In this document: piece by piece, positions 1 through 35,549 of the stretch
How the letters are laid out: the number at the start of each line of letters is the position of its first letter
Position numbering within the stretch: the first letter of the stretch is position 1
Origin: a virus
DNA: 35,549 bases
Reading direction: 5' to 3' (one strand)
Virus record (IMG/VR): IMGVR_UViG_3300031758_000260
Span: 1 to 35,549 of that record
Translations under genes and position numbers: made by a program
Notes under the pieces: model-generated
Told to the model about the DNA's origin: nothing
The model's input: the letters and a program-made list of their open reading frames with translations, nothing else
The model's database searches: none

Positions 1-46
1 TGATGGAAGTTATCTTAATATGTGGATAAGTAAATAAATATGTGTG
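1..46. repeat. Terminal direct repeat, left copy
   Basis: Bases 1-46 are identical to bases 35504-35549. This means the contig is circular, or the genome is terminally redundant. A 46-bp overlap could be an assembly overlap from a circularly permuted or concatemeric template. It is shorter than the direct terminal repeats of about 150 bp or more usual in T7-like phages, so I do not claim a physical end here. The repeat contains a perfect DnaA box (minus strand). Confidence 0.95.
21..29 (-). promoter_or_regulatory. Perfect DnaA box (TTATCCACA)
   Basis: Reads TTATCCACA on the minus strand, the consensus high-affinity DnaA box. The same site is repeated at 35524-35532 in the overlap copy. A second perfect box lies 261 bp away on the circle at 35255-35263. 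The phage encodes its own DnaA domain-IV-like protein (32043-32546), so these may be origin or regulatory sites. The function is inferred. Confidence 0.55.
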
Positions 47-62
47 GCATTTCTGCCACACA
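41..62 (-). terminator. Hairpin between tail module and lysis module
   Basis: A perfect 9-bp stem (41-49 with 54-62) with a 4-nt loop lies 11 nt downstream of the minus-strand gene 74-241. On the minus strand the stem is followed by a T-rich run (TATTTATTTACTT). It is a plausible intrinsic terminator separating tail genes from the lysis genes, or a partial terminator allowing read-through. Confidence 0.55.
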
Positions 63-73
63 CACTGTAAAGA

Positions 74-241
74 CTACTCTTCGTCTTCTTCGTCTTCATC
101 TAGATCAAAGTCTTCGTCTTCATCTAGATCATCCTCGTATGATACGTGAGCATCATCTGGATTTATCTTTAGCTCAAGATCATCTAAGAGATCTTTAATC
201 TCATAGATAATATCTTCAGCAGATTTTTTCTTTTTTGCCAT
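74..241 (-). CDS. Small acidic-tailed protein (55 aa)
   Basis: I do not recognise a family. The 55-residue product starts with a lysine cluster (MAKKKKSAED) and ends in an almost purely Asp/Glu tail over roughly residues 36-55, giving an extreme charge segregation. A good ribosome binding site (AGGAG) lies just upstream of the ATG at 241. The gene is the last one of the long minus-strand tail operon and is followed by the hairpin at 41-62. Acidic tails of this type occur in DNA mimics and in charge-neutralising virion proteins, but nothing here identifies which, if either, applies. Confidence 0.7.
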   Translation of the reverse strand: MAKKKKSAEDIIYEIKDLLDDLELKINPDDAHVSYEDDLDEDEDFDLDEDEEDEE

Positions 242-341
242 AGCTAACTCCTATAGTTGGTTAGGCAGTGGCGGAATAGTGTTAATTGAATAATAAGTAA
301 ATAAAATTATTTTTTATAACTCTTTGAATTATAAATAAAAT

Positions 342-464
342 TTATTTATTTTTGTAGATCTTTTCTATTGTTTCTAAATAATTATTCCAAAATGATTTAA
401 CGTCTGCTGCATAATCATTAAAGAATTTATTCCAATAGTTTTTAATATCTGAATAGTTGTACAT
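342..464 (-). CDS. Small aromatic-rich helical protein (40 aa)
   Basis: A 40-residue ORF with a clear ribosome binding site (AAGGAA, about 8 nt before the ATG at 464). The product is rich in Tyr, Trp, Phe and Asn (MYNYSDIKNYWNKFF at the start) and looks like one amphipathic helix with no signal peptide or obvious membrane span. It lies in the string of tiny genes downstream of the tail proteins. No family recognised; the strong ribosome binding site is the main reason to call it. Confidence 0.6.
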   Translation of the reverse strand: MYNYSDIKNYWNKFFNDYAADVKSFWNNYLETIEKIYKNK

Positions 465-553
465 ATTATTTCCTTGTGTAAAAGTTATATTCACTATCTG
501 TGTAAATAGGCATAGAAGCTATATATGTTGCAATGCACAATTATCAAGAGGTA

Positions 554-670
554 TTATTTAATATTTAAATGTATCTTTATAGATTCAATAAGATCATTAA
601 CTACATGCTCATACTTCCAGCCAATGTATATTCCTATTGTTAATGATATTAGGATTAGGATTGTTGTCAT
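554..670 (-). CDS. Small single-span membrane protein (38 aa)
   Basis: A 38-residue product beginning with a hydrophobic stretch (residues 2-18, TTILILISLTIGIYIGW), followed by a short charged tail. It is predicted to be an inner-membrane protein with a short cytoplasmic or periplasmic end. It follows the hairpin at 696-716 downstream of the last adhesin gene, and the upstream sequence has no good Shine-Dalgarno, so expression is less certain. Its position between tail and lysis genes would suit a lysis accessory function, but this is only inferred. Confidence 0.45.
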   Translation of the reverse strand: MTTILILISLTIGIYIGWKYEHVVNDLIESIKIHLNIK

Positions 671-695
671 ATTAGTTTTTTTGTTAGTTTGTTAA

Positions 696-716
696 GAAAA
701 GACTTATGGTCTTTTT
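696..716 (-). terminator. Hairpin after the distal tail gene
   Basis: An 8-bp stem (696-703 with 709-716), 5-nt loop, located 11 nt after the stop codon of the gene 728-2203. On the minus strand the 3' arm ends in TCTTTTCTT, so it fits a weak intrinsic terminator. The stem is A/T-rich apart from the inner GAC/GTC. Confidence 0.4.
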
Positions 717-727
717 GAGTTTAAGAA

Positions 728-2203
728 TTATCTAGCCAATAAAAATATTGATATAATTGGACTGTCGGTTAAATTTCTTGAAGCACCTGTAACATCATTT
801 ACTCCACCCACGTCATTGTAATAACCTCTGCCACCATTATTAGACCATCTAATACCTATTGGATTTGTTCCACCATTTGTAATGTTACTTGGGTCACTAA
901 AATAAGATAAAATTTGGTTACCGCCTTCGTGTGCATTATCTTGCAAACTTACAAAACCATTTGTTGGCAAACTATTAGGATTTAATGTACTTAAATTTAC
1001 TCCTCTAGCTTGAAAACCACTTGAACTTTCTCCTGCGTGAGCATTTGTAAAAGTATCACTAGGTATTTCTGGTAAAGAATTATATCTAAATAAATTTGCA
1101 TAAATATTTGCAGTATTTAAAGCTCCACTTGCTTGTTGTGGTATCAAAAGCAAACCAACTTGATTATTAATATAATTTATTTTTGTTGTTCCTAAATGAA
1201 ATGTTGCTTGATTAGAAATAGAACCTACTTGACTATTTGTATTAATATCTGTTTGAGCTGAACTTGATTGATAACGTAATCCAACTAAAGCATAGGCATA
1301 ATTATTATATTTATAGAAATATAGTTGTTCAGAAGAACCAGAAGAAGTTTTAATATAATATTGATTTCCATTTACAACGTGGCTATCTCCATCTGAAACT
1401 GTGTTAAAAGCTCTTGCACTAGAAGAACCATCTAAACCTAAATTAACAATTATATTAAAAGCTCTATCTACTGTTTTAGAATTTGCAGTTGCTCTTAAAG
1501 TAAAACTATATGTAGTTGAAGAAGCAACGTCTGTGGGGTCACCACTAATAGCTCCTGTTGAAGAATTTAAAGTAAGTCCAGCAGTAGTTAAAACTGTTCC
1601 GCCTGTTTCAGAATAACTTACAGTATCTCCATCTGCGTCTGTCGCAGATACAGTTACGTGAGTTCCTGTTGATTTATCTGTAATAGTTGTAAGTGTTCCT
1701 GAAGCTGTACTCCAAGTTGGAGATACATCTACATTAATTTGATTATCTAAAGTTCCTGATAAACCAGAAGAATTTACAACTCTAACATCGTAAGGTTCTT
1801 TAGCACCCACAAAAGAACTTCTAGCAATAACAGCACTAATAGTTGTTGAGTTAGTAACTGTAGTTGTTGATGCTGTAATTTCTGTGGCATCACTTCCTAT
1901 AAATTTAACAACTGCACCAGATTGAAAATTACTTCCTGTTATAGTGAAAGTAATATTACCGCCTTCATCACTAGCAACTTCTAAAGGAGATACTGCTGTA
2001 ACTGTAGGTGGACTATCTATAACCTTAAACTCTGTACCTGTATAATATTCAGCTAATCCTGTTTCAGAATTAAAACGTATTTGACCAGCAGTAGAACCTC
2101 GTTGAGCAGTTGTACCTGATGCAACTTTAGTTCCTTCAGTTCCTGTGTCAGATATATTTACAAATCCTGTACCTAGATTGGCAATAGTTCTGGCTTTAGT
2201 CAT
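728..2203 (-). CDS. Tail-associated adhesin-like protein with IPT and Ig-like domains
   Basis: A 491-residue probable virion protein that likely decorates the tail fibre or contacts the host. The N-terminal about 65 residues contain a Gly/Thr-rich segment typical of marine phage tail proteins. Then come an IPT/TIG-type Ig domain (about 66-160, including a VTAVSPLEVAS start) and a He_PIG/cadherin-like Ig domain (about 163-255). The last about 235 residues form an unrecognised, Asn/Ser-rich C-terminal domain, a natural receptor-tip candidate. The IPT plus Ig pair closely parallels the C-terminus of the fibre (4662-7379), suggesting intragenomic duplication. The gene is the fourth of four tail genes on the minus strand. 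It could instead be a minor capsid decoration, but the context favours tail. Confidence 0.65.
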   Translation of the reverse strand: MTKARTIANLGTGFVNISDTGTEGTKVASGTTAQRGSTAGQIRFNSETGLAEYYTGTEFKVIDSPPTVTAVSPLEVASDEGGNITFTITGSNFQSGAVVKFIGSDATEITASTTTVTNSTTISAVIARSSFVGAKEPYDVRVVNSSGLSGTLDNQINVDVSPTWSTASGTLTTITDKSTGTHVTVSATDADGDTVSYSETGGTVLTTAGLTLNSSTGAISGDPTDVASSTTYSFTLRATANSKTVDRAFNIIVNLGLDGSSSARAFNTVSDGDSHVVNGNQYYIKTSSGSSEQLYFYKYNNYAYALVGLRYQSSSAQTDINTNSQVGSISNQATFHLGTTKINYINNQVGLLLIPQQASGALNTANIYANLFRYNSLPEIPSDTFTNAHAGESSSGFQARGVNLSTLNPNSLPTNGFVSLQDNAHEGGNQILSYFSDPSNITNGGTNPIGIRWSNNGGRGYYNDVGGVNDVTGASRNLTDSPIISIFLLAR

Positions 2204-2251
2204 ATTAATTATATTAGTTTATGTTTGTTAAAGTTGCAAATTTTATTCATA

Positions 2252-3301
2252 TTATCTCGCTGTAGCTGGTACGTTATTAGTTCCTACTAATGGATTTTCA
2301 GCAAATGCCATGTAGATGTATGTTCCACCTGACCCATTGGTATCTGTATTAGAACTTCTTGCTTTAAAACCATTTGAATAGAAATCAAATTGATTATTTC
2401 CTGTGCTTTCTGCATTAGTTAAATTTGGAAATAATTGTTTATCTGTTAAATTAAATGTGTTTCTAACACTATCGTACATATACCATTGACCACCACTAGT
2501 ATTAGTTTGTTTAATTATAATCATAGCAGGTTTAAATCCTGTATAAACAAATGTTCCATCAGTTGAACCATTACCAGTATATGAACCAAATTTGCTAAAT
2601 CCTTTTACTTCAGCGAAGCAGTAAGCGATAAATGATTGACCACTTTCATTTACATCAGCATCATTTCCTAATGTTATAAGAGTAGATGTTGGAGAAGTAT
2701 TATTCCAAAAAACAATATTTGTTCTTGGTACTTCAGTTGAATTAAGTAAATGACTTTTTGTATTTCCTAAAGATTTATGAAAACCTTGCCAATTTCTTCC
2801 ACCTAAACTTCTATTTTTAACTATTGTAAATGCAGGTGCAACACCTAAACCATGTCCAAAAGTAGCACCACTTGTTCCATTACCAGTATAACTTACAATA
2901 CTAAATCCACTTGTTGTATTAGCTGATACTGTGCTTGTGATAGTTCCTGAATTGTTTGATACTCCAGCACCATTTGCGTCCCAATTCCATGAAACAAATG
3001 TTTCTCCACTTTGATTTACCTTGTTATAAAATCCACCAAGAGTAAATCCATCACTATTAAAAGCTGTTAAACTACCAGAAGTGTCATCTCCCTCAGAAGC
3101 TGTTCCATTAGTTTGTAAATTTTTATTAACACCTCTAATTACATCAAATAAATTATGTCCATGAGTTGCGTTGCTTCTAACTTTAATCCAAACAAAATCT
3201 GGGGAAAAATTAAGACCAGTAATAGAATTTGTTGCACCAGTACCAGTATATAACTTTGTATCAAAATAATTACTTGGTTTATTAATTGTTGTGTAAGCCA
3301 T
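2252..3301 (-). CDS. Tail-associated protein, phage adhesin domain (DUF7483-like)
   Basis: A 349-residue protein with two copies of a marine-phage adhesin pattern. Copy one contains LNFSPDFVWIKVR, HNLFDVIRG and DGFTLGG; later segments repeat the phrases SYTGNGTSG and SYTGNGSTDG with a following FKPAMIIIK. I associate this with the DUF7483-type tail domain, from memory. In several marine phages this domain is the C-terminal part of a protein that begins with LamG and SPRY-like domains. Here those domains sit in the separate gene immediately upstream (3313-4662), 11 bp away, so this looks like a split version. It probably helps recognise the host surface. Confidence 0.6.
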   Translation of the reverse strand: MAYTTINKPSNYFDTKLYTGTGATNSITGLNFSPDFVWIKVRSNATHGHNLFDVIRGVNKNLQTNGTASEGDDTSGSLTAFNSDGFTLGGFYNKVNQSGETFVSWNWDANGAGVSNNSGTITSTVSANTTSGFSIVSYTGNGTSGATFGHGLGVAPAFTIVKNRSLGGRNWQGFHKSLGNTKSHLLNSTEVPRTNIVFWNNTSPTSTLITLGNDADVNESGQSFIAYCFAEVKGFSKFGSYTGNGSTDGTFVYTGFKPAMIIIKQTNTSGGQWYMYDSVRNTFNLTDKQLFPNLTNAESTGNNQFDFYSNGFKARSSNTDTNGSGGTYIYMAFAENPLVGTNNVPATAR

Positions 3302-3312
3302 TAGTTTATCTC

Positions 3313-4662
3313 CTATCCATAGACGTTAATATTTTTAGTACACAAACTGTAATATCCAGTAGGTGGTTGATATTGGAATTTACCTAAACCTGCACCATCA
3401 GAATAAGGTGATGAGATTGCTGTTGTTCCAAAGAAACCAGTACCGAAGTTTACATTTGTATTTTCACTTGAGCTTCTAGTTTCTAAAATAAACATAAAAG
3501 TTCTTCCAGCATAACTACTATCTAAAGTCCAAGTAGGATTTGATCCTGTTGCAGGATTACCTGTTGAGCCAGATAAATTATAATATGTTCCATTAATGCC
3601 TATATAAAATCTATTATTATCTCTATCTAAAGCAAATTGTAATATATTATTAGCAACAAAATTTGGAAAACCAGCAGATTGAGCTCTTGAACCATTGGTA
3701 TCAGCATAGGCATAGGCTGTTCCAGCATTCTGTAATCCATAAATACCAACAGTACCATCATCTGCTATATTAATTTGTTGTTTAGCTGTATCTAAACATA
3801 TTCCATATAACAGACCACTAGCTGTTCCTAATACTTTTGCTTCCCAGTACCATTTACCACTAGGTACTCCAAATGTACTTCTTACATTTGCATCATTTGT
3901 ACTATATGTTGTTGTTAAATTTCCATTTGAAAGAGTAACTCCTGTATTTGCTAAAGGATTTAAAGTACAAAAAACATTTGAAGGAGTATCTACAGTTTGT
4001 GTAGGAGTTCCATTAACAGTAAAGTTATTTCCATTACCTGAACTATCTGTTCCTAATGAGCCAGAGTTTTCAAACTTTAAGAAGAAACCATTTGTTCCAT
4101 AAGAACCTGTATATGCTTTAGGTTTCCATATTCCTGTTGTTGCATCTGTTTCTCCGAATGATGATGCGTCTAATTGCTGACCATCTATGAAATATACTGA
4201 TGCCATTGAACCATTAAAATAATTATCTATAACAGAACCATATTGTAAATTACCTACTTGAATACTTTGTCCATTAACATTAATAGTTGAAAAATTTGCA
4301 TTTTGAGAAGGATATGTTGCTGTAGTAAAAGACGTTATTTGATTTCCATTAACATACATTTTTGCTCTATTACTTGATGTAGCTTGCGTTGTATCTACCG
4401 CAATAACAAGATGATACCAAGCGGAAAGATCTCTATAAATAGAAGAACTTTGTAATAATATTTGATCACTTCCACCAGATATTAAATACACAGCAAATGA
4501 TTCATCAGAACTAAAATAAATACCTCCTCTATTGGTATTAGAGCTATAAGAATTTAATAAACCAGAATAACTACTATTACTTGATTTTTTTACCCAAGTT
4601 GAAAAAGTAAATTTTTGAGTATTACCACTTCCTTGTGTTCTTTGTAAATATGTACTAGCCAT
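3313..4662 (-). CDS. Tail-associated LamG/SPRY-like lectin-fold protein
   Basis: A 449-residue protein. The N-terminal half resembles a concanavalin/laminin-G fold (FTFSTWVKKSS near residue 18; WYHLVIAVDTT near 80; KMYVNGNQI near 103). The C-terminal half resembles a SPRY/B30.2-type sandwich (GKWYWEAKVLG near 266; a Phe-containing DRDNNRFYIGING segment near 346). It ends in GYYSLCTKNI, a phrase that in related phage proteins leads straight into the domain found here in the next gene. The start overlaps the stop of the tail fibre gene by one base, so the two are translationally coupled. Its likely role is carbohydrate binding at the tail tip. Confidence 0.65.
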   Translation of the reverse strand: MASTYLQRTQGSGNTQKFTFSTWVKKSSNSSYSGLLNSYSSNTNRGGIYFSSDESFAVYLISGGSDQILLQSSSIYRDLSAWYHLVIAVDTTQATSSNRAKMYVNGNQITSFTTATYPSQNANFSTINVNGQSIQVGNLQYGSVIDNYFNGSMASVYFIDGQQLDASSFGETDATTGIWKPKAYTGSYGTNGFFLKFENSGSLGTDSSGNGNNFTVNGTPTQTVDTPSNVFCTLNPLANTGVTLSNGNLTTTYSTNDANVRSTFGVPSGKWYWEAKVLGTASGLLYGICLDTAKQQINIADDGTVGIYGLQNAGTAYAYADTNGSRAQSAGFPNFVANNILQFALDRDNNRFYIGINGTYYNLSGSTGNPATGSNPTWTLDSSYAGRTFMFILETRSSSENTNVNFGTGFFGTTAISSPYSDGAGLGKFQYQPPTGYYSLCTKNINVYG

Positions 4663-7379
4663 TAGTTAAACTGTGCTCCATTGTTAATTCCAACTGTTAT
4701 AGTTATGCTGAAAGCTCTATCAGCAGTTTGTGATTCTCCATCTGTAGCTCTTATTGTAAACGAATAAGTTGTGTCAGCAGTAGCACCACTTTCTGTTCCA
4801 CTTATCACACCTGAACCAGAATTTAAAGAAGTTCCTCCGGGTAAAGATCCTGAAACAACAGAATAAGAAACAGCTGAATCAGATGTCGCAGCAACAGTAG
4901 CTGATACTGAACCACCACCACTAAATGTTCCAAGAGTTCCTGCAGCTGTAGACCATACTGGTGCGTCAGATACAGTTAATAATGCGTTAGTTGATCTTGC
5001 AGCATAACCATCATTATTTTCAATTCTAATAAAATATGTTCCATCAACTGTAATTGTAAAGTTAGCACTGATAGAAGTTGAGGATGTAAATGATACAGAG
5101 TTTGCTCTAATGATTGCACCTGTAGATGAATTAACAGCTTCTACAATTGGAACAGATACAAAGTTAGTTCCTGTAATTGTAATGCTTGTTGCATCATTAG
5201 TAATTGTAGATGGTGATATAGAAGTAATTGTAGGGAATGTTCCAACTTGAATTGTAGTTGAACCACCTAGAGCTACTGCATTACCATTTATTGTAATTGT
5301 GTTTGAACCAAAATCTAAACCTGTTGCACCACTATTAACTTTTAAAACTTGTCCAGCAGTTCCTAAAGGAGGAACGTCATTGGCATCTGTAATACTAAAG
5401 TTAGCTAATTGGAATGTACCATAAGCTACTACTTCTAAAATATCTGATACTGCAGCACCTGTTGTTAATACGATTGAAGTTCCATTACTTGCAGTAAAGT
5501 CTGAACCATTAACTAATTTAATACCATTTAAATAAACATCTAAAAATCCAGCGTCATAAGAAAGAGTTGCAGAGTTATCATCTGGTCCAGTAAATGTAGT
5601 CTGACTTGCTGTTGCAGTATATTTGAATCTATCTGCTGTACCATTAACTGAACTACCTGCATTAATCCAACCACCAGAAGAATAAACCTTCATAGTGTTA
5701 GAAGCAGTATCAAAATATAAATCTCCTAAATCTAAACTTGTAGATGGAGCTGTACCACTTACTCTGTATCTAGCAGCAAAATCATTTACTGATCCAATGT
5801 TTGTTGAAACATCATTAACAGAAGCAATGTTTGTAGCGACTGTATTAACATTAGCAATATTATTTCCTACGTTATTTACATTAGTAATATTATTAGCAAC
5901 TGTATCAATCTCAGATTGAACTTCAGCTAAATCATTTGCAACAGCTTGAATTTCTGTAAGTTTATTTTCAACAGCAGCAATATCAGCAGAGATAGTAGCA
6001 ACTGCTGTAATGTCAGCAGATATACCAGCTAGTGTTGTAATGTTTGCATTAGCACCTGCAACTGTATTTATGTTTGCAGAATTTGATGCAACAGAATTTA
6101 TGTTTGCAGAGTTACCAGCAACAGAATTAATATTTACAGAATTACCTGCTACGCTATTTACGTTTGCAATATTAGTTGCAACAGAATTAACGTTAGCAAT
6201 ATTTGTTGCTACTGAATTTATATTTGTAGAATTAGACGCTACAGAATTAATGTTAGATGAATTACCAGCAACACTTGTTACATTACCTGATATTCCAGCA
6301 ACAGTTGTAACATCAGCTGCTATACCAGATACAGTATTAATATTTGTTTGATCACTTGTAGTTGGAGTTGTTCTTCTCCAAGTTGTATTACCTAGATCAT
6401 AAACTTTCATTACATTGTTTGTAGTGTCAAAATATAAAGCACCATCAATCAATGCATTTGAATCATTATCTAATGTTGGATCAGTTGCTTTAGCACCTAA
6501 GTATCTATCATCAAAAGAATCATAACTAGATGCAGCTGAAGCGGCAGAAGCAGCGGAAGCTGAGGCACTAGAACTAGAAGCTGAGGCAGAAGAACTTGCA
6601 GCAGATGCACTAGAACTTGCAGATGATGCAGAACTAGCAGCATTACTAGCAGATGTAGAAGCTGCAGAAGCGGAAGCAGCGGCAGCAGTTGCTGAAGATG
6701 TTGCAGAAGCAGCATCAACTAATAAATCCCATTTAGCAGAATCAGCGTTAGAAGTGATAGGTTGTGTTCCAGTAGAAGTATGACCAGTATTACATAAATA
6801 AATATTATTGTTTGATGTATCTTTTACTATATCTCTTGCAGCATAAGTTACACCTGCACTCCAGTTTCCTCTATAAGTTCCAAGTTCTTGTGATACAACT
6901 AACTCTCCATTAGAATCAAAACCAAATATCTTTCCAGCTCTAGCTGAAGAACCTACAGTAAACTCTGTAGAGTTCATTGTGTTTGTTTTAGATAATTTAA
7001 TTGATCGTGTTACTTCTTCTTGCAATTGTTGAATTGCCATCATTGCTCTGTCTAATCCTTCTTCATGGGATTCAGCAGGAAATGGATCGTTAGCAATATA
7101 ATCTATGGCTTGTGTCTGTGGAAGATTGCGTCTTAATACAACTGTTTCAGTAGATATTGGAATATTACCAGCAGTGAATGTAATAGATCCACCTCCAGCA
7201 TTACCAGCACCTGATACTGTATAATGAGTTGTTAATGTCTTAATGGTTTCTGTACCATTAGCTGAACGAATGATTACTTGTAAATCTGAATTAGCGAATA
7301 TCTTAAATGTATAACTAAACGTGGCTGTTGAACCATCACCATTATAACTATTTCTAACTGTAGTTGAAGATATTGTCAT
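4662..7379 (-). CDS. T7-type tail fibre protein with decapeptide coiled-coil repeats
   Basis: A 905-residue tail fibre. Residues 1-130 match the T7 gp17 N-terminal domain that docks on the tail (SSTTVRNSYNGDGSTATF at 4-21; PAESHEEGLDRAMMAIQQLQ at 101-120). Residues about 223-286 are nearly pure Ala/Ser. Residues about 346-534 are a decapeptide array (consensus xNxxNINSVA). This array is flanked on both sides by the same short knob phrase LYFDTxxNxMKVY (about 316 and 554). The last about 180 residues carry an IPT and an Ig-like domain. No C-terminal receptor tip or chaperone is evident, so the host-contact function probably lies in the three genes downstream. The trimeric shaft prediction is inferred. 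Confidence 0.85.
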   Translation of the reverse strand: MTISSTTVRNSYNGDGSTATFSYTFKIFANSDLQVIIRSANGTETIKTLTTHYTVSGAGNAGGGSITFTAGNIPISTETVVLRRNLPQTQAIDYIANDPFPAESHEEGLDRAMMAIQQLQEEVTRSIKLSKTNTMNSTEFTVGSSARAGKIFGFDSNGELVVSQELGTYRGNWSAGVTYAARDIVKDTSNNNIYLCNTGHTSTGTQPITSNADSAKWDLLVDAASATSSATAAAASASAASTSASNAASSASSASSSASAASSSASASSSSASASAASAASAASSYDSFDDRYLGAKATDPTLDNDSNALIDGALYFDTTNNVMKVYDLGNTTWRRTTPTTSDQTNINTVSGIAADVTTVAGISGNVTSVAGNSSNINSVASNSTNINSVATNIANVNSVATNIANVNSVAGNSVNINSVAGNSANINSVASNSANINTVAGANANITTLAGISADITAVATISADIAAVENKLTEIQAVANDLAEVQSEIDTVANNITNVNNVGNNIANVNTVATNIASVNDVSTNIGSVNDFAARYRVSGTAPSTSLDLGDLYFDTASNTMKVYSSGGWINAGSSVNGTADRFKYTATASQTTFTGPDDNSATLSYDAGFLDVYLNGIKLVNGSDFTASNGTSIVLTTGAAVSDILEVVAYGTFQLANFSITDANDVPPLGTAGQVLKVNSGATGLDFGSNTITINGNAVALGGSTTIQVGTFPTITSISPSTITNDATSITITGTNFVSVPIVEAVNSSTGAIIRANSVSFTSSTSISANFTITVDGTYFIRIENNDGYAARSTNALLTVSDAPVWSTAAGTLGTFSGGGSVSATVAATSDSAVSYSVVSGSLPGGTSLNSGSGVISGTESGATADTTYSFTIRATDGESQTADRAFSITITVGINNGAQFN
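5778..6344 (-). repeat. Tandem 30-bp (decapeptide) repeats in the tail fibre gene
   Basis: Codons 346-490 form about fifteen consecutive ten-residue units in perfect register (for example NINSVAGNSA, NINSVATNIA, NVNSVATNIA). After a shift of about seven residues, four more units run to about codon 534. At DNA level this is a degenerate 30-bp tandem repeat. Such arrays can expand or contract by recombination, changing fibre length. Confidence 0.85.
6522..6713 (-). repeat. Low-complexity Ala/Ser tract of the tail fibre
   Basis: Codons 223-286 encode almost only alanine and serine, from imperfect GCW and TCW triplet repeats. In phage fibres such tracts are flexible or helical linkers between the docking domain and the shaft. 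Confidence 0.8.
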
Positions 7380-7396
7380 ATTTTAATTTCTATATA

Positions 7397-10300
7397 CTAT
7401 TTTACAAAATTATCTACTATCATATTATTAATATTTTTAATAACCAAAGCATTTTGTAATGCAAATAAAGATGCTGTTTTTTTAACATCTCTTTGTGATG
7501 GTGTATATTCTGGATCAAAAGCTAATTTAGCTCCCATTTTGATAGTACTATAAGTATTATCAATTAAATCAATTGTAGGTATTCCACCAAAAAGACTTGT
7601 AGATAATCCAGTATTTCTTCCATAACCAAATAAATCTTCATCTGAAAATAGAGAGTGTATTTGCGAAAGTCCAGCAGGAATTAATGTAGACCAAGAAGAT
7701 CTTAAGAAAGATACTTTAGCTAAATTTTCAGCAGATAAATGTTTATCTAAGTATTCTTTTCTATTATTCATTCCTATTGAATTTATATAAATCTGAGTTG
7801 CATAAAACATTGACGCACCAATCATAGAAGAAATAAATTTTGAATATGTTACAAAATCAGTTCCTCTTGTTTGACTTAAAGTATACAATCCATTAAGCAA
7901 TTGTTTTTCATAAGCAACAATACTAAAATTTCTAAACTGAACTAACAATTGTCCAAAATCAGTTGTAAACCATCTGTTCATTGATCCTAAATCATTTTTT
8001 TGAACAACACGATTTATCCATCTATTAATACCAACAGTGTAAGCAACTCTTGATTCAACATCCCATTTATCAAGTTGCAACTCTCTGAACGATCCTTTTT
8101 CAAATGTAGCAAATTCTTTAATACTTTTTGCTATTCCATTAAATTCTTTTTCAGTCCAGCCTAATTGTCTGTATCTAATAATATCTCCAGTATCTAATTT
8201 TTTAAAAATATCTGTAGTTCTAAATTTTTTTGAAAGTTCTAATATGTTTTCAACTATAGCTGTTGTCATTGCTTTTGCTCCCCATATTTGAGTAAGCATT
8301 GTCATTGGATGTAATCCACTTATATCTGCAACAAAAGTTTTAGCTTTACCACTTAATATTTCTGCATTATCTAATTTACCTCCACCAGTTTCAATAGGAA
8401 TATTTCCTTGATAATCAGTTCTTGCAGTTGGTGAGAACATGTATTTTTCTAATCCTGTAGCAACTCCATAAGATTCAAGCTCTCTTATTAAAGGATCATT
8501 TATTTTTATATCTCCAGATTTTAGTCTGCTAAACAATGTATTTAATTGTGGCATTGATTTTAAAGATGTTGTCCAACCTGCTTCTGCTAACGCTGAAAAT
8601 AATTCAGAACCTTGTGCAAATCCAACCTGACCAAATAATCTTAAAAAGTTATAATCACCAATTAATCTTGCTATTCTTCTAACAGTCTGTCCAGTTGGAT
8701 CTTTAAGTTCTAAAGGATTTTGTCTGCCAAGAAGAGATGCTGCAACAACTTCAATCATATTCATATGATCTTCAAAGTCTTTATATTGAGTATTAAATTT
8801 ATTATTTTCTCTTAATCTATTTAAGAAAGCATCAAATTCAGCATTGTTTTTAAATCCACCAAATCTAGCCATTGCTGCTTGACCAATAACTTGATTAGAA
8901 TATCTTGTTAAAAGTTTTTCTAAGTTTCTTTCGCTTAAATCTTTAAGACTTAATGATCTAACCTTACCATCTCTTACAGATCTAACATCAACTCTAGCAT
9001 TAAAATCAAATGGTATTCTTTGTCTAGCATTAGGATCTAATGTGTTACCTGTTGGTTTTTTTATTTGTTTAAAAATTTCGTCAATTTGATTTTTATCTAA
9101 ATCTAAATCTTGGAAAAACTCTCTTAAAGCAGCATCATTTGTTCCTTGAAATGCTCTTGAGAACATTGATTCTCTTCCATAATATTTATTAGAAGTGATA
9201 GTATCAACAATACCATTTATCATTCTGTTAAAAACTTTCTCTCCTAATTTTGGTTTTAAATCTTTAACAGCATTTGCGTAAATAGATCTTACTTGATCTA
9301 TTCCATATTCATTTACAGCATCAATAACTTTAACTTTGCTATGAACATGAGGAACGTAATTTTTAATTTTTCTTAATTTTGCTATTTCATCCCAACCTTC
9401 TCTTCCTGATTGAGCAACAACACTAAGTATTTCATCAAATGCTCTTGATGCATAATTTCCATGTAATTGCATTTCTTTTGTTATTGCTTTTGAATTAACA
9501 AGCATCTCTGGATGTTCAATAAAGTCTGTCATTAGTTCATTAAATCTTTCATTATTTAAATGTGGATTCATTGAAGTATTATCTTTATTTAATTTTTTCC
9601 ATGAACGATAAGCAACTTCTCTTGTTTTATGATAATCTGATAAAATTGCAGTTAAAGTTCTCTCTTTAAACTCAAGCATAGTATCTCCAGAAGATGATCC
9701 AATAATAGGATCTGGCACTGCTCTCTCAACCCATTTTCTTATTAATGGATCTTGTGATTTATTTAAAGATGCAGACATACTAAATCTTGGTATTGGAATA
9801 AAACCAAGAAACTTTTTAGTTCCAGTTCTAAATTGTTCTTCTACTTTTGCTATATTATCAATATTATCATCTAATACAGATGGAAGTTTAGGATTATCAG
9901 TTACAGTAAAATCATATTTATTTTTTGCTTCACCCTGATACAATCTTCTTCTTCTTAAAACATCTTCACTCACATTTCCTTTTATTAAGTTTGCAAATTC
10001 AACAGATTCAGCATCAGATTGAGAAGTTAGTAGTTTACTAGCCTCAACGTGCATTTTTTTGTAAGGAATTTGTATTTCCTTCGGAACTCTTCCTAATGCT
10101 CCAAATGGAGCTCCTAATAAAAAACCACCATAATAAGCATACTTTATATCTTCTTCACTTTTAAGTGGATCTAAAGCATACAATCCAGATTCAATTAAAG
10201 CGTTTTCAGTTCCAACTATAGATCCGAGCTTAATTGCTCTTCTAAGTCTTTCTGCTTTTGTTCCATATATTATTGGAGCAACTAAACCTCCACTAGCTAC

Positions 10301-10885
10301 TGATAAAAGAATATTTAATGGATCTACAGTAGCAGCCAACATTCTTGCTCCTATACCACCCCATCCAAGTTTTGAAATTTCATTTTCTATTTCTAGTCTT
10401 TCATCTGCTTGTTTCTTTATGTGATAGAAATGAGGTTCTGATTTTGCTTCAAGAAAAGCGTCTTGCATATGCTGAGGATATGTTTCAATAATATCAAACT
10501 GTTCTTTAGTAACTCTATAATTATCATCAAGTTCAAATGGATTTAATCCACTTTTAATTACATCAGCTCCTTTATTGTAAGCAACTACTGCAAAATTATC
10601 TAAGGTAGTAGCTTTTAAAAATCCTTCAAAGAAATTATATTTGCTGTCAAATTTTCCTTGTTGTTTATCTATAAAATATTTAACATCATCTGGAACTTGA
10701 GATATTGGTTTATTTAATCCTAATTCATCTACTTTAAATTTAAGTCTTGTTGGTTTTTCTTCTAAAGGATTAGCAACTGTTTCAGTTGGTTTAGTTTCTG
10801 ATACTGGTGTTTCTACTGATGGTATTAATTCCGGTTGAGCAGTTTGCTCTGAATTAATATTAGTAGTTAAATTTTCACTACTCAT
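7397..10885 (-). CDS. Large internal virion protein (T7 gp16 position)
   Basis: At 1162 residues this is the largest gene of the window, and it sits where T7 has its internal core/ejection protein gp16. I see no lysozyme/transglycosylase motif at the N-terminus, unlike T7 gp16. Instead there is a charged, Pro/Thr-rich start, a Gly-rich hydrophobic region around residues 173-265 (with GIGARMLAATVDPLNILL), and long helical stretches. Proteins of this kind are injected with the DNA and build the channel across the periplasm. The neighbours (four further internal/tail proteins, tail fibre) support this role. The assignment rests on size, order and composition, not on a clear motif. Confidence 0.65.
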   Translation of the reverse strand: MSSENLTTNINSEQTAQPELIPSVETPVSETKPTETVANPLEEKPTRLKFKVDELGLNKPISQVPDDVKYFIDKQQGKFDSKYNFFEGFLKATTLDNFAVVAYNKGADVIKSGLNPFELDDNYRVTKEQFDIIETYPQHMQDAFLEAKSEPHFYHIKKQADERLEIENEISKLGWGGIGARMLAATVDPLNILLSVASGGLVAPIIYGTKAERLRRAIKLGSIVGTENALIESGLYALDPLKSEEDIKYAYYGGFLLGAPFGALGRVPKEIQIPYKKMHVEASKLLTSQSDAESVEFANLIKGNVSEDVLRRRRLYQGEAKNKYDFTVTDNPKLPSVLDDNIDNIAKVEEQFRTGTKKFLGFIPIPRFSMSASLNKSQDPLIRKWVERAVPDPIIGSSSGDTMLEFKERTLTAILSDYHKTREVAYRSWKKLNKDNTSMNPHLNNERFNELMTDFIEHPEMLVNSKAITKEMQLHGNYASRAFDEILSVVAQSGREGWDEIAKLRKIKNYVPHVHSKVKVIDAVNEYGIDQVRSIYANAVKDLKPKLGEKVFNRMINGIVDTITSNKYYGRESMFSRAFQGTNDAALREFFQDLDLDKNQIDEIFKQIKKPTGNTLDPNARQRIPFDFNARVDVRSVRDGKVRSLSLKDLSERNLEKLLTRYSNQVIGQAAMARFGGFKNNAEFDAFLNRLRENNKFNTQYKDFEDHMNMIEVVAASLLGRQNPLELKDPTGQTVRRIARLIGDYNFLRLFGQVGFAQGSELFSALAEAGWTTSLKSMPQLNTLFSRLKSGDIKINDPLIRELESYGVATGLEKYMFSPTARTDYQGNIPIETGGGKLDNAEILSGKAKTFVADISGLHPMTMLTQIWGAKAMTTAIVENILELSKKFRTTDIFKKLDTGDIIRYRQLGWTEKEFNGIAKSIKEFATFEKGSFRELQLDKWDVESRVAYTVGINRWINRVVQKNDLGSMNRWFTTDFGQLLVQFRNFSIVAYEKQLLNGLYTLSQTRGTDFVTYSKFISSMIGASMFYATQIYINSIGMNNRKEYLDKHLSAENLAKVSFLRSSWSTLIPAGLSQIHSLFSDEDLFGYGRNTGLSTSLFGGIPTIDLIDNTYSTIKMGAKLAFDPEYTPSQRDVKKTASLFALQNALVIKNINNMIVDNFVK

Positions 10886-10888
10886 TAT

Positions 10889-12772
10889 TTATTTTTTTTC
10901 TTTAGTTAAAAAATCTTGTCTTTGTATATTTCCAAAACTAACAGCTTCAGATTGAATTTCAGGAAGAGCAAATGAATTTATTGTATTTCTTCTTTCCTCA
11001 TATTTATTTACAAAATCTTTATATCTTTTATCTGATGCAATAGGATAAACCTTTTTTTCTAATTCAGCTTGAGTTAAATATAAAGAATTAAATTTATTAT
11101 CATCAAAATCTCCTTGAGCATTTTGGAATGTAGTTAATGGAGAATATGGAAACTTTTTATTTACAATTTTAATACCAGCTTGATCATTAAATAGATTTGG
11201 TTCAACATCAATAGCAATTAAATCTTTAAGATTATTGTTTTTTTTATCTATAACACCATCATTCCAAAGTTTTTCAATATAAAATTTAACAGATAAATCG
11301 TGATACTCTGGTCTATTTTGTTTAATTGGAACTAAATTTTCAAAAATATCTAATCTATAATTTTTATTCATAAATTCTTTTGCATATTCAACAGCCTGTT
11401 GTTCTGTTCCACCTATTTTATAAACAGTATTTGCAACTCTTGTTATTGAATCAGATATAAATCTTATGTTATCTGGATCTGTTGATAACCATCTACTTTG
11501 AACGCTATTTGTTGCTGCTTTAATTTGTGCATCAGAAACAATTTTAGATTTATATTCTGGAGTATTAATATTTTTTTCTAAATCTCTAATAGCAACAGCT
11601 GCTTGTTGTGGAGTATACTTTAAAGTTGATCTTATAAAATCATATCTGTCATAAAATTCAATTTCTTTTTTTTCAAGATTCATTGTTGTTTCTAAAAAAT
11701 TTCTACCACCTTGATCTATATATGTTCTATAAGTTTTGTACCCAGCTTCAAGCATTTGTTCATTACCAGTCAAACCAATATTTACATAACCAGATCTAAT
11801 AGCTTCTTTTTGTATTGGATTTGAAATATTATTTCTAATAGATAATTGTGTTATTTGTGGCTGTGTATATAAAGGTGTTCCATCTGATTTTTTTCTTTGA
11901 GAAACAACTACCATTGCTTTTTCTAGATCTTCTTTTTTTAAATCTTTAAGCTGACCAGATTTAGCAAGAAATCCTAATTCATTTTCAATAACTTGTGCTG
12001 CGTTTTCAATTTTAATTTCATCTTGGAATTCTTTAAATCCTTTTTTATATAATTCCATTCTTTTTTCAGCAGTTAAGAATTTGCTTGATTCTATATCTTG
12101 AAGTTTTGTTAATGCAGTTTTGTAATCTTTCTTAGCAAAATCCATATCAATACCCATTTCAAACATTGAAGCATTTGATTTCTTTAAATCTTCTTGCAAT
12201 TTTATTGGACCATCATTGGTATAAAAATTTCTATTAACAATATTATTATCAATTTGTGATTTTAAAATATTTCTTTCATTTTCATCTGTTGTTAAAAAAT
12301 ATTTAGACATAAGAGATTGTTGCTCTGTATTCCAAGTATTATTAAATTGTATATCTAATTGATCTCTAGATCCTTTAGTTACTTTTGCAGATCTTGTTAC
12401 AAACTCTAGATTTAATTTATCTTCTAATATTTTGGCAGCAGCTTTGTTTTGCATACTAGAAATCTTTTCTTTTTTTAAAAATTCAAACTGTTGTTTAAAA
12501 GTATCTGTTGCTTGAGAAGGATCTATATTTTGAATAGCACCTTTTTCAATCTTATCTAATTCTAAATCTAATTCTAAATAGTTTTTAGTTGCTTCAGTTT
12601 TATCTTTGATAGCTTGTTCTCTTGCATAATATTCTGATGCAGCATCTAATACACCGGCAACTGCACCAAATTGAGATCCAGCTTTTTCAACTGGAACTTG
12701 AAACTGAGCTCCAATAGATGGAACTTGTGCTGTTGGTCTTTGTTCTGCTTCAAATGTAGGAATCTTTGGCAT
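10889..12772 (-). CDS. Internal virion protein (T7 gp15 position)
   Basis: A 627-residue, strongly helical, Lys/Glu/Gln-rich protein without signal peptide or membrane segment. The N-terminus is a short Pro-rich leader (MPKIPTFEAEQRP) of a type often seen in internal core proteins of marine podoviruses. Its start overlaps the stop of the gp14-like gene by one base, and its stop lies 3 bp before the start of the large internal protein. This operon position (gp14-like, this gene, gp16-like, fibre) is that of T7 gp15, the middle ejection protein. The assignment is by synteny and composition only. Confidence 0.6.
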   Translation of the reverse strand: MPKIPTFEAEQRPTAQVPSIGAQFQVPVEKAGSQFGAVAGVLDAASEYYAREQAIKDKTEATKNYLELDLELDKIEKGAIQNIDPSQATDTFKQQFEFLKKEKISSMQNKAAAKILEDKLNLEFVTRSAKVTKGSRDQLDIQFNNTWNTEQQSLMSKYFLTTDENERNILKSQIDNNIVNRNFYTNDGPIKLQEDLKKSNASMFEMGIDMDFAKKDYKTALTKLQDIESSKFLTAEKRMELYKKGFKEFQDEIKIENAAQVIENELGFLAKSGQLKDLKKEDLEKAMVVVSQRKKSDGTPLYTQPQITQLSIRNNISNPIQKEAIRSGYVNIGLTGNEQMLEAGYKTYRTYIDQGGRNFLETTMNLEKKEIEFYDRYDFIRSTLKYTPQQAAVAIRDLEKNINTPEYKSKIVSDAQIKAATNSVQSRWLSTDPDNIRFISDSITRVANTVYKIGGTEQQAVEYAKEFMNKNYRLDIFENLVPIKQNRPEYHDLSVKFYIEKLWNDGVIDKKNNNLKDLIAIDVEPNLFNDQAGIKIVNKKFPYSPLTTFQNAQGDFDDNKFNSLYLTQAELEKKVYPIASDKRYKDFVNKYEERRNTINSFALPEIQSEAVSFGNIQRQDFLTKEKK

Positions 12773-13299
12773 TAAAATGATCCTTCAGTTGCTGTTAAAT
12801 CTCTATTTGCAAAAGGATTTGGAATGTTTGATAATAAACTTTTACCAGCAGAAGATCCTGCAAATGTTGTAGCACCTTTAAATAAGGTTGTCATTGCAGC
12901 AGCTTTTCCTTGTTGTCTAGCAAACTGTCCCTGTATTCTATATAAGTTACCAGCTTCTCTTCTTTGTGCTGCAGCAACTTGCGAGTTATAAGTTATAGTA
13001 TTTCTTTCAACTTCTGCTTCCTCAGCATTAGCTCTTAATATCTTTAATCCAGTTCCACCTAATTCTACACCAGATTTTAAAATTCTAGTTGTTGTTTGTG
13101 ATTGTAGTTGTGCAAAATTTTTATCAAATCTTGCTATATCAAATTCTTTTTGCTTTTCAATTTGCTGAGCTTCTTGCTCTGCAATTTGTGCATTACGATT
13201 TTGTATAGCTTGATTGTATTTACCAGTAGCACTTTGTTGTTGTGCTTGTGCAACACTTAATCCAAATGATCCTACTGCTAAAGCTGTTTCTAGTCCCAT
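12772..13299 (-). CDS. Internal virion protein (T7 gp14-like)
   Basis: A 175-residue protein with a small-residue hydrophobic start (MGLETALAVGSFGLSVAQAQ), then a Gln/Ala/Arg-rich coiled region (NRNAQIAEQEAQQIEKQKEF) and a Gly/Ala/Ser C-terminus. This organisation is typical of T7 gp14-type internal virion protein, which forms the outer-membrane part of the ejection channel. The start overlaps the stop of the upstream gp13-like gene by one base and the stop overlaps the next start by one base, so translation is tightly coupled. Confidence 0.7.
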   Translation of the reverse strand: MGLETALAVGSFGLSVAQAQQQSATGKYNQAIQNRNAQIAEQEAQQIEKQKEFDIARFDKNFAQLQSQTTTRILKSGVELGGTGLKILRANAEEAEVERNTITYNSQVAAAQRREAGNLYRIQGQFARQQGKAAAMTTLFKGATTFAGSSAGKSLLSNIPNPFANRDLTATEGSF

Positions 13300-13766
13300 T
13301 AATATATCCTTGCCATTCTGTAATGATCACTACCATCAAAGCCATAGTGTTTCATTAACCCTTCATTTTCTAATCCTAACCATTTAGCAAATCTAATTCC
13401 AATTCCAAAGTCAGCTCTAACTGCTGTTTGTAATCTTTTAATATTATTAGATGTTGCAAGATAATCTATATTTTGCTTTACAGCCTTTGCAATAGTTATA
13501 GGATAATTCCAAACTTCTTTTTTAGCAATAAACCAACCCTCAGCAACATTACCCCATATTCTTTTCATACCTGCTGCAGCTATTACTTCATCATTAATTA
13601 ATCCTGTAAATGCTAAATGCTCTTGTTCTAAATCCATACATTCTTTATTGGTATCATTAATAATAAACTTTGCATCTTTTTGAGTAAGCATATGGTTCAT
13701 TTGTGATTGCATGATTATTTTACCATGATTTTGTTTATAAGGAATTATAATTAGTTTATTAGTCAT
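13299..13766 (-). CDS. T7 gp13-like internal virion protein with GNAT-like fold
   Basis: A 155-residue protein resembling the T7 gp13 (internal virion protein A) family, which shows a GNAT-acetyltransferase-like fold. Visible features are LAFTGLINDEVIAAAG (a beta-hairpin as in GNAT proteins), GMKRIWGNVAEGWFI, a helix with RLQTAVRADF, and the typical end GLENEGLMKHYGFDGSDHY. The canonical acetyl-CoA loop (Q/RxxGxG/A) is not clear, so catalysis is doubtful. The start overlaps the stop of tail tubular protein B by 8 bp. In T7 the protein is needed for assembly but is not essential in the final particle. Confidence 0.65.
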   Translation of the reverse strand: MTNKLIIIPYKQNHGKIIMQSQMNHMLTQKDAKFIINDTNKECMDLEQEHLAFTGLINDEVIAAAGMKRIWGNVAEGWFIAKKEVWNYPITIAKAVKQNIDYLATSNNIKRLQTAVRADFGIGIRFAKWLGLENEGLMKHYGFDGSDHYRMARIY

Positions 13767-15789
13767 TTGTTACCAGTTCAGGATATAACGATAAAATTGT
13801 TAAAGGTAAAGGTTGAGTTTGTCTTACATAGATAAAACCATCTGTTTCATAGTTACCTCTAAACTCTATTTCCTTATCACCTGTAAATGCTGGGATAGCT
13901 TGATCCATAGGAGTCGCAGAAGATCTAAATGGTATTGATTCCATATTAGATAAATTTGATCCAACCTCAACACCTACTGTTTCAAATAATCTTAATGATA
14001 TATTAAATATTCTTTTTGTTTTAGCTTGTGATGTACCATTTTGAGCTCCAGCATCTATTCTCATAGTTTGTAATAATGATGTATATGATAAACCAACTTT
14101 AACTTTAGTTGATGGTCTTGCTAAAGTAATTGAGCCAGATGATACAACTCTATCTGGATGAGTAGAGCCATCAGCTAGAACAGATACAGTTTGTCCCTCA
14201 AGATGAGATAAGCCTGATATAGTTGTTGTTGAAGCTCCAGAATAAGATAATGATGAATCTAAGAAATTAAATGTTGTGTTATCTGTTTCTGTAAAATCAA
14301 ATGTATTTATATATTCAACATATCTTTTTGTTGATCCATTAATTGTACGTTTAATAATAACCCATGTTTGATATTCTTTGTCATCTGTTGGAATTGTTGC
14401 AATAGATTCACACACAGCAATACCTGCACCAAATGCACCGCCAAATATATGTTGATGCCAAGCAACTACTTGTTGTTCTCTTTGATAAGTTAAACCAACT
14501 AATCTTCCATCTTCTCTTACACACCAAATAATTTGATTAGGTTCTTGTTGGTATGACATTTGATTAATTCCTGATTCAGAAATATGCTCAGCAAGAATAG
14601 TCATGTCTGGTGCAACATAACCATCTACGTCAAAGTTATAAGCTAGTTCTCTAATCTTTCTTTTAGCACGTTGTAAAAACAAAGTTACGTTACCTACTGG
14701 AATAGCATCTAAATTTGCACAACCATGGTTAGATTGTTTCTTAATTAAAATATTTGTTGGAGTTACAGGATCATCTGTACCACCTCCTGATACTGAAAAC
14801 TCACCACCTACTGTTCCTACAATTAAAGTTCTTGTTGCAGATAAAAATCTAATTGCATTAACTTGGTTAGAAGCAATCGTGTAAGTTATTGCATCATCAT
14901 CTGCTACTGTGCCATGATAATTTTCATCAAAGTTTTCATAATCACCAGACTTAGAAAAGAATAATGTTTGTGGTTGAGTTGTTGTTCCTGCAAATACTAA
15001 TCTTTGTTCATAGAAAGATACGCAAGAAGGATAACCAGTTGTTCCAGACCAAGCACCTAATGACCAATCAGTTGTTGTTGCTGATGAACCTAGATCATGT
15101 AAAACTGTTCCAACTACTACTGTTGTGCTTGTTACTGATGTTATTTTAAGTAATCCTGATGATCCATGTATGTGAATAAATCTACCAACATCAGTTGATT
15201 GAAAGCCTGTGTTATTATTTATACCTGTTGTTGATGAAGCTGTGATAGTTGATGTTGTTCCAACTCCTGTATGAGAAGCATTAAATGTTGTTGTTGTTAT
15301 ATTATGATCAAGCATTGGACCATGATCAAATGCAACTGTTGTTAAAGTCCAAGATGTATGTCCAGTTCTAGATAATTTTCTAGGTTCGTAATTTGGATGG
15401 CAAATGTACATTACATCTGCTGATTGTGCATATTTTAAATTAGGAAGATCTGCTTCTAAATAAGGTGTAGATATTTCATAAGGTGAACCACCTGATAATA
15501 TAATTCCACTGTCTTTATAAAAGCGAATATATTGATTACCAAATTCTAAAATGTAAGTTTGTGTTGTAGAAAATTCAAAAGGAATAAGTCTAGTTTTTTT
15601 TGTACTATCTTTTACTTCTCTAACAAATGTTGTTCCCGGTCTTCTAGCTGCAGATCCATGAGGATAGACAACCATGTTTTGTAATGTCTTACAACCTGAT
15701 GCATATTTAGCTAAATCATTTCTACCATCTAAACGTGGTGATAATTCTCCAGCAGTGAAGTTTGTTAATTGTACCGCAACTCGTGCCAT
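13759..15789 (-). CDS. Tail tubular protein B (T7 gp12-like)
   Basis: A 676-residue tail nozzle protein. The N-terminus carries the family hallmark NFTAGELSPRLDGRNDLAKY (10-29), followed by CKTLQNMVVYPHGSAARRPG (33-52). This is the pattern of podovirus tail tubular B and P22-gp10-like proteins. The rest is beta-rich, with repeats of WS/WT-containing strands. It should form the hexameric nozzle below the gp11 ring. It follows the tail tubular A gene with 3 bp between. Confidence 0.85.
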   Translation of the reverse strand: MARVAVQLTNFTAGELSPRLDGRNDLAKYASGCKTLQNMVVYPHGSAARRPGTTFVREVKDSTKKTRLIPFEFSTTQTYILEFGNQYIRFYKDSGIILSGGSPYEISTPYLEADLPNLKYAQSADVMYICHPNYEPRKLSRTGHTSWTLTTVAFDHGPMLDHNITTTTFNASHTGVGTTSTITASSTTGINNNTGFQSTDVGRFIHIHGSSGLLKITSVTSTTVVVGTVLHDLGSSATTTDWSLGAWSGTTGYPSCVSFYEQRLVFAGTTTQPQTLFFSKSGDYENFDENYHGTVADDDAITYTIASNQVNAIRFLSATRTLIVGTVGGEFSVSGGGTDDPVTPTNILIKKQSNHGCANLDAIPVGNVTLFLQRAKRKIRELAYNFDVDGYVAPDMTILAEHISESGINQMSYQQEPNQIIWCVREDGRLVGLTYQREQQVVAWHQHIFGGAFGAGIAVCESIATIPTDDKEYQTWVIIKRTINGSTKRYVEYINTFDFTETDNTTFNFLDSSLSYSGASTTTISGLSHLEGQTVSVLADGSTHPDRVVSSGSITLARPSTKVKVGLSYTSLLQTMRIDAGAQNGTSQAKTKRIFNISLRLFETVGVEVGSNLSNMESIPFRSSATPMDQAIPAFTGDKEIEFRGNYETDGFIYVRQTQPLPLTILSLYPELVTND

Positions 15790-15792
15790 TGC

Positions 15793-16374
15793 TTAGTACC
15801 TTGAGTTAATGAATGAACCTGCGTCTATTATGTCTGCTAAACCATTATCTAATAATGTATTCTGTCCCTCAGTAGCATCTACAAATCTAGCATCTTTTAA
15901 TTTCTCTTGGTATAGTGAATACATTTGTTGTGCTACAGGATTAGAAGATGTGATAGCATAAGCGATATCAGCAGCTAGTGCTGAAGATATTACTTCTCTT
16001 AATAGTTCATCATATTCATTTGGATCTTCAATTCTAGCAATGTATAAAATTTTCATTGAATTTATATTTGTTAGAATTTTTCTACCTTCAACTTTATAAT
16101 CATAATCATAATCTAATATTGTTAATAAGCGTAAGCAGTCAGATGGTAATGTATATTGATATGTGTAACCCCAAGCTGGAGTTGCTGTGTCTGATGCTAA
16201 TTGAATTCTTTTTTGTAAACAGTTCCAAGGATGATGTCTGAATACTGCATCTCTAACATTTGCATATCTTGCATTGCAAAGTCTTGCGTTCTTAGAATCT
16301 TCTGTAAGTGATAAGATTGTTGATGCACCTAATTGATTTAAAGCACCATTACAAATTTCTACTATACTTGCCAT
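15793..16374 (-). CDS. Tail tubular protein A (T7 gp11-like)
   Basis: A 193-residue protein, the usual size for gp11-type tail tubular protein A, which forms the dodecameric adaptor ring between portal and nozzle. The start MASIVEICNGALNQLGA and the motif ARYANVRDAVFRHHPWNC (35-52), followed by Trp-rich WGYTYQYTLP, are typical of this family. The gene is placed between capsid and tail tubular B as expected. Confidence 0.85.
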   Translation of the reverse strand: MASIVEICNGALNQLGASTILSLTEDSKNARLCNARYANVRDAVFRHHPWNCLQKRIQLASDTATPAWGYTYQYTLPSDCLRLLTILDYDYDYKVEGRKILTNINSMKILYIARIEDPNEYDELLREVISSALAADIAYAITSSNPVAQQMYSLYQEKLKDARFVDATEGQNTLLDNGLADIIDAGSFINSRY

Positions 16375-16375
16375 G

Positions 16376-16579
16376 TTAGTCTTTCTTTATAATATATTTG
16401 CGTCTTAATTGTCTAGGTTTAACTAAAGCAAATATCTCAGCTTCTGTTAATTCCAGATCTTTATCAAAACCATGATGTGTAGTTGATGTATGTTTAAATC
16501 TATCAACTAAAACATAACGATAGATATAATCTTTATTTTGGAAATGTAAAATTGTTTTTATTTCGTTTAGTTTTTTCAT
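16376..16579 (-). CDS. Small unknown protein between capsid and tail genes (67 aa)
   Basis: I start this gene at the ATG at 16579 (MKKLNEIKTI). The longer frame to 16609 needs a TTG start buried in the strong hairpin at 16587-16608. The 67-residue basic product has no recognised domain. Its position between capsid and tail tubular A matches small head-completion or decoration genes in related phages, but I see no motif for this. No convincing Shine-Dalgarno is visible in front of the ATG, so the gene may depend on translation coming from the capsid gene. Confidence 0.55.
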   Translation of the reverse strand: MKKLNEIKTILHFQNKDYIYRYVLVDRFKHTSTTHHGFDKDLELTEAEIFALVKPRQLRRKYIIKKD

Positions 16580-16586
16580 TGTAAGA

Positions 16587-16608
16587 TGGTGGGGATTGCT
16601 CCCCACCA
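16587..16608 (-). terminator. GC-rich hairpin after the major capsid gene
   Basis: A 9-bp stem (16587-16595 with 16600-16608) of mainly G-C pairs with a GCAA (GNRA-type) loop on the transcribed minus strand, located 10 nt after the capsid stop codon. It is not followed by a T-run, so it is more likely a partial terminator, RNA-processing or mRNA 3'-protecting element than a full intrinsic terminator. It is the most stable short hairpin I noticed in this AT-rich genome. Confidence 0.65.
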
Positions 16609-16618
16609 AATGCGTATA

Positions 16619-17482
16619 TTACGCTTCGTATGCTTGAATTTGAACTACTTTAGCTTCTTCCATTCTTGTAGCACCGAATGCTGAAGAATAGTAAACTTGA
16701 GTAGCGTAACCTTTATCAGATCTCTCATCAATTCTAGCAGTTACATCTTTTCCTACAGCAAGAAGGATACCATCTTGTGCGAAAGCGATACAATCTCTCT
16801 TAGAACTTGCTAAGTTTAATCTGTTAGAAACGATAAAGTTAAATCCTAAGAATGAATTAATATCACCCATAGCAAGTGCTTTAACAGTGTTAAAGTCGCT
16901 TGAAGTAACTTCAGTTGTTCCTAATAAGTCATCGATTTGTTTTGGACCAACTACGATAAATCTTGGAATAGAAGGATCTACATCCCCTAAGTCTAAGATT
17001 TTCTTAGCTTGTCTTAATTTAGCAACTGATAAACCAGCTGTACCTGCTTCTAGGATTTTTTGTCCATTTGGCAATACAGTTGATGTTCCACCGGCAACGC
17101 CAGTGAATGCAGTTCCAGTTGCAGCAGCGATGATAGCATCGTCCATAGCTCTTCCCATTGCGTAAGCAGCAGCTTGTGCATAAGAAGAAGTTGGATCTGC
17201 TAACATTCTTACTTTATCTAGATCGTCAATTAGATCAGCGAATTCATAATCAACAAGAGAAACTCTACGTCTTGAATGTGGAGTATCAGCCTGTGGAGTA
17301 TCTGAATGTCGGCTTGATCTTACTGTAGCAGTAACGCTTCCGATTTGATCAAAGAAAGCATTTTTACCTACTACTGACTCAACTCTAACCTTATCTCTTA
17401 AAAGAGATCCAGATTGTTGAGATAACATTTGTATATTAGCAGAGTACTGCTCTACAAATGCTGTAGTTATTTGTGTAGACAT
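16619..17482 (-). CDS. Major capsid protein
   Basis: A 287-residue protein, expected to form the HK97-fold shell. It is preceded by the scaffold gene and followed by tail tubular genes, the standard position. Visible features include an N-terminal arm, a charged E-loop-like stretch (RHSDTPQADTPHSRRRVSLV, 58-77), an Ala-rich spine-helix-like segment (YAQAAAYAMGRAMDDAIIAA), and a typical P-domain end with IAFAQDGILLAVGKDV. Compared with other genes its DNA is slightly richer in G/C and uses more frequent codons, as expected for the most abundant virion protein. Ribosome binding site GGAG lies about 11 nt upstream. It has its own promoter and structured leader (17483-17731). Confidence 0.85.
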   Translation of the reverse strand: MSTQITTAFVEQYSANIQMLSQQSGSLLRDKVRVESVVGKNAFFDQIGSVTATVRSSRHSDTPQADTPHSRRRVSLVDYEFADLIDDLDKVRMLADPTSSYAQAAAYAMGRAMDDAIIAAATGTAFTGVAGGTSTVLPNGQKILEAGTAGLSVAKLRQAKKILDLGDVDPSIPRFIVVGPKQIDDLLGTTEVTSSDFNTVKALAMGDINSFLGFNFIVSNRLNLASSKRDCIAFAQDGILLAVGKDVTARIDERSDKGYATQVYYSSAFGATRMEEAKVVQIQAYEA

Positions 17483-17510
17483 TTATTTTTTATCTCCATT
17501 TGTAATTAAA

Positions 17511-17537
17511 GTTAATTCATCCACATGACGAATTAAC
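17511..17537 (-). promoter_or_regulatory. Leader hairpin before the capsid ribosome binding site
   Basis: On the minus strand an 11-bp stem (GTTAATTCGTC with GATGAATTAAC, one G-U pair) and a 5-nt loop lie just upstream of the GGAG ribosome binding site of the capsid gene. In the RNA this would keep the ribosome binding site single-stranded or act as a 5' stabiliser. Confidence 0.6.
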
Positions 17538-17651
17538 AAAGTTTAAAACAATCAGAGAAGTTCTCCATTTATTCAATAGGCTCTCTTGCATTTAAAGTCT
17601 GTTAGACTCAAGTCTTTCCTAGTGTCATGTGAGGTTCTTTTGGAATTGTCC

Positions 17652-17694
17652 CACAACTAATAGATGATTGTTTTATGACCACCTATTAGTTGTG
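17652..17694 (-). promoter_or_regulatory. 12-bp perfect inverted repeat at the capsid transcript start
   Basis: CACAACTAATAG (17652-17663) and its exact complement (17683-17694) are separated by 19 nt. The element starts about 5 nt downstream of the -10-like box at 17699-17704, that is at the predicted +1 position. It would either form a stem at the very 5' end of the capsid mRNA or be an operator. Confidence 0.65.
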
Positions 17695-17698
17695 TACT

Positions 17699-17727
17699 AT
17701 TATAAAATTAAAATATTTACAATATAT
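17699..17727 (-). promoter_or_regulatory. Probable promoter of the capsid gene
   Basis: On the minus strand there is a perfect -10 box TATAAT at 17699-17704. The -35 region (about 17721-17727) is poor (TATATT or ATATAT), so another factor may be needed. The 249-bp gap between scaffold stop and capsid start is the longest in the late operon, consistent with an extra late promoter for the capsid gene. Confidence 0.5.
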
Positions 17728-17731
17728 AATT

Positions 17732-18589
17732 TTATGCGTGTAGCATTTCTCTTAAAGCTAACACCTGATTAACTACTTTTTGGTGATCTGGGTGCATTTT
17801 ATTCCAATAAGCACCTTGTCTATCTGTAGTTAATTGTCTTATTTCGCCTTCAATATCTCTAGGCTGCATTGCTTCATTACCTTCAGCACCGACAATTTTG
17901 TCTTCTGAAAGTAGATTAGCAATGTTAGCAAATGCTTTTATAATCTTAGGATTATCTCCAAGTCTAGAACCATCTCTTAATTGAGTATCTAGAAGTTCTG
18001 GTTCTAAGTAAGTCTTAGCAACAGCAGATGCTTTTCTTAAGTTATCATCATAAGCTCTACCCCACTCTGATCTAAGTTCATTAGCAGCTTGTTCTTGAGC
18101 ATATTCCATATTCACTGACATTTCTTTTGCAGAAGATTCTAATGTATTTTTATAGAATTCTAAAATGCCTTGAGCTTGTTTATTATTTAAACCTAGCTTG
18201 TGAGCATTCTGTGCAAAGCCTTTGATTACATTTTCATCAACAGGAGCTACATCAGTTTTAAGTTCTAATTTATATTTATCAGGCGACTCTGGTCTACCTA
18301 ATTTATTATAAACTTCATTCCACTGTTCGTCTGTTGCAGTCTTTCCCGGTAATGGAATCTTATCTGTACCAATCATAGATACAGCATTGATGTAGCTTTT
18401 AGCTAGTGCATCAATTTCTGTAAACTTTTCTATGTTTGGATTTGTTCTGTATTGCTCAGATATAGATTGTTTCCAAGATACAGGTTGTGTGGATTGTGTT
18501 GTTGATTGTGTTACTGTTGCTGTTGTTTCTTTTGTTGGTTCAGTCGCAACAGGCTGAGTTACCTCAGTTGTCTGTATTTGTTCTGACAT
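17732..18589 (-). CDS. Capsid assembly scaffolding protein
   Basis: A 285-residue protein with a low-complexity Thr/Gln/Glu-rich N-terminal region (about 1-40), then a conserved block with PESPDKYKLEL (97-107) and a helical, charged C-terminus ending NQVLALREMLHA. The motif GRPESPDKYKL is a hallmark of T7-like/podovirus scaffold proteins. The position between portal/Bbp19 gene and capsid gene also fits. It would guide procapsid assembly and then be released. Confidence 0.8.
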   Translation of the reverse strand: MSEQIQTTEVTQPVATEPTKETTATVTQSTTQSTQPVSWKQSISEQYRTNPNIEKFTEIDALAKSYINAVSMIGTDKIPLPGKTATDEQWNEVYNKLGRPESPDKYKLELKTDVAPVDENVIKGFAQNAHKLGLNNKQAQGILEFYKNTLESSAKEMSVNMEYAQEQAANELRSEWGRAYDDNLRKASAVAKTYLEPELLDTQLRDGSRLGDNPKIIKAFANIANLLSEDKIVGAEGNEAMQPRDIEGEIRQLTTDRQGAYWNKMHPDHQKVVNQVLALREMLHA

Positions 18590-18590
18590 T

Positions 18591-18812
18591 TTATTTTCCT
18601 TTTAGTTTGTCATTAAGCAGCATGTTTTTAATAAATAGAAGAACGCTGCGTTGTCCCTCCATATATGCACTTTCATGACTATCACCTCTTACATTTGTGG
18701 TAGCATTATAGTGGCATCTCTTTTCTAAATCAGACATAACTTTCTTACCTTCGTCTGACTCAAATACTAATTTATAAAATTCTTTTAATTGATTTAATTG
18801 ATTCTCTTCCAT
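18591..18812 (-). CDS. Bbp19-like small head-module protein (73 aa)
   Basis: A 73-residue protein similar to the Bbp19 family of phage proteins found beside portal and scaffold genes. The pattern YKLVFESDEGKKVMSDLEKR (13-32), a gap, GDSHESAYMEGQRSVLLFI (43-61) follows the family layout (F..vF.t.eGk.VL.dL ... eGqR.vv..I). The stop lies 1 bp upstream of the scaffold start. The role is not established; proximity suggests head assembly. Confidence 0.65.
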   Translation of the reverse strand: MEENQLNQLKEFYKLVFESDEGKKVMSDLEKRCHYNATTNVRGDSHESAYMEGQRSVLLFIKNMLLNDKLKGK

Positions 18813-18830
18813 TTATTTTCCTTTCAGTTG

Positions 18831-20459
18831 TTATTCTTGTGGTGCTACTAATGCCTTGGCTTCCTCTGGTAGTGCTTTAGCAAGTGGTGCAATTTGACCA
18901 CCAGCTTGAGCTAGTTGTTGTAACTGTTGCATTTGCATTTGTTGATCTTGTTGTTGTTGTTTCTGTTGTCGCATAGCATTAACTTCTGCTTTTGAATTTA
19001 ATACTTTAGCAGGAACTCCAACAATCTCAGCTAAGTGAGTTACTAGATTATCAATATTAACATAATCAAATACTGGAGCAACATTTGATAATGATCCAAA
19101 TATTTCAATAGCTCTCATAATAGATTGTAGTTCAGAAGATCTTTGTGCTTTAGCAAGAGGCGACACATATTCAATTTGAATATCTTTGCCAGATAAAAAG
19201 TCAGGAACTTTTCTAAATAACTTTTGTCTAAGCATAATAGCAAAAGTTCTATCAATTAATGGTCTTAATAATTCTGATTGTAATCTTCCAAGAACTGGAC
19301 CAAGTAATCTCATCTTCTCTTCATTACGTTGAATAACTTCTGTTGCAGTCATCTGTGGACCATTCTGCATCATTAATTGATTTACATAGAATGCATCTCT
19401 AATAGCACCTCTTCTTTGCTCTTCCATGTTTAAACCTAATGGATTATTTGCACCAATGTTTAATGGTTCAATTCTATCTCTTGTACCAGCTCTATAAAAA
19501 TTTAATCCACCCGGTACTGTTCTTACTGGTAATATAAATCCATCATCAGGAACTAATAGTGGAGGATCAACTTGTTTCTGTGCAGCTTTAATAGTTGTCT
19601 TAGACATTTCATTTAACATCTTAACATCTGGTAAAGCAGTCATAGCAGGAGATCTGCCATAGATTTCAAATGATGCTTTTAAGTAACGTGGAACAACGTA
19701 TGGGAATTCATTAAAACCAGATTCAGAAATTTGTTCTTTAGAATCTACTTCAATATAACAAGATGCAAATGGCATGTTTGCAGCATCTTTTTTCTTAGGA
19801 TCATATTTATCTCTTGGATAAACAACATGAAGTATTTCAACTTCTTCATAAGGATCGTTATTTGCAATACCTAATAATTTAGATGATACATTGTTTTCAC
19901 CAAATTGAACTATTGCAGATCTAGCTGCAAGTTTAAATTTTCTAAATACTGTATCAATTCTTCCTTTATTATTTTCTGAAATATAAATTTCACCAATGTG
20001 TCTTGTTGAAAATCTAACAACATCATCTGGATCTTCTTCAATAAACATTGCAGCTGTACCAAACGTAATTAAGTCATGATACAATTCAAATATTTCTTGT
20101 TGGAAGTTTGATCTATTAAATGCTTCATACATTTTTTCTGTAGTGTCTTCTAACCATTCGTTAGCAACATCTTCATCCATCATGTCTATGTTTTTAAATT
20201 TTAATGAGAACCATGGTGTTGCAGGGTTAGTAAGCATACCATGAAGTGATGCTGATAATAATTCAACAGCATGTAGTGGAGAAGAATCAAATATTAATTC
20301 AGTTCTTTTATCTCCTTTAGATCTAGTCTTAGTTACATCTGCTTTTCTTGGCATCATGTAATCAGCAACTTCTTGCCAATGCGATTCCCAATTTTGACGT
20401 TGTGCTTTTAGTTTGCCAAATCTTTTTAAAAGTTCTTTAGATAAATCTGTTTGTGCCAT
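18831..20459 (-). CDS. Portal (head-tail connector) protein
   Basis: A 542-residue T7-type portal, the usual size. Hallmarks are RFGKLKAQRQNWESHWQEVA near the N-terminus (13-32), DYMMPRK (33-39), and SSPLHAVELLSASLHGMLTN (69-88), as in podoviral connector proteins. The C-terminus is extremely Gln-rich (QQKQQQQDQQMQMQQLQQ, about 500-517), a common portal barrel/tail feature. It should form the dodecameric ring through which DNA is packaged and ejected, and serve as the anchor of the terminase. Confidence 0.9.
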   Translation of the reverse strand: MAQTDLSKELLKRFGKLKAQRQNWESHWQEVADYMMPRKADVTKTRSKGDKRTELIFDSSPLHAVELLSASLHGMLTNPATPWFSLKFKNIDMMDEDVANEWLEDTTEKMYEAFNRSNFQQEIFELYHDLITFGTAAMFIEEDPDDVVRFSTRHIGEIYISENNKGRIDTVFRKFKLAARSAIVQFGENNVSSKLLGIANNDPYEEVEILHVVYPRDKYDPKKKDAANMPFASCYIEVDSKEQISESGFNEFPYVVPRYLKASFEIYGRSPAMTALPDVKMLNEMSKTTIKAAQKQVDPPLLVPDDGFILPVRTVPGGLNFYRAGTRDRIEPLNIGANNPLGLNMEEQRRGAIRDAFYVNQLMMQNGPQMTATEVIQRNEEKMRLLGPVLGRLQSELLRPLIDRTFAIMLRQKLFRKVPDFLSGKDIQIEYVSPLAKAQRSSELQSIMRAIEIFGSLSNVAPVFDYVNIDNLVTHLAEIVGVPAKVLNSKAEVNAMRQQKQQQQDQQMQMQQLQQLAQAGGQIAPLAKALPEEAKALVAPQE

Positions 20460-20463
20460 TTAT

Positions 20464-20688
20464 TTATTGACCAAGTAAACTTGTTGTACCTAACGTAGCA
20501 CCTTGCTCAACTCCCATAGCACTTGTTAAAATTGTTGGTGATTTTCCTCTACGTCTTTTTTTTACAGTTTCTGTTTCAGTTGCTGATGTAGTTGATTGAG
20601 ATACTTCAGCTGTAGTAGGTGCAGCTACTGGAGCAGGTGGTGGAGGTGATGGTCTAGATTGAAAAGGATTTGGTATTGGTCCACCCAT
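20464..20688 (-). CDS. Proline-rich small head-module protein, paralogue B (74 aa)
   Basis: A 74-residue protein with a Pro/Ser/Thr-rich N-terminal half and a basic KKRRRG segment followed by KSPTILTSAMG and a terminal TTSLLGQ. The second half is clearly related to the gene at 20844-21062 (RRRKGRASTILTSPL ... KTLLGS). In marine phages such small proteins with an RRxGxxSTILTS...TLLG pattern sit next to portal or terminase genes; the function is unknown. The ribosome binding site (GGAGAA) overlaps the stop region of the preceding gene. Confidence 0.6.
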   Translation of the reverse strand: MGGPIPNPFQSRPSPPPPAPVAAPTTAEVSQSTTSATETETVKKRRRGKSPTILTSAMGVEQGATLGTTSLLGQ

Positions 20689-20689
20689 A

Positions 20690-20842
20690 TTATTCTCCTT
20701 TAGTTAAAGATGATTTACTTTCTAAAACAGTTTCTTTTACAGTTTCAGATTTAGTTTCATTATTAACTTCTTGTTTAATTTCTTCTTTAACAACTTCTGC
20801 GTAAACTTTTTCTACTTTCTTTTTTAAAAATTCTAATATCAT
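20690..20842 (-). CDS. Small Lys/Glu-rich helical protein (50 aa)
   Basis: A 50-residue ORF starting at the ATG at 20842 with AGGAAG upstream. The product starts with hydrophobic MILEFLKKKVEKVY and is otherwise Lys/Glu/Thr/Val-rich, so probably a single charged helix. It lies exactly between the two paralogous proline-rich genes, and its stop overlaps the ribosome binding site of the downstream one. No family recognised. Confidence 0.55.
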   Translation of the reverse strand: MILEFLKKKVEKVYAEVVKEEIKQEVNNETKSETVKETVLESKSSLTKGE

Positions 20843-20843
20843 A

Positions 20844-21062
20844 TTAACTTCCTAATAAAGTTTTCTTTTCTACTGTTGCTTCTTCAAGTAATGGAGAAGT
20901 TAAAATAGTTGATGCTCTACCTTTACGTCTTCTTTCAATAGCAGCTTGTTGTTCTTGAAGTTCTCTTTCTTCTTCTGGACTTAGTTCTGCTTTAGGCGGT
21001 TCAGGCAAAGGTTGCACAGGTGGCAAACTTGGCATTTTTGGCGATAAGAATCCCATAATCAA
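20844..21062 (-). CDS. Proline-rich small head-module protein, paralogue A (72 aa)
   Basis: A 72-residue product (or 70 if the second Met is used). The first part is Pro-rich (PSLPPVQPLPEPP), then a Glu/Gln-rich helix (SPEEERELQEQQAAIERRRK), then KGRASTILTSPL and KTLLGS at the end. The last part matches paralogue B. The start overlaps the stop of the terminase gene by 4 bp, indicating translational coupling. It may link terminase, portal or capsid, but this is inferred from location only. Confidence 0.6.
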   Translation of the reverse strand: MIMGFLSPKMPSLPPVQPLPEPPKAELSPEEERELQEQQAAIERRRKGRASTILTSPLLEEATVEKKTLLGS

Positions 21063-22372
21063 ATAATCCTATATTCGTTATCAGCTATACTTTGCGGAGC
21101 TGATTGTCTAGTGTTTAATTCTTGAAGTCCAACTGCGAGGTAACGCATAGCATCACAAGCGTGAGAACTCCAATCATGTACAGGCTTAGATCTAAACATT
21201 CTGTTTTTATCTATATACTTCCTGTGATAGTGTCTTAACGCATCTATAAGTTTTTTGCAACTATCTGTATCAATAAAACATCTTGGTAGTATCATTGTTG
21301 TTGCGTGGATACCATCCTCTAATGGAATCTTAGGAACTACTTTAAATCTAATTCCTAAAGAATAAGCCACTTCTCTTCTGGTCTTACCATTACTAAAATC
21401 AGTAACTTCAATATCATGGGGTGCATAATGATCTTTATAAATATAATCCTTACTCTGAATCACTTGTATGTAATGAGGTAATCCTTCTCCCTTTTCTTCA
21501 TAGTAATCTATAATATTAATACTATTACCAAACTGTTGGAAAAATATAATTGCTGAATGATCTGACACTCCTAGATCCCATGCTGTGCTTACTGGTAAAG
21601 CAGGATCAAAAGGAACTCTAGTTAATTGTTTTTTATCTTCCATCTTAGCAATAATATCTCCATAAACAGAACCTTCTATATTGGCGATCCAATCGCATTC
21701 AAACTCTTGTTGAAACTTCTTTTCTCCCATTACTTTTTTAGCAGCTTCTAATTCGGCATCATCTACTATTTTAGTTTCAGATGCTTTAGCTTTGTAATGA
21801 AACCATTCTTTATCGCCTTGTGCATGTTGGAATAATTCATAGAAGTTATTGTTTGTTCCTTGTGGCGTTCCAATAAATACGCACCATCCTTTTCTATCTG
21901 ATAATGCTGGTCGTATAATCTCTGTAAATAACTTACCCTGTATGTTTGCATACTCATCAATGACACAACCATCAAGATAGATACCTCTTAATCCATCTGA
22001 GTTCTCTGAACCTAATAATGTTATTCTTGAACCATTAGGTAAATCACAACGTAGTTCTGTTTCATTAAACTTAACTCCCGGTATTAATGTTGTGTATTGT
22101 TTCATGTAATCCCAAGCAATAGATTTAGCTTGTTTGAATGTTGGTGCTATATAAGCAAATCTTGGATTCTTGTTTGTTGATCTTAGAGCTGACATTAGTA
22201 GATGATTAATCATGCATACTGTTTTGCCAAACCTTCTGTGGCAGACTAATACAGACCATCTTTTCTTCATTAGTTTAAAATGTAATCTTGTCTGTTCTCT
22301 TCTGGGTAAATAAGGAATTTTATATTCTGCGTTATTTGCTTTTATAATTGTTTCAGTAATTGGCGTTAGCAT
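21059..22372 (-). CDS. terL: Terminase large subunit
   Basis: A 437-residue packaging ATPase/nuclease. Walker A-like HRRFGKT at 45-51, Walker B CVIDEYA at 136-142 with the catalytic Glu140, and the coupling motif IGTPQG at 167-172 are all visible. The RNase-H-like nuclease domain carries WDLGVSDHS (265-273) with a candidate metal-binding Asp266, further acidic residues near DHYAPHDIEVTDF (314-326), and HDWSSHACDA (399-408). It is the first large gene of the late minus-strand operon. A TerS-like gene is present but about 2.8 kb away (25202-25723). Confidence 0.92.
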   Translation of the reverse strand: MLTPITETIIKANNAEYKIPYLPRREQTRLHFKLMKKRWSVLVCHRRFGKTVCMINHLLMSALRSTNKNPRFAYIAPTFKQAKSIAWDYMKQYTTLIPGVKFNETELRCDLPNGSRITLLGSENSDGLRGIYLDGCVIDEYANIQGKLFTEIIRPALSDRKGWCVFIGTPQGTNNNFYELFQHAQGDKEWFHYKAKASETKIVDDAELEAAKKVMGEKKFQQEFECDWIANIEGSVYGDIIAKMEDKKQLTRVPFDPALPVSTAWDLGVSDHSAIIFFQQFGNSINIIDYYEEKGEGLPHYIQVIQSKDYIYKDHYAPHDIEVTDFSNGKTRREVAYSLGIRFKVVPKIPLEDGIHATTMILPRCFIDTDSCKKLIDALRHYHRKYIDKNRMFRSKPVHDWSSHACDAMRYLAVGLQELNTRQSAPQSIADNEYRII

Positions 22373-22374
22373 AA

Positions 22375-22584
22375 TTAATGAATAGATTTAGATTGGCTAT
22401 CATTTATGATTGCATTCTCAATATTCAATAACATCATTAACCATGAACTGAATATGGCTGAATGTTCTTTGTCTTGGAAACCTGTAAACTTAACTGTTAT
22501 ACTATTATCTCTTTCAATAAATACTATCGCTTTGACGTTAGCATTATAATAGTCGTCATCATCTTGGTGCATAGTTCTGTTCAT
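22375..22584 (-). CDS. Small unknown protein upstream of terminase (69 aa)
   Basis: A 69-residue ORF ending 2 bp before the terminase start, so in the same operon. The centre alternates beta-strand-like residues (VKAIVFIERDNSITVKFTGF) and the rest is helical. No domain recognised. The start is ambiguous: ATG at 22584, or the second Met (22572). No good Shine-Dalgarno is seen, and the first ATG lies beside the small palindrome ATACTA/TAGTAT at 22585-22600, so it may be translated from a nearly leaderless message. Confidence 0.5.
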   Translation of the reverse strand: MNRTMHQDDDDYYNANVKAIVFIERDNSITVKFTGFQDKEHSAIFSSWLMMLLNIENAIINDSQSKSIH

Positions 22585-22925
22585 ATACTACTAATAGTAT
22601 TTTACTAATATATAAAAAGGTTGGTCAGGCAAAGGAAAAAGGGGTGGGTTGTTTATGGGGATAGGTGGTATTGTGTTTTGGATTTTGTGTGTGGTGAGAT
22701 TTGTGGCAAAACTGACTATGGCTGTAAGTGAGTTCTCAAGTCCCATGTATATATATATTCATTTGGCGACAACCTACAGGTGCATAGGGGGGGTGCCAAT
22801 GTCAAAATATACTAATGGCTATTTCTACAGCGTTTGATCCGATAACTTTTTATTATCACTTCAAACTATTAAACAACTTATAGTAGATATCCGACTACAT
22901 ACACACATTTTAATTTAACGTGGAT

Positions 22926-22968
22926 GTGTTGTAATATTGCAACTATTTTTGTGTTATAAATGCAACAC
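22926..22968. promoter_or_regulatory. Pair of operator-like palindromes
   Basis: Site 1, GTTGTAATATTGCAAC (22928-22943), is a 16-bp palindrome with a single mismatch. Site 2, GTGTTATAAATGCAACAC (22951-22968), is an imperfect version. Both share a GTGTT start (22926 and 22951) and TGCAAC, and lie 25 bp apart. This is the form expected for a dimeric HTH regulator; the phage encodes Cro-like, HTH and ribbon-helix-helix proteins that could bind. Confidence 0.5.
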
Positions 22969-23163
22969 ACTTACTCACACAATTAAAGGTTTTGTTTCGT
23001 TTATTGTTTTTAATTGGTTGCTTAAATGTTTTATCTAATACAATCTAAGGTTATTTCTTTTCTATATATCTTTTCTTTTTGTCTTCCTTTTCTTTTAATC
23101 GCATAAAATAACGCTTTAAAAATAAAAGATAATAAAATCAATTATTTAATATTTTTATTTATT

Positions 23164-23192
23164 TTTACTATTTACATTATTATTATTATAAC
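23164..23192 (+). promoter_or_regulatory. Early promoter for the plus-strand small-gene cluster
   Basis: TTTACT (23164-23169), 17-bp spacer, TATAAC (23187-23192) resemble bacterial sigma-70 boxes. The predicted start is near 23199, about 30 nt before the ribosome binding site of the first gene. As the phage has no RNA polymerase gene, host sigma-70 promoters are expected. Confidence 0.5.
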
Positions 23193-23231
23193 CTAAAAGG
23201 CTATCAACAACAAATAATGAAAGGTAATAAA

Positions 23232-23642
23232 ATGACACAAGTAAAAACAGTAGATAAAACAGAACAAGAAAAAATAGAAGCACTAGCAAAACATCTTGAT
23301 TGCTCTATTGATGAAGCAATTAATAGTATGGAAGACTACTCAGTCTATACTGATCAAGAAGCTGATGAAGCTGTTTATAACTACATTAAAGAAAGCGTTT
23401 GTTTTTTTAGATCTGATTTTATTGCAGCACACGCTGAAGTAGAAGAAGAGGTTATAAAAAAACTTCAAGAACTTCATGAAAATAGCAACGAAGCAATTAG
23501 ATCATTAATAAAAGACTTTGATCATTTTGTTGATGATGCAATTTGTGCTGATGGTCGTGGTCATTTCATTGCTTCATACGATCATGAAGAAAATTGTGAA
23601 TTTATAAATGGAACTGATTATTACATTTATAGAAACAATTAA
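23232..23642 (+). CDS. Unknown acidic early protein (136 aa)
   Basis: The first gene of the plus-strand early cluster. I choose the ATG at 23232 (MTQVKTVDKTEQ) because GAAAGG lies 7 nt upstream; the in-frame ATG at 23217 would place that motif inside the gene. The 136-residue product is acidic and mostly helical, with a short UBA-like beginning (IEALAKHLDCSIDEAINSME), and ends in a Tyr/His-rich segment. Its position and size fit host-takeover early proteins of phages, but nothing identifies a target. Confidence 0.65.
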   Translation: MTQVKTVDKTEQEKIEALAKHLDCSIDEAINSMEDYSVYTDQEADEAVYNYIKESVCFFRSDFIAAHAEVEEEVIKKLQELHENSNEAIRSLIKDFDHFVDDAICADGRGHFIASYDHEENCEFINGTDYYIYRNN

Positions 23643-23705
23643 TATATTGACAAATTGGTTATTAACAATAGTATAAAAATAAATATAAAAAATGAAAGGT
23701 GCAAA

Positions 23706-23981
23706 ATGATAAAACAAATAAAAGAAATAGAAGTTGGGGATGTAATTGATTTAAAAAATCATGAACATACAATTTTGAGATCTCATATTATTTTTAATGA
23801 TGTGGGAACAGTTATAAAAAAAGAAAGTGGAAACAATTACCAACATATATTTGTTAAATTAAAAAACAAATATGAATACTTAAACGAGTGGGATAATTGC
23901 CTAGTTTTTGATTCTAATGCTGATGAATTACAACAAAGCATTAATGGTAAATTTAAAATAATAAATAGAAAGGATGTATAA
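23706..23981 (+). CDS. Unknown early protein, small beta-barrel-like (91 aa)
   Basis: Start chosen at the ATG at 23706 with GAAAGG 6 nt upstream (23694-23699). A longer frame to 23655 adds 17 residues without a ribosome binding site. The 91-residue product begins KQIKEIEVGDVIDLKN and continues with alternating strands (IIFNDVGTVIKKE, HIFVKLKNKYEYL), resembling a small beta-barrel such as SH3/KOW-like folds. The fold is a guess and the function unknown. It ends 1 bp before the next gene. Confidence 0.6.
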   Translation: MIKQIKEIEVGDVIDLKNHEHTILRSHIIFNDVGTVIKKESGNNYQHIFVKLKNKYEYLNEWDNCLVFDSNADELQQSINGKFKIINRKDV

Positions 23982-23982
23982 T

Positions 23983-24213
23983 ATGGATGTACTTAATCAA
24001 CTATCTACAATTTATAATGATTGGTTAGATAAAGAAAAAATAACAGATAGGGGTAGTGCTGATGAAATTTATTTTGGCTATCCTAATTTAACTGATAGTC
24101 AAAAAACTTGGTTGTCTAACTTTATTGAAACTTGGGAACACGCTGAAGATTTTCAATATTATGTTGATAGACTTTTGCCAAAAAAAAACGAACAAACAAA
24201 AAAGGTTGCATAA
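23983..24213 (+). CDS. Unknown early protein (76 aa)
   Basis: The start at the second ATG (23983) places GAAAGG 10 nt upstream. The upstream ATG at 23974 would leave a 1-nt spacing. The 76-residue product is acidic and rich in aromatic residues (ELYFGYP-like EIYFGYPNLTDSQKTWLSNF), with a helical end and a basic tail. No family recognised. The stop overlaps the start of the following small membrane protein (TAATG). Confidence 0.6.
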   Translation: MDVLNQLSTIYNDWLDKEKITDRGSADEIYFGYPNLTDSQKTWLSNFIETWEHAEDFQYYVDRLLPKKNEQTKKVA

Positions 24214-24332
24214 TGTTTAATAGATCAGACTTAAAAGCATTGATTGCAACAGCTCTAATTATTCTACTTGGCTATGCTTCAATGCACTTGCTAGTATATC
24301 TAGATGAATACTTTAAACTAACTAACTACTAA
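24213..24332 (+). CDS. Small single-span membrane protein (39 aa)
   Basis: A 39-residue ORF overlapping the previous stop by one base. After a polar start (MFNRSDLKAL) a hydrophobic span of about 20 residues (IATALIILLGYASMHLLVYL) is followed by a short acidic/aromatic end. It would be an inner-membrane protein expressed early; such peptides in lytic phages often affect superinfection or host membrane functions, but this is inferred. Confidence 0.55.
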   Translation: MFNRSDLKALIATALIILLGYASMHLLVYLDEYFKLTNY

Positions 24333-24346
24333 CGAAAGGATATAAC

Positions 24347-24508
24347 ATGTACATTATAGATTATAAAACAAAGACTGTAGCTAAGTTTAATAAAAAAGAA
24401 TTATCCAACTTTTTAAATTATTCTTACGATAAGAATAGATTTATATTTGTTGATAATAAACAACAAGCAAAGCAAGTTATTAAATATGCTATGCGATTAA
24501 CTAACTAA
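24347..24508 (+). CDS. Small basic unknown protein (53 aa)
   Basis: A 53-residue ORF with a good ribosome binding site (GAAAGG, 24334-24339). The product is basic, with two short beta phrases (MYIIDYKTKTVAKF and RFIFVDNKQQAKQVIKY) separated by a helix, suggesting a compact alpha/beta fold. The segment around its stop (ACTAACTAACGAAAGG) repeats the corresponding segment at the end of the previous gene. Confidence 0.6.
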   Translation: MYIIDYKTKTVAKFNKKELSNFLNYSYDKNRFIFVDNKQQAKQVIKYAMRLTN

Positions 24509-24522
24509 CGAAAGGGAAAACA

Positions 24523-24729
24523 ATGAAAATAAAAGAACTAATTGAAGAGTTAAAATCTTATGGGGAAGACACAGAATTAGATTTTGTTATCTATTCTGGT
24601 AACGAAGATACAGACGAAGACGATACGCCTATTGAATATATAGGCGAGATTGACACATCATTATTACATGATGCAAATCCTAGATTGACAATAGGCTTTG
24701 AAATAGAAAACAAAAAACAGGAGGTGTAA
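24523..24729 (+). CDS. Small acidic unknown protein (68 aa)
   Basis: A 68-residue acidic protein with a strong ribosome binding site (GAAAGGG). It begins MKIKELIEELKSYGEDTELDFVIY, a pattern seen in many small phage proteins (helix, then hydrophobic strand), followed by a run of Asp/Glu (NEDTDEDDTP). Function unknown. It sits 2 bp before the next gene in the early cluster. Confidence 0.6.
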   Translation: MKIKELIEELKSYGEDTELDFVIYSGNEDTDEDDTPIEYIGEIDTSLLHDANPRLTIGFEIENKKQEV

Positions 24730-24731
24730 TA

Positions 24732-24932
24732 ATGACATCAATACAACAACTAAAGGAACACATCATTAGAATGAATGATGAAAAATTATTAAATCAATTT
24801 GATTTATATAATAGCTTTAACTTGCAAGATAGTAAGGAAGTAATCTACTATAAGATCATTGAGTATGAATTGCATAGAAGAAGATTGCTTGAGCATAAAA
24901 TAATGGAAGACGCTTATGAGGGGATATATTAA
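24732..24932 (+). CDS. Small helical unknown protein (66 aa)
   Basis: A 66-residue all-helical protein (MTSIQQLKEHIIRMNDEKLL, then IIYELHRRRLLEHKI-like segments). The ribosome binding site is GGAGG (24720-24724) inside the previous gene's end. The stop abuts the next start directly. No family recognised. Confidence 0.6.
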   Translation: MTSIQQLKEHIIRMNDEKLLNQFDLYNSFNLQDSKEVIYYKIIEYELHRRRLLEHKIMEDAYEGIY

Positions 24933-25205
24933 ATGAAAAATAAAATAATACTTAGCACAGATGACGTTGTTCGTAATAGAAAAACATTAACCATTAAACT
25001 AAATGTATGGAAGAAGATTATTTCTTGTGCTGTACATGAAGATCTTACCTTGTCTAAGATAATTAACAAAGCCATAGACAACTACATCAAAGAAAACAAT
25101 TACAACATTGATGAGATCTTTAAAAATAACTTAGCTGTTAATTATGAAATCCACAAAGATGATAAGATCAGAGAAATTGAATACCAATTTAATGATCAGT
25201 ATTAA
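24933..25205 (+). CDS. Ribbon-helix-helix-like DNA-binding protein (90 aa)
   Basis: A 90-residue protein whose centre fits the ribbon-helix-helix (Arc/MetJ) pattern: a strand NRKTLTIKLNVW (15-26), helix KKIISCAVHEDL (27-38), a turn and a second helix LSKIINKAIDNYI (41-53). It would be a dimeric repressor or transcription modulator. It is the last early gene. Its stop codon overlaps, tail to tail, the stop of the convergent TerS-like gene (shared TTAA at 25202-25205). Confidence 0.6.
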   Translation: MKNKIILSTDDVVRNRKTLTIKLNVWKKIISCAVHEDLTLSKIINKAIDNYIKENNYNIDEIFKNNLAVNYEIHKDDKIREIEYQFNDQY

Positions 25206-25723
25206 TTACTTGGTTTTTCTGAAATTTCCCTTGTCTTAACCTCTTGTAATTCCTCAGCTTCAAGATCAAGGTACTGCCTCTGAAGTTCTGGACTATCAAG
25301 CCATGACACAGTGATAGTTTGTTTAACATTACTCTCTTGAGGTTTATTATCAGAGTAAAGATCTGTAATTTTTGTTGCAAGGAATTGTATGAACTTGGTT
25401 TTTTCTCTTGTCCATGCAATAACATTAGGATCAAGTTGTCTGCCACTAATATCTTGCATGTAAATACCAAGGAGTAAATCAACTAAAGTCTGAACGCCTA
25501 ACTTTTGAGCCTCTAATATTCTACTCTTTGCTTCCTTGTTCTCTGGTTTTCTTAACCATGAGTGAAATTTGTACAAGCTGATCGGCAATACTTTTTGATC
25601 TGAAAAAATCTCGGTAAGTGTTTTCCCACTTACGAGTAGCTCTTCTACTGTACTCAGATCTGAATTGCTTATTATCAATTCGTTCTTTGATGTTTCTTTC
25701 GTAGTAATCTCTGACATATTCAA
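25202..25723 (-). CDS. terS: Terminase small subunit-like protein
   Basis: A 173-residue protein resembling Sf6-type small terminases. A helix-turn-helix lies at about 25-58 (VEELLVSGKTLTEIF ... LPISLYKFHSWLRKP), then the family-like ILEAQKLGVQTLVDLLLGIY and DPNVIAWTREKTKFIQFLATK. TerS recognises pac/cos DNA and regulates the large terminase. Unusually it is not next to terL but about 2.8 kb away, across an early plus-strand block. Its first about 67 codons overlap the preceding zinc-motif gene in another frame (203 bp). The ATG at 25723 or 25717 could be used; the HTH starts within the overlap, so a later start would remove it. Confidence 0.6.
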   Translation of the reverse strand: MNMSEITTKETSKNELIISNSDLSTVEELLVSGKTLTEIFSDQKVLPISLYKFHSWLRKPENKEAKSRILEAQKLGVQTLVDLLLGIYMQDISGRQLDPNVIAWTREKTKFIQFLATKITDLYSDNKPQESNVKQTITVSWLDSPELQRQYLDLEAEELQEVKTREISEKPSN

Positions 25724-25988
25724 TGGGTTTATCTTTAAATTGTTTTAAAGTACAGAGCTGTCTAAGCCTAGAGTCATGTGAATAATTTGGTTTCTTAAAT
25801 CCACCTCTACCTGCTCTATCTTTAAAGCCGAAGTTATCTGTGTTAGCTCCACCATGATAGCGACATTTATAAATTTGTACGTTATCTTTTGTAAAGCTAT
25901 TGGTTGGAAACCCTTTTGCTTGACAAGGTTTCCCGGATAATTTTGAGATACCCATACAGAATATTTTTTTAGATTGAAAACCAGCCAT
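25521..25988 (-). CDS. HGG-motif zinc-binding-like phage protein
   Basis: I start it at the ATG at 25988, which overlaps the stop of the upstream HTH gene (TAATG); an earlier in-frame ATG lies at 26015. The 155-residue basic product has Cys11, a GKPCQAKGF segment with Cys22, and KCRYHGGANT (41-50), the Cys/Cys/Cys/His-HGG pattern common in small phage proteins near terminases or replication genes. The C-terminal third (about 88-155) is charged and helical and lies over the 5' part of the TerS-like gene in another frame. The function is unknown; a DNA-binding or nuclease-associated role is possible. Confidence 0.6.
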   Translation of the reverse strand: MAGFQSKKIFCMGISKLSGKPCQAKGFPTNSFTKDNVQIYKCRYHGGANTDNFGFKDRAGRGGFKKPNYSHDSRLRQLCTLKQFKDKPIEYVRDYYERNIKERIDNKQFRSEYSRRATRKWENTYRDFFRSKSIADQLVQISLMVKKTREQGSKE

Positions 25989-26710
25989 TACTTCTTGATA
26001 GGTTCCCCTTTCCAATTCAATCCATTACGTTTGTTGTATTCCACCTTTGCTTTGTATGCTGCTGATCTATTCTTGATTGTCTTTGATACCGCTGCTGTCA
26101 TGGTTTGCTCTATAACATGCTTTGGCACAGCTCTTGCATCACGCAGCTCTTGCTCTTGTTGCTCTATAGCTTTCCTTATGTAGTATGGATGATAAGAAAT
26201 ACATTCTTTTAGTTCCGCCAAGGGTAGACTAGCTAGTTTAATTATCTTACTTTGTTTATCTAAAGATCTATCATTAACAATCTTATCTATTCTATCTTTC
26301 ATTCTATTATCTATTAAAACTATATTATTAATATTATATTTATTAATAGGTATCATACTGATACCACTGAGGTATCTATCTGATACATCATGGTATCTAT
26401 CTGATACATTGTTTACCAATAAAACAGGCGATAATGTGTATAAGTTTGTGGATGAAAGTCGTTTCTTGATAATAAGTTTAGCGTCAATCATTAATCTAAT
26501 GCAACGATAGAGTGTCATGCGAGATAAGCCTACCATTTCCTTGATCTTAGAATATCTGGGATAACAGCTGCCTGTTTTAGGATTTGCAAAGCGGATAAGA
26601 ACTACAAGTATCGCCAAGCATTTAGCCTTATGTTCCTCTGCTAAGCCTAGATAGCCTTGATGATTAAACAAACTTAGCGGTAATCTTACATGCTGATTAT
26701 ATTTAGCCAT
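25988..26710 (-). CDS. Helix-turn-helix (HTH_36-like) replication or regulatory protein
   Basis: A 240-residue protein. The N-terminal part fits a winged-HTH of the type found in phage replication initiators/organisers: EHKAKCLAILVVLIRFANP (26-44), CYPRYSKIKEMVGLSRMTLY (49-68), LIDAKLIIKKR-like wing, NLYTL. A Lys/Arg-rich C-terminal tail follows. Start and stop each overlap neighbouring genes by one to three bases (TAATG). A role in replication initiation or early/late control is likely, given the lack of other such genes; not proven. Confidence 0.6.
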   Translation of the reverse strand: MAKYNQHVRLPLSLFNHQGYLGLAEEHKAKCLAILVVLIRFANPKTGSCYPRYSKIKEMVGLSRMTLYRCIRLMIDAKLIIKKRLSSTNLYTLSPVLLVNNVSDRYHDVSDRYLSGISMIPINKYNINNIVLIDNRMKDRIDKIVNDRSLDKQSKIIKLASLPLAELKECISYHPYYIRKAIEQQEQELRDARAVPKHVIEQTMTAAVSKTIKNRSAAYKAKVEYNKRNGLNWKGEPIKK

Positions 26711-27099
26711 TATTTGTTATGTTTACATACCTTTCTATGTTCATCCTGTAATGATCTTAATTCAGCTAACCAATCCTCCTCGTAAACACCCTCTAAAACC
26801 GATTTAAAAGGCTTTAGACGCATGATCTTAAACTCCAATGACTGCTGACTCGTACCTATTGGTTTATAATATACAAGATATGCCGGAATACCTAGCTTTT
26901 CTGCGATAAATTCAACAACTGTGGTGTATTTATTGTACTTTCCTACATCATACACATTTTCTATAATAGCTAATGGTTGCCAACACCCCTTATTTGAGCA
27001 TATTTCAACGCTATCTATATCAATCATGGCGATACCCTCATGTATCCTATGCCATTCGGAATAGTGATCGCCACTATTGAAGTAATTATATCTTGCCAA
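26710..27099 (-). CDS. Unknown protein with degenerate nuclease-like core (129 aa)
   Basis: A 129-residue protein. Around residues 24-75 it shows IAMIDIDSVEIC, QPLAIIENVYDVG, and a helix plus GIPAYLVYY, a layout (acidic strand, PLAxIE strand, helix, strand) reminding of small PD-(D/E)XK-like phage proteins. The position where a catalytic Lys would follow the Glu is Asn48, so activity is doubtful. The start overlaps the end of the methyltransferase gene by 14 bp. Low confidence for function, good for being a gene. Confidence 0.55.
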   Translation of the reverse strand: MARYNYFNSGDHYSEWHRIHEGIAMIDIDSVEICSNKGCWQPLAIIENVYDVGKYNKYTTVVEFIAEKLGIPAYLVYYKPIGTSQQSLEFKIMRLKPFKSVLEGVYEEDWLAELRSLQDEHRKVCKHNK

Positions 27100-28165
27100 G
27101 TTCTACATCCTTTATAGCCAAACCTATTTGTCTTGCAATTTGTGGTACAATAGAATTGCCAAGAGCTTTTATTCTGTTGGATCTATCTTTGTCCAATTCA
27201 TAGGATACCCCATTAGGAACTCCACAAAGTTCGGATTGAGTTTCCCACCATGTTTGTTGTCTTTCAAAACTTGTCTTGGTAATGAACTCTTCTGATCTCT
27301 GCTCTCTTTCCAAGTTGTGTTGTATGCTGCATCCTTGTAATCCCTTGACACTGGTGTTGGATACATCTCCACTGCATCCCTTAACTTGACTCCCCATCTC
27401 ACACCCTTGCTGTTCTCTCGGAAGAAATAACCATTCTCTATCTGCACATTCTTCACTGCTCCACCCTCCACATCTGCTGCTCTCGGAGTTGGAAACATCT
27501 TCACTGCTACTGTTAATGGTGTTCCTCCCTGTTTGTATTTCTTTGTTCTCTCTGATGCTGAATCCTGTGTTGGAGTTGGATACATCTTTATCATCTCTGA
27601 AAGATAACCTGTCTTTCTGTTCGTTGCTGCTCTGCTTGGTCGCATTCCTTTGCGATCTATATGATCCATTGTTGTTGGAGTAGGCAACAATCCAGATTCG
27701 TTTTCTTTGATGCCATGCACCGATGCCTGAAGCTGGAATAATAATACATTGGCTTTTGAAACCTTCGTTTTCCAAGTCATTAAGCACCTGTCTGAGTACC
27801 ATGCCTTCGTTGATATTAACAATGCCTTCAACATTTTCGCCAATAACCCATCTTGGTTTGACTTCTCTAATGACTCTAAGCATTTCATCCCAGAGATAAC
27901 GATCATCTGCTGTTGATTTTCTTTTTCCTGCAACGCTAAATGGTTGGCATGGAAATCCTCCTGAAATAATATCTGCTGCGTATCTTTCTCCTTTGACATT
28001 TCTTATATCCTCCTCAATGTTAATGTTGTTCCAATATTTCTTTAAAACCTTTTGACAAAATTTATCTTTCTCTACAAAGCCAATCGTTTCAAAAAAACCT
28101 GTTGATTCTAAACCTAAACTAAACCCACCTATGCCAGAAAATAAATCAAGAAGTTTTAATTTCAT
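27086..28165 (-). CDS. dcm: DNA (cytosine-5) methyltransferase
   Basis: A 359-residue C5-cytosine methylase that transfers a methyl group from SAM to cytosine in phage (or host) DNA, probably shielding it from restriction. Motif I DLFSGIGGFSLGLE (7-20), motif IV with catalytic Cys73 in GGFPCQPFS (69-77), motif VI ENVEG (110-114), motif VIII QRKRIWIVA (153-161), and motif IX RIKALGNSIVPQ (331-342) are all present. The variable target-recognition region between VIII and IX contains four repeats of a DVSNS-like phrase. No restriction endonuclease is nearby. Uniquely, an 831-nt ORF is nested in another frame (27169-27999). Ribosome binding site AGAGAG. Confidence 0.9.
   Translation of the reverse strand: MKLKLLDLFSGIGGFSLGLESTGFFETIGFVEKDKFCQKVLKKYWNNINIEEDIRNVKGERYAADIISGGFPCQPFSVAGKRKSTADDRYLWDEMLRVIREVKPRWVIGENVEGIVNINEGMVLRQVLNDLENEGFKSQCIIIPASGIGAWHQRKRIWIVAYSNNNGSYRSQRNATKQSSNEQKDRLSFRDDKDVSNSNTGFSIRENKEIQTGRNTINSSSEDVSNSESSRCGGWSSEECADREWLFLPREQQGCEMGSQVKGCSGDVSNTSVKGLQGCSIQHNLEREQRSEEFITKTSFERQQTWWETQSELCGVPNGVSYELDKDRSNRIKALGNSIVPQIARQIGLAIKDVELGKI
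27169..27999 (-). CDS. Nested out-of-frame ORF inside dcm (276 aa), probable second product
   Basis: A 276-codon ORF wholly inside the methyltransferase gene in a different minus-strand frame. It starts with ATG at 27999 behind a perfect AGGAGG (28009-28014) at 9-nt spacing. The product has four PTP phrases (LLPTPTTMD 104-112, MYPTPTQD 139-146, MFPTPRAAD 168-176, MYPTPVSRD 212-220) and ends LNPNFVEFLMGYPMNWT (254-270). Before the repeats, AWYSDRCLMTWKTK (66-79) and VLLFQL (85-90) are visible. I recall such sequences from phage proteins annotated as, or next to, cytosine methylases, so this frame is probably not random. The function is unknown; an accessory or specificity role is possible. Confidence 0.55.
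   Translation of the reverse strand: MSKEKDTQQILFQEDFHANHLALQEKENQQQMIVISGMKCLESLEKSNQDGLLAKMLKALLISTKAWYSDRCLMTWKTKVSKANVLLFQLQASVHGIKENESGLLPTPTTMDHIDRKGMRPSRAATNRKTGYLSEMIKMYPTPTQDSASERTKKYKQGGTPLTVAVKMFPTPRAADVEGGAVKNVQIENGYFFRENSKGVRWGVKLRDAVEMYPTPVSRDYKDAAYNTTWKESRDQKSSLPRQVLKDNKHGGKLNPNFVEFLMGYPMNWTKIDPTE
27353..27691. repeat. Four dispersed 15-bp repeats used in two reading frames
   Basis: Copies of the plus-strand consensus GGWGTTGGAWACATC lie at 27353-27367, 27485-27499, 27572-27586 and (diverged) 27677-27691. On the minus strand each encodes VSN(S/T)-like residues in the methylase frame and (M)(Y/F)PTP in the nested frame. Confidence 0.75.
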
Positions 28166-28304
28166 TATTCTCTCTTTCTTTTTTTAATTGTAGATTAAGA
28201 GCTTGTACCTCTTCATTAAGACGATCTATTTCTTTTTTTAATACTAAGATCTTCTCTTCATACATCTCACAAACAATCTCAACTGTTAGTTCTTGATCAA
28301 TCAT
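28146..28304 (-). CDS. Small coiled-coil protein (52 aa)
   Basis: A 52-residue ORF overlapping the start of dcm by 20 bp. The product is a heptad-like coiled coil (YEEKILVLKKEIDRLNEEVQ, 15-34, continuing ALNLQLKKE), with hydrophobic positions repeating every 3-4 residues. It likely forms dimers. The weak ribosome binding site AGAGAA is upstream of the ATG at 28304. No function assigned. Confidence 0.6.
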   Translation of the reverse strand: MIDQELTVEIVCEMYEEKILVLKKEIDRLNEEVQALNLQLKKERENNEIKTS

Positions 28305-28305
28305 A

Positions 28306-28572
28306 TTAGTTCTCTAGTTTTCTAATGGATCTAACAACACCTTTTGGAATACATACACAATCTCCAAAATCCAATGTCTGATCAGAATTAAAACTGTATG
28401 TGGCAAAGGTTTTTATCCAATCTTTATTATCCTCATAAAGATAACCAATGGTTGTACACAAAGCAGGAACTAAATCTTTTAATTGTTCTTCAGTATTCCA
28501 CGCTTCATCACAGCCATCAGAACTTATATCTAACCATTCAACAATTACTTTATCATAGTTTATGTGTTTCAT
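28306..28572 (-). CDS. Small phage protein of unknown function (88 aa)
   Basis: I choose the ATG at 28572 (MKHINYDKVIVEWLD); the upstream one at 28584 lies further inside the repressor gene. The product has the layout EWLDISSDG ... W ... TTIGYLYEDNKDWI ... CVCIPKGVVRSIRKL, a small beta-rich family frequent in phages (W.D, tVGyl, IPk..i..i). The function of the family is not known to me. It overlaps the Cro-like gene by 20 bp. Confidence 0.6.
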   Translation of the reverse strand: MKHINYDKVIVEWLDISSDGCDEAWNTEEQLKDLVPALCTTIGYLYEDNKDWIKTFATYSFNSDQTLDFGDCVCIPKGVVRSIRKLEN

Positions 28573-28774
28573 ACCATGCCTCATAAAAATTGTTTGGAGT
28601 AATACCAGTTAGCTTAGTTATCTTTTTCATAAAACGTGGGTGCGGTATACGCTGACAGTTTTTCCACCTTAAAAAAGTAACTGTGGGATTAGTTCCTTTT
28701 AATCCTAACTGTTCAACAGCTTCTTTGTTTGATAGATTATTTTTTTCTTGCCACTCAATTAGTTTATGTTTCAT
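28553..28774 (-). CDS. Cro-like helix-turn-helix repressor (73 aa)
   Basis: A 73-residue protein with an XRE/Cro-type HTH: helix LIEWQEKNNL (5-14), LSNKEAVEQLGL (14-25), turn, recognition helix about NPTVTFLRWKNCQR (29-42), then RFMKKITKLTGITPNNFYEA (47-66). It overlaps the tiny upstream gene by 4 bp (ATGA) and has AAAGG upstream. It lies beside a divergent promoter whose spacer holds a perfect palindrome (28905-28922), so autorepression is likely. As the phage lacks an integrase, it is probably a lytic control switch and not a prophage repressor. Confidence 0.7.
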   Translation of the reverse strand: MKHKLIEWQEKNNLSNKEAVEQLGLKGTNPTVTFLRWKNCQRIPHPRFMKKITKLTGITPNNFYEAWYETHKL

Positions 28775-28869
28775 TTTTTATTACCTTTCTTTCTGTTGCC
28801 TTGCCAATCAAATGTTCTGTGATAAGCAGCTAATAGTTTTCTTATTTGTTTATTAAATTTACTTTTCAT
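28771..28869 (-). CDS. Tiny basic protein, first gene of the repressor operon (32 aa)
   Basis: A 32-residue basic peptide (MKSKFNKQIRKLLAAYHRTF at the start) with a strong ribosome binding site (AGAAAGG). Its TGA overlaps the ATG of the Cro-like gene, a classical coupling arrangement. It could be a leader peptide for the repressor gene or a small nucleic-acid-binding peptide. It is the first ORF after the minus-strand promoter at 28896-28925. Confidence 0.6.
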   Translation of the reverse strand: MKSKFNKQIRKLLAAYHRTFDWQGNRKKGNKK

Positions 28870-28895
28870 ATTTACCTTTCTGTTTGTTTAGTATT

Positions 28896-28925
28896 GTTAT
28901 ATAAACTTATTGGTTAATAAGTCAA
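28896..28925 (-). promoter_or_regulatory. Minus-strand promoter of the Cro-like operon
   Basis: TTGACT (28920-28925 read on the minus strand), 18-bp spacer, TATAAC (28896-28901). It is close to the sigma-70 consensus. The spacer contains the palindrome 28905-28922, so a bound regulator would block polymerase. Confidence 0.65.
28905..28922. promoter_or_regulatory. Operator-like palindrome in the divergent promoter region
   Basis: ACTTATT-GGTT-AATAAGT: perfect 7-bp arms around 4 bp, the form of a Cro/CI half-site pair. It lies within the minus-strand promoter and about 12 bp upstream of the plus-strand -35 box, so one protein could regulate both directions. Confidence 0.6.
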
Positions 28926-28934
28926 ATATTATTA

Positions 28935-28962
28935 TTGACATAAAGGTTATAATAAATATTAT
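28935..28962 (+). promoter_or_regulatory. Plus-strand promoter of the recombination genes
   Basis: A perfect -35 box TTGACA (28935-28940), 16-bp spacer and TATTAT (28957-28962; 5/6 to consensus). The predicted start is near 28969, about 18 nt before the start codon of the exonuclease gene. It is the best sigma-70-like promoter in the window. Confidence 0.7.
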
Positions 28963-28986
28963 GCTTTAAAAAACTTGAAAGGTTTT

Positions 28987-29898
28987 ATGACTATAAAAAT
29001 AGACGAAGATAAGTGCATACAATATTATTCTAAATTAAATTTAGATCACAGTTCTCCAAGTCAAGAGGCTATGGATGATGCGTTGTGGCTTGTAAACTAT
29101 TGCTACTGGGATCAAGAAAAAAGGCGACAGAAGAACGTGTCGTATAGAATGGTCGCTGGAATTTCTATTGGTAGAGCTTCGCAAAGATTTGCAGTGAAGT
29201 ATTTCTATGATGCTGAAAAGAAAATGCTTAATGAAAAACAATCCTTAGATAAAATAATAGACGAAGAGCTTAAAGCATACTCGTCTTATCAGCCGCACAA
29301 TGAAGCAGACAAGGAGCAACACGAAGATACAAAAGAATATTTAGTAAGCATGATTAAAACCACAGTGAAAGCCTTGCAAGATATTAAACTAGATGAAGAG
29401 AGTGCAGCCGAAAGATATTGTACTCATAAATTTGATGGATTGGTTTTACCAAAATTGGGGAGGATAGACTACGAAGATCGCAAGAAGTTTATAGAACTTA
29501 AGACGAAGCATCGTTCCAAAAGAAAGTCAGATACTAAACAAGGTTATTCTTGGATCAAAGGATACTTACCTAAACAGCCTGACATTAACCACTTGAAGCA
29601 AGTTGCCTTTTACTTTCACTCAACCGGTAAGATTCCTCATTTGCTTTATGTGAACCAAGATTCTTTTAATGTGTTTACACAAGATAGTTGTGAACAATTA
29701 AAACCTGACTACTTAAAGTTTCTTGTTGATCAAGATTTAAAGAAAGCAAAAATCAGGCAGAACATTGTATACATTTGTGAGGGAGATGTAAGACGCATGG
29801 CTCAATTAATTTCTCCGCCAGACTTTTCACATTATATGTGGAGAGATTTGCAACAAGATATGATTGAGGATGCTGCTTCTTTATGGAAAGATGTGTAG
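28987..29898 (+). CDS. PD-(D/E)XK exonuclease (RecB/Cas4/lambda-exo-like)
   Basis: A 303-residue nuclease; the start is ATG 28987, with GAAAGG just upstream (28977-28982). The catalytic region fits GRID...: Asp161 in LGRIDYED, then FIELKTK with Glu170 and Lys172 (D-x8-E-x-K), followed by a helix containing DINHLKQVAFYF (199-210), where a Gln as in RecB-family nucleases is seen. It would process double-stranded ends for the annealing protein encoded at 30294. Lambda exonuclease, Cas4-like or plain RecB-like membership cannot be distinguished by eye. Confidence 0.75.
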   Translation: MTIKIDEDKCIQYYSKLNLDHSSPSQEAMDDALWLVNYCYWDQEKRRQKNVSYRMVAGISIGRASQRFAVKYFYDAEKKMLNEKQSLDKIIDEELKAYSSYQPHNEADKEQHEDTKEYLVSMIKTTVKALQDIKLDEESAAERYCTHKFDGLVLPKLGRIDYEDRKKFIELKTKHRSKRKSDTKQGYSWIKGYLPKQPDINHLKQVAFYFHSTGKIPHLLYVNQDSFNVFTQDSCEQLKPDYLKFLVDQDLKKAKIRQNIVYICEGDVRRMAQLISPPDFSHYMWRDLQQDMIEDAASLWKDV

Positions 29899-29902
29899 AA
29901 AT

Positions 29903-30076
29903 ATGGATATAAATTATTATCATAAACAGCACGAAAAGATTAGACAACAATTTAGGCATGATGCTATAATGCGTGAAATAAAAAAACGAGAGGATAAATT
30001 ATTTAGAGATATGTTTATTAAAACAGTTTTAGTTTTAATAATAATTGTTCTTATAATTTATGTAATCAGCGAATGA
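29903..30076 (+). CDS. Small tail-anchored membrane protein (57 aa)
   Basis: I start at the ATG at 29903 (MDINYYHKQH), 4 nt after the exonuclease stop. A 57-residue product with a charged, helical N-terminal part (KREDKLFRDMF) and a C-terminal membrane span (TVLVLIIIVLIIYVIS). This is a tail-anchored orientation. It overlaps the next gene's start by 4 bp (ATGA). The function is unknown. Confidence 0.6.
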   Translation: MDINYYHKQHEKIRQQFRHDAIMREIKKREDKLFRDMFIKTVLVLIIIVLIIYVISE

Positions 30077-30285
30077 AAATTATACTGACAATCATTCTTA
30101 TGAATGGCAACGCACATTCATTTGAATCTAATATAGATAGAATTGATCCTCGTTTGTGTGATGCTTTATTTAATAAGCATACATACGTACACACAAGCAA
30201 GTTCAGTACAGCAAGAAACAAGACAGGCATATACTATAAATCAAAAGAGGTATTTGCTTATACTTGTAATTATAAAACAACATAA
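30073..30285 (+). CDS. Small exported protein (70 aa)
   Basis: A 70-residue ORF starting inside the stop of the previous gene. The N-terminus MKIILTIILMNGNAHSFES looks like a short signal peptide with a possible AHS-like cleavage site. The mature part is small, polar and has two Cys residues (29 and 65) that could form a disulfide in the periplasm. It may act on the cell envelope (for example superinfection exclusion), but this is an inference. A second small exported protein is encoded at 35285-35503. Confidence 0.55.
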   Translation: MKIILTIILMNGNAHSFESNIDRIDPRLCDALFNKHTYVHTSKFSTARNKTGIYYKSKEVFAYTCNYKTT

Positions 30286-30293
30286 AGGTAACA

Positions 30294-30902
30294 ATGATAG
30301 ATAAAATAAAACAAGTAAATGATTTGTGTGCAGCCAATGGTTCATACGTTAATCAGCATGGAAAGAAAACAGTATCAGCTTGGTCAAAGATTAAATACTT
30401 TAGAGAAGTATTTGGAACTGAGTATGGAATAAACTGTATGATGATTGAACATACCGACAGATATGTTCTGATGAAATGTTTAATAATGGGTTACGATCCA
30501 GAAAGAATTATATCCACAGGTTACTCTAAACAATACAGAGATAAACCCGGATACATAGAGATAGCTGAAACATTTGCTATCACACGAGCTTTATCGTTCA
30601 TGGGACTGATGTTACAAGACATCACTTCAAAGGAAGAGTACGAGGAATTAGATATTCCAGTGCATCCTATGGATATTAAAGGCACAACGTCAGCCAATAG
30701 TAATAGATATGATGTTGAGGCGGTACAAAAAATACTCAAGAATATTAATTACGCACCCCATACAGCAAAGCTAGACTTTCTATGGAGAGCTAACAAAGAT
30801 CTTCTTGAGCAAATTAAAATAAACGATCTTAACACTTATCAATCAATCGTTAATAAGTTTGATAGTAAGCGTGATGAGATCACAACTCAAAATGAGGTAT
30901 AG
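30294..30902 (+). CDS. Single-strand annealing protein-like (ERF/Rad52-like)
   Basis: A 202-residue protein whose central region ends in EIAETFAITRALSFMGLML (89-107). This is the hallmark (aETsAigRALgflG) of ERF/Rad52-like and related single-strand annealing proteins. The N-terminal part (SAWSKIKYFREVFGTEYG, strands, then LIMGYDPERIISTGYS) fits their core. With the exonuclease of the same operon it forms a Red-like recombination pair, probably important for concatemer formation or replication in the absence of a phage polymerase. Confidence 0.65.
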   Translation: MIDKIKQVNDLCAANGSYVNQHGKKTVSAWSKIKYFREVFGTEYGINCMMIEHTDRYVLMKCLIMGYDPERIISTGYSKQYRDKPGYIEIAETFAITRALSFMGLMLQDITSKEEYEELDIPVHPMDIKGTTSANSNRYDVEAVQKILKNINYAPHTAKLDFLWRANKDLLEQIKINDLNTYQSIVNKFDSKRDEITTQNEV

Positions 30903-31235
30903 ATGAACGACCAACCAAAGAACAAGATATATTTAAATCTTGTTCCTAACTTAAATAAAAAGCAAGGCGACAATCAACCAGTGATGGTGGCACCTAATTC
31001 TCCAAAAGCTCCTGAAGGAAAAAATTGGAAGATGAATGTGAACATCAATAATGAATGGTATGATTACTGTGCTTTTGATGGAACAGACATAGATGGTAAT
31101 CCAACAGGTGGATACACTGTGATCTTAACTAAGAAAGAAGCGACACAAAACAAAACACAAGGTTCTTTTAAACAAGGCGGCTTCCAAAAGAAAAGCTTTG
31201 CAAATAACAAGAGCTTTGGTAATAGACAATACTAA
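30903..31235 (+). CDS. Putative ssDNA-binding protein (110 aa)
   Basis: A 110-residue protein directly abutting the annealing gene. The middle (EGKNWKMNVNINNEWYDYCA ... GGYTVILTKKE) is beta-rich with aromatic residues, compatible with a small OB fold. The C-terminus is a Gly/Phe/Lys/Asn-rich disordered tail (QGSFKQGGFQKKSFANNK). An SSB function is inferred from neighbours and composition; the typical acidic SSB tip is missing (it ends NRQY). It might instead be a recombination mediator. Confidence 0.5.
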   Translation: MNDQPKNKIYLNLVPNLNKKQGDNQPVMVAPNSPKAPEGKNWKMNVNINNEWYDYCAFDGTDIDGNPTGGYTVILTKKEATQNKTQGSFKQGGFQKKSFANNKSFGNRQY

Positions 31236-31255
31236 TAATAGGTAACACTATTATT
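31234..31255 (+). terminator. AU-rich hairpin after the ssDNA-binding-like gene
   Basis: A perfect 8-bp stem AATAATAG (31234-31241) with CTATTATT (31248-31255), 6-nt loop, begins on the stop codon of the previous gene. It lacks a strong T-run. It could be a weak terminator, or the first element of the structured leader that follows. Confidence 0.45.
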
Positions 31256-31256
31256 C

Positions 31257-31346
31257 ATTCTACCCTTGAGGTTTTACCCCTCGCCTATTCTAAAAAATAT
31301 AGGCACCTTTCGTTGTTTTCCTTAAGGGTAGAGTAAACAACAAAGG
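31257..31346 (+). ncRNA. Bistable leader RNA before the DUF6378-like gene
   Basis: Stem A pairs 31257-31271 with 31320-31334 (15 bp, 13 Watson-Crick plus 2 G-U). Stem B pairs 31306-31318 with 31335-31346 (12 bp, one bulged C) and includes the AAAGG ribosome binding site at 31342-31346. The 3' arm of A fills the loop of B almost completely, so they should exclude each other: A frees the ribosome binding site, B hides it. Inside A lie a hairpin GCCTAT/ATAGGC (31283-31288 with 31299-31304) and GAGG/CCTC. I do not recognise a known riboswitch class. Confidence 0.6.
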
Positions 31347-31354
31347 AACTATAC

Positions 31355-31660
31355 ATGATTAACAAAGACGACTTTATTTCTATTGAAGAAAATATACAGA
31401 AGAAAATTATAAAAGAACGCCAAGAAGATTATGGCGATTATGAGGAAAACTTTGCATTACTTGCTGAGATGTTTTCCATTATATTATTTGACAAGATCAG
31501 AGTGGCACTAACACCAGAAGATGTTGGTCATATAATGATGGGATTAAAACTATATCGTTGCACTAAGAAATTTAAAGCTGATAGCTATGATGATCTAGCT
31601 ATCTATTGCAAGATGACTAAGAATCTAAGGCACAAGGGTATTGCCAAAAAGGATAAATAA
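31355..31660 (+). CDS. DUF6378-like phage protein (101 aa)
   Basis: A 101-residue protein with the pattern ERQEDYGDYEENFALLAEMF (21-40), LTPEDVGHIMMGLKLYRCT (53-71) and DSYDDLAIYCKM (76-87). This corresponds to a small family frequent in phages (R..DYG..enF..ia, DV..mM.lKiaR, D...D.a.Y), annotated DUF6378 as I recall, possibly nucleotide metabolism related. The start is fixed by AAAGG 8 nt upstream; that site is part of stem B in the leader. Stop overlaps the next start (TAATG). Confidence 0.65.
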   Translation: MINKDDFISIEENIQKKIIKERQEDYGDYEENFALLAEMFSIILFDKIRVALTPEDVGHIMMGLKLYRCTKKFKADSYDDLAIYCKMTKNLRHKGIAKKDK

Positions 31661-31881
31661 TGGTAAAGGTTATTCGTAATAAAAACTGTGAATGTTCTTT
31701 TGTTTATACAGAAGAATTTGATAGTGCAGAAATCGCATCAGATCCAGCTGCCAAAGGTGTAGTGATTGATGTTAAGATTAAAACTATTAAAACAGTTTTT
31801 ACAACGATTAAACAGAAGGATGATTTAGTTGGACAGACTAAAGATTCGTCTGCAAAAGATGAGAGATCTTCAAGAGCTTAG
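31660..31881 (+). CDS. Small unknown protein (73 aa)
   Basis: A 73-residue ORF coupled to the gene before it. Its first half is beta-like with two Cys (MVKVIRNKNCECSFVYTEEF), the middle VVIDVKIKTIKTVFTTIK, and the end is a charged disordered tail. The tail overlaps the next small ORF by 23 bp. No family recognised. Confidence 0.5.
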   Translation: MVKVIRNKNCECSFVYTEEFDSAEIASDPAAKGVVIDVKIKTIKTVFTTIKQKDDLVGQTKDSSAKDERSSRA

Positions 31882-31987
31882 ACATAGGAAAGCGTTGGAG
31901 TTCTTTCATAAGTATCAAAAGAATCTTAATGATTCTAAACGTTTGATATTTAAAATTGAGCAGACAAAAGAAAAGATAATGGCGTAA
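31859..31987 (+). CDS. Small basic helical protein (42 aa)
   Basis: A 42-residue ORF in a different frame, overlapping the end of the previous gene by 23 bp. The product is one long basic helix (MRDLQELRHRKALEFFHKYQ then NLNDSKRLIFKIEQTKEKI). Its stop lies inside the 9-bp hairpin at 31973-31997. The ribosome binding site is weak (GCAAAAG). Moderate confidence that it is translated. Confidence 0.45.
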   Translation: MRDLQELRHRKALEFFHKYQKNLNDSKRLIFKIEQTKEKIMA

Positions 31988-31997
31988 TCATTATCTT
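31973..31997 (+). terminator. Hairpin before the DnaA-like gene
   Basis: A 9-bp perfect stem AAGATAATG (31973-31981) with CATTATCTT (31989-31997) and a 7-nt loop. A weak U-rich end follows (TTAAATTAT). It may reduce transcription into the DnaA-like gene or process the mRNA. Confidence 0.4.
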
Positions 31998-32042
31998 AAA
32001 TTATAAAACAACGAACAGTTGCATTGCAACAGAGGGAGAGGC

Positions 32043-32546
32043 ATGACACCAAAAGAAATGTATAAGGAAATTAAGTTAAGATATTCCTTTAATAGTTTTT
32101 CAAATCTAACAGATAGAGAAAGAAAGATTTATCGCACAGGTTTTAAAACAGGATACAAACTAGCCAGACAATTTTTTAAATCAAATATTAGATACAAGCA
32201 AACTGTCGTTAAAGAAGTAGTTAAGTATGTAACGATTAATGATGTAGTTGTACCTGAGAATGTTAAAGAGATATTAACTATTGTTGCTAATCAACTTGGT
32301 GTAAATGTAAATGATATTACTGCCAAGACTAGAGTGCAACAAGCAGTGATTGCACGATCAATACTTATAAATGTTTTAAGAGATAAGTATGATATGCCAT
32401 TCACAAAGATTGGAGTGATCTTAGGTAATCGTGATCACACTACAATGATCCATCATGTTAAAATGAAAATGAATAAGGAACACTTCTGGCAACCAGATCA
32501 TATTATTTGGAATAGATACCAGTATGTAATGGATAACGTTAAGTAG
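32043..32546 (+). CDS. DnaA domain-IV-like DNA-binding protein
   Basis: A 167-residue protein; the start ATG at 32043 has GGGAG upstream, while the longer frame needs a TTG at 32019. Residues about 70-145 match the C-terminal DNA-binding domain of bacterial DnaA: PENVKEILTIVANQLGV (71-87), a basic helix, then the signature GNRDHTTMIHHVKMKM (128-143; bacterial form GGRDHTTVLHA). The AAA+ ATPase domain is absent; the N-terminal about 65 residues are unrelated and basic. It probably binds DnaA boxes, either to redirect host DnaA/replisome to the phage origin or to block host initiation. Two perfect boxes are present at 21-29 and 35255-35263. Confidence 0.8.
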   Translation: MTPKEMYKEIKLRYSFNSFSNLTDRERKIYRTGFKTGYKLARQFFKSNIRYKQTVVKEVVKYVTINDVVVPENVKEILTIVANQLGVNVNDITAKTRVQQAVIARSILINVLRDKYDMPFTKIGVILGNRDHTTMIHHVKMKMNKEHFWQPDHIIWNRYQYVMDNVK

Positions 32547-32548
32547 TT

Positions 32549-32713
32549 TTATTTTTTAAAACCTGACAATAAACTCTTGTAGGCTTTTTTAGTTATAGTA
32601 GATTCTGATTTACTTCTTGATGTACCGGCTTCTTTACGTTTGTTAATATTATAATACAAACCCTTACGAGCCATCTTACCTTCTTTAGTTTTATGATATT
32701 TAGATTTATCCAT
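32549..32713 (-). CDS. Small basic conserved-type phage protein (54 aa)
   Basis: A 54-residue very basic ORF with the phrase KMARKGLYYNINKRKEAGTS (13-32) followed by RSKSESTITKKAYKSLLSGF. I recall near-identical small proteins (GLYxNINKRKxAGTSR) in many marine phages, usually in clusters of tiny basic genes; function unknown, perhaps DNA binding or virion packed. Last gene of the minus-strand lysis cluster. It faces the DnaA-like gene with 2 bp between stops, where a GTTTTA/TAAAAC mini-hairpin lies. Confidence 0.65.
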   Translation of the reverse strand: MDKSKYHKTKEGKMARKGLYYNINKRKEAGTSRSKSESTITKKAYKSLLSGFKK

Positions 32714-32714
32714 A

Positions 32715-32864
32715 TTACATTGACATTAAGGATTTACCTTTTTTCTTCACACCTTTAATCGTACCTTTGTTTTCAGATGCATAGAAAACAGCTTTACCTT
32801 TTTCTTTGCCATACTCTTTTTCCATGGCAGCTAAAATCTTTTTACCTTTTTTATTCAGTGGCAT
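32715..32864 (-). CDS. Small basic conserved-type phage protein (49 aa)
   Basis: A 49-residue ORF one base from the next gene. The sequence KKGKKILAAMEKEYGKEKGK (5-24), then VFYASENKGTIKGV, belongs to a family I recall in many marine phages and viral contigs (KGkkilkaMkkqYGkkkG.kvFYAs.nkG.ikgv). The function is not known; the size and charge suit nucleic-acid or virion binding. It is transcribed with the lysis genes. Confidence 0.65.
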   Translation of the reverse strand: MPLNKKGKKILAAMEKEYGKEKGKAVFYASENKGTIKGVKKKGKSLMSM

Positions 32865-32870
32865 TAATCT

Positions 32871-33149
32871 TTAAACCTCTTCTGTAGCATATTTATGTTT
32901 ACACTTTTGTTTCTTTAAGTACTCAATGTACATATTCATACGTTTATCATTTTCATTGTTATTGACAAGTGCTTGTTTCTCTTTGGCACGTACATTATTA
33001 AAGTAAATCTCATAGCAACTATGCTCTAAACTATGGCAGAAGTTTAATTTCTCAGCATTGATAACCCATCCACCTTCATTTGACATGTGTTCTTTACCAC
33101 AGATGTGGCAGAACCCACAGGATTTAAGTATTGTCTTTCGTTTAGCCAA
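32871..33149 (-). CDS. Small zinc-binding-like protein (92 aa)
   Basis: A 92-residue protein whose first half has a Cys/His-rich set: Cys11, Cys14, Cys17 and His21 in SCGFCHICGKEH (10-21), then Cys38, His39, His43 and Cys45 in FCHSLEHSC. It could bind one or two zinc ions and resembles HNH-type or zinc-ribbon modules, but a complete HNH catalytic motif is not visible. The C-terminal half is Lys/Asn-rich. It belongs to the operon of tiny genes after the holin. Confidence 0.55.
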   Translation of the reverse strand: MAKRKTILKSCGFCHICGKEHMSNEGGWVINAEKLNFCHSLEHSCYEIYFNNVRAKEKQALVNNNENDKRMNMYIEYLKKQKCKHKYATEEV

Positions 33150-33151
33150 GA

Positions 33152-33424
33152 CTAACTCTTCTTATGCCTAGCTGCGAAAGCTCTAGCTGCTTCTTTAGAT
33201 CCAAACCCCCATGCTTTGAGTGCTAACTTTAATCTGGTAGGCTCACCACTTTTGCTAAGCAAAGATCCTTTCATGTTTCCAAATCGTGCAGCAAAAGAAA
33301 CTCGTCTTGGATTTGTTCCAGATTTAACCGGAGCTTTTAAATTAGATCCTTCTTTTCTATTGAAGTATGCACGACCAGCAGCGTTCAATCCGCCTTCAGG
33401 ATTCTGATACATTTTTTTAACCAT
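33152..33424 (-). CDS. DUF6321-like small basic protein (90 aa)
   Basis: A 90-residue basic protein with the family-like phrases NPEGGLNAAGRAYFNRKEGS (8-27), LKAPVKSG (29-36), SFAARFGNMKG (43-53) and LALKAWGFGS (66-75). This pattern (GGLs.kGR..fN..tG..LkaPV...sf.aRm.gm...aL..W) is known to me as DUF6321, present in many phages and marine viral contigs. The function is unknown. It has a strong ribosome binding site (AAGGAG) and its start overlaps the stop of the previous tiny gene. Confidence 0.7.
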   Translation of the reverse strand: MVKKMYQNPEGGLNAAGRAYFNRKEGSNLKAPVKSGTNPRRVSFAARFGNMKGSLLSKSGEPTRLKLALKAWGFGSKEAARAFAARHKKS

Positions 33425-33549
33425 TATAATTTCTCCTTAAAAGGATTAAAGTTGTCTTCATTTATCTTAATACATTTACATTGATTAAGTAAAGCACAAA
33501 ATCCTGCGTACATTTTAAAAATACATTTGCTTATTTTATCTTTACTCAT
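33424..33549 (-). CDS. Tiny Cys-containing protein (41 aa)
   Basis: A 41-residue ORF placed between two genes with overlaps on both sides (its ATG overlaps the previous TGA; its TAA overlaps the next ATG). The peptide has four Cys (KCIFKMYAGFCALLNQCKCI), which suggests metal or disulfide binding. Ribosome binding site AAAGGAAAG. No family recognised. Confidence 0.55.
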   Translation of the reverse strand: MSKDKISKCIFKMYAGFCALLNQCKCIKINEDNFNPFKEKL

Positions 33550-33659
33550 ATAAACTTCTTTCCTTTTTTTATAACCTTTTTAAATTTAACTACACGTTTT
33601 CTTTTTATAGGTTCACCAACCAACCAATAACTTAATTTAATTAATAATAATTTTATCAC
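33546..33659 (-). CDS. Tiny basic protein with GTG start (37 aa)
   Basis: A 37-residue ORF starting with GTG at 33659, with AAGG about 8 nt upstream. Its start overlaps the previous stop (GTGA) and its stop overlaps the next ATG. A short hydrophobic N-terminal part (IKLLLIKLSYWLVGEP) is followed by a strongly basic tail (KRKRVVKFKKVIKKGKK). It may lie at the membrane surface. The call rests on the coupling pattern and composition. Confidence 0.5.
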   Translation of the reverse strand: MIKLLLIKLSYWLVGEPIKRKRVVKFKKVIKKGKKFI

Positions 33660-33781
33660 AGTCTACCTTGACCAACGTATGCTTTATAAGTCTTGTGTTT
33701 GTTTACACGCTTAGTGTGTCTACCTCTTCGTTTCTTTGGTGGCTTTCGTATATGTTTATTTTCTAAATGTTTTTTTGCCAT
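33656..33781 (-). CDS. Tiny highly basic protein (41 aa)
   Basis: A 41-residue product in which more than a third of the residues are Lys, Arg or His (NKHIRKPPKKRRGRHTKRVN, 8-27), ending in KAYVGQGRL. I recall similar tiny proteins (RGRHxKR...YxGQGR) in marine phage contigs. It probably binds nucleic acid or helps neutralise packaged DNA; not proven. It overlaps the gene before by 26 bp in another frame. Confidence 0.6.
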   Translation of the reverse strand: MAKKHLENKHIRKPPKKRRGRHTKRVNKHKTYKAYVGQGRL

Positions 33782-33878
33782 TAGATTTCTTTTTCTTCTT
33801 AGATCCTTGCTGTGCAAGTAAGGTAGGTTTCTTCTTACTGTACTGTTCAGAAAACATTATAGGAATTTCGTTAGACAT
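33756..33878 (-). CDS. Tiny basic protein coupled to holin (40 aa)
   Basis: A 40-residue ORF whose ATG overlaps the stop of the holin gene (TAATG). Product: a short N-terminal segment (MSNEIPIMFSEQYSKKKP), then LLAQQGSKKKKKSNGKK. It is mostly Lys-rich and unstructured. It overlaps the next tiny gene by 26 bp. No known family. Confidence 0.5.
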   Translation of the reverse strand: MSNEIPIMFSEQYSKKKPTLLAQQGSKKKKKSNGKKTFRK

Positions 33879-34255
33879 TATTTTTTAAATATATCTAATG
33901 TTGGTTTAAGTCCATAGATTGCACCAAAGATACCTACGATTAACCATTGATACCATGATGGGAACTTACCAAAGTAATCAAAGAATAAATCTAATTTAGA
34001 TTTAATATTAATATCATCACTAATGATTGCGTAAGATAAAACAATAATTGGAATACATACTACGATTAAAACAAACTCATCTTTCCAAGTTTTATCTTGT
34101 TGATCATATACATCTCTTTGATATTCAATCTCACCTTTAGCCATACGTTCATAGTATCGCTTCTCTGCCTCACTCTCTAATAGTTCTGATTGCTTATGAT
34201 TCTTATAGATCTCAGCACCAGTTTTAAAAACAGTTGGTAATATACTCCACCACAT
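33878..34255 (-). CDS. Holin-like membrane protein (125 aa)
   Basis: A 125-residue protein next to the lysozyme gene. A charged helical N-terminus (about 14-58) is followed by WKDEFVLIVVCIPIIVLSYA (57-76, first span), a short loop, then FPSWYQWLIVGIFGAIYGLK (98-117, second span). The W-K-D-E-F...PSWY arrangement is typical of the GTA-type/3TM-like phage holin family. It would make pores that let the lysozyme reach the cell wall. It begins 1 bp after the lysozyme stop. Confidence 0.75.
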   Translation of the reverse strand: MWWSILPTVFKTGAEIYKNHKQSELLESEAEKRYYERMAKGEIEYQRDVYDQQDKTWKDEFVLIVVCIPIIVLSYAIISDDINIKSKLDLFFDYFGKFPSWYQWLIVGIFGAIYGLKPTLDIFKK

Positions 34256-34256
34256 A

Positions 34257-34685
34257 TTAATGACAGCTCTTCATTAGGTTTGACAACTCTTCGCATCTGC
34301 TTGGTGTTTGTCTATACCACGCTGAGTTTAACATCTCTGCAGCTGCTCTACTATAATCATTATTCTTTAAGGCTTCAAACATTTTCTTAAACTTAGAAAC
34401 CCCGGTCTTTCCTAATTGAAATACCATCTCAATGATTACTTCTTTAGCTACCAATGCAATGTCATATCCTTTAAGTAATTCTTCTGCACCTTGAACTGCA
34501 ATATTAAAATCTTTTTCAAACAATGCTTCAAGTATATCTTTGTCATAGATAACGCCTTCAACAAAGTCATCTTCTTCTGTAAGTAAATGACCATAACCAA
34601 TTGTAGCTTTGCCTAATATATCTAGGTAAACTTTGGATAGAAATCCTTCGTGTTTCTTTATTCTTGATTTAAGATCTTCGTACAT
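34257..34685 (-). CDS. T4-type lysozyme (endolysin, GH24)
   Basis: A 142-residue muramidase cutting the glycan of peptidoglycan. Catalytic triad of the T4 lysozyme family in proper spacing: Glu13 (KKHEGF), Asp22 (VYLDILG) and Thr28 (KATIGYGHLL). T4 has E11, D20, T26. No signal peptide or transmembrane anchor, so release depends on the holin encoded immediately downstream. The C-terminal half conserves the helical FKKMFEALKNNDYSRAAAEM and SAWYRQTPSRCEEL. Confidence 0.9.
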   Translation of the reverse strand: MYEDLKSRIKKHEGFLSKVYLDILGKATIGYGHLLTEEDDFVEGVIYDKDILEALFEKDFNIAVQGAEELLKGYDIALVAKEVIIEMVFQLGKTGVSKFKKMFEALKNNDYSRAAAEMLNSAWYRQTPSRCEELSNLMKSCH

Positions 34686-34686
34686 T

Positions 34687-34989
34687 TTATTTAACGACTA
34701 TCTTACCATCTTCATAGACATAGACAATCTTAACATTCATATCTTTTTGAATCTTAGATGGGGATCTATTTATTCTATCGTTCTTCTTGTGTGCGTATTT
34801 GGTATTTGATTTTCTATATGACACAGTCTTAACGTCATAGTTGCAATACTCTTTTGTCTTTGTATTGTAAGTTATAATATCTATTGGACCAACACCACCT
34901 AGTGCTGTGAATACCATAAGGTTAGGATCTTTAGCAAAGTATGCTTGTGCTAATGCCTCGCTGACTAAACCTTTGTCTGATTTCTTCAT
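34687..34989 (-). CDS. Small PD-(D/E)XK nuclease-like protein (100 aa)
   Basis: A 100-residue protein with Glu11 (GLVSEALAQAYF), Asp37 in GGVGPIDIIT, and YDVKTVSYRK (51-60) with Asp52 and Lys54. This is the usual layout E - GPxDI - (D/E)VK of small resolvase/endonuclease-like PD-(D/E)XK proteins (Hjc or VRR-NUC-like). It may resolve recombination intermediates or trim concatemers. Its position immediately before the lysozyme gene in a late operon is interesting; it ends 1 bp before that gene starts. Confidence 0.65.
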   Translation of the reverse strand: MKKSDKGLVSEALAQAYFAKDPNLMVFTALGGVGPIDIITYNTKTKEYCNYDVKTVSYRKSNTKYAHKKNDRINRSPSKIQKDMNVKIVYVYEDGKIVVK

Positions 34990-35009
34990 CAGTATTTTAC
35001 CTTGTTGTT

Positions 35010-35237
35010 TTAGTTTTTGAATTGAAAGAAGCCTATGACTGAACCTGCTATGCTGCCAATGATTACTAGAAATGCTATGACACCTTTACCCATGCTCACA
35101 TCAGTTCTAAGATCTTTAACTTCTGCTGTTAGATCATCTAATCGCTTAATGATTGTATCCATACGTTCTGTTGAATACTTCTCATAAGAAGATAATCTTA
35201 TAGCAGTAGCAGATATAGGTTGCTTCTTTCTCTTCAT
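35010..35237 (-). CDS. Coiled-coil membrane protein, lysis accessory-like (75 aa)
   Basis: A 75-residue protein: basic start, a coiled coil (RMDTIIKRLDDLTAEVKDLR, 25-44), then a C-terminal membrane span (VIAFLVIIGSIAGSVIGFF). This XhlA-like plan occurs in holin partners and lysis regulators. The location at the start of the lysis cluster supports such a role. It could also be a spanin-like or superinfection factor. A perfect DnaA box lies 18 bp upstream of its start. Confidence 0.6.
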   Translation of the reverse strand: MKRKKQPISATAIRLSSYEKYSTERMDTIIKRLDDLTAEVKDLRTDVSMGKGVIAFLVIIGSIAGSVIGFFQFKN

Positions 35238-35254
35238 ACACCACCTATAGTGGT

Positions 35255-35263
35255 TGTGGATAA
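35255..35263 (-). promoter_or_regulatory. Perfect DnaA box (TTATCCACA)
   Basis: TTATCCACA on the minus strand between two small lysis-region genes. Together with the box at 21-29 and 35524-35532 it forms a pair 261 bp apart on the circle, in the same orientation. Random occurrence of a perfect 9-mer in a 35-kb AT-rich genome is possible, so functional meaning is tentative. Confidence 0.5.
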
Positions 35264-35284
35264 AAAGTCAATTAAAGATTGTAA

Positions 35285-35503
35285 TTATGTGGACTGTTCT
35301 GCTGTTTCTATGCAATCAAAATGAAAGGATGGTTTGGTTTTTTCAAACTGATCTATTGGAAATATCTTATTCTGTTCTGCAATGAACTCATAACCAGCTA
35401 TGGTGCATTCCCTAAAGGTATCAAACTTCTTACCTGTACTCATTACCTCTAAGCAATTACCATTTACCATTGAGCAAACAGTAAAGATTAATAAAAATTT
35501 CAT
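35285..35503 (-). CDS. Small exported Cys-containing protein (72 aa)
   Basis: A 72-residue ORF with a probable signal peptide (MKFLLIFTVCSMVNGNC); the C at 17 follows a small residue context but is not a classic lipobox. The mature part has FRECTIAGYEF and HFDCIE, so a disulfide is possible. This looks like small periplasmic phage proteins with a (F..eC...G) pattern seen near lysis genes; function unknown. Its start lies one base from the repeated contig end. No good Shine-Dalgarno is seen upstream. Confidence 0.55.
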   Translation of the reverse strand: MKFLLIFTVCSMVNGNCLEVMSTGKKFDTFRECTIAGYEFIAEQNKIFPIDQFEKTKPSFHFDCIETAEQST

Positions 35504-35549
35504 TGATGGAAGTTATCTTAATATGTGGATAAGTAAATAAATATGTGTG
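35504..35549. repeat. Terminal direct repeat, right copy
   Basis: Exact copy of bases 1-46. It begins one base after the start codon of the minus-strand gene 35285-35503. When the circle is closed, the lysis region lies directly downstream of the tail genes on the same strand. Confidence 0.95.

Follow-up and report, generated by a model that had tools for sequence, protein, structure and literature searches.

A conserved intercistronic RNA element, very probably acting in cis, in HTVC010P-type SAR11 phages

The window, by which we mean the whole stretch of DNA analysed (35,549 nucleotides), is a phage record of 35.5 kb that agrees in its proteins and their gene order with the HTVC010P-type pelagiphages, for which the family Ubiqueviridae has been proposed (PMC10504331). 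The genes run in the order nuclease, strand-annealing protein, 110-aa protein, a gap, DUF6378 protein, small ORFs and a protein with a DnaA C-terminal domain. HTVC010P-related freshwater phages have been linked to Fonsibacter, the freshwater SAR11 (PMC6811365); the closest relatives of the window form what we label the freshwater clade, and the phage presumably infects Fonsibacter. The gap is bounded upstream by the gene of the 110-aa protein (30903-31235, + strand), which has a core rich in beta structure and a basic tail of low complexity and is co-inherited with the RNA element described here in the sequences examined, and downstream by a + strand gene (31355-31660) for a protein of 101 aa. 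The latter had been called DUF6378-like in the original prediction, in agreement with its match to Pfam PF19905 (E = 4e-16); the predicted structure of the DUF6378 protein is too poor for use (mean pLDDT 64). In HTVC010P itself (KC465898; L254:2452-2749), DUF6378 is annotated as two overlapping ORFs, AGE60319 and AGE60318, which form one gene in relatives, and the split gene looks missequenced or frame-shifted.

Several features of the surrounding operon should also be mentioned. The type of strand-annealing gene (30294-30902 in the window; L082:1403-2050 and L222:1740-2438 in relatives) swaps between clades, being ERF in HTVC203P and of other types in the window and L222, and through this replacement the RNA element is retained together with the genes of the 110-aa and DnaA-domain proteins. 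The protein encoded at 32019-32546 of the window, in which a DnaA C-terminal DNA-binding domain is the sole known domain, closes the operon and is conserved in this place among the isolates read. A second conserved gap lies ahead of this gene (L254-L259, L082-L084), in most isolates with a strong SD-like motif, GTAGGGGATCTATG or a close version of it, at its end, unlike the SD behind the RNA element, which is weak or absent.

All structural features of the first gap lie on the + strand. A hairpin predicted by folding, P0 (31234-31241 with 31248-31255), overlaps with its 5' arm the TAA stop (31233-31235) that ends the 110-aa gene. It is followed by a long stem, P1, in which the 5' arm (31257-31271) forms 15 pairs, G-U included, with the 3' arm (31320-31334), the same evidence holding for both arms. 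Directly behind the 5' arm of P1 lies a U tract (31272-31275), which is seen in the sequences of every clade and comprises 3-8 U in relatives. Within the loop of P1, a second hairpin, P2 (31283-31288 with 31299-31304), is predicted by folding and is rudimentary or absent in some marine clades; it is followed by a conserved pyrimidine-rich loop, CCUUUC-GUUGUUUU (31306-31319), whose family form is CCCUUUC ... (A)GUU(G)UUUU. Behind P1, the segment AAACAAC-AAAGG (31335-31346) contains the SD motif AAAGG (31342-31346), the single SD-like motif ahead of the ATG at 31355, and forms the 3' arm of an alternative helix, S2, with 31306-31318 as a possible, non-conserved partner. In S2, CCUUU (31306-31310) and GUUGUUU (31312-31318) face AAACAAC (31335-31341) and AAAGG (31342-31346), giving 12 pairs with C31311 bulged. 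Along the strand, the arms of P1 and S2 follow each other as a-b-a'-b', as in a pseudoknot, and the loop of S2 contains the 3' arm of P1. The leader folds at -34.1 kcal/mol, its shuffled versions average -21.7 and none of the 200 is as good (z = -3.46), and the pair probability of P1 in the window is 0.86-1.0. The original prediction, which had described a 15-bp and a 12-bp stem with the 3' arm of the first forming the loop of the second, and had judged such pairings to be very unlikely by chance, was therefore right about both stems, their nesting and the excess of structure, the 12-bp stem having one bulged base; it had overlooked P0 and P2.

The RNA structure of the leader is real and conserved. 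Of the 80 loci returned when the DUF6378 protein served as query, nearly all have the leader with visible compensatory changes, and the homologous leaders of freshwater and marine relatives constitute one RNA family with P0, a long P1, usually P2, and a U/C-rich loop. In an alignment of 27 sequences of the window's clade covering P0, P1 and P2 (A5), 94.8% of the cells are paired and the covariation score is 0.462, compared with 0.190 after shuffling and 0.05-0.11 when the partners are slid. The family-wide alignment of 55 sequences (A11), which was fitted to the structure and hence is biased towards it, has 95.4% of cells paired and two-sided compensatory changes in 28/28 pairs; its covariation score is 0.773, and falls to 0.222 on shuffling and to 0.11-0.20 on sliding. 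As to the individual helices, 98% of P0 cells are paired in the freshwater alignment, with two-sided changes in five of the eight pairs; P1 has 98% of cells paired both in the freshwater and in the 55-sequence family-wide alignment, with two-sided changes in 13/13 pairs of the family-wide model; and in P2 all five pairs have two-sided changes and 97.8% of cells are paired (55-sequence alignment). Covariance among homologous leaders, the check that had been proposed along with the original prediction, thus bears out P1 in both A5 and A11.

When P1 was re-detected with equal scoring of G-U and A-C, the 36 distinct arm pairs contained 374 Watson-Crick pairs, 56 G-U, 2 A-C and 0 other pairs, a count whose input loci had been chosen with G-U allowed, although the excess is too large for that cause alone. 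A G-U pair on the + strand would read A-C on the - strand, and because G-U greatly outnumbers A-C, the element acts as RNA, on the + strand, that is, the coding strand of the operon. A function at the DNA level, such as an origin or a cruciform, is ruled out by the same count.

A covariance model trained on freshwater sequences retrieved 37 marine loci at the same gene junction. Model R2 gave one strong match per genome in 13 further records and seven more isolates, and on nine isolate genomes outside its training set each single strong match had an E value between 4e-10 and 1e-6. Among the isolates, ten of the 11 HTVC010P-type species examined carry the element, in one copy per genome: HTVC010P, HTVC034P, HTVC203P, HTVC204P, HTVC100P, HTVC035P, HTVC024P, Skadi, Lederberg and Greip, of which only Lederberg was in the R2 training set. 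HTVC028P has neither the element nor the 110-aa gene, yet has DUF6378. A DNA pattern run over the whole collection yielded about 20 true elements along with many chance matches, and the pattern-only elements inspected also have a 110-aa homologue upstream. Searches of the bacterial genome collection returned no relatives of DUF6378 or of the 110-aa protein, and hence no host copy of the element. In Rfam, a further check proposed with the original prediction, the window and ten diverse relatives have no match at the gathering score and nothing meaningful below it. No description of the element was found in a literature search that covered mainly openly accessible papers. On this evidence, the element would represent a new, previously unrecorded family among cis-acting phage RNA elements.

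The position of the element within the operon is fixed. The gene upstream is that of the 110-aa protein at every locus checked; conversely, the element lies right behind the 110-aa gene in 77 of the 78 loci reached via this gene, and a P1-like stem is present in 126 of 127 distinct regions behind it, counting L453, in which the top-scoring stem is wrong and R2 nevertheless detects the element. In the main set, the upstream stop codon falls within P0 in 83/83 distinct elements, and it lies just 5' of P0 in some clades found later. The distance from the end of P1 to the next ATG is mostly 5-25 nt, irrespective of the gene. Given the stop codon at P0 and the short gap between P1 and the ATG, the element therefore fills the interval from stop to start. 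In one contig, L092, stop, P0 and start are present and P1 is wholly missing, so that this phage can do without P1 or the assembly has dropped the hairpin. A natural or assembly deletion around 2965-3000 of this contig (CATTCTA/TTATG) takes out P1 and keeps P0 and the next gene.

The gene that follows the element is less constant. It is mostly DUF6378, and it is DUF3310 instead in HTVC204P, HTVC100P, HTVC035P, HTVC024P, Greip and the L392/L408 clade, the assignment in L100P, Greip and L392/L408 resting on sequence likeness. Behind the P1-like stems, the next gene is DUF6378 in 98 cases, DUF3310 in 13, a methyltransferase gene in three, and also a SET-like one. Insertions straight behind the element comprise a methyltransferase-like gene (L023, L077, L173), a SET-like ORF (L419) and tiny ORFs. 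The DNA-methyltransferase-like insert has an NPPF motif and is followed by DUF6378 in L023 and L077; the SET-domain-like ORF (L419:2798-2960) replaces DUF3310/DUF6378. A tie to DUF6378 is ruled out by the DUF3310 and methyltransferase cases, and these comparisons show the element to be, as far as the gene content tells, independent of the identity of the next gene. This bears on the possibility that the element is a ligand-binding riboswitch or another sensor for nucleotide-related genes, which would fit the conserved loop nucleotides and the frequent presence of DUF6378 or of DUF3310, whose PHROG label is nucleotide kinase. However, the link to a nucleotide-related gene suggested in the original prediction does not hold, since the element also precedes DUF3310, methyltransferase, SET-like and tiny ORFs, and the connection with the genes of one pathway expected of a riboswitch is not seen; moreover, no Rfam riboswitch matches, and a conserved expression platform is absent. 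We therefore consider a sensor of this kind very improbable.

The original prediction had proposed that P1 and S2 compete and that S2 hides the ribosome binding site of the downstream gene. Such a bistable translation switch would hide the SD by CCUUUC:GAAAGG pairing once P1 opens or, alternatively, by a pseudoknot with P1 formed. In the window, the fold agrees with the trapping of AAAGG by S2: the motif is unpaired with a probability of 0.69-0.94 in the P1 state and of 0.01-0.08 when the P1 arm is blocked (37 C), that is, about 0.8 versus about 0.05 in the S2 state. In addition, CCUUU:AAAGG is possible in most freshwater sequences and in four isolates, Lederberg, HTVC204P, HTVC100P and Greip, Lederberg having a 9-bp version (CCUUUCUUU:AAAGAAAGG). 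The SD-sequestering translational riboregulators thus share with the window's clade an S2 able to hide AAAGG, and differ in that S2 is not conserved here. Two conserved, mutually exclusive helices are not found: P1 is conserved, whereas within the window's clade the own-pair duplex energy of S2 is -7.41 against -7.09 with loops and tails permuted (p = 0.05, no significant covariation; 42 rows, four of which are not true elements), and S2 is missing in many clades. When all clades are pooled, own loop/tail pairs beat the permuted ones, in a statistic that ignores relatedness. Nor are the two states of similar free energy: at -35.9 kcal/mol for P1 and -26.1 kcal/mol for S2, S2 is about 10 kcal/mol worse in the window and the states are therefore not balanced, and P1 is completed before the 3' arm of S2 is made. 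As to a pseudoknot, the arms of S2 are tied to opposite ends of the 15-bp P1, so that, by geometry, the full S2 would be incompatible with P1; only the outer CCUUU:AAAGG could coexist with it, and this pairing is not conserved family-wide.

In most marine clades, P1 and the CCCUUUC loop persist, whereas SD motif and partner are lacking. Both are absent in HTVC010P, HTVC203P/Skadi, HTVC024P, HTVC035P and the L386- and L408-type clades, in which CCCUUUC or CCCUU stays. That CCCUUUC persists where the partner assigned to it is gone makes it unlikely that the main job of the loop is to hide the SD. An SD-hiding pseudoknot as family-wide function, attractive from the first clades, loses its support with the HTVC203P, L386 and L408 clades, which have no partner. 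Thus, of the original claim, the trapping of AAAGG stands for the window's S2 state as folded and fails as a conserved feature, and neither the bistable switch nor the hiding of the ribosome site as the element's job is supported; we regard such a switch as improbable. SD pairing may be an extra layer of control in the freshwater phages, Lederberg, HTVC204P, HTVC100P and Greip, not family-wide.

What is kept across clades is the loop, with the stem sequences free to vary. The order of motifs is the 5' arm of P1, GUUUU or longer, CCCUUUC (with P2), (A)GUU(G)UUUU, and the 3' arm of P1. The first motif is shortened to GUUU in some freshwater sequences, the 3' U-run is shortened to GUUGU in many of them, CCCUUUC has the close variants CCCUUCG and ACCCUUG, and in several marine clades it is located in the apical loop of P2. 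The conservation of the loop while the stems vary therefore points to recognition in trans, by something that would read the element. The element might also be a small trans-acting RNA cut from the operon mRNA, whose C-rich loop UCCCUUUC, similar to the anti-SD end of 16S rRNA, would pair with SD regions of host or phage mRNAs. The loop could base-pair with SD-like sequences, to which it is complementary, and it is conserved more than any cis partner. However, an own promoter or terminator is not demonstrated, the fixed spacing to the next ATG would be unexpected, and the loop is ACCCUUG in one clade, which together make this distinctly improbable.

The U-rich internal loop atop a GC-rich stem also recalls the ENE triple-helix elements (PAN, MALAT1, transposon RNAs), and in the HTVC010P clade an A-rich tract (UUUAAAACAAU) lies behind P1. 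In contrast to those elements, the A tract is missing in other clades, among them HTVC203P and L386/L408, and the U-runs are incomplete in freshwater sequences, many of which have GUUGU at the 3' run; a triple helix with the A tract as family-wide function is ruled out.

Effects on transcription have to be considered as well. An intrinsic terminator, the plain alternative named along with the original prediction, is ruled out, as A-rich, C-rich or mixed bases follow P1 and no long U-run is present. The put RNA of phage HK022 is a structured, cis-acting phage RNA with two hairpins, and put-type elements are located near the start of early transcripts. The element resembles put as a cis-acting structured phage RNA with two hairpins, and with this precedent it might be an antitermination or pausing element that modifies the host RNA polymerase; it is an RNA-level, cis and family-wide feature, and the phage is said to use the host RNA polymerase (PMC10504331). 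However, it lies at another place in the operon, late in a short transcription unit with few genes after it, and an effect on the polymerase would be assumed by analogy. This reading has, in our opinion, very little probability.

In the podovirus T7, the RNase III sites of the early region consist of an intergenic stem, an internal loop and an upper stem. The element has the same arrangement between genes, and differs in being present in one copy with a conserved CCCUUUC/GUUUU loop; cleavage would here be proposed by analogy. The main rival to our proposal, set out below, is an RNA-processing or stability hairpin. In this view, the intercistronic hairpins P0 and P1 would together be a site where the polycistronic mRNA is processed by host RNases, with the effect either of shielding the nuclease, annealing-protein and 110-aa cistrons upstream or of leaving the mRNA downstream with a stable 5' end. 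The exact stop-to-start position, the stable stem, the irrelevance of the downstream gene, and the architecture of long stem, internal loop and upper stem are all consistent with it. According to Klug et al. (1987), as cited in PMC11354728, stem-loops of the polycistronic puf mRNA set relative protein amounts, a published stability role of an intercistronic hairpin. The Rhodobacter puf operon is likewise an alphaproteobacterial polycistronic mRNA with stem-loops between a stop and the next start, and it differs from the present case, in which the element belongs to a phage family and the loop sequences are conserved; a role in stability would here again be analogical. Furthermore, polymerases of its own, RNA polymerase included, are reported to be lacking in Skadi, as are recognisable terminators and riboswitches (PMC10504331), so that mRNA levels may depend on processing. 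However, a plain exonuclease-blocking or RNase III hairpin needs no conserved loop sequences, and here the clades share CCCUUUC and GUUUU although their stems are unrelated. Overall, we hold processing or stability to be a serious, if rather unlikely, explanation.

The explanation that we prefer takes the conserved loop into account. The mRNA of the nuclease/strand-annealing/110-aa operon folds into P0 and the long P1, beginning where the 110-aa gene stops and ending shortly ahead of the next start, and P1 presents the U/C-rich loop with GUUUU, CCCUUUC and GUUUU. The element would act post-transcriptionally at the gene junction and set the output of the downstream genes relative to the upstream recombination genes. 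The RNA structure, its strand, its conservation throughout the family, its fixed place and its single copy per genome are observed directly, and that this conserved RNA acts in cis is very probable. Speculatively, a protein might bind the single-stranded pyrimidine loop, in a manner akin to the phage single-strand-binding proteins that repress mRNAs. The single-strand-binding proteins of phage T4 (gene 32) and M13 (gene V) bind mRNA leaders, in autogenous or cross-repression. The likeness lies in a 110-aa gene beside those of a nuclease and an annealing protein, which by analogy suggests a similar protein; the differences are that the element is here behind the candidate gene and that the tail of the 110-aa protein is basic, not acidic.

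The product of the 110-aa gene, encoded directly upstream, is a speculative first candidate for the loop-binding protein because it is co-inherited with the element, its gene lies beside the nuclease and annealing genes, and its Gly/aromatic-rich tail is basic in most clades (5/6 sampled). Gene and element occur together in the 77/78 and 126/127 loci mentioned above, and both are absent in HTVC028P; it should be noted that such co-inheritance can also stem from mere adjacency in a compact operon. The 110-aa protein has no Pfam or PDB match, no solved structure is significantly similar to its structure model, and the viral proteins that it matches significantly are all unnamed. Taken as a whole, the proposal of a cis-acting intercistronic RNA of HTVC010P-type SAR11 phages, including the protein-binding mechanism, is tentative, and less likely than not to hold in full. 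That the RNA family and the co-inherited small protein form an RNA-protein module by which nearly all HTVC010P-type SAR11 phages control their recombination/replication operon is possible but doubtful.

In summary, a strongly covarying RNA is present family-wide at a fixed junction of the operon and provides a concrete handle on the timing of gene expression in HTVC010P-type phages, which are among the most abundant marine viruses (PMC10504331) and constitute the second most abundant known pelagiphage group (PMC12753301). The cultured phage-host pairs of HTVC010P, Skadi, Lederberg and Greip on HTCC1062 make the RNA ends and any bound protein directly accessible. If the proposal is true, the element would be the first regulator made of RNA to be described in this group, one of the most abundant among ocean viruses.
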